NCBI GenBank assembly: GCA_003235715.1
Contig: QJVM01000236.1
Span: 1-53,174, forward strand
From: Nitrospirota bacterium
GTDB taxonomy: Bacteria; Nitrospirota; Thermodesulfovibrionia; SZUA-242
Reading direction: 5' to 3'
Length of the DNA: 53,174 bases
Shown piece after piece: positions 1 through 53,174 of this stretch. Position numbers and translations under genes: made by a program. The first letter of the stretch is position 1; every line of letters begins with the position of its first letter. The notes under the pieces are model-generated. The model worked only from the letters and a program-made list of their open reading frames with translations, was not told the origin of the DNA and did not search any database.

Positions 1-660
1 TTCCACCTCATCGCGGTGAAGGACATGGACGAGGCGGGGCCGGATGCCGCGGCCTCTCAGCATCTGGATGGTTTCGAGGTCCGCATCCGGGCTGTCGAGA
101 AAATCCGAAACAACGAAGAGGGCGGCTGTGCCCTTGAGCTGTTCGCCTACGGCATTGACCGCATGGGGGAGCGTGGCTTCATCCCCGGGTTCGGTTCCGC
201 TCAGAATCTCAGTGATGGCTTCGGACTGGCCCTGGCCGCTTCTGGGCGGGAGGAAAACCGAGGGCCGACGTCCCCCAGCCGTGCCGAGGCCCACGGCGTC
301 ACCCTGGTGCAGAAGAAGGGTTGAGAGGGCCCAGACGATGCGTGCGGCGTAGTGGTACTTGGACCCCTTCAGTCCTGCATCAACTTCCGCACCAAAACTC
401 ATGGAGGCACTGGCATCCAGGAGGAAGGAGGCCCTCTGCAGTCGTTCGTCCTCGTACCGCTTCAAGTGGTAGCGGTCGGTCCGGGCGAAAAGCTTCCAGT
501 CGAGATCCCGGGTATCTTCGCCGGGCGAATACTCCCGGTGCTCTGAAAATTCAAGACTCGCGCCCCGTCGAGGGCTCGAATGGCTGCCGCGATGAGGATA
601 CAGGGTCGGTGGGCCCGGCACTTCATGGGTTCTCAGTCGGGCCGCCAGGTCTGCGTCCAT
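1..660 (-). CDS. DUF58 domain protein (C-terminus cut by window edge)
   Basis: The minus strand from ATG 660 is open to the window edge (220 codons). Residues about 36-72 hold the DUF58 signature: a SLEFSEHREYSPGED stretch, then DLDWKLFARTDRY and LKRYEDE. Residues about 80-88 (LLDASASMS) are a vWA-like DxSxS metal site. DUF58 proteins are typically encoded beside MoxR ATPases and are thought to be their vWA-type partners; the molecular role is not settled. The start lies 13 bases after the moxR stop, so it is probably cotranscribed with moxR and the genes upstream of it. The family call is firm; the start is the first ATG after the moxR stop, and the 3' part is not visible. Confidence 0.88.
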   Translation of the reverse strand, partial: MDADLAARLRTHEVPGPPTLYPHRGSHSSPRRGASLEFSEHREYSPGEDTRDLDWKLFARTDRYHLKRYEDERLQRASFLLDASASMSFGAEVDAGLKGSKYHYAARIVWALSTLLLHQGDAVGLGTAGGRRPSVFLPPRSGQGQSEAITEILSGTEPGDEATLPHAVNAVGEQLKGTAALFVVSDFLDSPDADLETIQMLRGRGIRPRLVHVLHRDEVE

Positions 661-673
661 AACGTCGAACCGT

Positions 674-1690
674 TCAAGCACGCGGGATCGCCTCGATGAC
701 TTCCTCCAGAATAGTGGCGGAACCGATCCCCTTGGCCTCTGCCTTGAAATTCGGGATGACCCGATGCTTGAGAACCGGGATGGCCAGCGCGTGAATATCC
801 TCCTCACCTGCGGCATAACGTCCGGCGAGCATGGCCCTGGCCTTGGCTGCAAGGACAAGGTGCTGAGCTGCCCTGGGACCGGCGCCCCATGAAACCCATT
901 CCCGGATTGGCGTCAGGGCAGACTTTCCAGGCCTTGTGGACCGTACGAGACGGACCGCATAATCCACCGCCGAATCGGCGACCGGAACCCTGGGAACGAG
1001 CGCCTGAAATTCAAGAATGCGTCCCGGCTCAAGAATCTTCGCAAGGGGTGGAGGCGAGCCTGAGGTGGTTCTGCGGACGATCTCCACCTCTTCCTCCTCA
1101 TCGGGGTAGCTCACATCTATGGAGAACATGAACCGGTCGAGCTGAGCCTCCGGAAGCGGATAGGTTCCCTCCTGTTCAATCGGATTCTGGGTGGCAAACA
1201 CCAGAAAGGGCTGTTCCAGGCGGTAGTCAACCCCGGCTACGCTGACCCGGTATTCCTGCATGGCCTGCAGAAGGGCCGCCTGGGTCTTGGGTGACGTTCG
1301 GTTGATCTCGTCGGCCAGGAGAATGTTCGTAAAGACAGGCCCCTTGACGAACTGAAAGATCCGCTTTCCCGTGGAATGATCCTCTTCAAGTATTTCCGTT
1401 CCGGTGATGTCCGAGGGCATGAGGTCTGGAGTGAACTGGACGCGCTTGAAGTCAAGGGCCAGGCAATCCGCCAGGGTGTGAATGAGAAGTGTTTTGGCCA
1501 GGCCAGGGACACCAATAAAGAGACCGTGCCCCCTGGAGAAGAGGGCGATGAGCAGAAGTTCCAGGACTTCCTTCTGTCCTACGATGATTTTGCCGATTTC
1601 GTGAGTTATGGCTGCCCGGGCCTCCGAGGCCTGGCGAACCAGTTCTTCGTCCTGCCGGGGCGTGAGGGGTACTCCTGCACTATCGTTCAT
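674..1690 (-). CDS. MoxR-family AAA+ ATPase
   Basis: This 338-residue protein is a full-length MoxR ATPase. The Walker A motif GVPGLAKT is at residues 60-67, and the Walker B/sensor stretch ILLADEINRTSPKTQAALLQAMQE is near residue 125. The Q39-V42 region and ATQNPIEQEGTYPLPEAQLDRF are also typical of the family. MoxR ATPases act as chaperone-like factors for activating or assembling partner complexes, usually with a vWA protein, here the DUF58 protein directly downstream. The gene is 130 bases below the gluzincin/TPR gene, with a terminator-like hairpin in the gap, so it may be partly uncoupled from the upstream pair. The substrate of this MoxR cannot be read from sequence. Confidence 0.95.
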   Translation of the reverse strand: MNDSAGVPLTPRQDEELVRQASEARAAITHEIGKIIVGQKEVLELLLIALFSRGHGLFIGVPGLAKTLLIHTLADCLALDFKRVQFTPDLMPSDITGTEILEEDHSTGKRIFQFVKGPVFTNILLADEINRTSPKTQAALLQAMQEYRVSVAGVDYRLEQPFLVFATQNPIEQEGTYPLPEAQLDRFMFSIDVSYPDEEEEVEIVRRTTSGSPPPLAKILEPGRILEFQALVPRVPVADSAVDYAVRLVRSTRPGKSALTPIREWVSWGAGPRAAQHLVLAAKARAMLAGRYAAGEEDIHALAIPVLKHRVIPNFKAEAKGIGSATILEEVIEAIPRA

Positions 1691-1758
1691 GGAAATCCTT
1701 TCATTTGAGATGGTTCGGGCGATGCAAAAACATCATTATAGGCACGCCTTCATGAATT

Positions 1759-1791
1759 GAAAACAGGGCCTTTCCGGTCGGCCGGGCCCTG
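1759..1791 (-). terminator. Terminator-like hairpin between the gluzincin/TPR gene and moxR
   Basis: On the minus strand the arms CAGGGCC (1791-1785) and GGCCCTG (1770-1764) can pair, followed by TTTT (1763-1760). The stem is 7 bp with a G+C-rich loop that can itself pair, and the T-run is short. It could end or attenuate transcription coming from the DUF4175 operon before moxR. Confidence 0.4.
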
Positions 1792-1820
1792 GTCCGATAC
1801 CGAAGCCTTGTCTATCCCCT

Positions 1821-3449
1821 TTAAAGGGGGGGGTGCGCGGTCTCCTTTTCGAGGAGCGACAGGGCCCACTCCTGTCTTTGCGCCTCCGAGGTCTCGCCGG
1901 CATGCCGGGCTGCCACAAGCAGGGCCCTTCGGCCGGGGATGTGGAAAGGGTTGATTTCCATCAGGGCCCGAAGGGCCTCCATCGCTTCCGAATATCGTTC
2001 CAATTCGAGCAAGGCCATGCCCTTCCTGCCCCAGAGGACCCCGAGTTCGGGATATATCATTAGCGCCGCATCGCTTGCGGCCACCGATTCCTGATATCGC
2101 CCGATCGCCATCTGTCCCCAAATATAGCGGGAAGCCACTCCCGCGAGGGAGGGAGACTGCTCGTAGGCCTTCTGGTATTCCACGGCGGCCGCATGAACCC
2201 GGCCACGCTCCCGGAGCAGATCGCCGAGGCGGACAAAGTTCTCCGCCTCCCGGTCGGGGATGGCCGAGGGATCTTCGCTCTCTTCCGCCTCGTCGGCAAG
2301 GGCCAGGGGGAGGATTTGGTATTCTCCTTTACCGAGGGGCTGTGTGCGAACCCAGCTGCGCCAGCGGGCATCGTAAGCCGCGAAAGAGTCACCCCATACG
2401 GCCTCGAGGGCTTCTCTATCATCCCGCCCGTCGCCGATCGCTTCGGCGAGAGCCTGCAGGGCCTCCAGACCCTTTGTTTCCACCAAGAAGGTCATCATGG
2501 TGGCCACCTCAGCAAAGGCCAGCTGGGTATCCTCTGCAGATTCAAGCTTGGCCACGGACGGGCTCATCGTTTCAAGGGAAATCAGAGTCCCCTCGCTCAT
2601 GCGGCGGCTAAGCAGGGCCTCCGAAGAGGGGCTCAGGTCCCCGTACGCCCCACGCCAGGAGCCTTCCAGATATTTGGCAATGCCTTCGTGAACCCAGATG
2701 GGGGCACGTCCACGACTCAAATGATAGATGGCCAAATGGAGGTATTCGTGGCTCAGGGTGTCCCTCCAGCCATATCCGTGCAGGGTCGCCCTCGGGCTGG
2801 CGATCATCAGCCGGTTGAACTTGCAGAGGCCTATGGTTCCTGAGGTACGTACTTCTTTGCGCGTCAGCGTTGACACCGATGTGAACTGGCTCACACTCGG
2901 ATAAATTTCCACCCGGACGGGGGCCTCCGGTTCAAACCCGAGATCCCGCAATACGGCGACCCTGGCTTTTTCGAGACCCTCAAGGGCCGGCTCAACCAGA
3001 ATCTCATCACGGGGGTCCGCCCAGCTGATAACGAAATGGTCGCTCCTGTGGGTCCGCATGTTTCTGGTCGCGTCGTCGGTTGTGGCGACCAGTTCCGGGA
3101 AAGAGCCTGTCATCCGGTTCCTTTCCATGACCGCCCGGGCTTCGGCGTAACGCCCCTCGAAGAAAAGAACCCTCGCCTCAAGCCCCCGGACGTCGGGATC
3201 GTTCGGGGACTCCCGGTTCAGTCGATCCACCAGTTCACGGGCCTCCTTTACCCTCCATTCAAAAAGGAGCCCGCTCCCCTTGTAGAGCCCCAGAGACTTC
3301 TCCGAAATCCCGTAGATCTCCGTCGCTGTCGCATAGCCGTGAAGAACGCCCAGCAGGGTAACACCGCAAAGAAGGCCGCCGAGTAAAAGTCCCAGCCCTT
3401 TTATGGTTTTGTAATAATAGTATTTATGTTTAGTTACAAGTTGTTGCAT
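1821..3449 (-). CDS. Membrane-anchored gluzincin (peptidase MA-like) with C-terminal TPRs
   Basis: The protein has 542 residues. A hydrophobic segment at about 18-40 (LGLLLGGLLCGVTLLGVL) is a signal anchor. A TPR-like region follows at about 60-115. A peptidase domain then carries HEYLH (234-238) and, 16 residues on, HEGIAKYLE (254-262), the HExxH...E arrangement of gluzincin zinc peptidases of the peptidase MA-like type. TPR-like helices run from about 400 to 520. It is probably an extracytoplasmic membrane-tethered protease or a protein-binding derivative. It lies 15 bases after the DUF4175 gene and so is in the same operon. The last codons run through a G8 tract at 1826-1833, inside the palindrome CCCCTTTAAAGGGG (1816-1829). 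The start ATG sits in an unusually AT-rich stretch. The substrate is unknown. Confidence 0.8.
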   Translation of the reverse strand: MQQLVTKHKYYYYKTIKGLGLLLGGLLCGVTLLGVLHGYATATEIYGISEKSLGLYKGSGLLFEWRVKEARELVDRLNRESPNDPDVRGLEARVLFFEGRYAEARAVMERNRMTGSFPELVATTDDATRNMRTHRSDHFVISWADPRDEILVEPALEGLEKARVAVLRDLGFEPEAPVRVEIYPSVSQFTSVSTLTRKEVRTSGTIGLCKFNRLMIASPRATLHGYGWRDTLSHEYLHLAIYHLSRGRAPIWVHEGIAKYLEGSWRGAYGDLSPSSEALLSRRMSEGTLISLETMSPSVAKLESAEDTQLAFAEVATMMTFLVETKGLEALQALAEAIGDGRDDREALEAVWGDSFAAYDARWRSWVRTQPLGKGEYQILPLALADEAEESEDPSAIPDREAENFVRLGDLLRERGRVHAAAVEYQKAYEQSPSLAGVASRYIWGQMAIGRYQESVAASDAALMIYPELGVLWGRKGMALLELERYSEAMEALRALMEINPFHIPGRRALLVAARHAGETSEAQRQEWALSLLEKETAHPPL

Positions 3450-3464
3450 GTTTTTGTAAATGTA

Positions 3465-6449
3465 CTACTTTATTAACTGTTCGTAATAGGACTCCACATC
3501 CTTTTCGTAATTTCTGGGGTACTTGCCTTCCCGCATGGCCCTCATGACATCCTCCCGGAAGCCCTTTAGTTCCCGGGCTTCCATCTCCTCGGGGATTTCG
3601 ACGTGACTTCGATCCACATCCTGTCCCTGGGACCCCGGGCCCCCCGGCTTCTGAACCATCCTGAATCCGGACTCACCGGAAGCGCCCCCCTGCATCTTCT
3701 TCTTGGCCTGTTGCAGTTCCCTGGCAATACCGGAGAGTCCCTCAAGCGCACGGTTCTCTGACTGCAGAGCCCCGGGGCGGTCCGCGGCTTTCAGCTGTCC
3801 GGAAGCCTCTCCCATCGCGTCTTGGGCCTGGTCCGCCATTCCCGGCACGTTAGGCGGCAGGAAGGGCAGGTTCTTCAGGGTCTTCCGGAGCTTCGATCCG
3901 AACTCTCCCGTCTTTTCTTCCAACCCCTGCTGTTTTTCGCCAAGACCGGCGAGCTGACGGCGGACTTCCTCGGAAATTTCGGAAGAAGATTTCCCAAACA
4001 GGCCTTCCAGTTCCTCCCTGAAGGCCTCGATCTGCTTCTGACCTGCTGCTTCGCCTTGCTTCAGGTTCTGCTTGACGCTTTCTGAAGCCTCTTCAGACCT
4101 GGCATTGAATTCGGCGTAGACGTCACGGTAGGCACCCTCGAGATAAGGAATCATGTCCTGGCTCCGAGCCGGGTCGGACCGCAGATTCTGGCGTGTTTCT
4201 GAAAGGGCTTCATTGAAACGGCGTCTCTTCTCGAAATATTCCAGAGACCTTTGGGCCTGGTTGGTCTCGGGCTTCATGTGCCAGCCCATCTGGTGTCTCG
4301 GAATGCGTGCCTCGTTCTGTCTTACGTTTTCCGCAACGGCATCCAGACGGGACTCCAACCTCTTCATCATTTGCTGAAAAGCCGCACGGTCCATTTCAGC
4401 GGACGGTCCGCTCTCCCGGGCCGAGAGTTCCCGCGTTTCATTGAGCAGGCCTTCCTGTCCCTTCATCAGCTCCCCCAGGTCCTGTTCAAGCTCTGACATA
4501 TCCTCAAGCATCATCCCCGATGTACCCTCCGATGCGGCGCGAGCCGCATCTTCGAGCGCGGAAAGCCAGGAACTCATTTGAGCAAGAAGCTCCTCCGCCG
4601 CCTTACGGGCCTCCTCTGAATTGCCCGACTTCAGAGCTTTCTGAAGACGTTCCAGGGCCTCCTGAAGGTCCGATTTAGGCATATCCCGGACGGCATCCGC
4701 GTTGACGAACTCTTCAGGCATGGATTCGCGTTCCCGGGCCAGCATCTGGTTCATCCTGGACATGAGTTCCATTATTCTGTTCAAAAGCGATTGCATCCTG
4801 CGTGGATCGGTTCCGCTCTGAAGTTCGTCAAACAGACTTCTCTGCAGGGCGGAGATCTCCTCCCCAAGACCAAGGGCCTTTTCCATATTGAGGTTTCTGA
4901 GGAGGCGGTCCAGGAGGAGAATGTCCCGTTCCAGTTCCGGTATTATCGGCCCTCGGTCATCCGAGCCGTCAATGAAGGGGCGAAGGACGACCTCAAGACT
5001 CGTCTTAATGGAGATCAGAGCTAGGGAGGGAGGCGATTCCAGAACCAGCTCCATCTGCTGGTTCCTCAACAGTTCGCTCATGAGGCGGAGGAGGTCCTCG
5101 GCACCATCACGGAGCCGGGTCATACCCGTTTGCTCACCTTCACGATGCTCGAGATGGTCTCCGAGGTAAAGAACCAGGGACTCGAAGAGGCGCTCCTCGA
5201 GGTTCTCAATGGTTTCCACAATCTTTCTTCTATCAATGAATGACAGGTATACCGAACGGGTGGACCCCGCCTTGGCGCCCGCGACCGAATCGTTGTCCCA
5301 TACGGTTACGCTGAGATGGGCACCCTCACCCAGTCCTTCGTATCGCAGGGGGAGAATCTGGACAGACCCCTCCGTGGTCCTGCCCGGCTCCATCCGCACG
5401 GGAAGTCTGACCTCTTTGTCTCCCCGCAGCACAACCTCGGCCCTTTCAATTCCAAAATCGTCCTCCGCACGGAAAGAAACCTGAACCACAGCGTCCTTGA
5501 GGATCTCGAGGTCTGCCTCGGGGGTCACCAGAGTTGCTTCAGGCGGGTGGTCCGGGAGCATTTCAAACGGCTCGGGCGTAAAGCCCAAGGGGAGGAGGGC
5601 ACCCGAACGGAAAAACTCAAACCGGTATTCGCCGGATTTGCCCAGAATCCAGGCCACGCGGAACTCTCGGTCCGACTGGACGGTCCCTTCGATGGGGTCA
5701 CCGCCCTCCGGAAGGACCACGCCCCGTTCAACTTTGCCAGACAACAGGGATTCCACAGATACCCGTGTACCCGGAAGGGCCCTCAGGGAACCGCTTACAT
5801 CCTCGATTACAGTCTCCGGAAGGCCTGTATAAGCCGGTGGAGAGAGGGTGTATCTCGCGCTGTTAAAGGTGATAGGGGAAGGACGCAGGGCTCGGACAAC
5901 GGCCCGCCAACCGGTCAACGCCCCGTAAGGGTCAGCAATGAGAAAGGCAGCCGCAAAACAGACGCTCCCGGCCAGAAGAATCACCCAAGGCGTCAATTCG
6001 CCCGCGGGAAGCGCACGGGAGGGCTCGAGCTGTCTGGCCGCCTCTGCGGCCATTCTGACCTGAGCCTGGACCAGGGAAAGGCTGGCCCCTCTTTCACTGG
6101 TGGTTTGCGGGCCCCACCGGGAAAGATCCGAACCCGAAACAACGAGGTCCTTCAGGTCCGGGCGTCCCGACGAGAGAAGGCCTGCCGCCGCGCTCATGGA
6201 GAGCCGGGGCCTTCGGAACCTTCTGAGTGCTGCATATACCCCCAGAAGAATCACGGGCGAAACCGCCAGAACTATCACGGCGGACCATACCCGAAAGGAT
6301 TCCGAGACCCGGGCGGGAAGCGTAAAAAATGGGATCAGGGCGAGAGCAAGCGCCGCGGTAAAGGCTGACGCGAAGGCCATTCCCCGGCGCCAAGCGGCCA
6401 GACGGCGGACGGTCCTGACTCTGGAAACAAGAATTGAGGCGTAATCCAT
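3465..6449 (-). CDS. DUF4175-type large membrane protein with long coiled coils
   Basis: The protein has 994 residues. The N-terminus has two transmembrane helices (about 20-45 and 55-77) and a third at about 150-172. A beta-rich extracytoplasmic part follows (about 190-400). From about residue 405 to 960 it is highly charged, Glu/Gln/Arg-rich and probably coiled-coil. This layout matches the DUF4175/TIGR02302-like family, which is often encoded beside MoxR and DUF58. No enzymatic motif is visible. It is the first gene of the minus-strand unit ending in moxR-DUF58. The upstream 320-base gap is shared with divergent ahbD. A role in envelope maintenance with MoxR is inferred from gene order only. 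Confidence 0.72.
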   Translation of the reverse strand: MDYASILVSRVRTVRRLAAWRRGMAFASAFTAALALALIPFFTLPARVSESFRVWSAVIVLAVSPVILLGVYAALRRFRRPRLSMSAAAGLLSSGRPDLKDLVVSGSDLSRWGPQTTSERGASLSLVQAQVRMAAEAARQLEPSRALPAGELTPWVILLAGSVCFAAAFLIADPYGALTGWRAVVRALRPSPITFNSARYTLSPPAYTGLPETVIEDVSGSLRALPGTRVSVESLLSGKVERGVVLPEGGDPIEGTVQSDREFRVAWILGKSGEYRFEFFRSGALLPLGFTPEPFEMLPDHPPEATLVTPEADLEILKDAVVQVSFRAEDDFGIERAEVVLRGDKEVRLPVRMEPGRTTEGSVQILPLRYEGLGEGAHLSVTVWDNDSVAGAKAGSTRSVYLSFIDRRKIVETIENLEERLFESLVLYLGDHLEHREGEQTGMTRLRDGAEDLLRLMSELLRNQQMELVLESPPSLALISIKTSLEVVLRPFIDGSDDRGPIIPELERDILLLDRLLRNLNMEKALGLGEEISALQRSLFDELQSGTDPRRMQSLLNRIMELMSRMNQMLARERESMPEEFVNADAVRDMPKSDLQEALERLQKALKSGNSEEARKAAEELLAQMSSWLSALEDAARAASEGTSGMMLEDMSELEQDLGELMKGQEGLLNETRELSARESGPSAEMDRAAFQQMMKRLESRLDAVAENVRQNEARIPRHQMGWHMKPETNQAQRSLEYFEKRRRFNEALSETRQNLRSDPARSQDMIPYLEGAYRDVYAEFNARSEEASESVKQNLKQGEAAGQKQIEAFREELEGLFGKSSSEISEEVRRQLAGLGEKQQGLEEKTGEFGSKLRKTLKNLPFLPPNVPGMADQAQDAMGEASGQLKAADRPGALQSENRALEGLSGIARELQQAKKKMQGGASGESGFRMVQKPGGPGSQGQDVDRSHVEIPEEMEARELKGFREDVMRAMREGKYPRNYEKDVESYYEQLIK

Positions 6450-6769
6450 CGGCTGAAATTCAGTGCGACAGGCTCTATTCTACCGTGTTCATAGCCAGGG
6501 GGTCCGGGGGGGCGGGTTTACGGCGTGTCCGCGAGAGGCGGTTCAGGGAGCCTGGTGTCCCTATCGGCCGCGACGACCCTCTCCAGGCACCGTGAGGATA
6601 AGGGAAGGGAAACTTGGGCACGAGTTAGGGCCTATCAGGCCCACTTGAGGCTTCGCCGGAGGGTCTTCGAGAACGGGCCGACCCTTCCGCGGAACCGGCG
6701 GCGGATTTTAGAAAAAGTCAGCGATTCCGCAAGGTTGTTTGTGCCCGGCCCCGTCCACGTGTTATAAAT
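6450..6769. other. Divergent intergenic region (320 bases)
   Basis: This gap separates the divergent DUF4175 and ahbD genes and must hold both promoters. A G-rich run at 6498-6516 (G5, G7 and G3 tracts separated by 1-3 bases) could fold as a G-quadruplex near the DUF4175 start. A candidate ahbD promoter abuts the ahbD start. No convincing ORF, tRNA or riboswitch was seen. Confidence 0.5.
6739..6768 (+). promoter_or_regulatory. Candidate ahbD promoter
   Basis: TTGTGC (6739-6744) and TATAAA (6763-6768) are spaced by 18 bases. The -10 element ends one base before the first possible ATG (6770). If this promoter is used, translation must begin at the ATG at 6779 on a nearly leaderless mRNA. The -35 match is weak. 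Confidence 0.3.
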
Positions 6770-7858
6770 ATGTTCACTATGATCAAGGAATTCACACCCA
6801 AATGGATCGCCTGGGAGATTACCCGGCGATGTAATCTCAAATGTGTTCATTGTCGTTCCTCTTCCCTGATTACGGACAAGCATCCGGGGTTCACCCGGGA
6901 GCAGGCCTTCAAACTGCTTGATGAGATCGCGGACTATGCCAAGCCCGTTGTCGTTCTGTCCGGGGGGGAACCCCTTCTGAGAAAGGACGTCTTCGAGATT
7001 GCGGCTCACGGCACCCAACAGGGCCTCCGGATGTGCATGGCCACCAACGGGATGCTCGTGACGGACGAAATCTGCGAAAAGATCAAATCTTCCGGGATAC
7101 GCATCTGTTCGCTGAGTCTCGACGGGTCGACCGAAGAGGTTCACGATAACTTCAGGCAGCAAAAGGGTGCGTTCCAAGGCGCGATTCGTGCCGCCAAACT
7201 TTTCAAGAAACACGGGATCGAGTTTCTCATCAATTCTTCCTTTACGCGGAGAAACCAGCAGGAGATACCGAAGCTGGCCCGGCTGGCCAAGGACCTGGGT
7301 GCCACGGCCTGGTATATGTTCATGATCGTCCCCACCGGTCGGGGCGAGGAGATCATGGAGGAACTGATTTCAAAGGAAGAGTACGAGGAAATCCTGAACT
7401 GGCACTACGAGATGGAGCGCAAAGAGAAGGATATGCTCGTCCGTCCGACCTGCGCGCCTCATTATTACAGGATTGTATTGCAGAGGAATAAGAAGGAAGA
7501 GGAAAAGGTCGAGAAGAGAACCCTCAAGTTTTCGACGGGTGGTTCCAAGGGCTGTCTTGCCGGACAGCTGATCGCGCTCATTGATGTGGATGGTGAGGTG
7601 CTTCCATGCAGTTACTTTCCGAAATCGGCCGGAAATGTCCTGAAACAGCCTTTCCGTGAGATCTGGGAAAAATCGGAACTTTTCCGGGATCTTCGCGATT
7701 TCAAGAGTTATAAAGGCCGTTGCGGGTCCTGCGAGTATGTGGGGGTCTGCGGCGGGTGCCGGGCCCGCGCCTACGCCATCACCGGGGATTACATGGATGA
7801 AGAACCCTTCTGTGGTTACGTCCCTGTCAAATTGAAAAAAGAGGTTATCAAGCCCTGA
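6770..7858 (+). CDS. ahbD: Radical SAM/SPASM heme b synthase AhbD-like
   Basis: The protein has 362 residues. The radical SAM cluster motif is C21-N-L-K-C25-V-H-C28, preceded by [16 protein letters not shown] (SAM binding) is near residue 64. The C-terminal SPASM region has GCLAGQ near 260 and [13 protein letters not shown] near 317-329, with another Cys in EEPFCGY; these can bind auxiliary Fe-S clusters. [10 protein letters not shown] and the SPASM spacing match AhbD, which decarboxylates iron-coproporphyrin III to heme b without oxygen. NirJ-like or peptide-maturing SPASM proteins are alternatives, but hemE and hemY follow at once. The start could be ATG 6770 or ATG 6779, because the candidate -10 box ends at 6768. 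Confidence 0.8.
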
Positions 7859-7920
7859 TGTCCCCTAATCCGTACGTGCCGGCCCGTAACCCCGCGTGAA
7901 ACATTCCGGTCACGTGTCTT

Positions 7921-7943
7921 CCCCCGGCCGTTTGGGGGCTTTT
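7921..7943 (+). terminator. Weak terminator-like hairpin between ahbD and hemE
   Basis: CCCCC (7921-7925) and GGGGG (7934-7938) form a short stem with an 8-base loop, followed by CTTTT. It lies 33 bases before the hemE start and may give partial termination only. Confidence 0.3.
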
Positions 7944-7975
7944 CTGGCCATCAATACATTTCTTTGGAGGGTTTC

Positions 7976-9013
7976 ATGGATTATCCGTTTCTGAGAGCGT
8001 GCCGAAGGAAGGAAACTGATTATACGCCTGTCTGGATCATGAGGCAGGCGGGACGTTACCTTGAAGAGTATCGGGAGGTCCAAAAGAAAGCCGACTTCAT
8101 GACGGTGTGCAAGACACCGGACCTGACGGTGGAGGTTACGCTTCAGCCTATTCGAATTCTGGGCGTGGATGCCGCCATACTCTTTTCGGACATATTGACC
8201 CCGGTTGAGACGATGGGGCTCAAACTCCAGTTCATCAAGGGAAAGGGTCCGGTACTGGAACCCCCTGTGAAATCCATGCAGGCTGTAGACCGCCTCGGGA
8301 TTCCCGACCCTGAGGATGATCTCGGTTTTGTTCTGGAGTCCATTCGAATTCTTCGCAAGGAACTGGAAGGAAAGGTCCCTCTCATAGGCTTCTGCGGCGC
8401 ACCGTTTACCCTGGCCTGCTACATGATCGAGGGAGAGACGTCGAAGGATTACTCCGGTGCCAAGCGCCTCATGTTTCAGGCACCCCACATCTTCTCGGCA
8501 CTCATGGAGAAGATTACGGAGACCGTCTCTATTTATGCGGATGCCCAGATCAAAGCCGGTGCCCAGGCGATCCAGTTCTTCGACACGTGGGCTGGGCTTC
8601 TTTCGCGCGCCGATTACAGGAAGTATGCCCTGCCGTATATCAAGAAGGCTATATCGTATGTGAAGAAACAGAACAAGGGAGTTCCTGTGATCTACTACGT
8701 GAACGGCAGTTCGACCATTCTGGACCTTGTAAAGAGCGCAGGGTCTTCCGTTATCGGGCTGGACTGGCGTCACGACCTGGATACGGCATGGGAAGCCCTC
8801 GGGCACAACGTGGCCGTACAAGGGAATCTGGATCCGTGCACGCTCTTCCTGCCCCAGGATCAACTGAAGAAACGGGTGAAAGATATTCTGAAGAGAGCCG
8901 GGGGCCGGCCGGGCCACATCTTCAATCTCGGGCACGGGATTCTGCCTCCCACGCCCAGGGAAAATGCTATTGCCCTGGTGGAAATGGTCCACCAACTCAG
9001 CCGGAAGAAATAG
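7976..9013 (+). CDS. hemE: Uroporphyrinogen decarboxylase
   Basis: This 345-residue protein matches the usual HemE length. It has the N-terminal substrate-binding motif PVWIMRQAGRYLEEYR (about 19-34) and the later FCGAPFTLACYMIEG segment. The catalytic Asp region is SDILTPVE. HemE removes four carboxyl groups from uroporphyrinogen III to give coproporphyrinogen III in the cytoplasm. ATG 7976 is chosen because a TTGGAGGG ribosome site lies just upstream (7964-7971); a TTG at 7964 is in frame but lies inside that site. The gene sits between ahbD and the porphyrinogen oxidase gene, 34 bases before the latter. Confidence 0.97.
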   Translation: MDYPFLRACRRKETDYTPVWIMRQAGRYLEEYREVQKKADFMTVCKTPDLTVEVTLQPIRILGVDAAILFSDILTPVETMGLKLQFIKGKGPVLEPPVKSMQAVDRLGIPDPEDDLGFVLESIRILRKELEGKVPLIGFCGAPFTLACYMIEGETSKDYSGAKRLMFQAPHIFSALMEKITETVSIYADAQIKAGAQAIQFFDTWAGLLSRADYRKYALPYIKKAISYVKKQNKGVPVIYYVNGSSTILDLVKSAGSSVIGLDWRHDLDTAWEALGHNVAVQGNLDPCTLFLPQDQLKKRVKDILKRAGGRPGHIFNLGHGILPPTPRENAIALVEMVHQLSRKK

Positions 9014-9047
9014 TGCTCCAAGGCGTTAAGAAAGGCGGATACCGACC

Positions 9048-10421
9048 ATGAAGGTTGTGATCGCCGGGGCCGGGATTTCCGGACTAGCCACCGCCTATGC
9101 CCTTCTCGAACGTGTGCCCGAACTGGATGTGCGCGTTTTCGAGTCCGAGCAGGTTTCCGGAGGAAAGATCCGTACGGAAAGGACACCCGACGGGTTTCTG
9201 TGCGAATGGGGCGTCAACGCCTTTCTGGATAACAAGCCCAAAACGCTGGAACTTGCGGGAAGGCTGGCCCTTGAACCTCTCCGGAGTTACGACGCGTCGC
9301 GCAAACGCTATATCTATTCTGAAGGCGTACTCCACCGTCTTCCGGAATCGCCCCCGTCTTTTTTCCTTTCGAACTTTCTCAGCCTTCGGGGCCGCCTGAG
9401 GATTCTCGGGGAAATATTTACTCCCCGGGGGACGGACCCGGATGAAACCCTCGCCGAGTTCGCCATTCGCAGACTCGGTCGCGAGGCCTTTGAGAAGATG
9501 ATCGATCCCATGGCCTCCGGGGTATACGCCGGTGATGCCGGGGCCCTCAGCCTCAAGAGCTGCTTTCCGCGCATCTACGAGATTGAGCAGGAGTACGGAA
9601 GTCTGATCCGCGGCCTGATTGCACTTCAGAAGAGAGCGCGAAAAGAGGGAAAAACCGATAAACCCAGCGCAGGGCCGGGCGGGAAGCTTACCTCGTTTGC
9701 CGAAGGCATGGGAAGTCTTGTGTCTGCACTTTGCGAGACCCTGGGAAGCAGGGTGTGCACGGGCCAGGGGGTGGTTCGGGTTGAGCCTGAAGGAAAGACC
9801 TGGGCTGTGGAACTTTCGGGAGGGGAGGTGGTTCGGGCAGACGCGGTGGTTCTGGCCGTTCCGGCCTATGCGGGCCGAGAAATCCTTTCGGAAGTCTGCC
9901 CCAGGATTGGCGGGATTCTGGACCGTATTCCCTATCCGTCCCTGGCGATTTGCAGTCTCGGGTACAGAAAGGAGAAGATATCCCATTCGCTGGACGGGTT
10001 TGGGTTTCTGGTTCCCTCGAGAGAAGGTCGGAAGGTTCTGGGTACTCTCTGGGATACGAGTATTTTTCCCAATCGCGCCCCCGCGGGGTACATCATGCTC
10101 CGTAGCATGGTCGGCGGTGCCAGGGCGTCGGACCTGGCGCTATTAAGCGAGGATCGTATTGTGGATCTGGTCCGTGAGGAATTGAAGACTATTATGGGGA
10201 TAGAGGCTTTGCCCGACTTTGTGCGTGTATACAGGCATGAAAAGGCCATACCGCAGTATCTCCGGGGGCATGCCGAGGGATTGTCAGCGATTCAGAAGGA
10301 ATTGACCGGGCTGAGCGGACTCTACATGACCGGCAATGCCTTCAGGGGCGTGGCCCTGAATGACTGTGTGACGAATGCCTTCCTGTCTGCGAAAGATATT
10401 TCAGCCTATTTAATGACATAA
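9048..10421 (+). CDS. hemY: Protoporphyrinogen/coproporphyrinogen oxidase (HemY/CgoX type)
   Basis: This 457-residue FAD protein begins with the dinucleotide fold VVIAGAGISGLATAYAL (about 3-19). The C-terminal flavin motif includes LYMTGNAFRGVALNDCV (about 425-441). DPMASGVYAGDAGALSLKSCFPRI is typical of the HemY family. Members oxidise protoporphyrinogen IX or coproporphyrinogen III with oxygen or other acceptors; the sequence as read here cannot separate the two. The position after hemE, with AhbD nearby and no hemN or hemF in view, fits a coproporphyrin route. No hemH was found between hemE and this gene, where it lies in many genomes. Confidence 0.92.
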   Translation: MKVVIAGAGISGLATAYALLERVPELDVRVFESEQVSGGKIRTERTPDGFLCEWGVNAFLDNKPKTLELAGRLALEPLRSYDASRKRYIYSEGVLHRLPESPPSFFLSNFLSLRGRLRILGEIFTPRGTDPDETLAEFAIRRLGREAFEKMIDPMASGVYAGDAGALSLKSCFPRIYEIEQEYGSLIRGLIALQKRARKEGKTDKPSAGPGGKLTSFAEGMGSLVSALCETLGSRVCTGQGVVRVEPEGKTWAVELSGGEVVRADAVVLAVPAYAGREILSEVCPRIGGILDRIPYPSLAICSLGYRKEKISHSLDGFGFLVPSREGRKVLGTLWDTSIFPNRAPAGYIMLRSMVGGARASDLALLSEDRIVDLVREELKTIMGIEALPDFVRVYRHEKAIPQYLRGHAEGLSAIQKELTGLSGLYMTGNAFRGVALNDCVTNAFLSAKDISAYLMT

Positions 10422-10474
10422 TTACAATATGTTGCGTCAAAATATCTAATGCAATGCATGATGGAGGTGTTTCA

Positions 10475-11077
10475 ATGCGTATGAGTGTCCTGGGAATTGC
10501 AGTTCTTGGCCTTGTTCTTCTGCCGGGAATCCTGATGGCCCTTGAGGTCAAGAACAAGACTTTCAGTAAGGAAGATATTGAGAAAATGAAGAAAACGAGG
10601 GCCGTCATCGAGACGAAATTCGGGAATATGGAGGTCGAGTTTTACCCGGAAAAGGCCCCGAATCATGTAAGCAGTTTCATCGAGCTGGCCAAAAGCGGGT
10701 TCTATGATGGCACGGCCTTTCATCGTGTCATTCCGGGGTTCATGATCCAGGGGGGCGACCCCAACTCCAAGGATGACAACCGTGCCAACGACGGCGTGGG
10801 AGGGCCCGGCTTCAATTTGAAGGCGGAATTCAACGACACGCGTCACACGCGAGGCATCCTTTCGATGGCCCGTTCCCAGCATCCGGACAGCGCGGGCTCC
10901 CAGTTTTTCATCTGTGTGGCCGATGCCCCCCATCTGGATCGACAGTACACGGCCTTCGGAAAAGTCATATCGGGGATGGAGGTGGCCGACAAGATTGTGA
11001 GCCAGCCCCGTGACCGAAGGGACAATCCCAAAGAAAAGATCGATATGAAGATCAAAATTGTGGAGTCGGCCAATTAG
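10475..11077 (+). CDS. Cyclophilin-type peptidyl-prolyl isomerase, exported
   Basis: The protein has 200 residues. An N-terminal hydrophobic signal segment (about 4-22, ending LLPGILMA) is followed by a short linker and a cyclophilin domain. The domain carries AFHRVIPGFMIQGGDP, GPGFNLKAEF, LSMAR, DSAGSQFFICV and FGKVISGMEV, which include the active-site Arg, Phe and Gln of the family. It should catalyse proline isomerisation in the periplasm. ATG 10475 is chosen because GGAGGT (10463-10468) lies 6 bases upstream. The gene begins 53 bases after hemY and precedes the zinc-ribbon/bioB pair, so it may be the first gene of the biotin unit or the last of the heme unit. Confidence 0.93.
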   Translation: MRMSVLGIAVLGLVLLPGILMALEVKNKTFSKEDIEKMKKTRAVIETKFGNMEVEFYPEKAPNHVSSFIELAKSGFYDGTAFHRVIPGFMIQGGDPNSKDDNRANDGVGGPGFNLKAEFNDTRHTRGILSMARSQHPDSAGSQFFICVADAPHLDRQYTAFGKVISGMEVADKIVSQPRDRRDNPKEKIDMKIKIVESAN

Positions 11078-11122
11078 ATTCGAGGGGACCATGTTCCGGT
11101 AGCCGGTTCGGGGAAGGCACGA

Positions 11123-11449
11123 GTGGGCCGGTTACTGATCCTGAACCTTGCCGCGGGCCTTCTCGGGGCGTATCTGGCGTCCCATAAGGGGAGGAATACG
11201 CTCGGGTGGGGATTGGTCTGTTTCCTTCTTCCGGTGGCCGTTGTCGTGGTGGCGTTCCTCCCAACCGTGCCCAGGCCGGGACTGTTTACGCGTTGCCCGG
11301 GATGCGGGCGACCCATGCCCGCCGGGGCCGGTGTCTGCGAGCATTGCGGCACGAGCCGGCCCATCGACATGGTTCAATGTCCCCATTGCCATACGGTGGT
11401 CCCTGCAGGTCCTGTCTGCGCGCAGTGTAATCGCAGTCTAAAGGGCTGA
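11123..11449 (+). CDS. Small membrane protein with zinc-ribbon tail
   Basis: The protein has 108 residues and a GTG start (GGGGAAGG lies upstream). Two hydrophobic segments (about 4-19 and 28-47) are followed by two CxxC pairs (CPGCG and CEHCG, about 55-75), then CPHC and CAQC. That gives a double zinc-ribbon tail. Its stop overlaps the bioB start (TGATG at 11447-11451), which implies translational coupling, although nothing in it suggests a biotin function. Proteins of this shape are usually annotated as hypothetical zinc-ribbon proteins. Confidence 0.75.
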   Translation: MGRLLILNLAAGLLGAYLASHKGRNTLGWGLVCFLLPVAVVVVAFLPTVPRPGLFTRCPGCGRPMPAGAGVCEHCGTSRPIDMVQCPHCHTVVPAGPVCAQCNRSLKG

Positions 11450-12399
11450 TGTCTTCCCTATCCTTTCCCAGGATTGCCTCGCACGCAGAGGCCCGTGCGC
11501 TGCTGGAAATTCCCGAGGAGACGCTTCACGGGTATGCCCGAGCGGCCGGTCATGCCTGTTCAGGGACGGAACTGGACCTGTGTTCGATCATCAACGTGAA
11601 ATCCGGAGGCTGTACAGAGGACTGTGCCTACTGCGCTCAGTCGGCCAGACACCAGACCGATTCCAAGGTTTACCCGCTTGTCGACAAGGATAGAGTAACG
11701 ACCGCCTGTTTATCTTCGAGGGCGGTGGGCGCCGGAAGGTTCTGCATCGTTACGAGTGGGCGGGGGATCAGGGAGCGTGAACTGGGACGCCTGTCAGACA
11801 TGGTGTCGGCTGTCTCGGAAACGGGGTTGCTTCCCTGTGCCACGCTCGGGTTGTCTTCCGCGGCTGACCTGGTTCGATTGAAGGAGGCCGGGCTTCATCG
11901 TTATCACCACAACCTTGAAACTTCAGAACATTTCTTTGGAACGGTTTGTACGACGCACAGCTACCGGGAGCGCGTTGAGACGGTGGCCAGGGCCAAATCT
12001 TCTGGACTCTCCGTCTGTTCCGGAGGGATATTCGGCATGGGGGAGACCTGGAAGGACCGGATTGACCTTGCCTTTGCGCTGAGGGACCTGGACGTGGATT
12101 CGGTTCCCATCAATTTCCTGGTTCCGGTTCCGGGGACGCGCATGGCCAGTCGCCCGCTCCTGGACAGGAAGGAGGCCCTTCGCATAGTGGCGTTGTTCCG
12201 CCTGGTACTGCCGGAAAAGGAAATACGGATTTGCGGCGGCCGGAACGTCGTATTCCCCCGTGATCCGGAGACCCTTCTTTCCGTCGGCGCGAACGGATTT
12301 CTGATAGGAAACTATCTCACCACGCTTGGGCGGGACCCGGAGGACGATATGGCAATGATTCGTGAAGGAGGTTACCGGGTCAGGCGACATGTCCCGTAA
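11449..12399 (+). CDS. bioB: Biotin synthase
   Basis: This 316-residue radical SAM enzyme inserts sulfur into dethiobiotin. The cluster motif C-T-E-D-C-A-Y-C is near residues 55-62, within the familiar SGGCTEDCAYCAQS. The region YHHNLETSEHFF, the CSGGIFGMGE motif and NFLVPVPGT are typical. The [2Fe-2S] ligands expected in BioB are present as Cys residues in the middle of the chain, with the Arg in the RICGGRN segment. The start overlaps the previous stop, and the 3' end overlaps bioW by 11 bases. Confidence 0.97.
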   Translation: MSSLSFPRIASHAEARALLEIPEETLHGYARAAGHACSGTELDLCSIINVKSGGCTEDCAYCAQSARHQTDSKVYPLVDKDRVTTACLSSRAVGAGRFCIVTSGRGIRERELGRLSDMVSAVSETGLLPCATLGLSSAADLVRLKEAGLHRYHHNLETSEHFFGTVCTTHSYRERVETVARAKSSGLSVCSGGIFGMGETWKDRIDLAFALRDLDVDSVPINFLVPVPGTRMASRPLLDRKEALRIVALFRLVLPEKEIRICGGRNVVFPRDPETLLSVGANGFLIGNYLTTLGRDPEDDMAMIREGGYRVRRHVP

Positions 12400-13192
12400 C
12401 TCGCGTCTTCTGAGTGTGCGTATGCGTGCCTCACGGGACGGACGTCACGTTTCCGGTGCGGAGGGTCTCTATTCGGAGCCGCTGGCGGTTCGCATGGTCG
12501 GGCGGTATGCGGAACGGGCCTTGACACACGGTTTGGGCCGGCCTGACGAGGTCGTGATTACCCTGGAAGCGCTGGAGGTCAAACCCGAAGAGATTCCCGC
12601 ACTCCGGGTAACCACCCTCCAGAACGAAGAGCCGCGTCGGGGCCGGCAGATGGCCGAACGTCTCCTGGCGGGTTGTGGCATCGGCACCCAGGGGATGAGA
12701 ACGGCATGGAACTTTATCGGGCGGCGCCATGGGTTGCGGGGCGGGATTCTTCTGGATACGGAAGGGGTACGGCTGGACCCGAACCTTGAACGCGGTGTCC
12801 GGGTGTCCCGGATGGGGATATCCAGACGTGCGGAAAGGGACCTTTCCAGGATGCTGGCGGCTTTCGATTGGGACCATCAAACCGTGCGAGAGGCCCTTGT
12901 TCTGGCCAGCAAGGTTCATGCTCACCCCAAGGTGGTGGCGGAACTGTGCGTATCTGACGACCCGGATTATACGACCGGGTATGTTGCATCGCGCCGTTTG
13001 GGCTACGTTCGCATTCCTCACCTCAAGAAGGAAGGAAGCCGGCGGGGAGGCCGGGCCTTCTTCATCGGGGTGACGGATGTGCCCGGCGTCCTGGAGTACC
13101 TTGAGCGCACACCCGTCATCGTGACGTCGCTGAAGGGATGTCTGGGCCTTTTGACCGAAGACGCGATTCCGGATCTCTTTACTGAAGGGTGA
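12389..13192 (+). CDS. bioW: 6-carboxyhexanoate-CoA ligase (pimeloyl-CoA synthetase)
   Basis: The 267-residue protein has BioW features: an N-terminal SVRMRASRDGRHVSGAEGL segment, VVITLEAL, GRRHGLRGGILLDTEGVRL and RVSRMG. BioW joins pimelate to CoA with ATP and supplies pimeloyl-CoA to BioF. ATG 12389 overlaps the end of bioB; AAGGAGG (12365-12371) is rather far upstream, so coupled re-initiation is likely. Using BioW means free pimelate must be available, and no BioI, BioC or BioH gene was seen here. Confidence 0.93.
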   Translation: MSRNSRLLSVRMRASRDGRHVSGAEGLYSEPLAVRMVGRYAERALTHGLGRPDEVVITLEALEVKPEEIPALRVTTLQNEEPRRGRQMAERLLAGCGIGTQGMRTAWNFIGRRHGLRGGILLDTEGVRLDPNLERGVRVSRMGISRRAERDLSRMLAAFDWDHQTVREALVLASKVHAHPKVVAELCVSDDPDYTTGYVASRRLGYVRIPHLKKEGSRRGGRAFFIGVTDVPGVLEYLERTPVIVTSLKGCLGLLTEDAIPDLFTEG

Positions 13193-13362
13193 CCGGGTAG
13201 CAGGCCTCTTATGCTCGGCCTGTGGGGAAGATCGGATGGTCCCCATCCGCGTTCGGGCCAGCTATGGGAACCGGAACCGGAGTTTTGCTTTGCTCGAGGC
13301 GCTTCAGAGCCTCCCAAGGAAGAGGTGGATGCGCAGGCGTCCCGCACGGGTTGGAGGTTAGG

Positions 13363-14502
13363 TTGGATTTCGGGAAACGTCTTCAAGAGCTGGAGGAGCG
13401 CGGGCTTCGACGTGAGACCTGGCCTGTGGATTCCTGTCAGGGTGCGCTGATCTCCATTCAAGGTCGGCCCTTCATCAATTTTGCGTCAAACAATTATCTT
13501 GGTCTGGCACAGCGCGGGGAAGTCCGCGAGGCGGCAGAGCAGGCGATCCGAGATTTCGGGTGGGGTTCGGGGGCTTCGCGGCTGATGTCCGGCACGCACA
13601 GGCTGCACGAGGAACTCGAGGCCCGACTCGCAACCCTCAAGAGGACCGAGGCGGCGCTTCTGTTTCCCTCAGGCTATGCCGCGAACGTCGGCGCTTTGCC
13701 GGCGCTTTCGGACGAAAGGACGAGAATTCTGAGTGACGAACTCAACCACGCAAGCCTGATCGACGGGATACGCCTTGCCCGGGGGGAGGTCACGATATAC
13801 CCCCATGCGGATACGGAGGCTTTGGAAGCCGCGCTCGCGCAACAGGAGGATAAAGCCCTGGTGGTGAGCGACGGGGTTTTCAGTATGGATGGGGACGTGG
13901 CGCCGCTTCGCGAGATGGTCACCGCTGTGGAGCGGCAGGGCGGGGTTCTGTACTTGGATGATGCCCATGGAACCGGCGTACTCGGGACAGAAGGTCGGGG
14001 AACCTCGGAACATTTCGGGGTCAGTTCAGCATCGCTTCTCCAGATGGGAACCTTGTCCAAGGCTCTAGGAGGGATCGGAGGTTTCATAGCGGGTGACCGG
14101 GATGTTATAGCGTATCTGAGAAGCCGTGCCAGAAGCTTCATTTTCAGTACGGCCCTTCCGGCCCCTGCCTGCGCCGCAGGAATCGCGGCCCTAGAGATAC
14201 TGGAGCGGGAAGGGGGGCATCTGCGCGACAGACTGGACCGTCTTTGCCGTTACCTGGCCGTGGGCTTGGAGAGGCTGGGCCTCGTGGCGGACCCGATGAC
14301 GCCTATCTTTCCGGTTCATGCAGGCTCTGTGGAACGGTGCGTGCGGGTTTCGGCGGAACTGCGGAATCAGGGGATCTTCGGTCCCGCGATACGGCCCCCA
14401 ACGGTGCCTGCGGAGGCCTGCCGGATCCGAATCTCCCTTACGGCCGACCATGAGGCCTCACACGTGGACCGCCTTCTGGACGTCCTGGGAATGGTACTTT
14501 GA
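13363..14502 (+). CDS. bioF: 8-amino-7-oxononanoate synthase
   Basis: This 379-residue PLP enzyme condenses pimeloyl-CoA with L-alanine. The N-terminal core has FASNNYLGLA and WGSGASRLMSGTH. The PLP pocket has DDAHGTGVLG, and the Schiff-base lysine is in LSKALGG, near residue 233. The TTG start at 13363 is chosen because GGAGG (13353-13357) lies 5 bases upstream and because the next residues (DFGKRLQELEERG) match the family N-terminus; the longer frame upstream does not resemble the family. A gap of 170 bases separates it from bioW, the longest gap in the operon. Confidence 0.95.
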   Translation: MDFGKRLQELEERGLRRETWPVDSCQGALISIQGRPFINFASNNYLGLAQRGEVREAAEQAIRDFGWGSGASRLMSGTHRLHEELEARLATLKRTEAALLFPSGYAANVGALPALSDERTRILSDELNHASLIDGIRLARGEVTIYPHADTEALEAALAQQEDKALVVSDGVFSMDGDVAPLREMVTAVERQGGVLYLDDAHGTGVLGTEGRGTSEHFGVSSASLLQMGTLSKALGGIGGFIAGDRDVIAYLRSRARSFIFSTALPAPACAAGIAALEILEREGGHLRDRLDRLCRYLAVGLERLGLVADPMTPIFPVHAGSVERCVRVSAELRNQGIFGPAIRPPTVPAEACRIRISLTADHEASHVDRLLDVLGMVL

Positions 14503-15218
14503 ACGGCACTGCCCTGATTACCGGCGCAAGCGGAGGACTGGGCTCGGCCGTGGCATTGGAACTTGCGAGCAGAAAATACCGGTTGGCGGTTCACTACCAC
14601 ACGGGGCGAAACCGAATTGAGCAGGTGACTTCCAGACTTGAAGCGGAAACCCTCACCTGCCAGGCGGACCTGCAGGACAAGGCCTCCATTGAGGCGATGT
14701 TCTCCAAGGTGGCGGCGTGGGCGGCGGGACGACTGGACATGGTTGTCCACTGTGCCGGCGTGACGCGGGAGGCTTTGACGGCCAGGGTTTCAGATGCGGA
14801 ATTTGACCGGATTGTCGGGATCAATCTCCGGGGAGCCTTTGAAGTGGTCCGGCTTTCCGCCGCCATCATGGCACCACAGGGGAAGGGCCAGATCATACTG
14901 ATATCGTCGCGGGCTGCCCTAAAGGGAGGTGAGGGGCTCTCGGCCTATGGAGCGTCCAAGGCAGGGGTTTGTGGTCTGGGCCTGTCTGCGGCCCGGGAAC
15001 TTGGGGCCGCAGGGATTCGCGTGAACGTGGTTCTCCCCGGTTTTATTATGTCGGACATGGGAAAGTCCGCTTCTGAAGGTGCGAAAACCAAGGCCAGGAG
15101 GGAACACCTGCTGGAAAGGTTTGGGTCACCGGACGACGTGGCCTCCTTTATCGCGTGGCTCGCCGGGGCGGAGGCCGTGACGGGGCAGGTTTTCAACATC
15201 GATGGCCGACCGGTCTGA
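14499..15218 (+). CDS. Short-chain dehydrogenase, FabG-like, in the biotin operon
   Basis: The protein has 239 residues. The cofactor motif TGASGGLGSA (about 8-17) is followed by NAG-like HCAG and by the catalytic Ser (ISSRAA) and YxxxK (YGASK). The C-terminal GQVFNIDG is typical of FabG-type SDRs. It starts with TTG overlapping the bioF stop and overlaps bioD by 17 bases, so it is firmly part of the operon. A FabG-like 3-oxoacyl reductase here could help make the pimeloyl chain or its precursor. That is inferred from position, because SDR substrates cannot be read from these motifs. Confidence 0.85.
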   Translation: MNGTALITGASGGLGSAVALELASRKYRLAVHYHTGRNRIEQVTSRLEAETLTCQADLQDKASIEAMFSKVAAWAAGRLDMVVHCAGVTREALTARVSDAEFDRIVGINLRGAFEVVRLSAAIMAPQGKGQIILISSRAALKGGEGLSAYGASKAGVCGLGLSAARELGAAGIRVNVVLPGFIMSDMGKSASEGAKTKARREHLLERFGSPDDVASFIAWLAGAEAVTGQVFNIDGRPV

Positions 15219-15951
15219 AAGCAAGGGCGCAAGACCAGGCCGCGGGCTTTTCATTGCCGGCACGGATACCGGGGTCGGAAAAACCGTGGCGGCGGCCTCC
15301 ATCGCCCTGGGGCTTGAGTCTCTGGGGAGAGGTCCGGTTTGTGTCATGAAGCCCATCGAGACCGGCTGTCGGATGCGGGGAGGGCGACTTATCGCCAGCG
15401 ATGCGGAGTTTCACAGAAAAATGCTGGACTCATCTGAACCCGGGGAACTTCTCTGTCCGGTTAGGCTGCGGCCACCGGTTGCCCCGGTGACGGCGGCGAA
15501 GATGGAGAAACGACGTATCGGTCAGGAGGACTGGCGTCCCTCCTTCGACGCCCTGGTCGGTCGGCACGCCTTTGTGATCGTTGAAGGTGCGGGCGGAGTG
15601 ATGGTTCCCGTTCGGGAGGACTACCTGATTTCGGATATGATTTCCGAACTTGAAATCCCATGCGTAGTCGTGGCGAGAACTTCGCTGGGCACGATAAATC
15701 ATACGCTGCTCACGGTGGAACATCTTCTCACAAAAGGGATCCCCGTTTTGGGGTTGGTTTTCAACCGTACGGGTACGGCTACGAAGCCCGGGATTGCTGA
15801 ACGGACAGGCCCCGGACTGGTTTCAAGGATCGCACGGATTCCCGTTCTGGGGATTATCCCGGGGATGCCCTCTATTACGCGGAACGCCTTGCGGAGGACA
15901 GGGAAGCGTATTTCCGAGAACCTGATTTCCGTCCTGGAGGCCCCTCGGTGA
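15202..15951 (+). CDS. bioD: Dethiobiotin synthetase
   Basis: The protein has 249 residues with the P-loop GTDTGVGKT at about 20-28 and MKPIETG at about 49-55. VEGAGGVMVPV forms the second nucleotide/substrate loop. BioD carboxylates 7,8-diaminopelargonate and closes the ureido ring with ATP. It overlaps the SDR and the following VanZ-like gene (15948), so expression is tightly coupled. The aminotransferase bioA/bioK that makes its substrate is absent from this operon and window. Confidence 0.96.
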   Translation: MADRSESKGARPGRGLFIAGTDTGVGKTVAAASIALGLESLGRGPVCVMKPIETGCRMRGGRLIASDAEFHRKMLDSSEPGELLCPVRLRPPVAPVTAAKMEKRRIGQEDWRPSFDALVGRHAFVIVEGAGGVMVPVREDYLISDMISELEIPCVVVARTSLGTINHTLLTVEHLLTKGIPVLGLVFNRTGTATKPGIAERTGPGLVSRIARIPVLGIIPGMPSITRNALRRTGKRISENLISVLEAPR

Positions 15952-16340
15952 CTCAAGACTCGGGACGGATGGGCGGGATAATCCTGAGAACGCTGGTGAC
16001 CGTCTGGACCCTTTTTATTTTGTTTTTGTCCGTCTGGCCGTTTTCGTCTACGCCGGATGTCGAGGGGTCGGATAAGATCGTCCACTTCCTTATGTACGCT
16101 GTTACGACCCTGGTCTATATGAGGGCCGGCCTCGGATGGTTCAGATCCATCCTGTTGAGCAGCATCCTTGGATTGGCTATGGAAATCCTTCAGACAGGTT
16201 TGCCCTGGCGAAGCTTCTCGGTGGGAGACATTCTTGCGAATCTGGCCGGTGTGGCCCTGGCCGGTGGATGGGTCCGTTCCGGCCTGCCCGTTCCATGGGT
16301 TGTCCGTGGCCCGATGGGTCGTGGCCACAGGGAGGGCTAA
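15948..16340 (+). CDS. VanZ-like small membrane protein
   Basis: The protein has 130 residues and three or four transmembrane segments. It has the VanZ-like pattern DKIVHFLMYAV near residue 42 and a later AMEILQ...RSFSVGDILANLAGV block. The GTG start overlaps the bioD stop. VanZ-like proteins are widespread and the function of most is unknown; nothing in this one suggests glycopeptide resistance. It is probably the last gene of the biotin operon, and its end overlaps by 4 bases the convergent REC-PAS gene. Confidence 0.78.
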   Translation: MTQDSGRMGGIILRTLVTVWTLFILFLSVWPFSSTPDVEGSDKIVHFLMYAVTTLVYMRAGLGWFRSILLSSILGLAMEILQTGLPWRSFSVGDILANLAGVALAGGWVRSGLPVPWVVRGPMGRGHREG

Positions 16341-17323
16341 CCAGCCTCCGGTGACGAACCCCGGAGTCGACCCACCGCCTTTTCCAGTTCGATAAGGCGC
16401 AGTTCCTTGGCCACCGAGGCATCGTAGAAGTCTTCCAGTTCCTTGACCTTTCGGCTGACCTCTTCCTCCAGTTTGACGCGTTCCGTTACGTCCCGGATCA
16501 GTTGCACCATGGACGTGATGTTCCCTTCGGAGTCCCTGACCGGTGAGGCGATGACTTCCAGGACATGGCCGGCGCAGGTGACCGTGTGCTGATATGTGGT
16601 CTGCGCGGACTGAGCCTCATCAAAAATGCGGGGAAAAGGGCAAACCGCGGTTGCCGGGCCGCAGGGTCTCCCAAGACCATGGAGAAGTTCGTGACATTTT
16701 CTTCCGACGATTTCCTCTCTGGAGAGGTTGAACAGGGTACAGGCCGCATAGTTGGCGTCCCGCACTGTGTAATCCCGGTCAATAACCAGCAGGCCCTCTG
16801 CCATGCTGTTGAGGACGGTCTCGAGAAAGGTCCGGGTCTTTTCGAGCTCGGCCACCTTCTCTTCAAGCTTGAGGACCATGCGCTCGCTGTGAAGCTTGAG
16901 GAACGAAGGCTCCTCAAGCGATGAAGGGGCCGCGTCCGGCAGCGGGAGAGGCTCTTCATCTTCAAGAAGTTCCTTTATGATTTCGAGAATCTTCCGGGGA
17001 TTCTGGGGTTTCTGGATAAACCGCGTGGCCCCCAGCTCATAGGCGAAGTCCACGTCCTTGGGCGACGTAAAAGCGGCCGAGTAGAAAATGAAAGGAGTCT
17101 TGGACTGCTCGGGGTCCGTGCGTACGTTCCGGCAGAACTGATAACCGTCTCCCGAGGGCATCATGATGTCCGAGATGATCAGATCGGGCCGATGCTGGCG
17201 GGTCAGCTCGTAGGCTTCGTCGCCCGTGGAGGCTTCGATCGTTTCATAGCCGCTGATCCGGAGCATCTTGACGAGCACGCCTCGGGCCATGTCGTTGTCG
17301 TCAACCAGAAGGACCTTTTTCAC
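16337..17323 (-). CDS. Response regulator with REC and PAS domains
   Basis: The protein has 328 residues if it starts at GTG 17323 (MKKVLLVDDND); a TTG at 17377 would add 18 residues of poor resemblance to the family. AGGAAG (17332-17327) precedes the GTG by 3 bases. The REC domain (1-120) has the acidic pair DD, the phosphoacceptor Asp in ISDIMMPSG, and the conserved K in FIQKP. A coiled-coil linker leads to a PAS domain (about 170-300) with several Cys in the CGPATAVCPF segment. A second coiled coil ends the protein. There is no kinase, GGDEF or DNA-binding output domain, so it probably signals by protein contact. Its gene lies downstream of acsB but behind a strong terminator. Confidence 0.82.
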   Translation of the reverse strand: MKKVLLVDDNDMARGVLVKMLRISGYETIEASTGDEAYELTRQHRPDLIISDIMMPSGDGYQFCRNVRTDPEQSKTPFIFYSAAFTSPKDVDFAYELGATRFIQKPQNPRKILEIIKELLEDEEPLPLPDAAPSSLEEPSFLKLHSERMVLKLEEKVAELEKTRTFLETVLNSMAEGLLVIDRDYTVRDANYAACTLFNLSREEIVGRKCHELLHGLGRPCGPATAVCPFPRIFDEAQSAQTTYQHTVTCAGHVLEVIASPVRDSEGNITSMVQLIRDVTERVKLEEEVSRKVKELEDFYDASVAKELRLIELEKAVGRLRGSSPEAG

Positions 17324-17435
17324 AAGCTTCCTGACAAGGGGGTAAGTTTTCGGGAGGCGATATTTCGTGCCCCTCAATTCCCAACTCTATTTAATATCAG
17401 ATTATATACGGACTGTCATCCGCCATATCCGTCGC

Positions 17436-17467
17436 AAAAGAAAGGGGGACGATCCTTTCGTCCCCCT
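17436..17467 (-). terminator. Strong rho-independent terminator of acsB
   Basis: A perfect 10-bp stem pairs AGGGGGACGA (17443-17452) with TCGTCCCCCT (17458-17467) around a 5-base loop. On the minus strand it is followed by a T-rich tail (bases 17443-17436). It lies 50 bases after the acsB stop. Confidence 0.9.
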
Positions 17468-17516
17468 GTAACCGTTGCATACTGGGCGCAGGGATGGCCC
17501 CCGCACCTGGAAAAAC

Positions 17517-19715
17517 CTAAATCATCGGGTCCATGGAGAGCGCCGGATGCCCAACCGAACTCAAAAACTCGAGCAGTTTCTCGGAATCCTGCGCAATGGT
17601 TTCGTCCGCGATCTTGTCGAGAAGATCCGGCACACCTTCCTGTGCCGCTCTTTCTTCAAGTGCTTCCTTCAGGCTCTCCTTGAGCGCCTTGGTCATCCAA
17701 ACCACCCGTTTAAAGCCTCCGTCGCCAAACAGGAATTTCCTGCTCGTAATAAAGTTTCTGCCGATGCCCATGAATCCGGGAGTCTGCAGGCCTCCGCCGA
17801 CGGTGCCGGCAAGGGTGGAGAACTTCATGCCGATGGGTGTCATTTCCGCGTGCCCCCGGTTAACCAGCATGACTCCGTTGGCTTCCGGAAGGATGGCACA
17901 GATCACCTCAAAACATCCGCATGAAGTCATGGGATTGTCCATGATGGTGTAGGCGTTCATGGTGGCCACGGCCCCGCCGGTGGACTGGCTGAGGTAGTCA
18001 TCGACACCGCTCCAGCGTCCCTTCTGTGCATCAAGTACATCCCCCTTAACGATGGGCTGGTTGCCGCCCGTGGGGTCGATTTCGTACGCGGCCTTACCGT
18101 CCAGCCAGTTGTAAGCGCCGCAGAGACCGAGCCGCTCCGGCGTGATCACGCAGGCGTGGCTTGGCGCGAAAGACTGACAAAGCAGGCAGGAGTAAAAGGT
18201 ATCCACGGATTCATCGGTAAGGCTTCCCACGCGGGCATCCCTCTCCTTGTACGAGGCGCGAGCCTCCTCCTGTACGCGCGTCACATCCTCTTCATCCACG
18301 AACAGGGTGACCTGAACCTTGTCGACGATAGCCTTGAAACGGCTTCGGGTCATGGCGGTCTGAATAACTCCGAGGTGTTCCAGGGTGAAGCCGTCTTTCT
18401 TGGCATTGATGCTGATCCGGACCCAGTTGATGTCTCGCTGGCCCATATGCCATATGCCCTGGGCTTCATTGATGTTATGGTGGATCTTCCGTTCAATTAC
18501 GGATTCGAAGTCCTTCTGCATCTTGCGGCCGGCCACTTCGATGAGGATGCCCAGAGGCATCTTGCCCCCGGCCTCGAAACGCTTTTCCCAGTCCTTTCCC
18601 ACCACGATGACCTTGCCGTCCTCGATATCTTCGAGTTCCCTCATCCGGACCCATTCGAAAGCGGGCGTGCGCTGCCCGCCAAATTCGATAAACATGTCTT
18701 CCTTGCGGATGCGTTCGCCTTCAAAGGCCGGTCCGTAGGCCACCGGGATGGGCGGCTTCTCCACCGTGATCTTCAGGCCGCGGACCTCGATGCCCTTCTG
18801 GACAATCTTGTCGTGGTCGAATTCCTTGTCCACTTCTTCATACGTGCAGACGCCTGTCGGATGGATAACCGGAACGTCGGTATCGCAAACGGCAGGGAAG
18901 CCCATGTTGATGGCTCCGGCGCCGGTGGCCCATTTCATGTCGTCCATCGGACCCAGGGCCAGCGCGAAGGCAAACACCCGGTCCTTTTCATATTTCAAAA
19001 TGTTTCTGAAATCGCCCGGCTTCATCCCACCGAAGATCATGGCTGCGCGAACAGCCCAGTCCAGCGCGTACAGGGTGTGTTCGGTCAGGGGCCCGAGGGG
19101 AACAATACGCGTATCCCAACCCAGCTGGATCCCCCGCCGGAGAAGCTGTTTGGTTACGGATTCTCCGTTGGATTCTCCGGAAAGGAAGGTCAGGATGTTT
19201 TTCTCCTGAAGCTCCTTGACGATCTTCTCCGCAATCTCATCGGTCGGGGCCGCCCCAATGATGGCCGCGAAGCCGGGCATGGTCCCGTCCACGAGCTGGA
19301 TTCCAAGGTTGCGCTGGATGGTGTCGGTAATGTAACCGTTGTAGGTCAAATTGAGTTCAGGGTCGTGAACCGGTTCCTGCCCGGCGATATAACGAAGCGC
19401 CAGCCACACTTCCTGGGCAAACAGCGTAGCCATGCCGCCGTCCAGGGCCTCCCCCAGGTATGGAACCCAAAGCTGGTCGGCCGGTTCCTCGGAAAGGAGT
19501 TCCCGGGCGAAGCGAAGGCCTTCCCGCATCTGGCCCAGGGTCCGGATGTCGTACCCCGTCATCGCCTGGATCATCGGAAGACCGAAAGCCGTATCCGGGA
19601 ACTCGAATTTGAGATCCTCGCCCTTCTCGGCGATCGTATTCTCCAGAAGGTCCTCGGCGCGCTTGACCATTTCGTTGGACGCCCGGATGACGGCGGATGC
19701 AATGATTTTGGACAT
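17517..19715 (-). CDS. acsB: Acetyl-CoA synthase (CODH/ACS alpha subunit)
   Basis: The 732-residue length matches the bacterial enzyme. The A-cluster Cys are visible: CLLCQ near residue 509, followed by SHACVITPERLGLCGAYNW, and the TSCGCFE motif near 595-598, whose Cys-Gly-Cys binds the distal nickel. The enzyme combines a methyl group from the corrinoid protein, CO and CoA into acetyl-CoA in the Wood-Ljungdahl pathway; some organisms run it in reverse. ATG 19715 has AGGAGGA 8 bases upstream. It stands alone here: no acsA, acsC, acsD or acsE gene is in the window, so the rest of the complex must be elsewhere. It has a candidate promoter at 19917-19946 and its own terminator. Confidence 0.97.
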   Translation of the reverse strand: MSKIIASAVIRASNEMVKRAEDLLENTIAEKGEDLKFEFPDTAFGLPMIQAMTGYDIRTLGQMREGLRFARELLSEEPADQLWVPYLGEALDGGMATLFAQEVWLALRYIAGQEPVHDPELNLTYNGYITDTIQRNLGIQLVDGTMPGFAAIIGAAPTDEIAEKIVKELQEKNILTFLSGESNGESVTKQLLRRGIQLGWDTRIVPLGPLTEHTLYALDWAVRAAMIFGGMKPGDFRNILKYEKDRVFAFALALGPMDDMKWATGAGAINMGFPAVCDTDVPVIHPTGVCTYEEVDKEFDHDKIVQKGIEVRGLKITVEKPPIPVAYGPAFEGERIRKEDMFIEFGGQRTPAFEWVRMRELEDIEDGKVIVVGKDWEKRFEAGGKMPLGILIEVAGRKMQKDFESVIERKIHHNINEAQGIWHMGQRDINWVRISINAKKDGFTLEHLGVIQTAMTRSRFKAIVDKVQVTLFVDEEDVTRVQEEARASYKERDARVGSLTDESVDTFYSCLLCQSFAPSHACVITPERLGLCGAYNWLDGKAAYEIDPTGGNQPIVKGDVLDAQKGRWSGVDDYLSQSTGGAVATMNAYTIMDNPMTSCGCFEVICAILPEANGVMLVNRGHAEMTPIGMKFSTLAGTVGGGLQTPGFMGIGRNFITSRKFLFGDGGFKRVVWMTKALKESLKEALEERAAQEGVPDLLDKIADETIAQDSEKLLEFLSSVGHPALSMDPMI

Positions 19716-19742
19716 CGGGTAAATCCTCCTCGTTAAGGGTAA

Positions 19743-21131
<1,389 letters not shown>

Positions 21132-21794
21132 GTGAAATTGCCGCTGGCACCCGAAGGCTGGCCGTTTGTTCTGGCCTTTGCCCTGCTTGGGGTTCTGACC
21201 GCGGGACTGGTCCGGCCCTGGTTGTCGGTATTTCCGTTTCTGCTGATGGCCTTCATGGTCTTTTTCTTTCGGGATCCGGAAAGAACGGTACCGCCTGGGC
21301 CGGACACCGCGGTTTCAGCAGCGGACGGCCGGGTGATTAGTGTAAAGAGGGTCATGGAGGACGAGTACCTTCACCGGGAGATGACGAGGGTCTCGGTCTT
21401 TATGTCCCCCATGAATGTCCACGTGAACCGGGCTCCGTTGGCGGGCCGCGTGGAGAAGGTGGTCCACACCCCCGGGCGTTTCATGGCGGCCTATCGTGAC
21501 GAGGCCTCCATGGAGAATGAGCACCTCGACATGATTCTCACCGGAGAGGCCGGACCGATCCTGGTGAGGCAGGTGGCGGGTTTTCTGGCCCGAAGGGCGG
21601 TTTGCCGGGTGGGTCCGGGGGATTCGCTCTCCAAAGGGGAACGCTACGGGGTGATCAAGTTTGGTTCCCGACTGGATGTCTATCTTCCTCCTGACACGGA
21701 AATCCTTGTTCATAAAGACCAACGGGTCTATGCGGGCGAGACCGTTCTTGGGCGGCTCCCGGGTGCCGGCTCGGCCTCTGAGGGCAGCCTGTGA
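21132..21794 (+). CDS. psd: Phosphatidylserine decarboxylase
   Basis: This 220-residue protein is the short form of Psd. The internal Gly-Ser cleavage site that makes the pyruvoyl group is in IKFGSRLDVYLP. Two N-terminal hydrophobic segments (about 8-38) anchor it, and FMSPMNVHVNRAP is the family motif. The enzyme converts phosphatidylserine to phosphatidylethanolamine. The GTG start follows the ilvC stop directly, and its end overlaps pssA by 4 bases. Confidence 0.94.
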   Translation: MKLPLAPEGWPFVLAFALLGVLTAGLVRPWLSVFPFLLMAFMVFFFRDPERTVPPGPDTAVSAADGRVISVKRVMEDEYLHREMTRVSVFMSPMNVHVNRAPLAGRVEKVVHTPGRFMAAYRDEASMENEHLDMILTGEAGPILVRQVAGFLARRAVCRVGPGDSLSKGERYGVIKFGSRLDVYLPPDTEILVHKDQRVYAGETVLGRLPGAGSASEGSL

Positions 21795-22513
21795 AGAAGG
21801 GGGTTTATGTTCTTCCAAACGGTCTCACCCTGTGCGGAATGTTTCTCGGTTTCTATTCCGTTCTGGCCTCTTTCAGGGGAGAGTACACGGTGGCGGCGTG
21901 GGCCATCCTTGGTGCCGGAGTGTTTGACGGCCTGGATGGATGGGTGGCGCGTCTCACCAACACAACCTCGCGGTTTGGAATTCAGCTGGACTCCCTCTCT
22001 GACCTTGTGGCCTTCGGGGTGGCGCCCTCGGTTCTTTTTTTCAGCTGGAGCCTGAAAGATTTTGGACGCCTTGGGTGGGCTGCGGCCTTTCTGGTGATTG
22101 CGTGCGGAGCCCTTCGTCTGGCCCGGTTCAACGTACAGATGGATACGGCGGAAAGCAAGTCCTTTACGGGAATGCCCATCCCCAGTGCCGCCGGAATTCT
22201 TGCCACGACGGTCCTTTTTCATTTTGACGTGTTCGATGGAAGGCCGGAACGCAACATCCTGTTTCTTCTCCTGGCTTTCACGGTGGCGTACCTCATGGTG
22301 AGCACCATCCGTTATCACAGTGCGAAGGAAATCAACCTGAGACAGAGGAAGCCCTTCTGGATCCTTGTGCTTTTCGTTGCCCTTTTCGCCCTCGTGACCG
22401 TTAACCCGCCGGTTGTGCTTTTTCTTTTCGGTATGGTGTATATGGCCTCCGGTGTTGCCGAATACCTTTATCTGAAAGCCAAACAGAAGAAGAGGGCCAA
22501 GGCCAACGCATGA
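21791..22513 (+). CDS. pssA: CDP-diacylglycerol-serine O-phosphatidyltransferase
   Basis: The protein has 240 residues with about six to eight transmembrane helices. The CDP-alcohol phosphotransferase motif is DGLDGWVARLTNTTSRFGIQLDSLSD near residues 44-70, with the four conserved Asp in place. It makes phosphatidylserine, the substrate of the Psd encoded just before it. The GTG start overlaps psd, and the end overlaps leuA by 4 bases, so lipid and leucine genes are translationally linked. Confidence 0.95.
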   Translation: MKKGVYVLPNGLTLCGMFLGFYSVLASFRGEYTVAAWAILGAGVFDGLDGWVARLTNTTSRFGIQLDSLSDLVAFGVAPSVLFFSWSLKDFGRLGWAAAFLVIACGALRLARFNVQMDTAESKSFTGMPIPSAAGILATTVLFHFDVFDGRPERNILFLLLAFTVAYLMVSTIRYHSAKEINLRQRKPFWILVLFVALFALVTVNPPVVLFLFGMVYMASGVAEYLYLKAKQKKRAKANA

Positions 22514-24039
22514 GGACCATCCGTATCTTCGATACGACCCTGCGGGACGGGGAGCAGTCCCCGGGGGCGAGCATGAATGTGGACGAGAAGCTGCTGGTGG
22601 CCCGTCAGCTGGCCCGGCTCGGGGTGGACATCATCGAAGCGGGATTTGCCTTCAGTTCGAAGGGAGATTTTGAAGCAGTCCGAAGAATCGCAGAGGAAGT
22701 GGACGGGCCGGTCATCTGCAGCCTGGCACGGGCGCGGGAGGGAGATATTCGTGCGGCCTGGGACGCCTTGCGGAACGCTCCGCGCAAACGTATCCACACT
22801 TTTCATTCGACGTCGGACATCCATCTCCAATACCAGTACCGGATCAGCCGGGATGAAGCCCTCAAACGCTCCGTGGAAATGGTCCGTTTTGCCCGCTCCC
22901 TCGTGGACGATGTGGAGTTCTCTCCCATGGATGCCACTCGAACCGACGTGGATTTTCTTTGCGAGGTCACGCAGGCGGTCATCGAGGCGGGGGCGGGAAC
23001 GGTGAACATCCCCGATACCGTCGGGTACACGATTCCTGAAGAGTTCGGGCGCCTCTTCAAGACCCTGAGGACCCGGGTTTCGAATATCGATAAAGCCGTG
23101 CTTTCCATGCACTGCCATAACGATCTGGGGCTGGCGGTCTCGAATGCCCTTTCGGCGGTGCTGAATGGCGCCGGACAGGTGGAATGCACCATCAACGGAA
23201 TAGGGGAGCGGGCCGGGAACTGCTCCATGGAAGAAGTGGTCATGGCGCTCAGGACGCGGACGGACTTCTTCGAAGCCGATACGAATATCACTACGACCGA
23301 ATTCTTACGGACGAGCCGGCTGGTTTCCAAGATTACGGGGATTCCGGTACAACCGAACAAGGCGATTGTCGGGGATAACGCCTTTGCCCATGAAGCAGGC
23401 ATTCATACGGACGGACTCCTGAAGGAACGTACGACGTACGAGATCATCCGGCCCGAGAGTGTCGGATTCTCGCGGATTCACATCGTTCTGGGAAAACACT
23501 CAGGCCGTCACGCCTTCAAGTCCAGACTGGCCGAACTGGGGTATACCCTCTCGGACGAGGAGATCGACCGGGCCTTCGAGAGGTTCAAGGAGCTGGCGGA
23601 CCGGAAGAAGGAGGTCTATGACGAGGAGCTTGAGACACTGGTTTCCGACGGGGTTTCCCGGACAGGGCAGGTGTACCGGTTGGAGGACCTTTCGGTCAGC
23701 AGTGGCATGGGCCGCACTCCCGAGGCCCGGGTGCGGATATTGACCCCTTCCGGGCCAGAGGAGAAAAAGGCCACCGGGGACGGGCCGGTGGACGCTGCGT
23801 ACCGGGCGATCGCGGAGATTACGAAAACCCAAAGCAAACTTCAGAAGTTTGAGGTCAAGGCCATAACGGGCGGGACCGATGCGCTCGGAGAGGTGACCGT
23901 GGTGCTTGAACAGGGAGAGGTCACGGCACGTGGCCATGGCGCCGATACGGACATCATTGTGGCCGCGGCCAAGGCCTACCTTTCCGCCATCAACCGATTG
24001 AGGGCCACGGCCGGCGAATCCGGAACCGGAATGCCCTGA
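22510..24039 (+). CDS. leuA: 2-isopropylmalate synthase
   Basis: The protein has 509 residues. The TIM barrel begins with IFDTTLRDGEQSPGASM and has the metal-binding HxH near 203-205 (SMHCHNDLGLAVSNAL). Later segments are GIHTDGLLK and LGKHSGRHAF. The C-terminal LeuA dimer/allosteric domain (about 390-500) binds leucine in homologues. It condenses acetyl-CoA with 2-ketoisovalerate, the first step of leucine synthesis. Its ATG overlaps pssA by 4 bases. CimA, encoded near 34836, is the paralogous enzyme for citramalate. Confidence 0.96.
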   Translation: MRTIRIFDTTLRDGEQSPGASMNVDEKLLVARQLARLGVDIIEAGFAFSSKGDFEAVRRIAEEVDGPVICSLARAREGDIRAAWDALRNAPRKRIHTFHSTSDIHLQYQYRISRDEALKRSVEMVRFARSLVDDVEFSPMDATRTDVDFLCEVTQAVIEAGAGTVNIPDTVGYTIPEEFGRLFKTLRTRVSNIDKAVLSMHCHNDLGLAVSNALSAVLNGAGQVECTINGIGERAGNCSMEEVVMALRTRTDFFEADTNITTTEFLRTSRLVSKITGIPVQPNKAIVGDNAFAHEAGIHTDGLLKERTTYEIIRPESVGFSRIHIVLGKHSGRHAFKSRLAELGYTLSDEEIDRAFERFKELADRKKEVYDEELETLVSDGVSRTGQVYRLEDLSVSSGMGRTPEARVRILTPSGPEEKKATGDGPVDAAYRAIAEITKTQSKLQKFEVKAITGGTDALGEVTVVLEQGEVTARGHGADTDIIVAAAKAYLSAINRLRATAGESGTGMP

Positions 24040-24102
24040 TATCCGGCTCCGGTCGTGGTCCGCCGGGAACCCCTTCCGAAACCCTCCCGGGGGTTCGGCG
24101 TG

Positions 24103-24131
24103 TTGATACCAGGGGAGTGGCTATGTCTAAA
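24103..24131 (+). promoter_or_regulatory. Candidate internal promoter before leuC
   Basis: TTGATA (24103-24108) and TCTAAA (24126-24131) are separated by 17 bases in the 145-base leuA-leuC gap. An inverted GAACCCC/GGGGTTC pair lies just upstream, but has no T-run after it. Confidence 0.35.
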
Positions 24132-24184
24132 ATATCTACTGAAGGATAGCTGCGGAGAACATGTGAAAAGGGGCTCACGCTTTC

Positions 24185-25465
24185 ATGGCCTTAACGCTCG
24201 TTGAAAAGATATTCAATTCTCATCTCCGGGACGAACCCTTTCCCGGGACCAAGGTGCTGGACCTGGATGTGGTCATGTGCCACGAAATCACTACGCCCAT
24301 CGCGATCAACGACTTGATGGCTCGTGGGCTGGACCGGGTGTTTGACGCCTCGAAGATCAAGGTTGTCATCGATCACGTGACTCCGGCCAAGGATTCGAAG
24401 ACGGCGCAACAGGCAAAAATCCTGAGGGATTGGGCGCGCCGGCAACGCATTCATGATTTCTTTGATGTAGGGCGCAACGGCGTCTGCCATGCCCTGTTTC
24501 CGGAGAAGGGTTTTATTCGGCCGGGTTTCACCGTCATTATGGGGGACTCCCATACGTGTACTCATGGCGCCTTTGGCGCCTTTGCCGCGGGCGTTGGAAC
24601 TACGGACCTTGAGGTCGGCCTCCTGAAGGGCGTTTGTGCCTTTCGCGAGCCCCGGACCCTGCGTATTCATGTTTCGGGAACCCTGCCGGAACATACCTAT
24701 GCCAAGGATGTCATCCTGAAGGTGATTCAGACCCTGACCGTGAATGGGGCGACCGATCGTGTTATCGAATTCGGCGGACCGGTCGTTGAGGCCATGTCCA
24801 TGGAGAGCCGGATGACCCTGTGCAACATGGCGGTTGAGGCCGGGGGAACCTCGGGAGTTTGTATGCCGGACATGACCACGGTGAAATACCTCTGGCCCTT
24901 CGTCGAAAAGGAGTATGAGAGTCCGGAAGCGGCCCTGCAGGATTTCAGCCAATGGCGCTCAGATGAGGGATGCCGCTACGAGCAGGAACTGCAGATCGAC
25001 GTTACGGATCTGGAACCCATGGTGACCGATGACTTCAAACCCGATCAGGTCAGGCCTGTCTCTGAAATGGAAGGACGCCCGGTGGATCAGGTCTATATCG
25101 GGTCCTGCACCAACGGACGTCTCGAAGACCTGCGGGTGGCCGCGAAGTTCCTGGAAGGCCAGACCATTGCCCCTTCGGTTAGAGGCATTCTCTCACCGGC
25201 CACCCCCAAGATTTTCCGTGATGCAGAGGACGAGGGACTGATTCGCATCTTCCTGGATTCGGGATTCTGCGTGACCAACCCCACCTGCGGGGCCTGCCTG
25301 GGCATGAGCAACGGCGTTCTTGCTCCGGGGGAGGTGTGCGCGGCAACCACGAACCGGAATTTCAACGGCCGCATGGGAAAAGGGGGCATGGTGCACCTCA
25401 TGAGTCCGGCCACGGCGGCCGCGACGGCCCTGCGCGGCGTGATCACTGATCCGCGTAAACTCTGA
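24185..25465 (+). CDS. leuC: 3-isopropylmalate dehydratase, large subunit
   Basis: The 426-residue length fits the LeuC2/archaeal-type subunit rather than the 465-residue enterobacterial form. Substrate and cluster motifs are GDSHTCTHGAFGAFA near 120-134 and the [4Fe-4S] ligands in YIGSCTNGR and NPTCGACLG. With LeuD it interconverts 2- and 3-isopropylmalate. A candidate promoter lies in the 145-base gap upstream. Confidence 0.96.
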   Translation: MALTLVEKIFNSHLRDEPFPGTKVLDLDVVMCHEITTPIAINDLMARGLDRVFDASKIKVVIDHVTPAKDSKTAQQAKILRDWARRQRIHDFFDVGRNGVCHALFPEKGFIRPGFTVIMGDSHTCTHGAFGAFAAGVGTTDLEVGLLKGVCAFREPRTLRIHVSGTLPEHTYAKDVILKVIQTLTVNGATDRVIEFGGPVVEAMSMESRMTLCNMAVEAGGTSGVCMPDMTTVKYLWPFVEKEYESPEAALQDFSQWRSDEGCRYEQELQIDVTDLEPMVTDDFKPDQVRPVSEMEGRPVDQVYIGSCTNGRLEDLRVAAKFLEGQTIAPSVRGILSPATPKIFRDAEDEGLIRIFLDSGFCVTNPTCGACLGMSNGVLAPGEVCAATTNRNFNGRMGKGGMVHLMSPATAAATALRGVITDPRKL

Positions 25466-25519
25466 AACCTACGGCTCTTCGGAACAGGGGAGACATCTTT
25501 AGCAGGAAAGGATTTAGGG

Positions 25520-26044
25520 ATGAAATCTTTTGGCGGCCCGGTTCTGTTTCTGGACCGAACCGATATCAATACGGATGAAATCATTCCGGCCCGTTACCTG
25601 ACGGAGATTTCCAGGGAGGCCCTGGGCCCGCATCTGCTCGAGGACTTGAAGCTCGAGGGCTTCGATCCAAAGGGGGACGCCATTCGAAACGCCCGGGTGA
25701 TCGTAGCCCGCCGGAATTTCGGGTGCGGGTCATCGAGGGAACACGCGCCCTGGGCTCTCGAGGCCAACGGCATCACGGCGGTCATCGCACCGAGTTTCGC
25801 CAGGATTTTCAGGCAGAACATGTTCAACGGAGGGCTCCTGGCCCTGGAACTTCCCGAGACGGCCGTAGACCTTCTCTTTCAGTTCCGGAAAGAACAGGCG
25901 GAGATATCGTTTGATCTTGAGGGGCAACGCCTCACCATCGCGGCGGGCGGGCATCAGGAGGAAATTGCTTTCTCGCTTGCCGGTTTTGACCGCACCTTGG
26001 TGGAGGCGGAAGGTTGGTTGGGATTTGCCGCCGCCCGTTATTGA
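25520..26044 (+). CDS. leuD: 3-isopropylmalate dehydratase, small subunit
   Basis: The 174-residue protein carries the LeuD swivel motif RRNFGCGSSREHAPWAL and an N-terminal DINTDEIIPARYL. It is the partner of LeuC, 54 bases downstream of it. Its TGA overlaps an ATG for a small Cys-rich ORF (TGATG at 26042-26046). leuB and asd, which often follow leuD in related operons, are absent here. Confidence 0.96.
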   Translation: MKSFGGPVLFLDRTDINTDEIIPARYLTEISREALGPHLLEDLKLEGFDPKGDAIRNARVIVARRNFGCGSSREHAPWALEANGITAVIAPSFARIFRQNMFNGGLLALELPETAVDLLFQFRKEQAEISFDLEGQRLTIAAGGHQEEIAFSLAGFDRTLVEAEGWLGFAAARY

Positions 26045-26289
26045 TGGTGGGGCAGGGTTTCCCAAAGGAAGGAGAGGGTTCAAATTCTCCGCGGCTGCGG
26101 GAAGATATCTGCTCCGGTTGTGTTTACGCATCGGAACAGATAGACCCTGAGGAGTTTGCGTCCGAAGGCGCGTGCGGTCTCGGTTGCACGCCGGGGGATG
26201 AACTCTGCGTGGAGATGAGAACGCGTGACTGCAGCCTGCGAAGGAAGCCTGTTGCGCCGTTAGGGCCCGGCAGGTGTTCCGGGCCCTGA
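26044..26289 (+). CDS. Small Cys-rich protein of unknown function
   Basis: An 81-residue ORF begins at the ATG that overlaps the leuD stop by one base. It has seven Cys, with pairs DICSGC and ACGLGC followed by single Cys at ELC, RDC and RC, which could bind metal or an Fe-S cluster. The sequence is acidic in the middle and basic near the end. No family is recognised. Its last 30 bases overlap the convergent DUF4388 gene. Coupling to leuD supports expression, but the lack of recognisable homology leaves open that it is a chance frame. Confidence 0.4.
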   Translation: MVGQGFPKEGEGSNSPRLREDICSGCVYASEQIDPEEFASEGACGLGCTPGDELCVEMRTRDCSLRRKPVAPLGPGRCSGP

Positions 26290-26820
26290 ATCGAACGATA
26301 CATCCGACCCGACAGCCTTTCCGTAACGGTCGGCCTCATCCAGCTTCCGGAGGGAGTCCAGTATGAGGTGGCCGCTGCCCAGCCGCACGGGGCCTCCCCG
26401 AATCAGGCCGGGAATGGGTCCCCCTACCATGAATCTTCCTTTTCCGGACCCGATGACACCGACGAGAATGGTTTCGGCCAGACCGGCCAGGCTGTTCGTG
26501 AGTGTTTCGAGCGTGGCCAGGCGGGAGTCAATCAGATACTGGGTGAAGCATACGCCAAGCTTGCGGCTCTCCAGGAGGGCCGTCTTCATGGCGCCAGCTT
26601 CAAGCTGTCCCACCCGGGTCAGGTATTCGCCGAATCGCTCCTGGGCATGGTCGGACGAACAGAAAATGATCTGGCCATTCTCGAAGTAGAAAGATCTTGT
26701 GGCCGATGCGTCGTCAATGCCGGTAACAGAGAGAATACAGGACTTGCGAACCTGTTCGATCCACTGGAGCAGGTCGGGCAAGGGCATGAACGTCAGGTCT
26801 CCTTCAAGGTAAATGTTCAT
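26260..26820 (-). CDS. DUF4388 (PatA N-terminal-like) protein
   Basis: The protein has 186 residues. The first 100 match the DUF4388/PatA-N pattern: LEGDLTFMPLPDLLQWIEQVRKSCILSV, then FYFENGQIIFCSS and FGEYLTRVGQL. Proteins of this type are signalling scaffolds in bacteria with complex regulation, often fused to receiver domains; here the domain stands alone. It has no REC or output domain. It converges on the leu operon and is divergent from hom. Confidence 0.75.
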   Translation of the reverse strand: MNIYLEGDLTFMPLPDLLQWIEQVRKSCILSVTGIDDASATRSFYFENGQIIFCSSDHAQERFGEYLTRVGQLEAGAMKTALLESRKLGVCFTQYLIDSRLATLETLTNSLAGLAETILVGVIGSGKGRFMVGGPIPGLIRGGPVRLGSGHLILDSLRKLDEADRYGKAVGSDVSFDSGPGTPAGP

Positions 26821-27168
26821 GTTTGGATACGGGAACTCGGCCTGGTCTTTAGAGGGCCATTTGCCGCTCCTCGCAGGAAGGACAATGGCCGGGGGTCGGC
26901 GTGGGGAGGGAAGCGCCTTCCTTTATGCCCTCTGTTCCGGACATTGGTCATGGACATGTAACCCGTTGCTTTCGCATAATAATAACCCGCCGAATAGGCA
27001 GGGGAAGGGGCAGGCTGGGGCCCTATTATACGGAATTGCCTCTCGGTCGTCGAATTCTGTTGTCATTCAGGGACGTGACTTGGAAGAATCCTCAATGACC
27101 GTACGGTTTCGACTGCGCGAGGGCTATCAAACGGACCTGATATTCCAGGGGCAAGGAGAAAGAGCGTA
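26821..27168. other. Divergent intergenic region before hom (348 bases)
   Basis: The gap separates divergent DUF4388 and hom. A TATTAT hexamer (27024-27029) is a possible -10 but has no matching -35. An imperfect inverted repeat, GTCATT (27062-27067) with AATGAC (27094-27099), could be an operator. No SAM riboswitch or T-box was recognised. Confidence 0.4.
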
Positions 27169-28482
27169 TTGAAGAGAAACATCGTAAACATCGGTATCGT
27201 GGGATTTGGTACGGTCGGGTCTGGGCTGGTCTCGATCCTTCTTGACCCGAAAAGCGAACTTTCGAAGAAGCTGGGTTTCGACCTTCGCATCAAACGGATT
27301 GCAGACAAGGACACTACACGGGACAGAGGCATCACGCTTCCTCCCGGGCTTCTGACCCATGACGTCTCAACCATCGTGGAGGACCCCGAGATCGACATTG
27401 TTGTCGAACTCGTGGGCGGGACAACGTTTGCCAAGGACATCATCCTGAAGGCGATCAAGGCCGGAAAGCAGGTCGTGACTGCCAATAAAGCGCTTCTGGC
27501 CCTGGAGGGCAATGAGGTCTTCGAGGCGGCCGGGAAGATGGGCGTGGACGTTGGGTTTGAGGCTTCAGTGGCGGGGGGGATTCCTATCATCAAAGTGATG
27601 AAGGAAGGGCTCGTGGCCAACCGGATTCAGTCCGTTTACGGGATTATCAACGGAACGGCGAATTTTATCCTCTCCAAAATGACGGAGGAAGGGGCCTCCT
27701 TCAACGATGTGCTGGCTGAAGCTCAGCGTTTGGGCTATGCCGAGGCCGACCCGACCTTTGATGTGGAGGGAGTGGACTCGGCCCACAAGTTGGCGATCCT
27801 GGCCAGTCTCGCCTTTGGGATCCCGCTTTCATACCATTCCCAGTACGTGGAAGGCATTTCGCGGATCACGCCGCTCGACATCGCGTTTGCTTCAGAGTTC
27901 GGATACAAGATCAAGTTGCTTGGAATAGCCAAGAGCGACGGTCATGAGGTCGAATTGCGCGTGCATCCGACGATGTTGCCCAGGGACCAGATGCTGGCCA
28001 AGGTCGACGGTGTGTTCAATGCCCTTTACATAGAGAGCGATGCGGTTGGCCCGACGATGTACTATGGTCGAGGGGCCGGGGCCCGACCGACGGGAAGCGC
28101 TGTTCTGGCGGACATCGTGGATATTGCCCGGAATCTGAGGCATGGCATCACCGCCCGCGTTCCCGCCTTCGGCCGACCGGCCAACGAGCCCTTTAAGGTT
28201 CGGAAGATGAGCGACGTTACCTCCTGTTACTATTTCAGGTTCTCGGTACACGATAAACCCGGGGTGTTGAGCAAGATATCGGGAGTCCTGGGCCAACACG
28301 ACATCAGTATTGAGTCCGTTATCCAGAAAGGCCGGAAGGAAGGCGGTTCGGTGCCTCTGGTGATCCTGACCCACGAGGCGGTCGAGCACAATGTGAAAAC
28401 GGCCCTTGAGGAGATCAGGAGATTGTCGGTGGTCGAGGCCGACGCCATGATGATTCGTGTGGAAGGAGCCAACGGGCGCTGA
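27169..28482 (+). CDS. hom: Homoserine dehydrogenase
   Basis: The protein has 437 residues. The NAD(P) fold GIVGFGTVGSGL (about 8-19) is followed by VTANKALLA, GYAEADPTFDVEGVDSAHKLAIL and RGAGARPTGSAV. A C-terminal ACT domain (about 350-430) probably senses threonine. The enzyme reduces aspartate semialdehyde to homoserine. The TTG start at 27169 has AAGGAG (27153-27158) 10 bases upstream. It heads the aspartate-family block, and the sulfur-carrier genes follow. Confidence 0.96.
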   Translation: MKRNIVNIGIVGFGTVGSGLVSILLDPKSELSKKLGFDLRIKRIADKDTTRDRGITLPPGLLTHDVSTIVEDPEIDIVVELVGGTTFAKDIILKAIKAGKQVVTANKALLALEGNEVFEAAGKMGVDVGFEASVAGGIPIIKVMKEGLVANRIQSVYGIINGTANFILSKMTEEGASFNDVLAEAQRLGYAEADPTFDVEGVDSAHKLAILASLAFGIPLSYHSQYVEGISRITPLDIAFASEFGYKIKLLGIAKSDGHEVELRVHPTMLPRDQMLAKVDGVFNALYIESDAVGPTMYYGRGAGARPTGSAVLADIVDIARNLRHGITARVPAFGRPANEPFKVRKMSDVTSCYYFRFSVHDKPGVLSKISGVLGQHDISIESVIQKGRKEGGSVPLVILTHEAVEHNVKTALEEIRRLSVVEADAMMIRVEGANGR

Positions 28483-28560
28483 CTGGAGAGGGTTCGGCGC
28501 GCGGAGTTTTCAGGGTTCCGGACCTGGGAGGAAGCGAAAACGGACGTCAGGGGAGAGACC

Positions 28561-28806
28561 ATGTCGGGCGTAAAGGTGGCAAAGAAGATCGATATCCGCG
28601 GGCTTGTGTGTCCGTATACGTTCGTAAAATCCAAACTGGCCATCGAGACCATGGAAGTCGGTGAGGTCCTGGAGATTCTTTTGGACTACGAGGAGGCCTT
28701 GAGCAGCATACCGAACTCCATGAGGGACCATGGTCACACCGTTCTGGAGGTGGATAAGGTGTCAGAGGGCCAGTGGATCATTCAGGTCAGGAAGGACAGG
28801 GACTGA
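28561..28806 (+). CDS. TusA/SirA-family sulfur-transfer protein
   Basis: This 81-residue protein has the TusA layout with the reactive Cys in DIRGLVCPYTFVKSK near residue 16. The second Pro of the usual CPxP motif is missing. TusA proteins carry persulfide sulfur between donors and acceptors. GGGGAGA precedes the ATG. It lies between hom and the E1-like gene, so it may bring sulfur to the ThiS-like carrier. The sulfur source is not shown by the sequence. Confidence 0.88.
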   Translation: MSGVKVAKKIDIRGLVCPYTFVKSKLAIETMEVGEVLEILLDYEEALSSIPNSMRDHGHTVLEVDKVSEGQWIIQVRKDRD

Positions 28807-28807
28807 A

Positions 28808-29608
28808 GTGGATTTCAACGAGGAACAGCTGCTGCGGTACAGTCGCCACATCATTCTTCCGGAAGTCGGCGGTAAGGGCCAGTCCCGAATTCAAAAGGCG
28901 AGGGTCTTTATGGTGGGCGCGGGCGGGCTGGGAAGCCCGGTAGGATACTACCTTTCAGCAGCGGGCATCGGGACCCTGGGTATCGTGGATAATGACCGGG
29001 TCGAGATCAGCAATCTTCAGAGGCAGATTGCACACAGCATGAATACCCTCGGGAAATACAAGGGAGATTCAGCCAAAGCCACTTTCGAGGCACTGAATCC
29101 GGATGTTCGTGTCATCCCGATCAAGGAGCGACTGAGCAAGGACAATATTCTCGATCTGATTCACGATTACGACATTGTGGTTGACGGGAGCGATAATTTT
29201 CCGACCCGCTATCTGGTGAACGATGCCTGTGTTCTGACGGGCAAGCCCCTCGTCAGCGGGGCGATTCTCCGCTTCGAAGGACAGGTCACCACCATCGTCC
29301 CTGGAAAGGGACACTGTTACCGATGTCTCTTCGAGGAACCTCCCCCGCCGGGGCTCGTTCCCTCGTGTCAGGAAGCAGGCGTACTGGGGGCCCTGCCGGG
29401 GGTTATCGGAGGTCTCCAGGCCCTGGAGGTCCTCAAACTTGTTCTTGGCAAGGGTGAACCGCTGGCCGGGAAGCTGTTGATCTTCGACGCCCTGAAGACC
29501 ACGTTTCGTACGGTCCGGGTCCCTAGAAATCCAAACTGTCCGGTCTGCGGCTCCAACCCGACCATCACGGAACTCCAGGACTATTCGCAGGATGTCTGCA
29601 GCCTCTGA
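28808..29608 (+). CDS. MoeB/ThiF-type E1-like adenylyltransferase
   Basis: The protein has 266 residues from a GTG start (28808) that follows the TusA stop at once. It has RYSRHIILPEVGG, the ATP-binding GAGGLGSPVGYYL near 38-50, NLQRQ, and DGSDNFPTRYLVNDAC. Zinc is probably held by CYRC and CPVC. A Cys in PSCQEAGVLG is where the catalytic Cys usually lies. There is no C-terminal rhodanese domain. It adenylates the C-terminal Gly of a ubiquitin-like carrier, most likely the ThiS-like protein encoded at 31479. Confidence 0.93.
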   Translation: MDFNEEQLLRYSRHIILPEVGGKGQSRIQKARVFMVGAGGLGSPVGYYLSAAGIGTLGIVDNDRVEISNLQRQIAHSMNTLGKYKGDSAKATFEALNPDVRVIPIKERLSKDNILDLIHDYDIVVDGSDNFPTRYLVNDACVLTGKPLVSGAILRFEGQVTTIVPGKGHCYRCLFEEPPPPGLVPSCQEAGVLGALPGVIGGLQALEVLKLVLGKGEPLAGKLLIFDALKTTFRTVRVPRNPNCPVCGSNPTITELQDYSQDVCSL

Positions 29609-30053
29609 AGGGGCCGATTCCTTTCTGGAAGAAGGCCGTCGCCGGAGGATTGTGCTTCGCACGGACCAGGCGGCGCGACTTCTCAAACTGGCCCTGAAGG
29701 GGCTGCCCAACGAGGTCTGTGGTTTCCTTGCCGGAGTCTCTGAAACTGTTGAAGAAATCATTCCGGTTACGAATGCAGAACCCTCACCGGTGTGTTATCT
29801 TATGCATTCAGCCGAGCAGTTTCGGGCCATGAAGATAATGAGGGACAAGGGCCTGGAAATGGTTGGAATCTACCACTCGCACCCGGTCAGTCCCGCGTAT
29901 CCCTCGGCCCGGGATGTAGAACGGGCCGCCTATCCGGATTGTGTTTATCTGATCATCGGGATTGGGCGCGATGGGACCGAAATAAGGGGTTTCCGCATCG
30001 AGGACCGAGCCGTTGCCGAGGTTGAGGTCGTGGTTCAGGACCCCGTGGAGTAA
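29592..30053 (+). CDS. JAMM/Mov34 (M67) metalloprotease, Mec+/HcyD-like
   Basis: The protein has 153 residues with the complete JAMM zinc site: Glu near 41 (NEVCGFL), then HSHP near 95-98, and Asp at about 108 in the spacing HxH-x10-D with the preceding conserved Ser. Bacterial relatives cut a ubiquitin-like carrier at its C-terminal GG: Mec+ frees cysteine from CysO, and HcyD trims HcyS and releases homocysteine. The gene overlaps the E1-like gene by 17 bases. Since the ThiS-like protein already ends in GG, release of an attached amino acid seems more likely than maturation. Confidence 0.92.
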   Translation: MSAASEGADSFLEEGRRRRIVLRTDQAARLLKLALKGLPNEVCGFLAGVSETVEEIIPVTNAEPSPVCYLMHSAEQFRAMKIMRDKGLEMVGIYHSHPVSPAYPSARDVERAAYPDCVYLIIGIGRDGTEIRGFRIEDRAVAEVEVVVQDPVE

Positions 30054-30163
30054 GGATCCCCGGTTTGACCGTTGGCCGGAATCCCCGGGCGGGCGGCCGG
30101 TTCCTCCGGATTCGGGGAGATAATAGAGATTATAAAAGCGCTTCGGCGCTCGGGGAGACGGTT

Positions 30164-31405
30164 ATGGCTCACGTAAAGGGACTGCGGTGTCGGGAATGCT
30201 CGAGGGATTATCCCATTGAGCCCATCTACGTCTGCGAGTTCTGTTTTGGTCCGCTCGAGGTCGTCTACGACTACGAATCGATCCGCGGAGTGCTTACCCG
30301 TGATGAGATACGGTCACGTCCTCAGAACCTCTGGAGATACCGGGAGCTTCTGCCGGTCGAGGGCGAACCGGTAGTGGGCAAGCAGTCGGGGTTCACCCCT
30401 CTCATCAAGGCCGATCGACTGGCAAGGGCCATCGGGGTCGATGAACTCTATATCAAGGACGATACCGTAACGCACCCCACGCTGTCGTTCAAGGATCGGG
30501 TCGTTTCTGTGGCCTTGTCCAAAGCCTCAGAATTCGGCTTCGATACTGTGGCCTGCGCCTCCACCGGGAATCTGGCTCATGCCGTCGCGGCTCAGGGAGC
30601 GGCCGGTGGGTTCCGACGGTTCGTCTTCATCCCGGCGACACTCGAACGGAGCAAGATCGTGGCTTCGCTGGCCTACGAACCTAACGTCATGGCCGTGGAA
30701 GGCAATTACGACGATGTAAACCGGTTGTGCAGCGAGATTGCGAACAAGTACCGGTGGGCTTTTGTGAACATCAACATTCGGCCGTATTATGCGGAAGGAT
30801 CCAAAACCCAGGGGCATGAGATCTGCGAGCAACTGGGGTGGAAAGCTCCGGACCATGTGGTGGTTCCCTGTGCAAGCGGTTCCCTGCTCACCAAGATTTG
30901 GAAGAGTTTCGAGGAAATGCACAAACTGGACCTTATCCCTGAACTGAGGAGCAAGGTCTTTGCGGCACAGCCCACGGGTTGTTCCCCGATTTCTGTAGCG
31001 GTCAAGACACAAAGCGAGGTGATCCGTCCGGTCAAACCCGATACCATTGCCCGGTCGCTTGCGATTGGGAACCCGGCCGACGGCTATTATGCCTCGCGCG
31101 TCGTCCATAACACGGGAGGATGGGCAGAGGATGCCACAGACCAGGAGATCGTGGACGCCATGAAGCTTCTGGCGAGGACAGAGGGTATCTTTGCGGAGAC
31201 CGCGGGAGGGGTGACCCTGGCCTGCGCTATAAAGCTCCTTCAGTCCGGAAAGCTTCCTCGGGAAGGCTCCACGGTTTTGTGCATCACGGGGAACGGCATG
31301 AAGACGAAGGAGGCCCTTGACGGCCAGGTGGACAACCCGCACCGGATCAAACCCAACCTCGGGAGTTTCGAGGAGGTCTTGTCCCGGATCGGGGACCACG
31401 GCTGA
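30164..31405 (+). CDS. thrC: Threonine synthase (PLP enzyme with zinc-ribbon N-terminus)
   Basis: The 413-residue protein starts with a zinc ribbon (CRECS...CEFC, about 8-28). The PLP lysine is in LSFKDRVV near residue 110, and CASTGNLAHAVAAQGA is the phosphate-binding loop. ATG 30164 has GGGGAGAC upstream. The ORF is open further upstream, but that part does not resemble the family. A perfect hairpin AGCGC-TTCG-GCGCT lies at 30137-30150 just before the ribosome site. ThrC converts O-phosphohomoserine to threonine. It is the only PLP enzyme within the sulfur-carrier unit, so another O-phosphohomoserine reaction is possible. Confidence 0.93.
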   Translation: MAHVKGLRCRECSRDYPIEPIYVCEFCFGPLEVVYDYESIRGVLTRDEIRSRPQNLWRYRELLPVEGEPVVGKQSGFTPLIKADRLARAIGVDELYIKDDTVTHPTLSFKDRVVSVALSKASEFGFDTVACASTGNLAHAVAAQGAAGGFRRFVFIPATLERSKIVASLAYEPNVMAVEGNYDDVNRLCSEIANKYRWAFVNINIRPYYAEGSKTQGHEICEQLGWKAPDHVVVPCASGSLLTKIWKSFEEMHKLDLIPELRSKVFAAQPTGCSPISVAVKTQSEVIRPVKPDTIARSLAIGNPADGYYASRVVHNTGGWAEDATDQEIVDAMKLLARTEGIFAETAGGVTLACAIKLLQSGKLPREGSTVLCITGNGMKTKEALDGQVDNPHRIKPNLGSFEEVLSRIGDHG

Positions 31406-31478
31406 GGACGGGTTCCAAGAGGACTTCATAAATAGAGAGACGGTCAGGTTCAATCTGGCTGGGAAGGAGGAAACAACT

Positions 31479-31751
31479 ATGGCGGTTACGATTCGGATTC
31501 CGACCCCTCTTCAGAGGGTGACTCAGGGCAAGGAAGTCGTCGAGGGAACTCCCGGGACGGTCATCAACCTGGTGAACGAGCTCGACAAGGCTTACCCTGG
31601 GCTGGCAGAACGCATTTCGGAGAACGGAAAGATCAGGCGTTTCGTAAATATATACGTCAATGAGGAAGACATACGGTTCCTTGACGCGGAGAATACCGGG
31701 GTCAAGGACGGAGACGAGGTTTCGATTGTACCGGCCATTGCGGGAGGGTAA
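31479..31751 (+). CDS. ThiS/MoaD-like ubiquitin-fold sulfur carrier
   Basis: The 90-residue protein has the beta-grasp pattern of the MoaD/CysO/HcyS group and ends in AIAGG, so the carrier glycine is already exposed. The segment GDEVSIVPAIAGG is the family C-terminus. GGAGGAAA lies just upstream of ATG 31479. In relatives the C-terminal Gly is adenylated by an E1-like protein and turned into a thiocarboxylate that donates sulfur. The E1-like and JAMM genes lie 2 kb upstream in the same unit. Confidence 0.9.
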   Translation: MAVTIRIPTPLQRVTQGKEVVEGTPGTVINLVNELDKAYPGLAERISENGKIRRFVNIYVNEEDIRFLDAENTGVKDGDEVSIVPAIAGG

Positions 31752-31891
31752 TCCCTCCGGGGGCTAGCCGTCTCCACCGGGGTGGGGAAGACGGTCCGTC
31801 GGTCCGGGTTGGACGCAGTACGGTCTTGGCCGCCGCGGGGCAATCGTACAGCCGGGCCTATCCCAAAATCTATGCGGGCAGGAGGTCTTCA

Positions 31892-32128
31892 ATGAAACGG
31901 AGGGTTAAATTGACCTTTCCCCAGGTTCTGATCAAGGAGCCGGTCATCTTCACCATGGCCAAGAAACACAACGTCATGCCCAATATTCGTCGGGCGCGCG
32001 TGACCGAAAGCGTGGGGGAAATGATTCTGGAGATCGAAGGTGACGAGGCCGACGTTTCGGCGGCCATCAGTGACCTGAGGAGCCAGGGGATCGACGTGGA
32101 ACTGGTGGAGGGTGACGTTCTGGAATAG
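31892..32128 (+). CDS. NIL-domain protein
   Basis: The protein has 78 residues and the NIL fold (LTFPQVLIKEPVIFTMAKKHNVMPNI...ILEIEGDEADVSAAISDLRSQGIDVEL). NIL domains are found on methionine ABC transporter ATPases and on ferredoxin-fused homocysteine-synthesis proteins. A lone NIL protein in this unit fits a role in sulfur amino acid synthesis, possibly small-molecule sensing. AGGAGG lies before ATG 31892. The function is inferred. Confidence 0.82.
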   Translation: MKRRVKLTFPQVLIKEPVIFTMAKKHNVMPNIRRARVTESVGEMILEIEGDEADVSAAISDLRSQGIDVELVEGDVLE

Positions 32129-32224
32129 CCGCGTTCCCGGGAACGTCTTGTTCCCGCCGCAGGTCTGCGCCTTGTCGGTACCGGCGGTTCCGGCCGGATA
32201 CCTTGACGTGTCAGGTGTGAATTC

Positions 32225-33439
32225 ATGAAATTTGCCATATTGCTTGGAGACGGGATGGCCGACCGGCCACTGGCGCAGTTGGGGGGGAAGACCTGCCTCC
32301 AGACGGCACACACGCCGGTTATGGACCGGCTCGCGTCCTGCTCGAGGGTGGGCCGTGTCAGGACGGTTCCCGTGGGGATGCCGGCAGGGTCGGACGTGGC
32401 CAATCTATCCATATTCGGATACGACCCGAAAATCTGTTACACCGGCCGGGCACCCCTTGAGGCCGCAAGCATGGGCGTTCATCTGGAGCCCGAGGATGTG
32501 GCCTTTCGCTGCAATCTTGTAAGCGTATCAGGGCCGCTGACAGAAGCGGATTCCCGGATGCTCGATTACAGCGGAGGGCATATCACGACGGACGAGGCCC
32601 GACCCGTGATCGAGACCGTAAACAAGGCGTTGGGTACAGAACTTCTCCGGTTCCACCCCGGGGTCAGTTACCGTCATCTTATGGTCTGGAAGAAGGGGTC
32701 CGACGGGGTTCAGACCACGCCGCCCCATGATATTCTGGGCCAGAAGCTCCATGCCCATCTTCCGCGCGGGTCAGGCGAGGACACGCTCGTCAGGCTGATG
32801 AATGATTCGCAGGACATTCTTATGTCCCATCCCGTCGTGGAGGCTCGTCTTGAGAGGGGTCTCGGGGGGCCCAACAGCATCTGGTTTTGGGGCCAGGGGC
32901 GACGTCCTGAAATGCCCGGCTTTCTCCAAAAATACGGAAAGAGTGGCGCGATTATTTCTGCCGTGGACCTTACCAAAGGCATTGGCGTGTTCGCCGGATT
33001 CGAGGTGATTAACGTCCCCGGGGCCACGGGATATCTGGACACGAACTATGCCGGGAAGGCTTCGGCCGCCCTTGAGGCGCTCGACCGTCACGACCTGGTC
33101 TATGTTCACGTGGAGGCCCCGGATGAGGCCGGCCACAACGGAAAGGTGGAGGACAAGATCCGGGCCATTGAGGATTTCGACGCCAAGATCGTGGGCCCTA
33201 TTGTCGAGGGAATGTCCGTCTTCGGGGATTATCGGGTGCTGGTTCTGCCCGACCATCCAACACCCCTTGAGATCCGCACCCACAGCGCTGAGCCGGTTCC
33301 CTTTATCCTGCACCAGAGGGGAGATGACCGTAGCGTGAGGCGGGGCTTCGACGAAACGATTACCGGGCAACCCGAACTTGATTTCGAGGAAGGCCACCGG
33401 CTGATGGGGTTCTTCCTTGGTGTGGAGCAGGCTCCCTGA
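32225..33439 (+). CDS. apgM: ApgM-family phosphoglycerate mutase-like protein, probable homoserine kinase
   Basis: The 404-residue protein is of the alkaline-phosphatase fold. Metal and catalytic motifs are LLGDGMADRP near residue 6, GMPAGSDVANLSIFGYDP, with the catalytic Ser, and HVEAPDEAGHNGK near 295. It resembles archaeal cofactor-independent phosphoglycerate mutase. TIGR02535, a subgroup of this family, is proposed to be a homoserine kinase when it sits among threonine genes and classical thrB is missing. Here it lies between thrC and lysC and no ThrB-type gene was seen. The kinase call rests on context. Confidence 0.85.
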   Translation: MKFAILLGDGMADRPLAQLGGKTCLQTAHTPVMDRLASCSRVGRVRTVPVGMPAGSDVANLSIFGYDPKICYTGRAPLEAASMGVHLEPEDVAFRCNLVSVSGPLTEADSRMLDYSGGHITTDEARPVIETVNKALGTELLRFHPGVSYRHLMVWKKGSDGVQTTPPHDILGQKLHAHLPRGSGEDTLVRLMNDSQDILMSHPVVEARLERGLGGPNSIWFWGQGRRPEMPGFLQKYGKSGAIISAVDLTKGIGVFAGFEVINVPGATGYLDTNYAGKASAALEALDRHDLVYVHVEAPDEAGHNGKVEDKIRAIEDFDAKIVGPIVEGMSVFGDYRVLVLPDHPTPLEIRTHSAEPVPFILHQRGDDRSVRRGFDETITGQPELDFEEGHRLMGFFLGVEQAP

Positions 33440-33520
33440 ATTAGAATAAGGACGGTCCGGTTCGTCACAGGAAAGACCGATCAGCCCGGAACAGACAGGC
33501 AAAGGAGCGGGAGGAAACAG

Positions 33521-34795
33521 GTGCTTATCGTCCAGAAGTATGGAGGCACATCGGTAGGCAATATCGACCGGATCAAGAATGTGGCCCGGCGTGCGGTCCG
33601 GTCCCGAAAGCAGGGCAACCGGGTGGTCGTGGTGGTCTCGGCCATGTCCGGCGAAACAGACAAGCTGATCGGTTTGGCCAAGCAGGTCTCCGATTCCCCG
33701 GAGGAGCGGGAAATGGACATGCTCATGTCCAGCGGGGAACGGATAAGCAGCGCCCTTACGGCCTTGGCCATTGAGGCCCTTGGCGTAAAATCCATGAGCC
33801 TGACAGGCCGCCAGGCGGGTATCTCGACGGATGCTGCCCATACGAAGGCTCGAATCACGGGCATAGCCGGCGACCGCATACTCGAGGCACTGAACCAGGG
33901 CTATATCCCGGTCATTGCCGGATTTCAGGGCATGGGGCCCGGAAGCGATGTAACCACCCTCGGTCGCGGAGGGTCCGACACTTCGGCCGTGGCCATCGCG
34001 GCGGCCATCCGTGCGGATCTTTGCGAAATCTACACGGATGTGGACGGGGTCTACACCACGGATCCCAACATGGTGCCAAAGGCCAGGAAACTGGACCGAA
34101 TTTCCTACGATGAAATGCTCGAAATGGCCAGTCTCGGAGCCAAGGTTCTTCAGACGCGGTCTGTGGAGTTTGCCAAGAACTACAACGTTCCCGTGCTGGT
34201 GCTTTCGAGTTTCAACGACAACCCCGGCACGCTGGTGACCAAGGAGGACGAACAGATGGAAAAGGTGGTCGTGGCCGGCATCGCCTACGACAAGAATCAG
34301 AGCAAGATCACGGTCGTCAATGTTCCGGACAGGCCCGGCATTGCAGCGGAAATGTTCCGCGGGCTCGCCAAGGCCAACATCAACGTGGACATGATCGTGC
34401 AGAACATTTCGAGCGACGGCAGGTTTGCCGACATTTCCTTCACCGTCCCGAAGACCGATTCGGACAAGGCCACGCGGACCACCGAGAAGATTGCGGGCAA
34501 ACTCGGGGCGAAGGGAGTGGATCGGCGGGACGATATCGCCAAGGTGTCCATCGTGGGGGTGGGCATGCGCTCCCATTCGGGCGTGGCGTCCAAGATGTTT
34601 GACACTCTGGCCGCCCACGGTATCAACATCCTCATGATCAGCACCTCTGAGATCAAGGTGTCATGCGTGATCGAAAACATGTATACGGAACTGGCCGTAC
34701 GGGTGCTTCACGATGCCTTTGAACTCGAGAAGCCGATGGGGCAAGAGGCTCCTCCGGCCAAGTCGAAAACACGGTCAGGCCGGAAGAAGGCCTGA
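33521..34795 (+). CDS. lysC: Aspartate kinase
   Basis: The protein has 424 residues. The N-terminal catalytic motif is KYGGTSVGN (about 6-14), with SGERISSAL and [15 protein letters not shown]. Two ACT domains fill the C-terminal third and provide allosteric control by lysine or threonine. It starts with GTG (33521) after GGGAGGAAA. It makes aspartyl phosphate, the first step toward lysine, threonine and methionine. It has a basic tail after the second ACT domain. cimA follows 40 bases downstream. Confidence 0.97.
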
Positions 34796-34835
34796 ACGGG
34801 ACTCAAGAGACAACACGCAGGAGAGACTGACGGGA

Positions 34836-36422
34836 ATGAAGAGGCTCATTGAAATATACGATACGACGCTCCGGGACGGTTCGCAGGCCGAAGGGGTTTC
34901 CTTCTCCGTGGAGGACAAGCTCCGGATCACGGATAAGCTCGACGAACTGGGGGTGCACTTTATTGAAGGGGGTTGGCCCGGGTCGAACCCGAAGGACGTT
35001 GAGTATTTTGAGAAGGCTCGCAAGCTGAATCTCCGGTACGCGAGGGTGGCCGCGTTCGGGAGCACGCATCACCCCAAATACAAGCCCGCGGAGGATCCTA
35101 ACCTCAAGGCGCTGGTGGCGGCCGAGACCCCGGTCATCACCATCTTTGGGAAGACCTGGGACCTGCACGTTCGGGAGGCCCTGGGAATCTCGGGCGGTAA
35201 GAATCTGCAACTCATCAAGAACTCGGTTCGCCACCTGAAGAAACACGCCCAGTTGGTGTTCTTCGACGCGGAGCACTTCTTTGACGGGTACAAGTCTGAC
35301 CCGGACTACGCGGTCAAGTGCCTTGTCAGTGCCCAGGAAGGAGGGGCCGATGGCGTGATCCTCTGCGATACCAACGGCGGAACGCTGACGGGAGAACTCT
35401 CGCGTATCGTGGCCAAGGTCCTCGAGGCGGTGGACGCGCCGGTGGGCATCCACGCGCATAACGATTCCGAAGTGGCGGTGGCCAACTCGCTTGCGGCCGT
35501 GGAACTGGGTGCCGGACAGGTCCAGGGCACCATAAACGGACTGGGTGAGCGATGCGGCAACGCGAACCTTTGTTCCATTATTCCGGCCCTGCGTTTCAAG
35601 CTGGGAATGGATTGTCTTTCGGACGAACAGATGAAGAGGCTCAGGGACGCGTCACGGTTCGTTTCCGAGATTGGCAATCTTCGGCATTGGCGGAGGCTCC
35701 CCTACGTCGGGGACAGTGCCTTTGCCCATAAGGGCGGCATTCACGTGAGCGCCGTTCAGAAGAACCCGCTGACTTATGAACATATTCGTCCGGAACTGGT
35801 GGGAAATTCCCAGAGGGTCCTGGTCTCTGACCTCGCAGGTCGGAGCAACGTTCTGAGAAAGGCCCGGGAGTCCGGAATCAAGCTGACGGAGGATGCGCCG
35901 GAACTCCGGGAGATCATCCAAAGACTCAAAAGCCTCGAGAAACAGGGGTACGAGTTCGAGGGAGCCGAAGCCTCCTTCGAGATTCTGATGAAAAAGGCCC
36001 TGGGTCTGCACCGGACGTTCTTCGAACTCATCGGGTTCCGAGTCATCGTTGAGAAACGTCGCGAAGGGGAAAACCCGATCAGCGAGGCGACCATCATGGT
36101 CCGGGTCAGTAACCACATCGAGCACACGGCCGCCACGGGCAGCGGGCCTGTAAACGCCCTGGACAATGCCCTGCGAAAGGCCCTGGAGAAATTCTACCCG
36201 CAGTTGAAGCAGGTTTCGCTGATCGACTACAAGGTCCGGGTGCTTTCCGCGGCCGAAGGGACCGCCGCGAATGTCCGTGTGCTCGTTGAATCCGGAGACG
36301 GGCACCAAAAATGGGGGACCGTCGGGGTTTCAGAAAACATCATCGAGGCCTCATGGCAGGCCCTCGTGGACAGTATCGATTACAAGCTTCTCAGGGACGA
36401 AGGAGCGGTGGCCTTGGCGTAA
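34836..36422 (+). CDS. cimA: Citramalate synthase
   Basis: The 528-residue protein starts [16 protein letters not shown] and has the metal HxH in [18 protein letters not shown], then [23 protein letters not shown]-type sequence marks the linker before the C-terminal LeuA-dimer domain. The long linker and [14 protein letters not shown] separate it from LeuA. CimA makes citramalate from pyruvate and acetyl-CoA, feeding 2-oxobutyrate to isoleucine without threonine. ATG 34836 has AGGAGAG upstream. It shares acetyl-CoA with LeuA. Confidence 0.95.
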
Positions 36423-36512
36423 GACCATACCAGAGGAGGTGTTCCCTACAGGCCCAGGGTTTCGGCCTCCCGGGAGGACGCCCGAGGGGAAAAGGAGCAG
36501 AGGAAGACAGGG

Positions 36513-36944
36513 ATGGCTTTGGAGGAAGAGGGCATTGTCGTTGAGGTCAGGGACGACCGGGCTGTGGTGGCGGTCACGGGCGGGAGTGCCTGCGACAAGT
36601 GTCCTTCGGCATCGCTCTGTAAGGGCGACGGGGAACAGAAGACGCTCACCGCCGTAAACCCGTTCAATGCAAAGGCCGGAGACAGGGTCCGGGTCGTAAT
36701 GCATTCGCAGATGTACCTGAAGGGCACGATGCTCGTCTACGGCATCCCCATGGTTCTGTTCATTGGGGGAGCCATGCTCGGGAAATTCATGGCCGACCAT
36801 TATTTCCCTGACTGGAACGCGGATTTGACCGCCGCAGGCGTTGGAACCCTTTTGCTTGTGCTTTCGTTCGGGGCGGCGAAAGTCTGGAGCCGGAAGGTGG
36901 AGGGCAATGAAGCCTATCTTCCGGTCATTGAAAAGATTCTCTGA
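36513..36944 (+). CDS. RseC/MucC-like membrane protein
   Basis: The 143-residue protein has the RseC pattern: an N-terminal beta-rich part with Cys motif CDKCPSASLC (about 27-36), then two transmembrane helices (about 70-90 and 105-125). RseC proteins modulate redox regulators or sigma-E in gamma-proteobacteria, and lone members occur widely. The soluble Cys motif may hold metal. It lies 90 bases after cimA. The partner is not apparent. Confidence 0.82.
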   Translation: MALEEEGIVVEVRDDRAVVAVTGGSACDKCPSASLCKGDGEQKTLTAVNPFNAKAGDRVRVVMHSQMYLKGTMLVYGIPMVLFIGGAMLGKFMADHYFPDWNADLTAAGVGTLLLVLSFGAAKVWSRKVEGNEAYLPVIEKIL

Positions 36945-36983
36945 TGTACACCAATTGCAGAACTATTAACCACGGAGGCGTCT

Positions 36984-39083
<2,100 letters not shown>

Positions 39084-39111
39084 GAAGCTTACCCAAGCGG
39101 ACTTCCGGGAG

Positions 39112-39152
39112 GGCGGTGGGTGTTCCTTGCGATGCCCACCGCCTTCTTTTTT
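39112..39152 (+). terminator. Rho-independent terminator of the EF-G-like gene
   Basis: GGCGGTGGG (39112-39120) pairs with CCCACCGCC (39135-39143) around a 14-base loop, followed by TTCTTTTTT (39144-39152). It lies 29 bases after the stop codon. Confidence 0.92.
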
Positions 39153-39178
39153 CGCAAGGAGAGCATTGAATACGATTC

Positions 39179-40774
39179 ATGGGTAAACGCGGGAAACGCA
39201 TGCTCATCGAAGAACTGGCCGTTTGCCTGAAACCGGACCAAAGGGTTGATCTGAAGGAGGAGATATCCCGTTTTCTTCAGATACGGCCCGAACAGGTCAA
39301 GGGTTACCGGGTCCTGAGGCGTTCGGTGGACGCTCGCAGGAAGAACCGGGTCCGGATCCTTTACCGCATAGAAGTCGGTCTGCAGGAGGAGGGGCTGGAG
39401 CAGGGAGCTCATCCGGCCACTGCGATAAAACCCGGCAGGGTGGAAAGCAGGTTCAGGGCAGGCCCTTTGCGCAGGATCGGGGCCCATCCCGTGGTTGTTG
39501 GCACCGGCCCTGCGGGGTTGTTTGCCGCCCTCGCGTTATGTGAGAAGGGCTATCGACCTGTCATCCTTGAGCGGGGCGACGGTATGGCCCTTCGGGTGGA
39601 CGCGGTCGGACGGTTCTGGCAGCACGGACGGCTCGACCCCGAGTCCAATGTTCAGTTTGGCGAAGGAGGGGCCGGGACGTTCTCCGACGGCAAACTGACC
39701 ACCCGCTCCAAGCATCCGCTCGTAGAGAAGGTTTTCGGGGTCTTTCACCAGTTTGGTGCTGATGAGGAAATCCTTTATGAACAACGGCCCCACCTTGGTA
39801 CCGAGAAGGTTCGGGCCATTGTGTGCCGGATGCGCAACCGGATCATGGACATGGGTGGCGTCTTTCTCTACCGGTCGCGGATGGACCGGCTTTTGTTGAG
39901 GAACGGGAGCGTGGCCGGCATCCAGACGGCGACGGATGAGCGGTATGAGACGGACACGGTATTCCTCGCGACAGGACACAGTGCCCGGGAGACCTATGTG
40001 ATGCTCCATGACGTCGGGGTGGCCCTGGAACCCAAGGCCTTTGCCATGGGGTTCCGGGTCGAGCATGACCAGACCCTCATCGACCGGGCCCAGTACGGCG
40101 CCTTTGCCGGACACCCGGAGCTGGGGGCGGCGGATTACCGGGTGACGTGGCAGGATCGTTCCACCAACCGGGGAGTCTATTCCTTCTGCAACTGTCCAGG
40201 CGGGGTGGTCGTCGCGGCGGCGAGTGAGCCGGGCGGGGTGGTGACCAACGGAATGAGTCGTTATGCCCGGGCGAGTGGCCTTTCCAACGCGGCTATCGTG
40301 GTTACGGTTTCGGCCCGCGACTTCGGTACTCCGGGTCCATTGGGCGGGATTTTCCTTCAGAGGGCGGTTGAGGGCAGGGCCTACGAAATGGCGGGGCGGA
40401 CGTACCGGGCTCCGGCGCAGAGGACGCGGGACTTCCTTGCGGACCGGCCCTCGCCCGGCGAGATTCGGTCAAGCTACAAACCGGGAGTCGTGGCGGCCGA
40501 CATCGCAGGACTGCTTCCCGAGGACCTGACCCGGACGCTCCGGGAGGCCCTTCGGGATTTCGGCAGGAAGATCCGGGGATTCGAGGAGTCTGTTCTCGTG
40601 GCCCCGGAAACTCGAACCTCCTCTCCGGTACGAATCCTGAGAGACCGGGAATCCCTTGAATCGGTTAATGTTCGCGGTTTATTTCCCATCGGGGAGGGTT
40701 CGGGATACACGGGAGGAATTGTCAGTTCGGCCATTGACGGTCTCAAAGCCGCGCTCTCTATGGCTGAAAGGTAA
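39179..40774 (+). CDS. COG2509-type FAD-dependent oxidoreductase
   Basis: The protein has 531 residues. The first 100 residues, with KGYRVLRRSVDARRK, form the typical N-terminal domain of this group. The FAD-binding stretch VVVGTGPAGLFAALAL lies near residues 103-118, and QFGEGGAGTFSDGKLTTR follows. The C-terminal stretch is LFPIGEGSGYTGGIVSSAIDGLKAAL. The biochemical role of COG2509 proteins is poorly known. ATG 39179 has AAGGAGA (39156-39162) about 17 bases upstream, a little far; ATG 39200 is the next candidate. It has its own transcript because the terminator lies just before it. Confidence 0.9.
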   Translation: MGKRGKRMLIEELAVCLKPDQRVDLKEEISRFLQIRPEQVKGYRVLRRSVDARRKNRVRILYRIEVGLQEEGLEQGAHPATAIKPGRVESRFRAGPLRRIGAHPVVVGTGPAGLFAALALCEKGYRPVILERGDGMALRVDAVGRFWQHGRLDPESNVQFGEGGAGTFSDGKLTTRSKHPLVEKVFGVFHQFGADEEILYEQRPHLGTEKVRAIVCRMRNRIMDMGGVFLYRSRMDRLLLRNGSVAGIQTATDERYETDTVFLATGHSARETYVMLHDVGVALEPKAFAMGFRVEHDQTLIDRAQYGAFAGHPELGAADYRVTWQDRSTNRGVYSFCNCPGGVVVAAASEPGGVVTNGMSRYARASGLSNAAIVVTVSARDFGTPGPLGGIFLQRAVEGRAYEMAGRTYRAPAQRTRDFLADRPSPGEIRSSYKPGVVAADIAGLLPEDLTRTLREALRDFGRKIRGFEESVLVAPETRTSSPVRILRDRESLESVNVRGLFPIGEGSGYTGGIVSSAIDGLKAALSMAER

Positions 40775-40966
40775 GGCCTGCGCGGGCCGCGGGGAACCAG
40801 GGATCTTTTCAGGCCGGGTTCCCCTGATGGTTCTCCTGGGACAGGCGGGCGGGACATGGGTAAGGGTCGGCTTACCAAGCGCCCGGACGAAACCATCAGA
40901 GCTTCGTCCATTCTGGGGTTTGTCCTATTCCTGTTCCGGGACGGTCTGAAATCAGCTGTATCGCAT

Positions 40967-41016
40967 TTGGCGAGGGGGAGGGTTGCTGATAAGATGAGAA
41001 CACATATTCGGAATAT
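40967..41016 (+). promoter_or_regulatory. Candidate promoter and palindrome upstream of the cupredoxin gene
   Basis: TTGGCG (40967-40972) and TAAGAT (40990-40995) are spaced by 17 bases. A 13-base palindrome, ATATTC-G-GAATAT (41004-41016), lies right after the -10 at about the expected transcript start, as an operator might. The rest of the 287-base gap shows no gene. Confidence 0.4.
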
Positions 41017-41061
41017 CCGGACGGATGGGTTTTCAAAGGACGGTAACTCCAGGAGGTGCGT

Positions 41062-41469
41062 ATGAAGAGAGTTGTGTTGGCTTTAGTGTTTGTGGTATTC
41101 GGATCTGCCGTGGTTCTGGCCGACGAGCCGAAAGTGACCACCGTCACCGCCAGTGTCGTGGACGGAGTCCAGCGGGTGGAGATCCTGGGGGGGGATTATT
41201 ATTTTGAGCCGAACCATATCATCGTGAAAAAGGACATCCCTGTGGAACTCGTGGTCAAGAAAGCGCCGGGGTGGGTGCCGCACGATATCGTCATGGACGC
41301 TCCCCAGGCGGGAATGGCTTTCAAACTGGAATTTGACAAGGAGGGGGAGGTGGTCAAGTTCACGCCGACGCAGGCCGGGACCTTTCCCTTCTATTGCGAC
41401 AAACGTCTCCTGTTCTTCAAGAGCCACAAGGAACGGGGCATGCACGGTGAGATCGAAGTCGTGGATTGA
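41062..41469 (+). CDS. Periplasmic cupredoxin
   Basis: The 135-residue protein has an N-terminal signal peptide (about 1-19, LALVFVVFGSAVVLA). The type-1 copper ligands appear as His in VPHDIV, then Cys in FYCDK, His in KSHKE and Met in GMHG, in the usual order. It could carry electrons or copper in the periplasm. ATG 41062 has AGGAGG (41051-41056) 5 bases upstream. It lies beside a membrane gene and converges on the cbb3 assembly cluster, so it may serve as an electron or copper donor to the oxidase. That link is inferred. Confidence 0.85.
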   Translation: MKRVVLALVFVVFGSAVVLADEPKVTTVTASVVDGVQRVEILGGDYYFEPNHIIVKKDIPVELVVKKAPGWVPHDIVMDAPQAGMAFKLEFDKEGEVVKFTPTQAGTFPFYCDKRLLFFKSHKERGMHGEIEVVD

Positions 41470-41484
41470 GCGCTTGCGGTTCCC

Positions 41485-41910
41485 ATGGACCCCCAGACGA
41501 TTGCCCTGTTGCGGTACGCGCACGGCGCCTTCAACTTGACGGTATTTTTGTGCGTGATGGTTCTGGCCCGTTTCGGCTTCAGGGTGCGGAAGGGCCGGCT
41601 ATCGGGTCAGACGGAACCGGGCGCAACGAGGAACCACCGGCGCATGGGCCCGGTGGTTCTCGGCCTGGTATGGATGGGTTACACGGCGGGTACGATGATT
41701 ATCGTTCTGGACAAGGGAAGGATCTTTGAATTTCCCTATCACGCCCTGGGCGGTTTGCTTCTGGCCATGCTGACGACCAGCACCTTCCTGGTATCGAAAC
41801 GCATGACTCCCACTTCCGTGGATCTCAGAAACATCCATTACCGGCTCGGACGGACCATCCTTGTACTCTTTGCGGCTCAGGTTCTGCTCGGGGTGGGGAT
41901 ACTTCTCTAA
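41485..41910 (+). CDS. Four-helix membrane protein, DUF4079/cytochrome b561-like
   Basis: The 141-residue protein has four hydrophobic helices (about 10-28, 50-70, 78-96 and 118-138). His in YAHG, RNHRRMG, YHALGG and IHYRLGR are spaced as in small b-type cytochromes of the DUF4079 kind, although heme binding is not proven. It is 15 bases after the cupredoxin gene and its stop overlaps the convergent ccoS end by 4 bases. A copper/heme electron transfer pair with the cupredoxin is possible. Confidence 0.6.
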   Translation: MDPQTIALLRYAHGAFNLTVFLCVMVLARFGFRVRKGRLSGQTEPGATRNHRRMGPVVLGLVWMGYTAGTMIIVLDKGRIFEFPYHALGGLLLAMLTTSTFLVSKRMTPTSVDLRNIHYRLGRTILVLFAAQVLLGVGILL

Positions 41911-42071
41911 TCTTCCTTTTTGTTACCGGTTTCTTCGTCCTCGTCCAGCATGCGGTACTTGGGCCCTTCCATATCCTCGAACTGTCCGCTTCGGGTGGCC
42001 CACAGGAAGAGAAACCAGGCCGCGACGCCTGCACACAGGGAAAGAAATACCAGCAATACGATGGACCACAT
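41907..42071 (-). CDS. ccoS: cbb3 oxidase assembly protein CcoS
   Basis: The 54-residue protein has one transmembrane helix (about 2-22) followed by FLWATRSGQFEDMEGPKYRMLDEDE, which is the CcoS signature. ATG 42071 overlaps the ccoI stop (TGATG), the expected coupling; a longer frame to 42158 would add 29 residues and overlap ccoI by 88 bases. CcoS is needed for cofactor insertion into the cbb3 oxidase. It is the last gene of the cco cluster. Confidence 0.9.
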   Translation of the reverse strand: MWSIVLLVFLSLCAGVAAWFLFLWATRSGQFEDMEGPKYRMLDEDEETGNKKED

Positions 42072-44491
42072 CAGTGTCGATGGAGGCGGAGGGAATTCCC
42101 CACCACCGTAAGAGAACTCAGGGCCATGGCTCCCGCCGCCATGATGGGATGTAGCCATCCCGTAATCGCCAGGGGCACGGCCAGCATATTGTAGGCAAAA
42201 GCCCAGAAAAGATTCTGCCGAATCACCCTGTAGGTCCGACGGGTCAGTTCAAGGACGCGCGGGACGAGCATGAGGTCTTCGCGCAGCATCACGGCATCCG
42301 CAGACTCCAGGGCAATGTCATTGGCCCCGCCCACAGCCATTCCCACGCTGGCCTCGGTCAGGGCCGGTGCATCGTTGATGCCGTCCCCGACCATGAGAAC
42401 CTTCTTCCCGGAACCTTCAAGAGCCCGAACGACCTCAGCCTTGCCGACGGGTGAAACGGCTGCGCGGACCTCAGAGATGGCCAGCGTCTGGGCGATAATC
42501 CTGGCCACGGTTTCTGCATCTCCCGTCACCATCATCGTATCCAGCCCCATGGATTTAAGCCGGGCCACCATGGGCAGCGCTTCGGGTCGAACCTCATCGG
42601 ACAGATGAAAGAATCCGGCCAGGCGACCGTTCATGGCAAGAAAAACCCTGGAATGGGCGGGGTTTTCGGGCAGGACAGCATCCGGACCTTCCAGGGGCTC
42701 CATATCCACACCCTGAGACCGAAGGTACGCTTCGGTTCCCACCATTACGGGCAGGCCCGCCACCCTTCCGGAAACACCCTGGCCGGGAAGAGCCACGAAG
42801 TCCTCAACAGGGAGCAGATCCAAGCCTTCTGCCGCCTGGTACAGCGCCTCACCATACGGATGTTCGGAGTTCTGTTCAAGGGACCCAGCCACCCGGAGGG
42901 CCTCTTCGCAAGTCATCCCGAGACCTGTCGCGCTTACGAGTTTTGGCCTCCCGGTGGTCAGAGTGCCCGTCTTATCGAAGACCACCATGGCCGAGCGGGC
43001 CATTTCCTCGACCGTATCGCCCCCTCGCAGGATAATCCCGGAATCGGCCGCCCGGCCGGTTCCCACCAGAATGGCCAGGGGCGTGGCGAGCCCGAGGGCG
43101 CAGGGACACGCGATAACCATGACGGATATGGCGGCCATGAGGGCCTCGGGCGCCGGACGCCCCGAGATCCACCAGCCTGTGAAGGTGAACAGAGCGATCA
43201 GGACGATCAAGGGGACAAAATATCCTGTTATCCGGTCGGCCAGCTTCTGAATGGGAGCCCGGCGGCTCTGGGCCTCCTGGACGGCCGAGACGATACGGGA
43301 AAGCGCCGTATTCCGGCCCACCGCCGTCACCCTGAAACGGAAGGCCCCGAAGCGATTCACGGTTCCGGCGAAGACGTCGTTCCCCACGGTTTTGACGACC
43401 GGACGCGACTCCCCCGTAAGCATGGACTCGTCCACCTCGGAGGTTCCCCACGTGACACAGCCATCTACGGGAATGCGGTTGCCGGGTCGGAGGTCGAGCA
43501 CATCCCCGACGCGGACCGATTCAACCGGGACGGTCTCGCTCCGTTCTCGAGAGGGATCGTCGGTCCCGGCAACGAGGCGGGTGGCCGTACCGGGCACGAG
43601 CGAGAGAAGTCGGGAAATGGCCTCGGTAGACCGCTTCTTTGCCCCAAATTCGATATACCGTCCCAGCAGGACCAGAGTAATGATCATGGCGCAGGTGTCG
43701 AAGTAGACCTCTCGGCCGCGGACCAGCTGCCAGATGCTGAGAAGGTAGGCTGAACCACTCCCCGCGGTGATAAGCACGTCCATATTGAAGCTGCCCTGCT
43801 TCAATCCCCTCCAGGAACCGGAAAGGAAGGGCCAACCGGAGTAAAAGAAAACGGGCGTGGCCAGCACGAGGGCGGTCAGATGAAACAGCGTCCGGAATTG
43901 CGAAGGCATGCCATAAAAGTATCCCGCGTACAAGGCGGCTGAATAGAGCATGAGCTGCATGGAAAAGAAGAGGGCCGTTCCGAGGCGGGTCAGTAATCGC
44001 CGACGTTCGTCTTCCAGGAACTGGTTTTCGCCTGTGAGGTTCAACGGGCGCGGCTGGTATCCCACGTTCGCGATGCGACGAAGGATGTCCGAGAGAGATA
44101 GAGTCGACGGCACCCAGCGTATTCGGGCCCGGTGCGTGGCATAGTTCACCCGGGCCTCACGGATCCCATGGGTCTTCTCGAGGACCTTCTCGGTCAGCCA
44201 GACGCAGGAGGCGCAGCGAATGCCCCCAACCTGCACCTCCACCTCCATGAGGTCCTCCCCGATGGTCCTTACCGTTTCAGCGAAGAGGGCAGGGTCGGTA
44301 TCGAGCCGGACCACGGGACCCGGAGCCCACTTGGAGCGTTTCCGATAGAAAGCCTCGAGGTGTTCCGTGTGAATCATTTCGTACACGCCAAGGCAGGCGT
44401 GACAGCAAAAGACCTTGTCCGAACCTCCAAAGGTCGCGGTGACCGCGCGGTGTGAAGGGAAGGCAATGAGACAATGCTCACAGGTTGGCAT
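42071..44491 (-). CDS. ccoI: Copper-translocating P-type ATPase CcoI/FixI
   Basis: The 806-residue protein has an N-terminal Cys-rich domain (CEHC...FCCHAC), then a heavy-metal-associated domain with CASC near residue 93. The membrane CPC motif is near 461 (IACPCALGLATP), and the phosphorylated Asp is in DKTGTLTTGRP near 506. GDGINDAP completes the P-type fold. FixI/CcoI sends copper to the cbb3 oxidase. The gene overlaps both neighbours: 14 bases with the SafE-like gene and 3 bases with ccoS. Confidence 0.96.
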   Translation of the reverse strand: MPTCEHCLIAFPSHRAVTATFGGSDKVFCCHACLGVYEMIHTEHLEAFYRKRSKWAPGPVVRLDTDPALFAETVRTIGEDLMEVEVQVGGIRCASCVWLTEKVLEKTHGIREARVNYATHRARIRWVPSTLSLSDILRRIANVGYQPRPLNLTGENQFLEDERRRLLTRLGTALFFSMQLMLYSAALYAGYFYGMPSQFRTLFHLTALVLATPVFFYSGWPFLSGSWRGLKQGSFNMDVLITAGSGSAYLLSIWQLVRGREVYFDTCAMIITLVLLGRYIEFGAKKRSTEAISRLLSLVPGTATRLVAGTDDPSRERSETVPVESVRVGDVLDLRPGNRIPVDGCVTWGTSEVDESMLTGESRPVVKTVGNDVFAGTVNRFGAFRFRVTAVGRNTALSRIVSAVQEAQSRRAPIQKLADRITGYFVPLIVLIALFTFTGWWISGRPAPEALMAAISVMVIACPCALGLATPLAILVGTGRAADSGIILRGGDTVEEMARSAMVVFDKTGTLTTGRPKLVSATGLGMTCEEALRVAGSLEQNSEHPYGEALYQAAEGLDLLPVEDFVALPGQGVSGRVAGLPVMVGTEAYLRSQGVDMEPLEGPDAVLPENPAHSRVFLAMNGRLAGFFHLSDEVRPEALPMVARLKSMGLDTMMVTGDAETVARIIAQTLAISEVRAAVSPVGKAEVVRALEGSGKKVLMVGDGINDAPALTEASVGMAVGGANDIALESADAVMLREDLMLVPRVLELTRRTYRVIRQNLFWAFAYNMLAVPLAITGWLHPIMAAGAMALSSLTVVGNSLRLHRH

Positions 44492-45158
44492 GAAAGAGAA
44501 TTCCCCGGGCGATCAGATAGAGGCCGGACAGGACCACCAGAACCCCGCCCATTCGGTAAAGCCGGTTTCTCAGGCTAGTTCCGACCAACAGGGCCAAAGC
44601 GCCGGCCGAGGTCATGGCCGGGACCGTCCCCAGGCCAAACAGGAACATGACCAGTCCGCCCCTGAGCGCATCGGCCGTGCCCGCGGCCGCAATCATGAAG
44701 GTATACGAAAGGCCGCAGGGAAGCAGTCCCAGCCATAGTCCAAGAGGAAGAAAGGCAAGAGCCGTTCGGGGATGTCCCCATCGGCCTGCCAGGCGGGTTA
44801 TCCACCGGCCCTGAATTTCCAGACGCCCGCTCAGTCTTAAGAGACCGGCAATATCCAGACCCATCAACACCATGACCGCCCCGGAAACATACAAAGCCAT
44901 GTTCTGGATATGGGCAAGACGCCCGGTCACATTGACAAAGGACCCGGCCGCGCCCATGGCCGCTCCAAGAGCCGAATAGGTCAGGACCCGGCCCACGTTA
45001 TAGAATGCGACCGAAGCCATACCCGCGGCCGTTCCTTCCCGTGAACTTTTCAGGGAGACCGCTGAGACGATGGGTCCGCACATCCCGATACAATGTCCGA
45101 AACCTCCAAGCAACCCTCCGGAAACTGCGGCCAGAAAAAGGGGCTCGTTCAGGGTCAT
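44478..45158 (-). CDS. SafE/TauE-like (COG2836) membrane protein of the cco cluster
   Basis: The 226-residue protein has about six transmembrane helices and the family motifs GGFGHCIGMCGPIV near the N-terminus and GLLPCGLSYTFM in the middle. The paired Cys (GHCIGMCGP) and PCG motif are typical of the COG2836 members found in cbb3 assembly loci, which are linked to copper or cytochrome maturation. ATG 45158 lies in ATGA with the stop of the preceding gene; the longer frame to 45248 would overlap that gene heavily. Its 3' end overlaps ccoI by 14 bases. Confidence 0.85.
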   Translation of the reverse strand: MTLNEPLFLAAVSGGLLGGFGHCIGMCGPIVSAVSLKSSREGTAAGMASVAFYNVGRVLTYSALGAAMGAAGSFVNVTGRLAHIQNMALYVSGAVMVLMGLDIAGLLRLSGRLEIQGRWITRLAGRWGHPRTALAFLPLGLWLGLLPCGLSYTFMIAAAGTADALRGGLVMFLFGLGTVPAMTSAGALALLVGTSLRNRLYRMGGVLVVLSGLYLIARGILFHANL

Positions 45159-45610
45159 TTCACCGAAAACAGGAACCAGACGTTTCCGGTTACGTCCCCG
45201 ACCTGTACCTGGAGGTCGCCTCGCCAAAGCGTCTTTCCGCTCGGACACTTGGGAATAACCCCCTTTCCCTGGTACAGGCCATTTCCAAGCCCGGAAAGTA
45301 TGGATCGGTTCTCGCCCATAAACATTCCGGGCATGGAAAGATCCAGCGCAACCTGTGCACCATCCACGGGACCGTTGCGGTCAGACAGGGAGACGGTGAA
45401 TTCAAGGTCGGTCATCGCCCGGACGGGCTTGGGAGAGATGTCCAGAGTAACCGCGACGCCTGGAGCGAGCACAGCGGCACAGGCCTGCTCATGAAGGTTG
45501 CAGTCTTCGCCCATTCGAGGCCCTCGGGTGTCTGGTTCTGTGTTTCCGGAACATCCGGACCAGGCCAGAAGGAGAACCAACAGAGGGAGTCGGAATCGTC
45601 GTATAAACAC
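45155..45610 (-). CDS. YtkA-like lipoprotein of the cco cluster
   Basis: The 151-residue protein begins with a basic, hydrophobic signal ending LLLAWSGC, a probable lipidation Cys at position 20 although the lipobox is imperfect. The rest is a YtkA/FixH-like beta domain with DLEFTVSLSDRNG and DLSMPGMFMGENR. It may bind copper in the periplasm, by analogy with Met-rich YtkA-like domains. It lies between fixH and the safE-like gene and overlaps the latter by 4 bases. Confidence 0.72.
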   Translation of the reverse strand: MFIRRFRLPLLVLLLAWSGCSGNTEPDTRGPRMGEDCNLHEQACAAVLAPGVAVTLDISPKPVRAMTDLEFTVSLSDRNGPVDGAQVALDLSMPGMFMGENRSILSGLGNGLYQGKGVIPKCPSGKTLWRGDLQVQVGDVTGNVWFLFSVK

Positions 45611-45623
45611 GTGATAAAGCTCC

Positions 45624-46103
45624 TCAACCCCCGGCTTCGGGAGGGGCGGCGGTCACCATAACATGCCGGACAAAGAAAATCCGGCCAGGGTCCCTGCTCC
45701 ATCGGAAGCGAATCTCCCACCGACCCGTGGACGTGAAAGCGACCTCGCAGGAATACCCGTTTCCTTCTCTCCGGCAGGACGACCCCGGCTGGTCAAAACT
45801 GCTGTTGTCCGTGCGTCCCGCTTCCACGATGAAATCCTCAAGAGGTACGGGAGCCCCCCCCGCATCCCTGATCGAGAAGCGGATGCGGTTCAGGCCCACG
45901 GCATAGCGCGCCTTCTCAACAACTGGATTCCACCCGAGGGCCTCCTTCTGATGCTGTATTTCATCCCACTGGAGCCCGGTTTCGTAAGGGTTTTCCGTAA
46001 CGGTTCCGTCAAAGGTCAGTGTGCCGACCACCAACGCGCCCACAACTGCCAGGAGGGCAAGCATAATGGAGGCGGCCAGCGCCAGTTTCAGCCTGAAAGT
46101 CAT
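45624..46103 (-). CDS. ccoH: FixH/CcoH-like assembly protein
   Basis: The 159-residue protein has one N-terminal transmembrane helix (about 7-28) and the FixH core GTLTFDGTVTENPYETGLQWDE near 27-48. FixH/CcoH helps in cbb3 oxidase assembly and is thought to join CcoI in copper delivery. Its ATG overlaps the ccoG stop by 4 bases. Late in the chain is a Ser/Cys-rich segment, SSCRREGNGYSCEV, with two Cys that could form a disulfide. Confidence 0.88.
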   Translation of the reverse strand: MTFRLKLALAASIMLALLAVVGALVVGTLTFDGTVTENPYETGLQWDEIQHQKEALGWNPVVEKARYAVGLNRIRFSIRDAGGAPVPLEDFIVEAGRTDNSSFDQPGSSCRREGNGYSCEVAFTSTGRWEIRFRWSRDPGRIFFVRHVMVTAAPPEAGG

Positions 46104-47287
46104 TCTCGCAGGCCCGTTCGAGGTATTCTGAGCGGGATGGATACCGCACGGTCTCCCGGCGCAGCCGTGGCGGTGAGGACGACCCGGTTCCTATCCGGCT
46201 GAGAACCTCCCCCAAGCGGGCGGATCTGAAGGGTGACTTCCCGGGTCTCGGACGCGGCCAGGGATACGGACGGGAGACTTACGAGGGTACCCCCCTGGGC
46301 GGAGAGCGTTATCTCGAGCGGCCTCTCGCCCCGATTTCGGAGGATGACCCGGTACGGAAAGACGGGAGATACTTCCTGGCGGGACAGGGGCGAACCCACC
46401 TCCCTGCGTGCGAACATTTCAAACGGTGTCCGGACCTGTGCAAGGTGGACCAGAAGGACGAGAAGGACCAGACTTACCGCGCCCAGCAGGAGAACGTTCC
46501 CCCGAAGGAGGCGACTCGTGGTGCCGGGAAGACCAAAGAAGTAATCGATGAGGGTCTCTTTGCCGATTCTTGCGGTCTGCCGTGAACAGGCGTCAATGCA
46601 CTTCGTGCAGTTAATGCAGGCAATGTCCTGTCCAGCGCGGATATCGATCCCTACCGGACAGGCGCGGAGGCACGCTTCACAGTTCATGCATTCGTCCTTA
46701 CGGCGGTCATCAAAGGCGATGACCAGCGTCTGATCGTCGTAAAGAACACTCTGCATCTTGGCATACGGACAGACGGTCTTGCAGAAACGTTGTCTGAGGA
46801 ATGTGAGATCTAGGAAGAGAATGACGGTATGGACGGTCCAGAAACCCCAGAGCACCGGGCCAAGGCGGTTCTGGAGGAGACGATCCAGGAATTCGTAGGG
46901 AGATACAAAGTACCAGATCAGGCTGGCTCCGACCACCAGACTGACCACCAAAACCCATCCATGGGACGCCAGGCGTTTCAAGGGAGTCCGGGAAGACACG
47001 ACCTGGCCCGTCAGGTCGGAAAGCACCGTCTGTGGGCACACCCAGCCGCACCATATCCGGCCCATCAGAACCGTGAAAAGGCCTATGAGAAAAAGGACCA
47101 GAAGAAGGGCGAGCAGGACAAGAAAGAACTCCTGCATCCAGACCGTGGTTCCGAACAGATGAAGACGGAGGCTCGGGATATCGAAACGGAACGCGCTTTC
47201 ACCCCGAATGCGAATAAAGGGCAGACCCAGCAGAACGAGGGCCTGGCCCCATGCCGCCGCGCGCCTGTACGGCGCGTATCGCGTCAA
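46100..47287 (-). CDS. ccoG: cbb3 oxidase accessory ferredoxin CcoG
   Basis: The 395-residue protein has about five transmembrane helices in the first 190 residues and WCGWVCPQTVL. Two [4Fe-4S] motifs lie near 200-240: CMNCEACLRACPVG and CINCTKCIDACSR. The C-terminal part is an immunoglobulin-like domain. CcoG/FixG reduces copper for the oxidase in homologues. TTG 47287 overlaps the ccoQ stop (ATTGA), so a non-ATG start is supported by the coupling. Confidence 0.93.
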   Translation of the reverse strand: MTRYAPYRRAAAWGQALVLLGLPFIRIRGESAFRFDIPSLRLHLFGTTVWMQEFFLVLLALLLVLFLIGLFTVLMGRIWCGWVCPQTVLSDLTGQVVSSRTPLKRLASHGWVLVVSLVVGASLIWYFVSPYEFLDRLLQNRLGPVLWGFWTVHTVILFLDLTFLRQRFCKTVCPYAKMQSVLYDDQTLVIAFDDRRKDECMNCEACLRACPVGIDIRAGQDIACINCTKCIDACSRQTARIGKETLIDYFFGLPGTTSRLLRGNVLLLGAVSLVLLVLLVHLAQVRTPFEMFARREVGSPLSRQEVSPVFPYRVILRNRGERPLEITLSAQGGTLVSLPSVSLAASETREVTLQIRPLGGGSQPDRNRVVLTATAAPGDRAVSIPLRIPRTGLRE

Positions 47288-47427
47288 TCATCCTCCTCCA
47301 TCATCCTGTACTTGGGCTCTTCGACGCTCCTGCGACGCCGGCGGGCATAGTAGTGGACGATGATAATGGCCAGCGCGATGACGAGGGTCAGGCCGAAGAG
47401 AAAGTAGATGATGCTCTGACCGGCCAC
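47284..47427 (-). CDS. ccoQ: CcoQ-like small subunit
   Basis: A 47-residue frame begins at GTG 47427. It has one transmembrane helix (about 6-25, IYFLFGLTLVIALAIIIVHYY) followed by a basic patch and an EEPKYRMMEEDD tail. This is the CcoQ/FixQ layout. It lies between the ccoP anchor and ccoG, its usual place, and its stop overlaps the ccoG start. No strong ribosome site is seen. The acidic tail resembles the tail of CcoS. Confidence 0.78.
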   Translation of the reverse strand: MAGQSIIYFLFGLTLVIALAIIIVHYYARRRRRSVEEPKYRMMEEDD

Positions 47428-47447
47428 GATAATTCAGGCGTACCGGA

Positions 47448-47633
47448 CTACTTCCCGAGGGATTCCTCGTAGGCCGAGGCCTGGGTCCATCCGCTGATGG
47501 CCGGGGTGTACTGCACAAAATAATAGATTCCCCAGACGATGAGACCGATATACAGCATGAGCCATCCCAACGGAAGCTTCTTCGCCGTAGCCTTGGCCTC
47601 GAATTCCTGGATATTGTCAAAATCTTCTTCCAT
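47448..47633 (-). CDS. Stand-alone CcoP N-terminal anchor (FixP_N)
   Basis: The 61-residue protein has one transmembrane helix (about 20-40) in the FixP_N pattern KKLPLGWLMLYIGLIVWG...YTPAISGWTQASAYEE. In normal CcoP this anchor leads into two cytochrome c domains. Here the protein ends after the anchor, while a cytochrome c domain is fused to CcoO, the gene immediately upstream (47645-48562). The gene follows ccoO by 11 bases. It may anchor or regulate the complex without heme. Confidence 0.82.
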   Translation of the reverse strand: MEEDFDNIQEFEAKATAKKLPLGWLMLYIGLIVWGIYYFVQYTPAISGWTQASAYEESLGK

Positions 47634-47644
47634 AGGCGCCTCCG

Positions 47645-48562
47645 CTATTTCTGAATCATCCGGATATAGGCAATAAGCTCCCAGATTTGCTTCTGGGTGA
47701 GGGCATTGCCAAAAGGCGGCATGCCTCCCTTGGCCGGCCGGCCGGCATATTCGAGGCCGGGCTGTGTTCCATTCGTGATGATGGCAAAGATGACCTTGTC
47801 ATCGATGTCGCCCTCGACGCCGAGCCACACCTTGTCCCGCAAGGACGGGCCAATCACCCCTTCGCCGGTCTTTCCGTGGCACGCGGAGCACTGGTGTTCG
47901 AAGGTTTCCTCTCCCGCATGCTCAAGCGCTTCGTGATCACCGAGTTCTTCCATCGTAACTTCTCCGGCTTCGGCGCTCTCCACGACAGGGGGAACCGCAT
48001 GGCCGAGGTAGAGCATATAGGCGACCAGAGCATCCATCTCTGTCTTGCCTTCCAGTTCAGCAATCTCGGCCTCGGAGTAGGCCAGGCCCTGAGCTTTCAT
48101 CCGCCCCTCGACCGAAGTCTGGTCCAGCGGGTTGCCGGTCAGGAAGGCATAGGAGGGCATATTCGATTGGGGTTCGATGGACTGCGGATCCTCGAAATGC
48201 ATGTAATGCCACATGTCCGGGTACTTCAGGCCAACGCGGGCGAGGTCCGGCCCGGTCCGCTTGGAGCCCCAGAGATGGGGACGGTCAAAGGCAAATTCCC
48301 CCGCCTTGGAGTATTCGCCGTAGCGCATGACCTCGGTGCGAAGTGGCCGCACCGTCTGGGTGTGGCAGTTGTTGCAGCCCTCGCGCTGGTAGACATCCTT
48401 GCCTGCCATTTCCAGGGGCGAATAAACGCGAAGCGCCTCGAGGCGAGGGTGCATCTGGGGGGTGAGCATCGGAATCACCATGGTCACCAGGGTTCCGACC
48501 GCAATGACCAGCACAGACATCAGAATGAAGGCAACGGGTTTACTGTATATCCGACCCGACAT
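47645..48562 (-). CDS. ccoO: CcoO subunit fused to a cytochrome c domain
   Basis: The 305-residue protein has an N-terminal transmembrane helix (about 8-30). The CcoO heme site GCNNCH lies near residue 62, followed by the CcoO block HLWGSKRTGPDLARVGLKY and SNMPSYAFL. After a linker, a second heme site CSACH near residue 224 starts a class I cytochrome c domain with GGMPPFGN as the Met ligand region. Thus two c hemes are carried on one chain, where the usual enzyme has one on CcoO and two on CcoP. It lies 12 bases after ccoN. Confidence 0.95.
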   Translation of the reverse strand: MSGRIYSKPVAFILMSVLVIAVGTLVTMVIPMLTPQMHPRLEALRVYSPLEMAGKDVYQREGCNNCHTQTVRPLRTEVMRYGEYSKAGEFAFDRPHLWGSKRTGPDLARVGLKYPDMWHYMHFEDPQSIEPQSNMPSYAFLTGNPLDQTSVEGRMKAQGLAYSEAEIAELEGKTEMDALVAYMLYLGHAVPPVVESAEAGEVTMEELGDHEALEHAGEETFEHQCSACHGKTGEGVIGPSLRDKVWLGVEGDIDDKVIFAIITNGTQPGLEYAGRPAKGGMPPFGNALTQKQIWELIAYIRMIQK

Positions 48563-48574
48563 GGCCTGACCTCC

Positions 48575-49975
48575 CTAAACCCCGGCCCCGGCCATGCGTT
48601 GTTTGCCCTGGTGCATGGTCATGAGCACGTTGTAGATGAAGAAGAGCATCCCCACGGTAAAGATGAGGCCGGAGACCGTCCGCATCTGCCAATAGGGGTA
48701 GTTGGGAACCAGCGTTTCCATAAACGTATATTTCAGCGTGCCGTCCGGGTTCACGGCCTTCCACATGGCGCCCTGTTGAATGCCGGTGATCCACATGGTG
48801 ATGGAGAACATAAGTTGCCCGATGAGGACCAGCCAGAAATGCGTGTTGGCCACCTTGATGCTGTAAATCTCGGTTTTGTAGATCTTTGGGACCACGTAAT
48901 AAATCGATGCGCAGACGGTCATGGTGACCCAGCCCATGGTCCCCATGTGGACATGACCCGGCACCCAGTCGGTGTAATGGATGAGTTGGCTCACGGTGCG
49001 CAGACCCTGGCTCGGTCCCTGTATGGTCTGCAGGCCGTAGAAGGTGATCCCCCAGAGAAAGAACTTGGTGAGGTAGTTGGTTCGCATGGCGGACCAGTCG
49101 GAACCCACCGTGTAATACCCGTTCACCACGGACCCCCAGGAGGGAGCGATCAGGAATATGGTGAAGATGATCGCCAGGGTCTGAATCCAGTCCGGGACGG
49201 GTGTGTACACCAGGTGATGGGCCCCCGTCCAGAGATAGGCAAAGACCACGGACCAGAAGGAAATGATCGAAAGCCGGTGACTGTAGATCGGAATACCGGT
49301 CGATTTCGGGAGAAAGTAATAGAACATGGCCAGGATAGGTGTGGTCAGCAGAAAACCCACAACGTTGTGGCCGTACCACCAGGCTACGTTGGCGCTGTTC
49401 ACCCCGGCAAAAACCTGATAGGACTTGAAAAGATCGGCCGGTACCGCAAGGTTGTTCACGATATAGAGGATCGCCACCGCGACGATGCTCGCAATTACGT
49501 ACCACAGGGAAATGTACATCTGGTCTTCCTTGCGCTTGATGATGGTTCCGAACACGACAATGGCAAAGATCACCCAGAGAATCACCACACCGACATCCAA
49601 GGGCCACTCCAGTTCCGCATATTCCACGGACTGGTTCATCCCGGCCAGGAGACTGAGAGCCACGAGCACCATGGCGACGTTAAAGAGATACAGATGGAAG
49701 CGGGCGAGTTTGGGGAGAAAGAGCGGCACGCGCGTCAGGCGCATGACGATGTAATACGTGATCCCGAATATGGCCCCGATCCCCAGCCCCACGGCCAGCA
49801 CGTTCGTGTGGAAGACGCGCAACCGGCCGAAGGTGAAATAAGGCGCCACGTTCCACGACGGGAGCCACATCTGGACCGAGATCCAGAGACCGGCGACGAT
49901 ACCGATCACTCCCCAGAAGATTGCGGACAGGATAAAACCGTTTACGGTCTGATTATCGTAACGATAATCATCCAT
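48575..49975 (-). CDS. ccoN: cbb3 cytochrome oxidase catalytic subunit CcoN
   Basis: The 466-residue protein has about twelve helices and all expected metal ligands: heme b His in VFHTN (residue 56), CuB His in WYGHNVVG near 202 and HH in GAHHLVY near 250, and the paired heme His in DWVPGHVHMG near 339-345. The Tyr of FYGLQTIQG is in the place of the cross-linked Tyr of cbb3 oxidases. It reduces oxygen with high affinity. It is the first gene of the cco operon; AGGAGG lies just before ATG 49975, and a clear promoter lies 90 bases upstream. Confidence 0.97.
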   Translation of the reverse strand: MDDYRYDNQTVNGFILSAIFWGVIGIVAGLWISVQMWLPSWNVAPYFTFGRLRVFHTNVLAVGLGIGAIFGITYYIVMRLTRVPLFLPKLARFHLYLFNVAMVLVALSLLAGMNQSVEYAELEWPLDVGVVILWVIFAIVVFGTIIKRKEDQMYISLWYVIASIVAVAILYIVNNLAVPADLFKSYQVFAGVNSANVAWWYGHNVVGFLLTTPILAMFYYFLPKSTGIPIYSHRLSIISFWSVVFAYLWTGAHHLVYTPVPDWIQTLAIIFTIFLIAPSWGSVVNGYYTVGSDWSAMRTNYLTKFFLWGITFYGLQTIQGPSQGLRTVSQLIHYTDWVPGHVHMGTMGWVTMTVCASIYYVVPKIYKTEIYSIKVANTHFWLVLIGQLMFSITMWITGIQQGAMWKAVNPDGTLKYTFMETLVPNYPYWQMRTVSGLIFTVGMLFFIYNVLMTMHQGKQRMAGAGV

Positions 49976-50065
49976 GAAGGACCCTCCTTTTCCAGCGAAA
50001 CATTAACCTGATGTATACACGCAAAAAAAACTTTCTGCAAGCAAACAGGGACAAAGGCGGTCCTA

Positions 50066-50093
50066 ATTTTAGGTAATCGGCCAGAAATGTCAA
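50066..50093 (-). promoter_or_regulatory. Promoter of the cco operon
   Basis: On the minus strand, TTGACA (50093-50088) and TAAAAT (50071-50066) are separated by 16 bases. The -35 is a perfect consensus and the -10 matches at five of six positions. This lies about 90 bases upstream of ccoN. No FNR/Anr-type TTGAT-N4-ATCAA box was seen in the region. Confidence 0.65.
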
Positions 50094-50212
50094 CCCGTAT
50101 CCGAGAGGTCGCCCCTCTCTCCAGAGGTCTTGTCCGCGGGAATGTCGGTGACGGAAGAACCGGAAACAGCTCTGCAGGAATCGTCCGGATCGGACGGGCG
50201 GAAGGATTCGGG

Positions 50213-51586
50213 CTATTCCTTTTCCCCGAGCTTCGTAAAGACGCGGGTGCAGTTACGACCCGCGTCCTTCGCCTGGTAGAGAGCCTTGTCGGCGTCACGG
50301 AGGAGGTTGTGTTCGTTACTGCTCGTCTCGGGGAAGCCCGATACTCCCAGGCTGACGGAAACGGAGAGAGGGCCCTGCGGCGCATGGTATACGACGGAAT
50401 CCTGAAAGCCTACCCGGATTCGCTCTGCCATGATCTCCGCATCCTTTAAACCGGTTTCCGGGCAGATGACGGCGAACTCCTCTCCCCCATACCGGGCCAC
50501 GTGGTCGGTGGGCCGTACTCTCTGGGCCAGGATGCGGGCCACGGCCCTTAGAACCTCGTCGCCAATCTGATGTCCGAAGCTGTCGTTCACGGACTTGAAA
50601 TGGTCAACATCCAGGAAGATGAGGGACAGAGGATGTCCGTAGCGGTCCGAACGGGTGATCTCGATTTGGAGGCGCTTGTGAAATTCGCGCGCATTAAGCA
50701 GAAGGGTCAGGTCATCGCGGGAAGCCATTTCATTAAGAACCTTGTAGGTGCGATCAAGCCTTTCGGCCATGGAATTGAACGCGAGGGCCAACTCGCCGAG
50801 TTCGTCCGAGGATTTGACCGGAATGCGGTAGTCCAGGTCCTTGGCCGCCAGCCGCTGTGTTCCCTCCATCAGTTCACGAACCGGGCTGAGGATGCTTCGA
50901 ACCATGGAAATTCCCGATAACGCTCCGAGCCCAATTCCCAGAAGAAGGAGCGCCCCCATGTTATAGAGCATGCTGTGGCTGATGGCATAGGCCTCGTTTT
51001 TGACGGCCCGCAGCTCGTCCTCGGCAATACGGATCAGGTCGTCCAGGTTGTGGAGCACTTCAGAGACCTGGATGTCAAACTGTTTGCCGTAGCTCCGGGC
51101 GACCGCCGGGGGGTCATCGAGTGCACCGGCAAAGATAGTCTCGGCAAGCCCTGCGGAAAGCTTCCAGTGATTCTTGGCCTGTTCCAGAAACCGATATTCC
51201 TCCTCCTGTTCAAAGTTTCCCTTTTGCGTGAGGAGCGAAAACGTCCGTTCGATTCTTTCGTCGGCCCGGCGAAAGGCCTCGATGGAGGAAGGTTCCACGC
51301 TGACGAGGTAATCGTGCAGAATGACCGTGGCTTCGGAAACGGTTCTCTGGACGGTACGGACCGGTCCCAATTCCTTGGTGACCTCGGCCAGGGTCCGGTC
51401 GAAGAAACGGGATACGGAACCCGCATACACAAAGACGATGATGGAGACCGCCACGAGAGGCAGGAGCGTGACGGTGGTGCCAATGATGAATCGAGCTCTG
51501 AGTTTAATTCTCATCGGGGTGATCGGGTGGCCAGACAAGCATAACCGATTCGGTGTTCTTCCTGTGTCGGAAATCGCATCGGCCAC
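50213..51586 (-). CDS. Membrane diguanylate cyclase with HAMP and GGDEF domains
   Basis: The protein has up to 457 residues. A transmembrane helix (about 35-57) begins a periplasmic four-helix sensor part, and a second helix at about 210-232 leads to a HAMP linker with LTRR-like and DELGELALAFNSMAERLD. The GGDEF domain ends with active site GGEEF near 369. RPTD, five residues before GGEEF, is a likely I-site for product inhibition. The start is unclear. GTG 51586 abuts AGGGAGG, which is too close, and ATG 51514 (MRIKLRARF) has no visible ribosome site. It follows the HD-GYP gene with only five bases between, if the first start is used. Confidence 0.88.
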   Translation of the reverse strand: MADAISDTGRTPNRLCLSGHPITPMRIKLRARFIIGTTVTLLPLVAVSIIVFVYAGSVSRFFDRTLAEVTKELGPVRTVQRTVSEATVILHDYLVSVEPSSIEAFRRADERIERTFSLLTQKGNFEQEEEYRFLEQAKNHWKLSAGLAETIFAGALDDPPAVARSYGKQFDIQVSEVLHNLDDLIRIAEDELRAVKNEAYAISHSMLYNMGALLLLGIGLGALSGISMVRSILSPVRELMEGTQRLAAKDLDYRIPVKSSDELGELALAFNSMAERLDRTYKVLNEMASRDDLTLLLNAREFHKRLQIEITRSDRYGHPLSLIFLDVDHFKSVNDSFGHQIGDEVLRAVARILAQRVRPTDHVARYGGEEFAVICPETGLKDAEIMAERIRVGFQDSVVYHAPQGPLSVSVSLGVSGFPETSSNEHNLLRDADKALYQAKDAGRNCTRVFTKLGEKE

Positions 51587-51591
51587 CCTCC

Positions 51592-53118
51592 CTACGAATG
51601 GCCGGGAAGCGGCTTCGGCTCATTGTCCATTCGATAGATCTGGATGAGTTCGATCATCTGTCTGATCTTGGCGGGCCGATACGGTTTGTGGAAGATACGG
51701 TCGTAGAGGCCCCGTTCCTTCACGCTGCCTCCGCCCGTCGAGCATACGAGATAGGTTCCGGGATACCGGCTCCGGATTTCGCGAGCCACGTCGTGGCCGG
51801 ACCCCCCGGGAATCTGGACGTCGACAAAACAGACGTCCGGGAACACTTCGCTGGAGGCCATGAATTCCATGATCTCCCCGAAGGTGGAAAACACATGAAG
51901 CCTGGACGCAGAGCTCGAAGGAATGCTCTGGCGAAAGAGATTCTGCATGGGCAGGTCATCCTCAAGGATGAAGACATTGAGATTCCGGTTCCTTCGTTCA
52001 ATCTCATGGAGAAGACTGTTCTGGTGAATTGAGGTGAATTCCCCGTAGTGGTCCAGGAAGGTTCCAAGAAGTTCAGGGTCAAAATAGTCTTGTGGGGCGA
52101 GCCTTTCATCCCCATGGGTCATGATCTCGTAAGCGTCTGCATAGGTAAAGGCTTCCTTGTAGCTCCGCGGGGTAATCAGGGCGTCAAAGACATCGGCAAT
52201 GGCCGCCACCCGGGCGGCAAAGGGGATCTCGGTCCCTCTCAACCGGTCCGGATAGCCGGTGCCGTCCCATCGTTCATGGTGATGGAGGGCCACCTGCCAG
52301 GCAATGGACAGGTCCGGTGTGTTTCCGATAATAATGCTGCCGTACACCGAATGTTCCTGCACGCGGCCGAATTCCTCGGCGGTCAGGGGGCCCCTCTTGT
52401 TCAGGATTTCGAAGGGGACGTGTATCTTGCCCACATCATGAAGCTGCGCCTGCTGCCTGAGGACGCTCGTGTAGTGCTCCTCGGCTCCAACCAGTTCGGC
52501 CAGTCGGACGCAGTAATCGCCTATCCGCTGGATATGGTCGCCGGTCCGGGCATCGAAAACCTCGGCGGCCCGGGCCAGAGCCCCCACGGACTGGTGCACG
52601 AGGGCTTCCATCTTCTGACGCACGACCTCGGTTTCGGTTATATCCTGGATCGTTCCGATCAAAAGCAAAGGGGTCCCGGACGCGTTCCGGGTGACCTCGG
52701 CCTGTTGACGAACGAACCGGATAGTCTGGTCGGGCAGGAGTATCCGGTGTTCTATTGAACAGGACCCCTCGTGATTCAAGGCGGCATCCAGAACCCGACG
52801 GACCGATTCCCGGTCCGCCGGGTGAACGCACCCCATAAACTCGCGGTAACCGGCCTTGAAGGTCTTTCGGTCCAGGCCGAGGATGCGGAACGTTTCGTCA
52901 GACCATTCCACTCTGCCGGAGGGCACCTCCCAATCCCAGCTTTCGATACGGGCAATCCGCTGGATTTCAGCCAGCCTGTTTTCGATGGATCTCATTCTGG
53001 TAGGCCCCGGGGCTGGCTTCTTATCGACCTGTCTCCGCGTGCTCTTCAGTGATTCAAGTAATGGACGGACGGACCGATGAAGAGGCCAATATGAGCACAA
53101 TGGGCTCAGCGGAGACAT
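51592..53118 (-). CDS. PAS - HD-GYP - receiver protein
   Basis: The frame has 508 residues from ATG 53118 and stays open to the window edge, so it may start further upstream; ATG 52995 (MRSIENRLAE) is the best internal start, just before the PAS domain. Residues about 50-165 form a PAS/PAC sensor. HDVGK near residue 228 and HHHERWDGTGYP near 275 are the HD-GYP metal and substrate motifs for c-di-GMP hydrolysis. The last 125 residues are a receiver domain with phosphoacceptor Asp in FVDVQIPGG near 433 and Lys in FHKPY. REC at the C-terminus is the reverse of the usual order. It forms an operon with the GGDEF gene. Confidence 0.88.
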   Translation of the reverse strand: MSPLSPLCSYWPLHRSVRPLLESLKSTRRQVDKKPAPGPTRMRSIENRLAEIQRIARIESWDWEVPSGRVEWSDETFRILGLDRKTFKAGYREFMGCVHPADRESVRRVLDAALNHEGSCSIEHRILLPDQTIRFVRQQAEVTRNASGTPLLLIGTIQDITETEVVRQKMEALVHQSVGALARAAEVFDARTGDHIQRIGDYCVRLAELVGAEEHYTSVLRQQAQLHDVGKIHVPFEILNKRGPLTAEEFGRVQEHSVYGSIIIGNTPDLSIAWQVALHHHERWDGTGYPDRLRGTEIPFAARVAAIADVFDALITPRSYKEAFTYADAYEIMTHGDERLAPQDYFDPELLGTFLDHYGEFTSIHQNSLLHEIERRNRNLNVFILEDDLPMQNLFRQSIPSSSASRLHVFSTFGEIMEFMASSEVFPDVCFVDVQIPGGSGHDVAREIRSRYPGTYLVCSTGGGSVKERGLYDRIFHKPYRPAKIRQMIELIQIYRMDNEPKPLPGHS

Positions 53119-53174
53119 GCTCTTCCGGGTTGGCGGGAGAGCGGGCCGGACGCAAGTGAGGGGCGGGACCCGGC

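Follow-up and report, generated by a model that had tools for sequence, protein, structure and literature searches.

The CcoP subunit of cbb3-type cytochrome c oxidases is usually described by its two hemes, and the textbook enzyme carries three c hemes on two subunits. In the stretch of Nitrospirota DNA analyzed here (53,174 nucleotides, hereafter the window), a cbb3 gene cluster departs from this description in two ways, as CcoO carries an extra C-terminal cytochrome c domain and the gene that follows ccoO encodes a CcoP-type membrane anchor with no heme site. This locus thus raises the question of whether such a layout reflects a broken gene or a real variant of the oxidase, and of how its heme domains came to be distributed in this way. 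We put at about 0.78 the probability that the locus, as judged from comparative sequence data, encodes a working cbb3-type oxidase from a clade whose CcoP retains nothing but the membrane anchor and whose CcoO acquired a second heme c domain.

Results

Gene content of the cco cluster

All genes of the cluster are located on the minus strand; in gene order, and with the extra domain of CcoO given on its own line, the features are as follows.

48575..49975, minus strand: ccoN, catalytic subunit of the cbb3 oxidase, 466 aa (COX1, 326 bits)
47645..48562, minus strand: ccoO with C-terminal cytochrome c domain, 305 aa, two CxxCH (FixO and Cytochrome_CBB3)
47663..47920, minus strand: extra cytochrome c domain of CcoO, residues ~215-300 (PF13442; CSACH at 225-229, axial M281)
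47448..47633, minus strand: heme-free CcoP, i.e., the FixP_N anchor alone, 61 aa, one transmembrane helix (PF14715, above cut-off)
47284..47427, minus strand: ccoQ-like small membrane protein, 47 aa, GTG start (FixQ, 23.6 bits, below the cut-off of 29)
46100..47287, minus strand: ccoG, polyferredoxin assembly factor (TIGR02745, 227 bits, below the cut-off of 316.7; Fer4_18)
45624..46103, minus strand: ccoH, FixH family (PF05751, 44.6 bits)
45155..45610, minus strand: YtkA-like secreted protein (PF13115, 17.8 bits, weak)
44478..45248, minus strand: DsbD_2-family membrane protein of the cco cluster (PF13386, 164 bits)
42071..44491, minus strand: ccoI-type copper P-type ATPase (PF12156, HMA and E1-E2 ATPase)

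The ccoN, ccoO, and anchor genes are spaced by 11-12 bases, and each is preceded by a strong Shine-Dalgarno sequence of its own (AAGGAGGG for ccoN, GGGAGG for ccoO, and CGGAGG before the ATG of the anchor gene); the ccoQ-like gene has an equivalent position in relatives. CcoN matched the ccoN model TIGR00780 with 496 bits over 3-463/474 (cut-off 583, not reached), and its best PDB matches were 9g6b_A (456 bits) and 3mk7_A (455 bits); it keeps the HTN, WWYGHN, HH, and GHVH motifs and hence the conserved histidines of C-type heme-copper oxidases. As in other cbb3 oxidases, CcoO contains one transmembrane helix and a mono-heme c domain (FixO, 223 bits; C63xxCH67 and M135), and the ccoGHI(S) assembly genes adjoin the oxidase genes. 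A caa3-type oxidase is encoded on another contig of the assembly. Elsewhere in the window, positions 17517-19715 hold a gene for a CO dehydrogenase/acetyl-CoA synthase subunit, which suggests that this is a Wood-Ljungdahl organism with an O2-reducing oxidase as well.

CcoO and its second heme domain

CcoO consists of a FixO domain (residues 7-169, E 3.5e-66) followed by a Cytochrome_CBB3 domain (residues 215-300, E 7e-18). Both heme sites, C63xxCH67 with M135 and C225xxCH229 with M281, are complete, and their ligands are invariant in 10 homologues; the extra domain and its CSACH site (C225SACH229), on which the original prediction was built, are therefore well founded. Over its full length (residues 3-303 aligned to model positions 3-290/294, 373.6 bits), the protein matched NF011054 (PRK14486), the model for a bifunctional subunit II/cytochrome c, and reproduced the domain order (FixO, then cytochrome c) and length (~294 aa) of that family; by contrast, its score fell below the equivalog cut-off of 447 bits, as did those of all NF011054 matches in the 61 genomes searched, and the family model is silent on a heme-free CcoP. 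The CcoO-cytochrome c fusion as such is already a curated annotation (NCBIfam PRK14486). An AlphaFold model of CcoO was of moderate confidence (pLDDT 71, and below 50 in the heme loop at residues 63-109), and a Foldseek search with this model returned 3mk7_B and other CcoO chains, along with weaker matches to cytochromes c.

A heme-free CcoP anchor

The 61-aa protein matched PF14715 (FixP_N) over residues 1-42 with 28.9 bits, above the cut-off of 24.9, and no CxxCH was found in it, which agrees with the description of this gene as encoding the FixP_N anchor alone; against the canonical diheme CcoP model TIGR00782 it scored 25.3 bits (cut-off 180). Its profile aligns to residues 41-104 of Pseudomonas stutzeri CcoP (3mk7_C). 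Comparison of twelve related-genome pairs identified few replacement changes in the anchor, with dN/dS of 0.035-0.164 in the nine close pairs without synonymous saturation, similar to or somewhat above the values for CcoO; judging by these substitution patterns, the anchor is under purifying selection.

A search for a complete CcoP elsewhere, which had been named as an objection to this layout, identified no second FixP_N protein in the whole 3.24-Mb assembly (95.8% complete, 271 contigs), the sole match being the 61-aa anchor, and the single full FixO match in the genome was the CcoO of the window. Among seven Cytochrome_CBB3 matches in the genome, CcoO included, those examined had no FixP_N anchor. 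A CcoP without a recognizable FixP_N domain, or one encoded in the missing few percent of the draft genome, is possible; in the isolate Anaeromyxobacter oryzae, whose genome is complete, no FixP_N protein other than the heme-free anchor was found.

Distribution among relatives

A FixP_N survey of the phylum Nitrospirota found 55 of 296 genomes positive, with most of the open frames far too short for a heme domain, and cco loci were read in 53 of these 55 genomes as well as in a few others and in five named records. The NF011054 search of 61 genomes identified a full-length fused CcoO in 15 relatives besides the window; the best named matches were Nitrospirae metagenome genomes (L063, 55% identity). 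Expressed as c hemes on CcoO/CcoP, distinct genomes fell into the classes 2/0 (n = 31, including the window and A. oryzae), 2/1 (n = 8), 1/1 (n = 9), 1/2 (n = 1), and 1/0 (n = 1); comparison with related cbb3 loci thus recovers the same split in 31 genomes, window included. The 2/1 class consists of G001, from the window's own family, five others of the phylum, and two Desulfuromonadales, and G002, also of the window's family, has the canonical 1/2 layout. As encoded, the oxidase of the window would carry two c hemes on one chain, as originally predicted; the added statement that these stand in place of three hemes on two subunits holds against the textbook enzyme but not against the many relatives in the phylum whose c hemes already number just two, one each on CcoO and CcoP.

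In six genomes, CcoN, CcoO, and two cytochrome c domains are joined in this order into one chain of 944-997 aa that carries three c hemes, and a heme-free anchor of 50-74 aa follows; such single-chain loci with a FixP_N-like anchor are L185, L190, L197, L202, L203, and L209. Of 38 heme-free anchors, 37 adjoin a CcoO or CcoNO that bears one or more additional heme domains, versus 8 of 18 CcoPs that carry heme (Fisher p 1e-5, a value that ignores relatedness and comes from a sample partly picked by fused CcoO). The contig that holds L220 (G267) carries, ~8 kb from the first cco cluster, another one in which CcoO is fused and the anchor is heme-free. One locus, L194 (G251, reverse strand, ~5054-5880), has a one-heme CcoO beside a heme-free anchor, with CcoO stopping cleanly before the extra domain; its oxidase would contain just one c heme, and the extra CcoO domain may therefore not be strictly required. 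Three loci with divergent CcoO and a 110-aa FixP_N-like neighbor (L205, L206, and L208) were left aside; L208 (G077, a single contig of 2,559,538 bp) encodes at 4474-6351 a 176-aa CcoO, a 110-aa heme-free FixP_N-like protein with two helices, and a separate 143-aa membrane cytochrome c.

Two further small proteins were observed near the anchor or within the cluster. In most relatives, a conserved membrane protein of 29-36 aa (MDIS..ATIGFT...), which was not found in the window, adjoins the anchor (e.g., L045:8895-8993, L052:8880-8978, and L063:7226-7321). It is possibly an unannotated small oxidase subunit; in A. oryzae (L065:7025-7306) the anchor, of 93 aa there, is fused to it, and this fusion speaks for both being part of the complex. 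In addition, a gene for a secreted cytochrome c of 111-125 aa, a possible electron donor to the oxidase, is located between ccoG and ccoI in L045 (10743-11090), L046 and L047 (both reverse), L178, L180, L188, L193, and L211.

Phylogeny of CcoN and of the heme domains

In a CcoN tree, from which the six three-heme single-chain loci had been left out as too divergent, all 2/0 loci and L194 formed one clade (30 rows, support 100/95) that also contained Anaeromyxobacter, with the 2/1 and 1/1 lineages outside; in another CcoN tree, the three-heme single-chain loci formed a group of their own. The heme-domain tree, built on only 92 columns and weak in its deep forks, placed the CcoO domains of the 2/0 loci in a single clade (97/92) that was separate from the domains of CcoP. 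Because L194 falls inside the 2/0 clade and its CcoO ends cleanly before the extra domain, it looks like a case of further loss. Horizontal transfer of the oxidase is likely, since the window's family contains both a 2/1 genome (G001) and a 1/2 genome (G002) and since Anaeromyxobacter is placed inside the clade.

Discussion

The layout described here, conserved as it is across a whole clade of bacteria, is for that reason best read from the comparative data as a real variant and not a broken gene. As the window belongs to a draft assembly in many contigs, a frameshift or mis-join could be invoked; however, about 30 further, independent genomes have this fusion together with a separate anchor gene, and among them is the complete chromosome of an isolate, so that a mis-join of two genes, the sequencing error that had been raised as a concern, is excluded, and we attach practically no weight to an artefact of any kind. 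It is also very improbable that the enzyme works as CcoNO, with the anchor no more than what is left of a decaying CcoP. That reading can point to the disappearance of the CcoP heme domains and to the presence, among the structural matches, of 9g6b, a solved structure titled 'cbb3-2 NOH complex' with no CcoP in its title; yet the anchor has a near-uniform length of 60-70 aa and its own Shine-Dalgarno sequence, shows the marks of strong purifying selection, is kept by practically every member of the clade (in G267, by both copies of the cluster), and is fused to another small membrane protein in Anaeromyxobacter. The proposal that the split is functional and not degenerate accordingly fared well, as far as sequence can speak to it: the split is kept across families of one class and beyond, the anchor has dN/dS of 0.03-0.16 where measurable, and the clade is monophyletic. 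A three-heme chain might instead be completed in trans by a free small cytochrome c, from or near the cluster, that binds the anchor or CcoO. The secreted cytochromes c encoded by several relatives between ccoG and ccoI would suit this role, but none is present in the window's cluster, many relatives are without one, and such a protein could equally be an electron donor and not a subunit; we consider this unlikely.

How the variant oxidase arose is a separate matter. The original prediction held that the CcoP heme domain had moved onto CcoO, i.e., that a single event detached it from CcoP and attached it to CcoO, with the anchor left behind. The domain content fits such a transfer, CcoO adjoins the anchor, and the extra domain of CcoO is of the Cytochrome_CBB3 type. 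On the other hand, an extra CcoO domain and a heme-carrying CcoP occur together in eight genomes (six of the phylum and two Desulfuromonadales), and the CcoO domains of the 2/0 clade are separate from CcoP domains in the tree. These 2/1 intermediates and separate domain clades favor gain followed by loss; a literal transfer is hence unlikely and the term 'moved' is not supported. CcoO probably gained its cytochrome c domain first and CcoP lost its own heme domain later.

In the canonical enzyme, electrons pass along the route cp2 to cp1 to co to b to b3 (PMC7876108). For the oxidase of the window, electrons would be expected to pass from a periplasmic cytochrome c to the heme c of the C-terminal domain of CcoO, then to the CcoO heme c, heme b, and heme b3/CuB, and finally to O2, such that the C-terminal heme of CcoO would replace the entry heme(s) of CcoP. 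The anchor may be kept since the transmembrane helix of CcoP and its short periplasmic stub would serve assembly or stability, together with CcoQ and CcoH, apart from the hemes; we infer this role in assembly from the conservation of the anchor alone.

Compared to canonical CcoNOQP (3mk7, P. stutzeri), the window encodes a similar set of proteins (a CcoN and CcoO core, a CcoP-type anchor, a CcoQ-like protein, and ccoGHI) and differs in having two c hemes on CcoO versus one, and none on CcoP versus two. A fused CcoO is mentioned in an acidobacterial genome paper (PMC12935467). For Nitrospina gracilis, CcoN, CcoO, and both CcoP heme domains are described on one CcoNOP chain with three c hemes (PMC3578206), and similar fused oxidase genes are reported in Nitrospira (PMC7784846; see also PMC8115632). 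This chain resembles the window in that c hemes lie C-terminal to CcoO, and phylum loci of that kind also keep a heme-free FixP_N-like anchor of 50-74 aa; it differs in carrying CcoN and three c hemes on one chain, whereas in the window CcoN is a protein of its own and the c hemes number two. The accessible text of the Nitrospina and Nitrospira papers on the single-chain oxidase makes no mention of a retained heme-free anchor. The tri-heme CcoP of Neisseria represents capture, by an oxidase subunit, of a free cytochrome c domain as electron carrier (PMC2924362); unlike in the window, the domain was gained on CcoP and the CcoP hemes were not lost. No description of a heme-free CcoP or of a FixP_N-only subunit was found in the openly readable literature, in which a conserved heme-free CcoP seems undescribed.

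On balance, we lean towards the view that a whole cbb3 clade has a dedicated heme-free CcoP; CcoP would then be conserved for a structural role, that of its transmembrane anchor, with hemes as replaceable modules on CcoO or on a CcoNO chain. Anchors of 50-74 residues are easily overlooked by annotation. A clade that keeps the anchor without hemes separates the structural and electron-transfer roles of CcoP, such that each becomes testable, and the natural series of CcoO/CcoP layouts (1/2, 1/1, 2/1, 2/0, and 1/0, plus the three-heme chain with heme-free anchor) provides a test of how many entry hemes are needed by a high-affinity oxidase.
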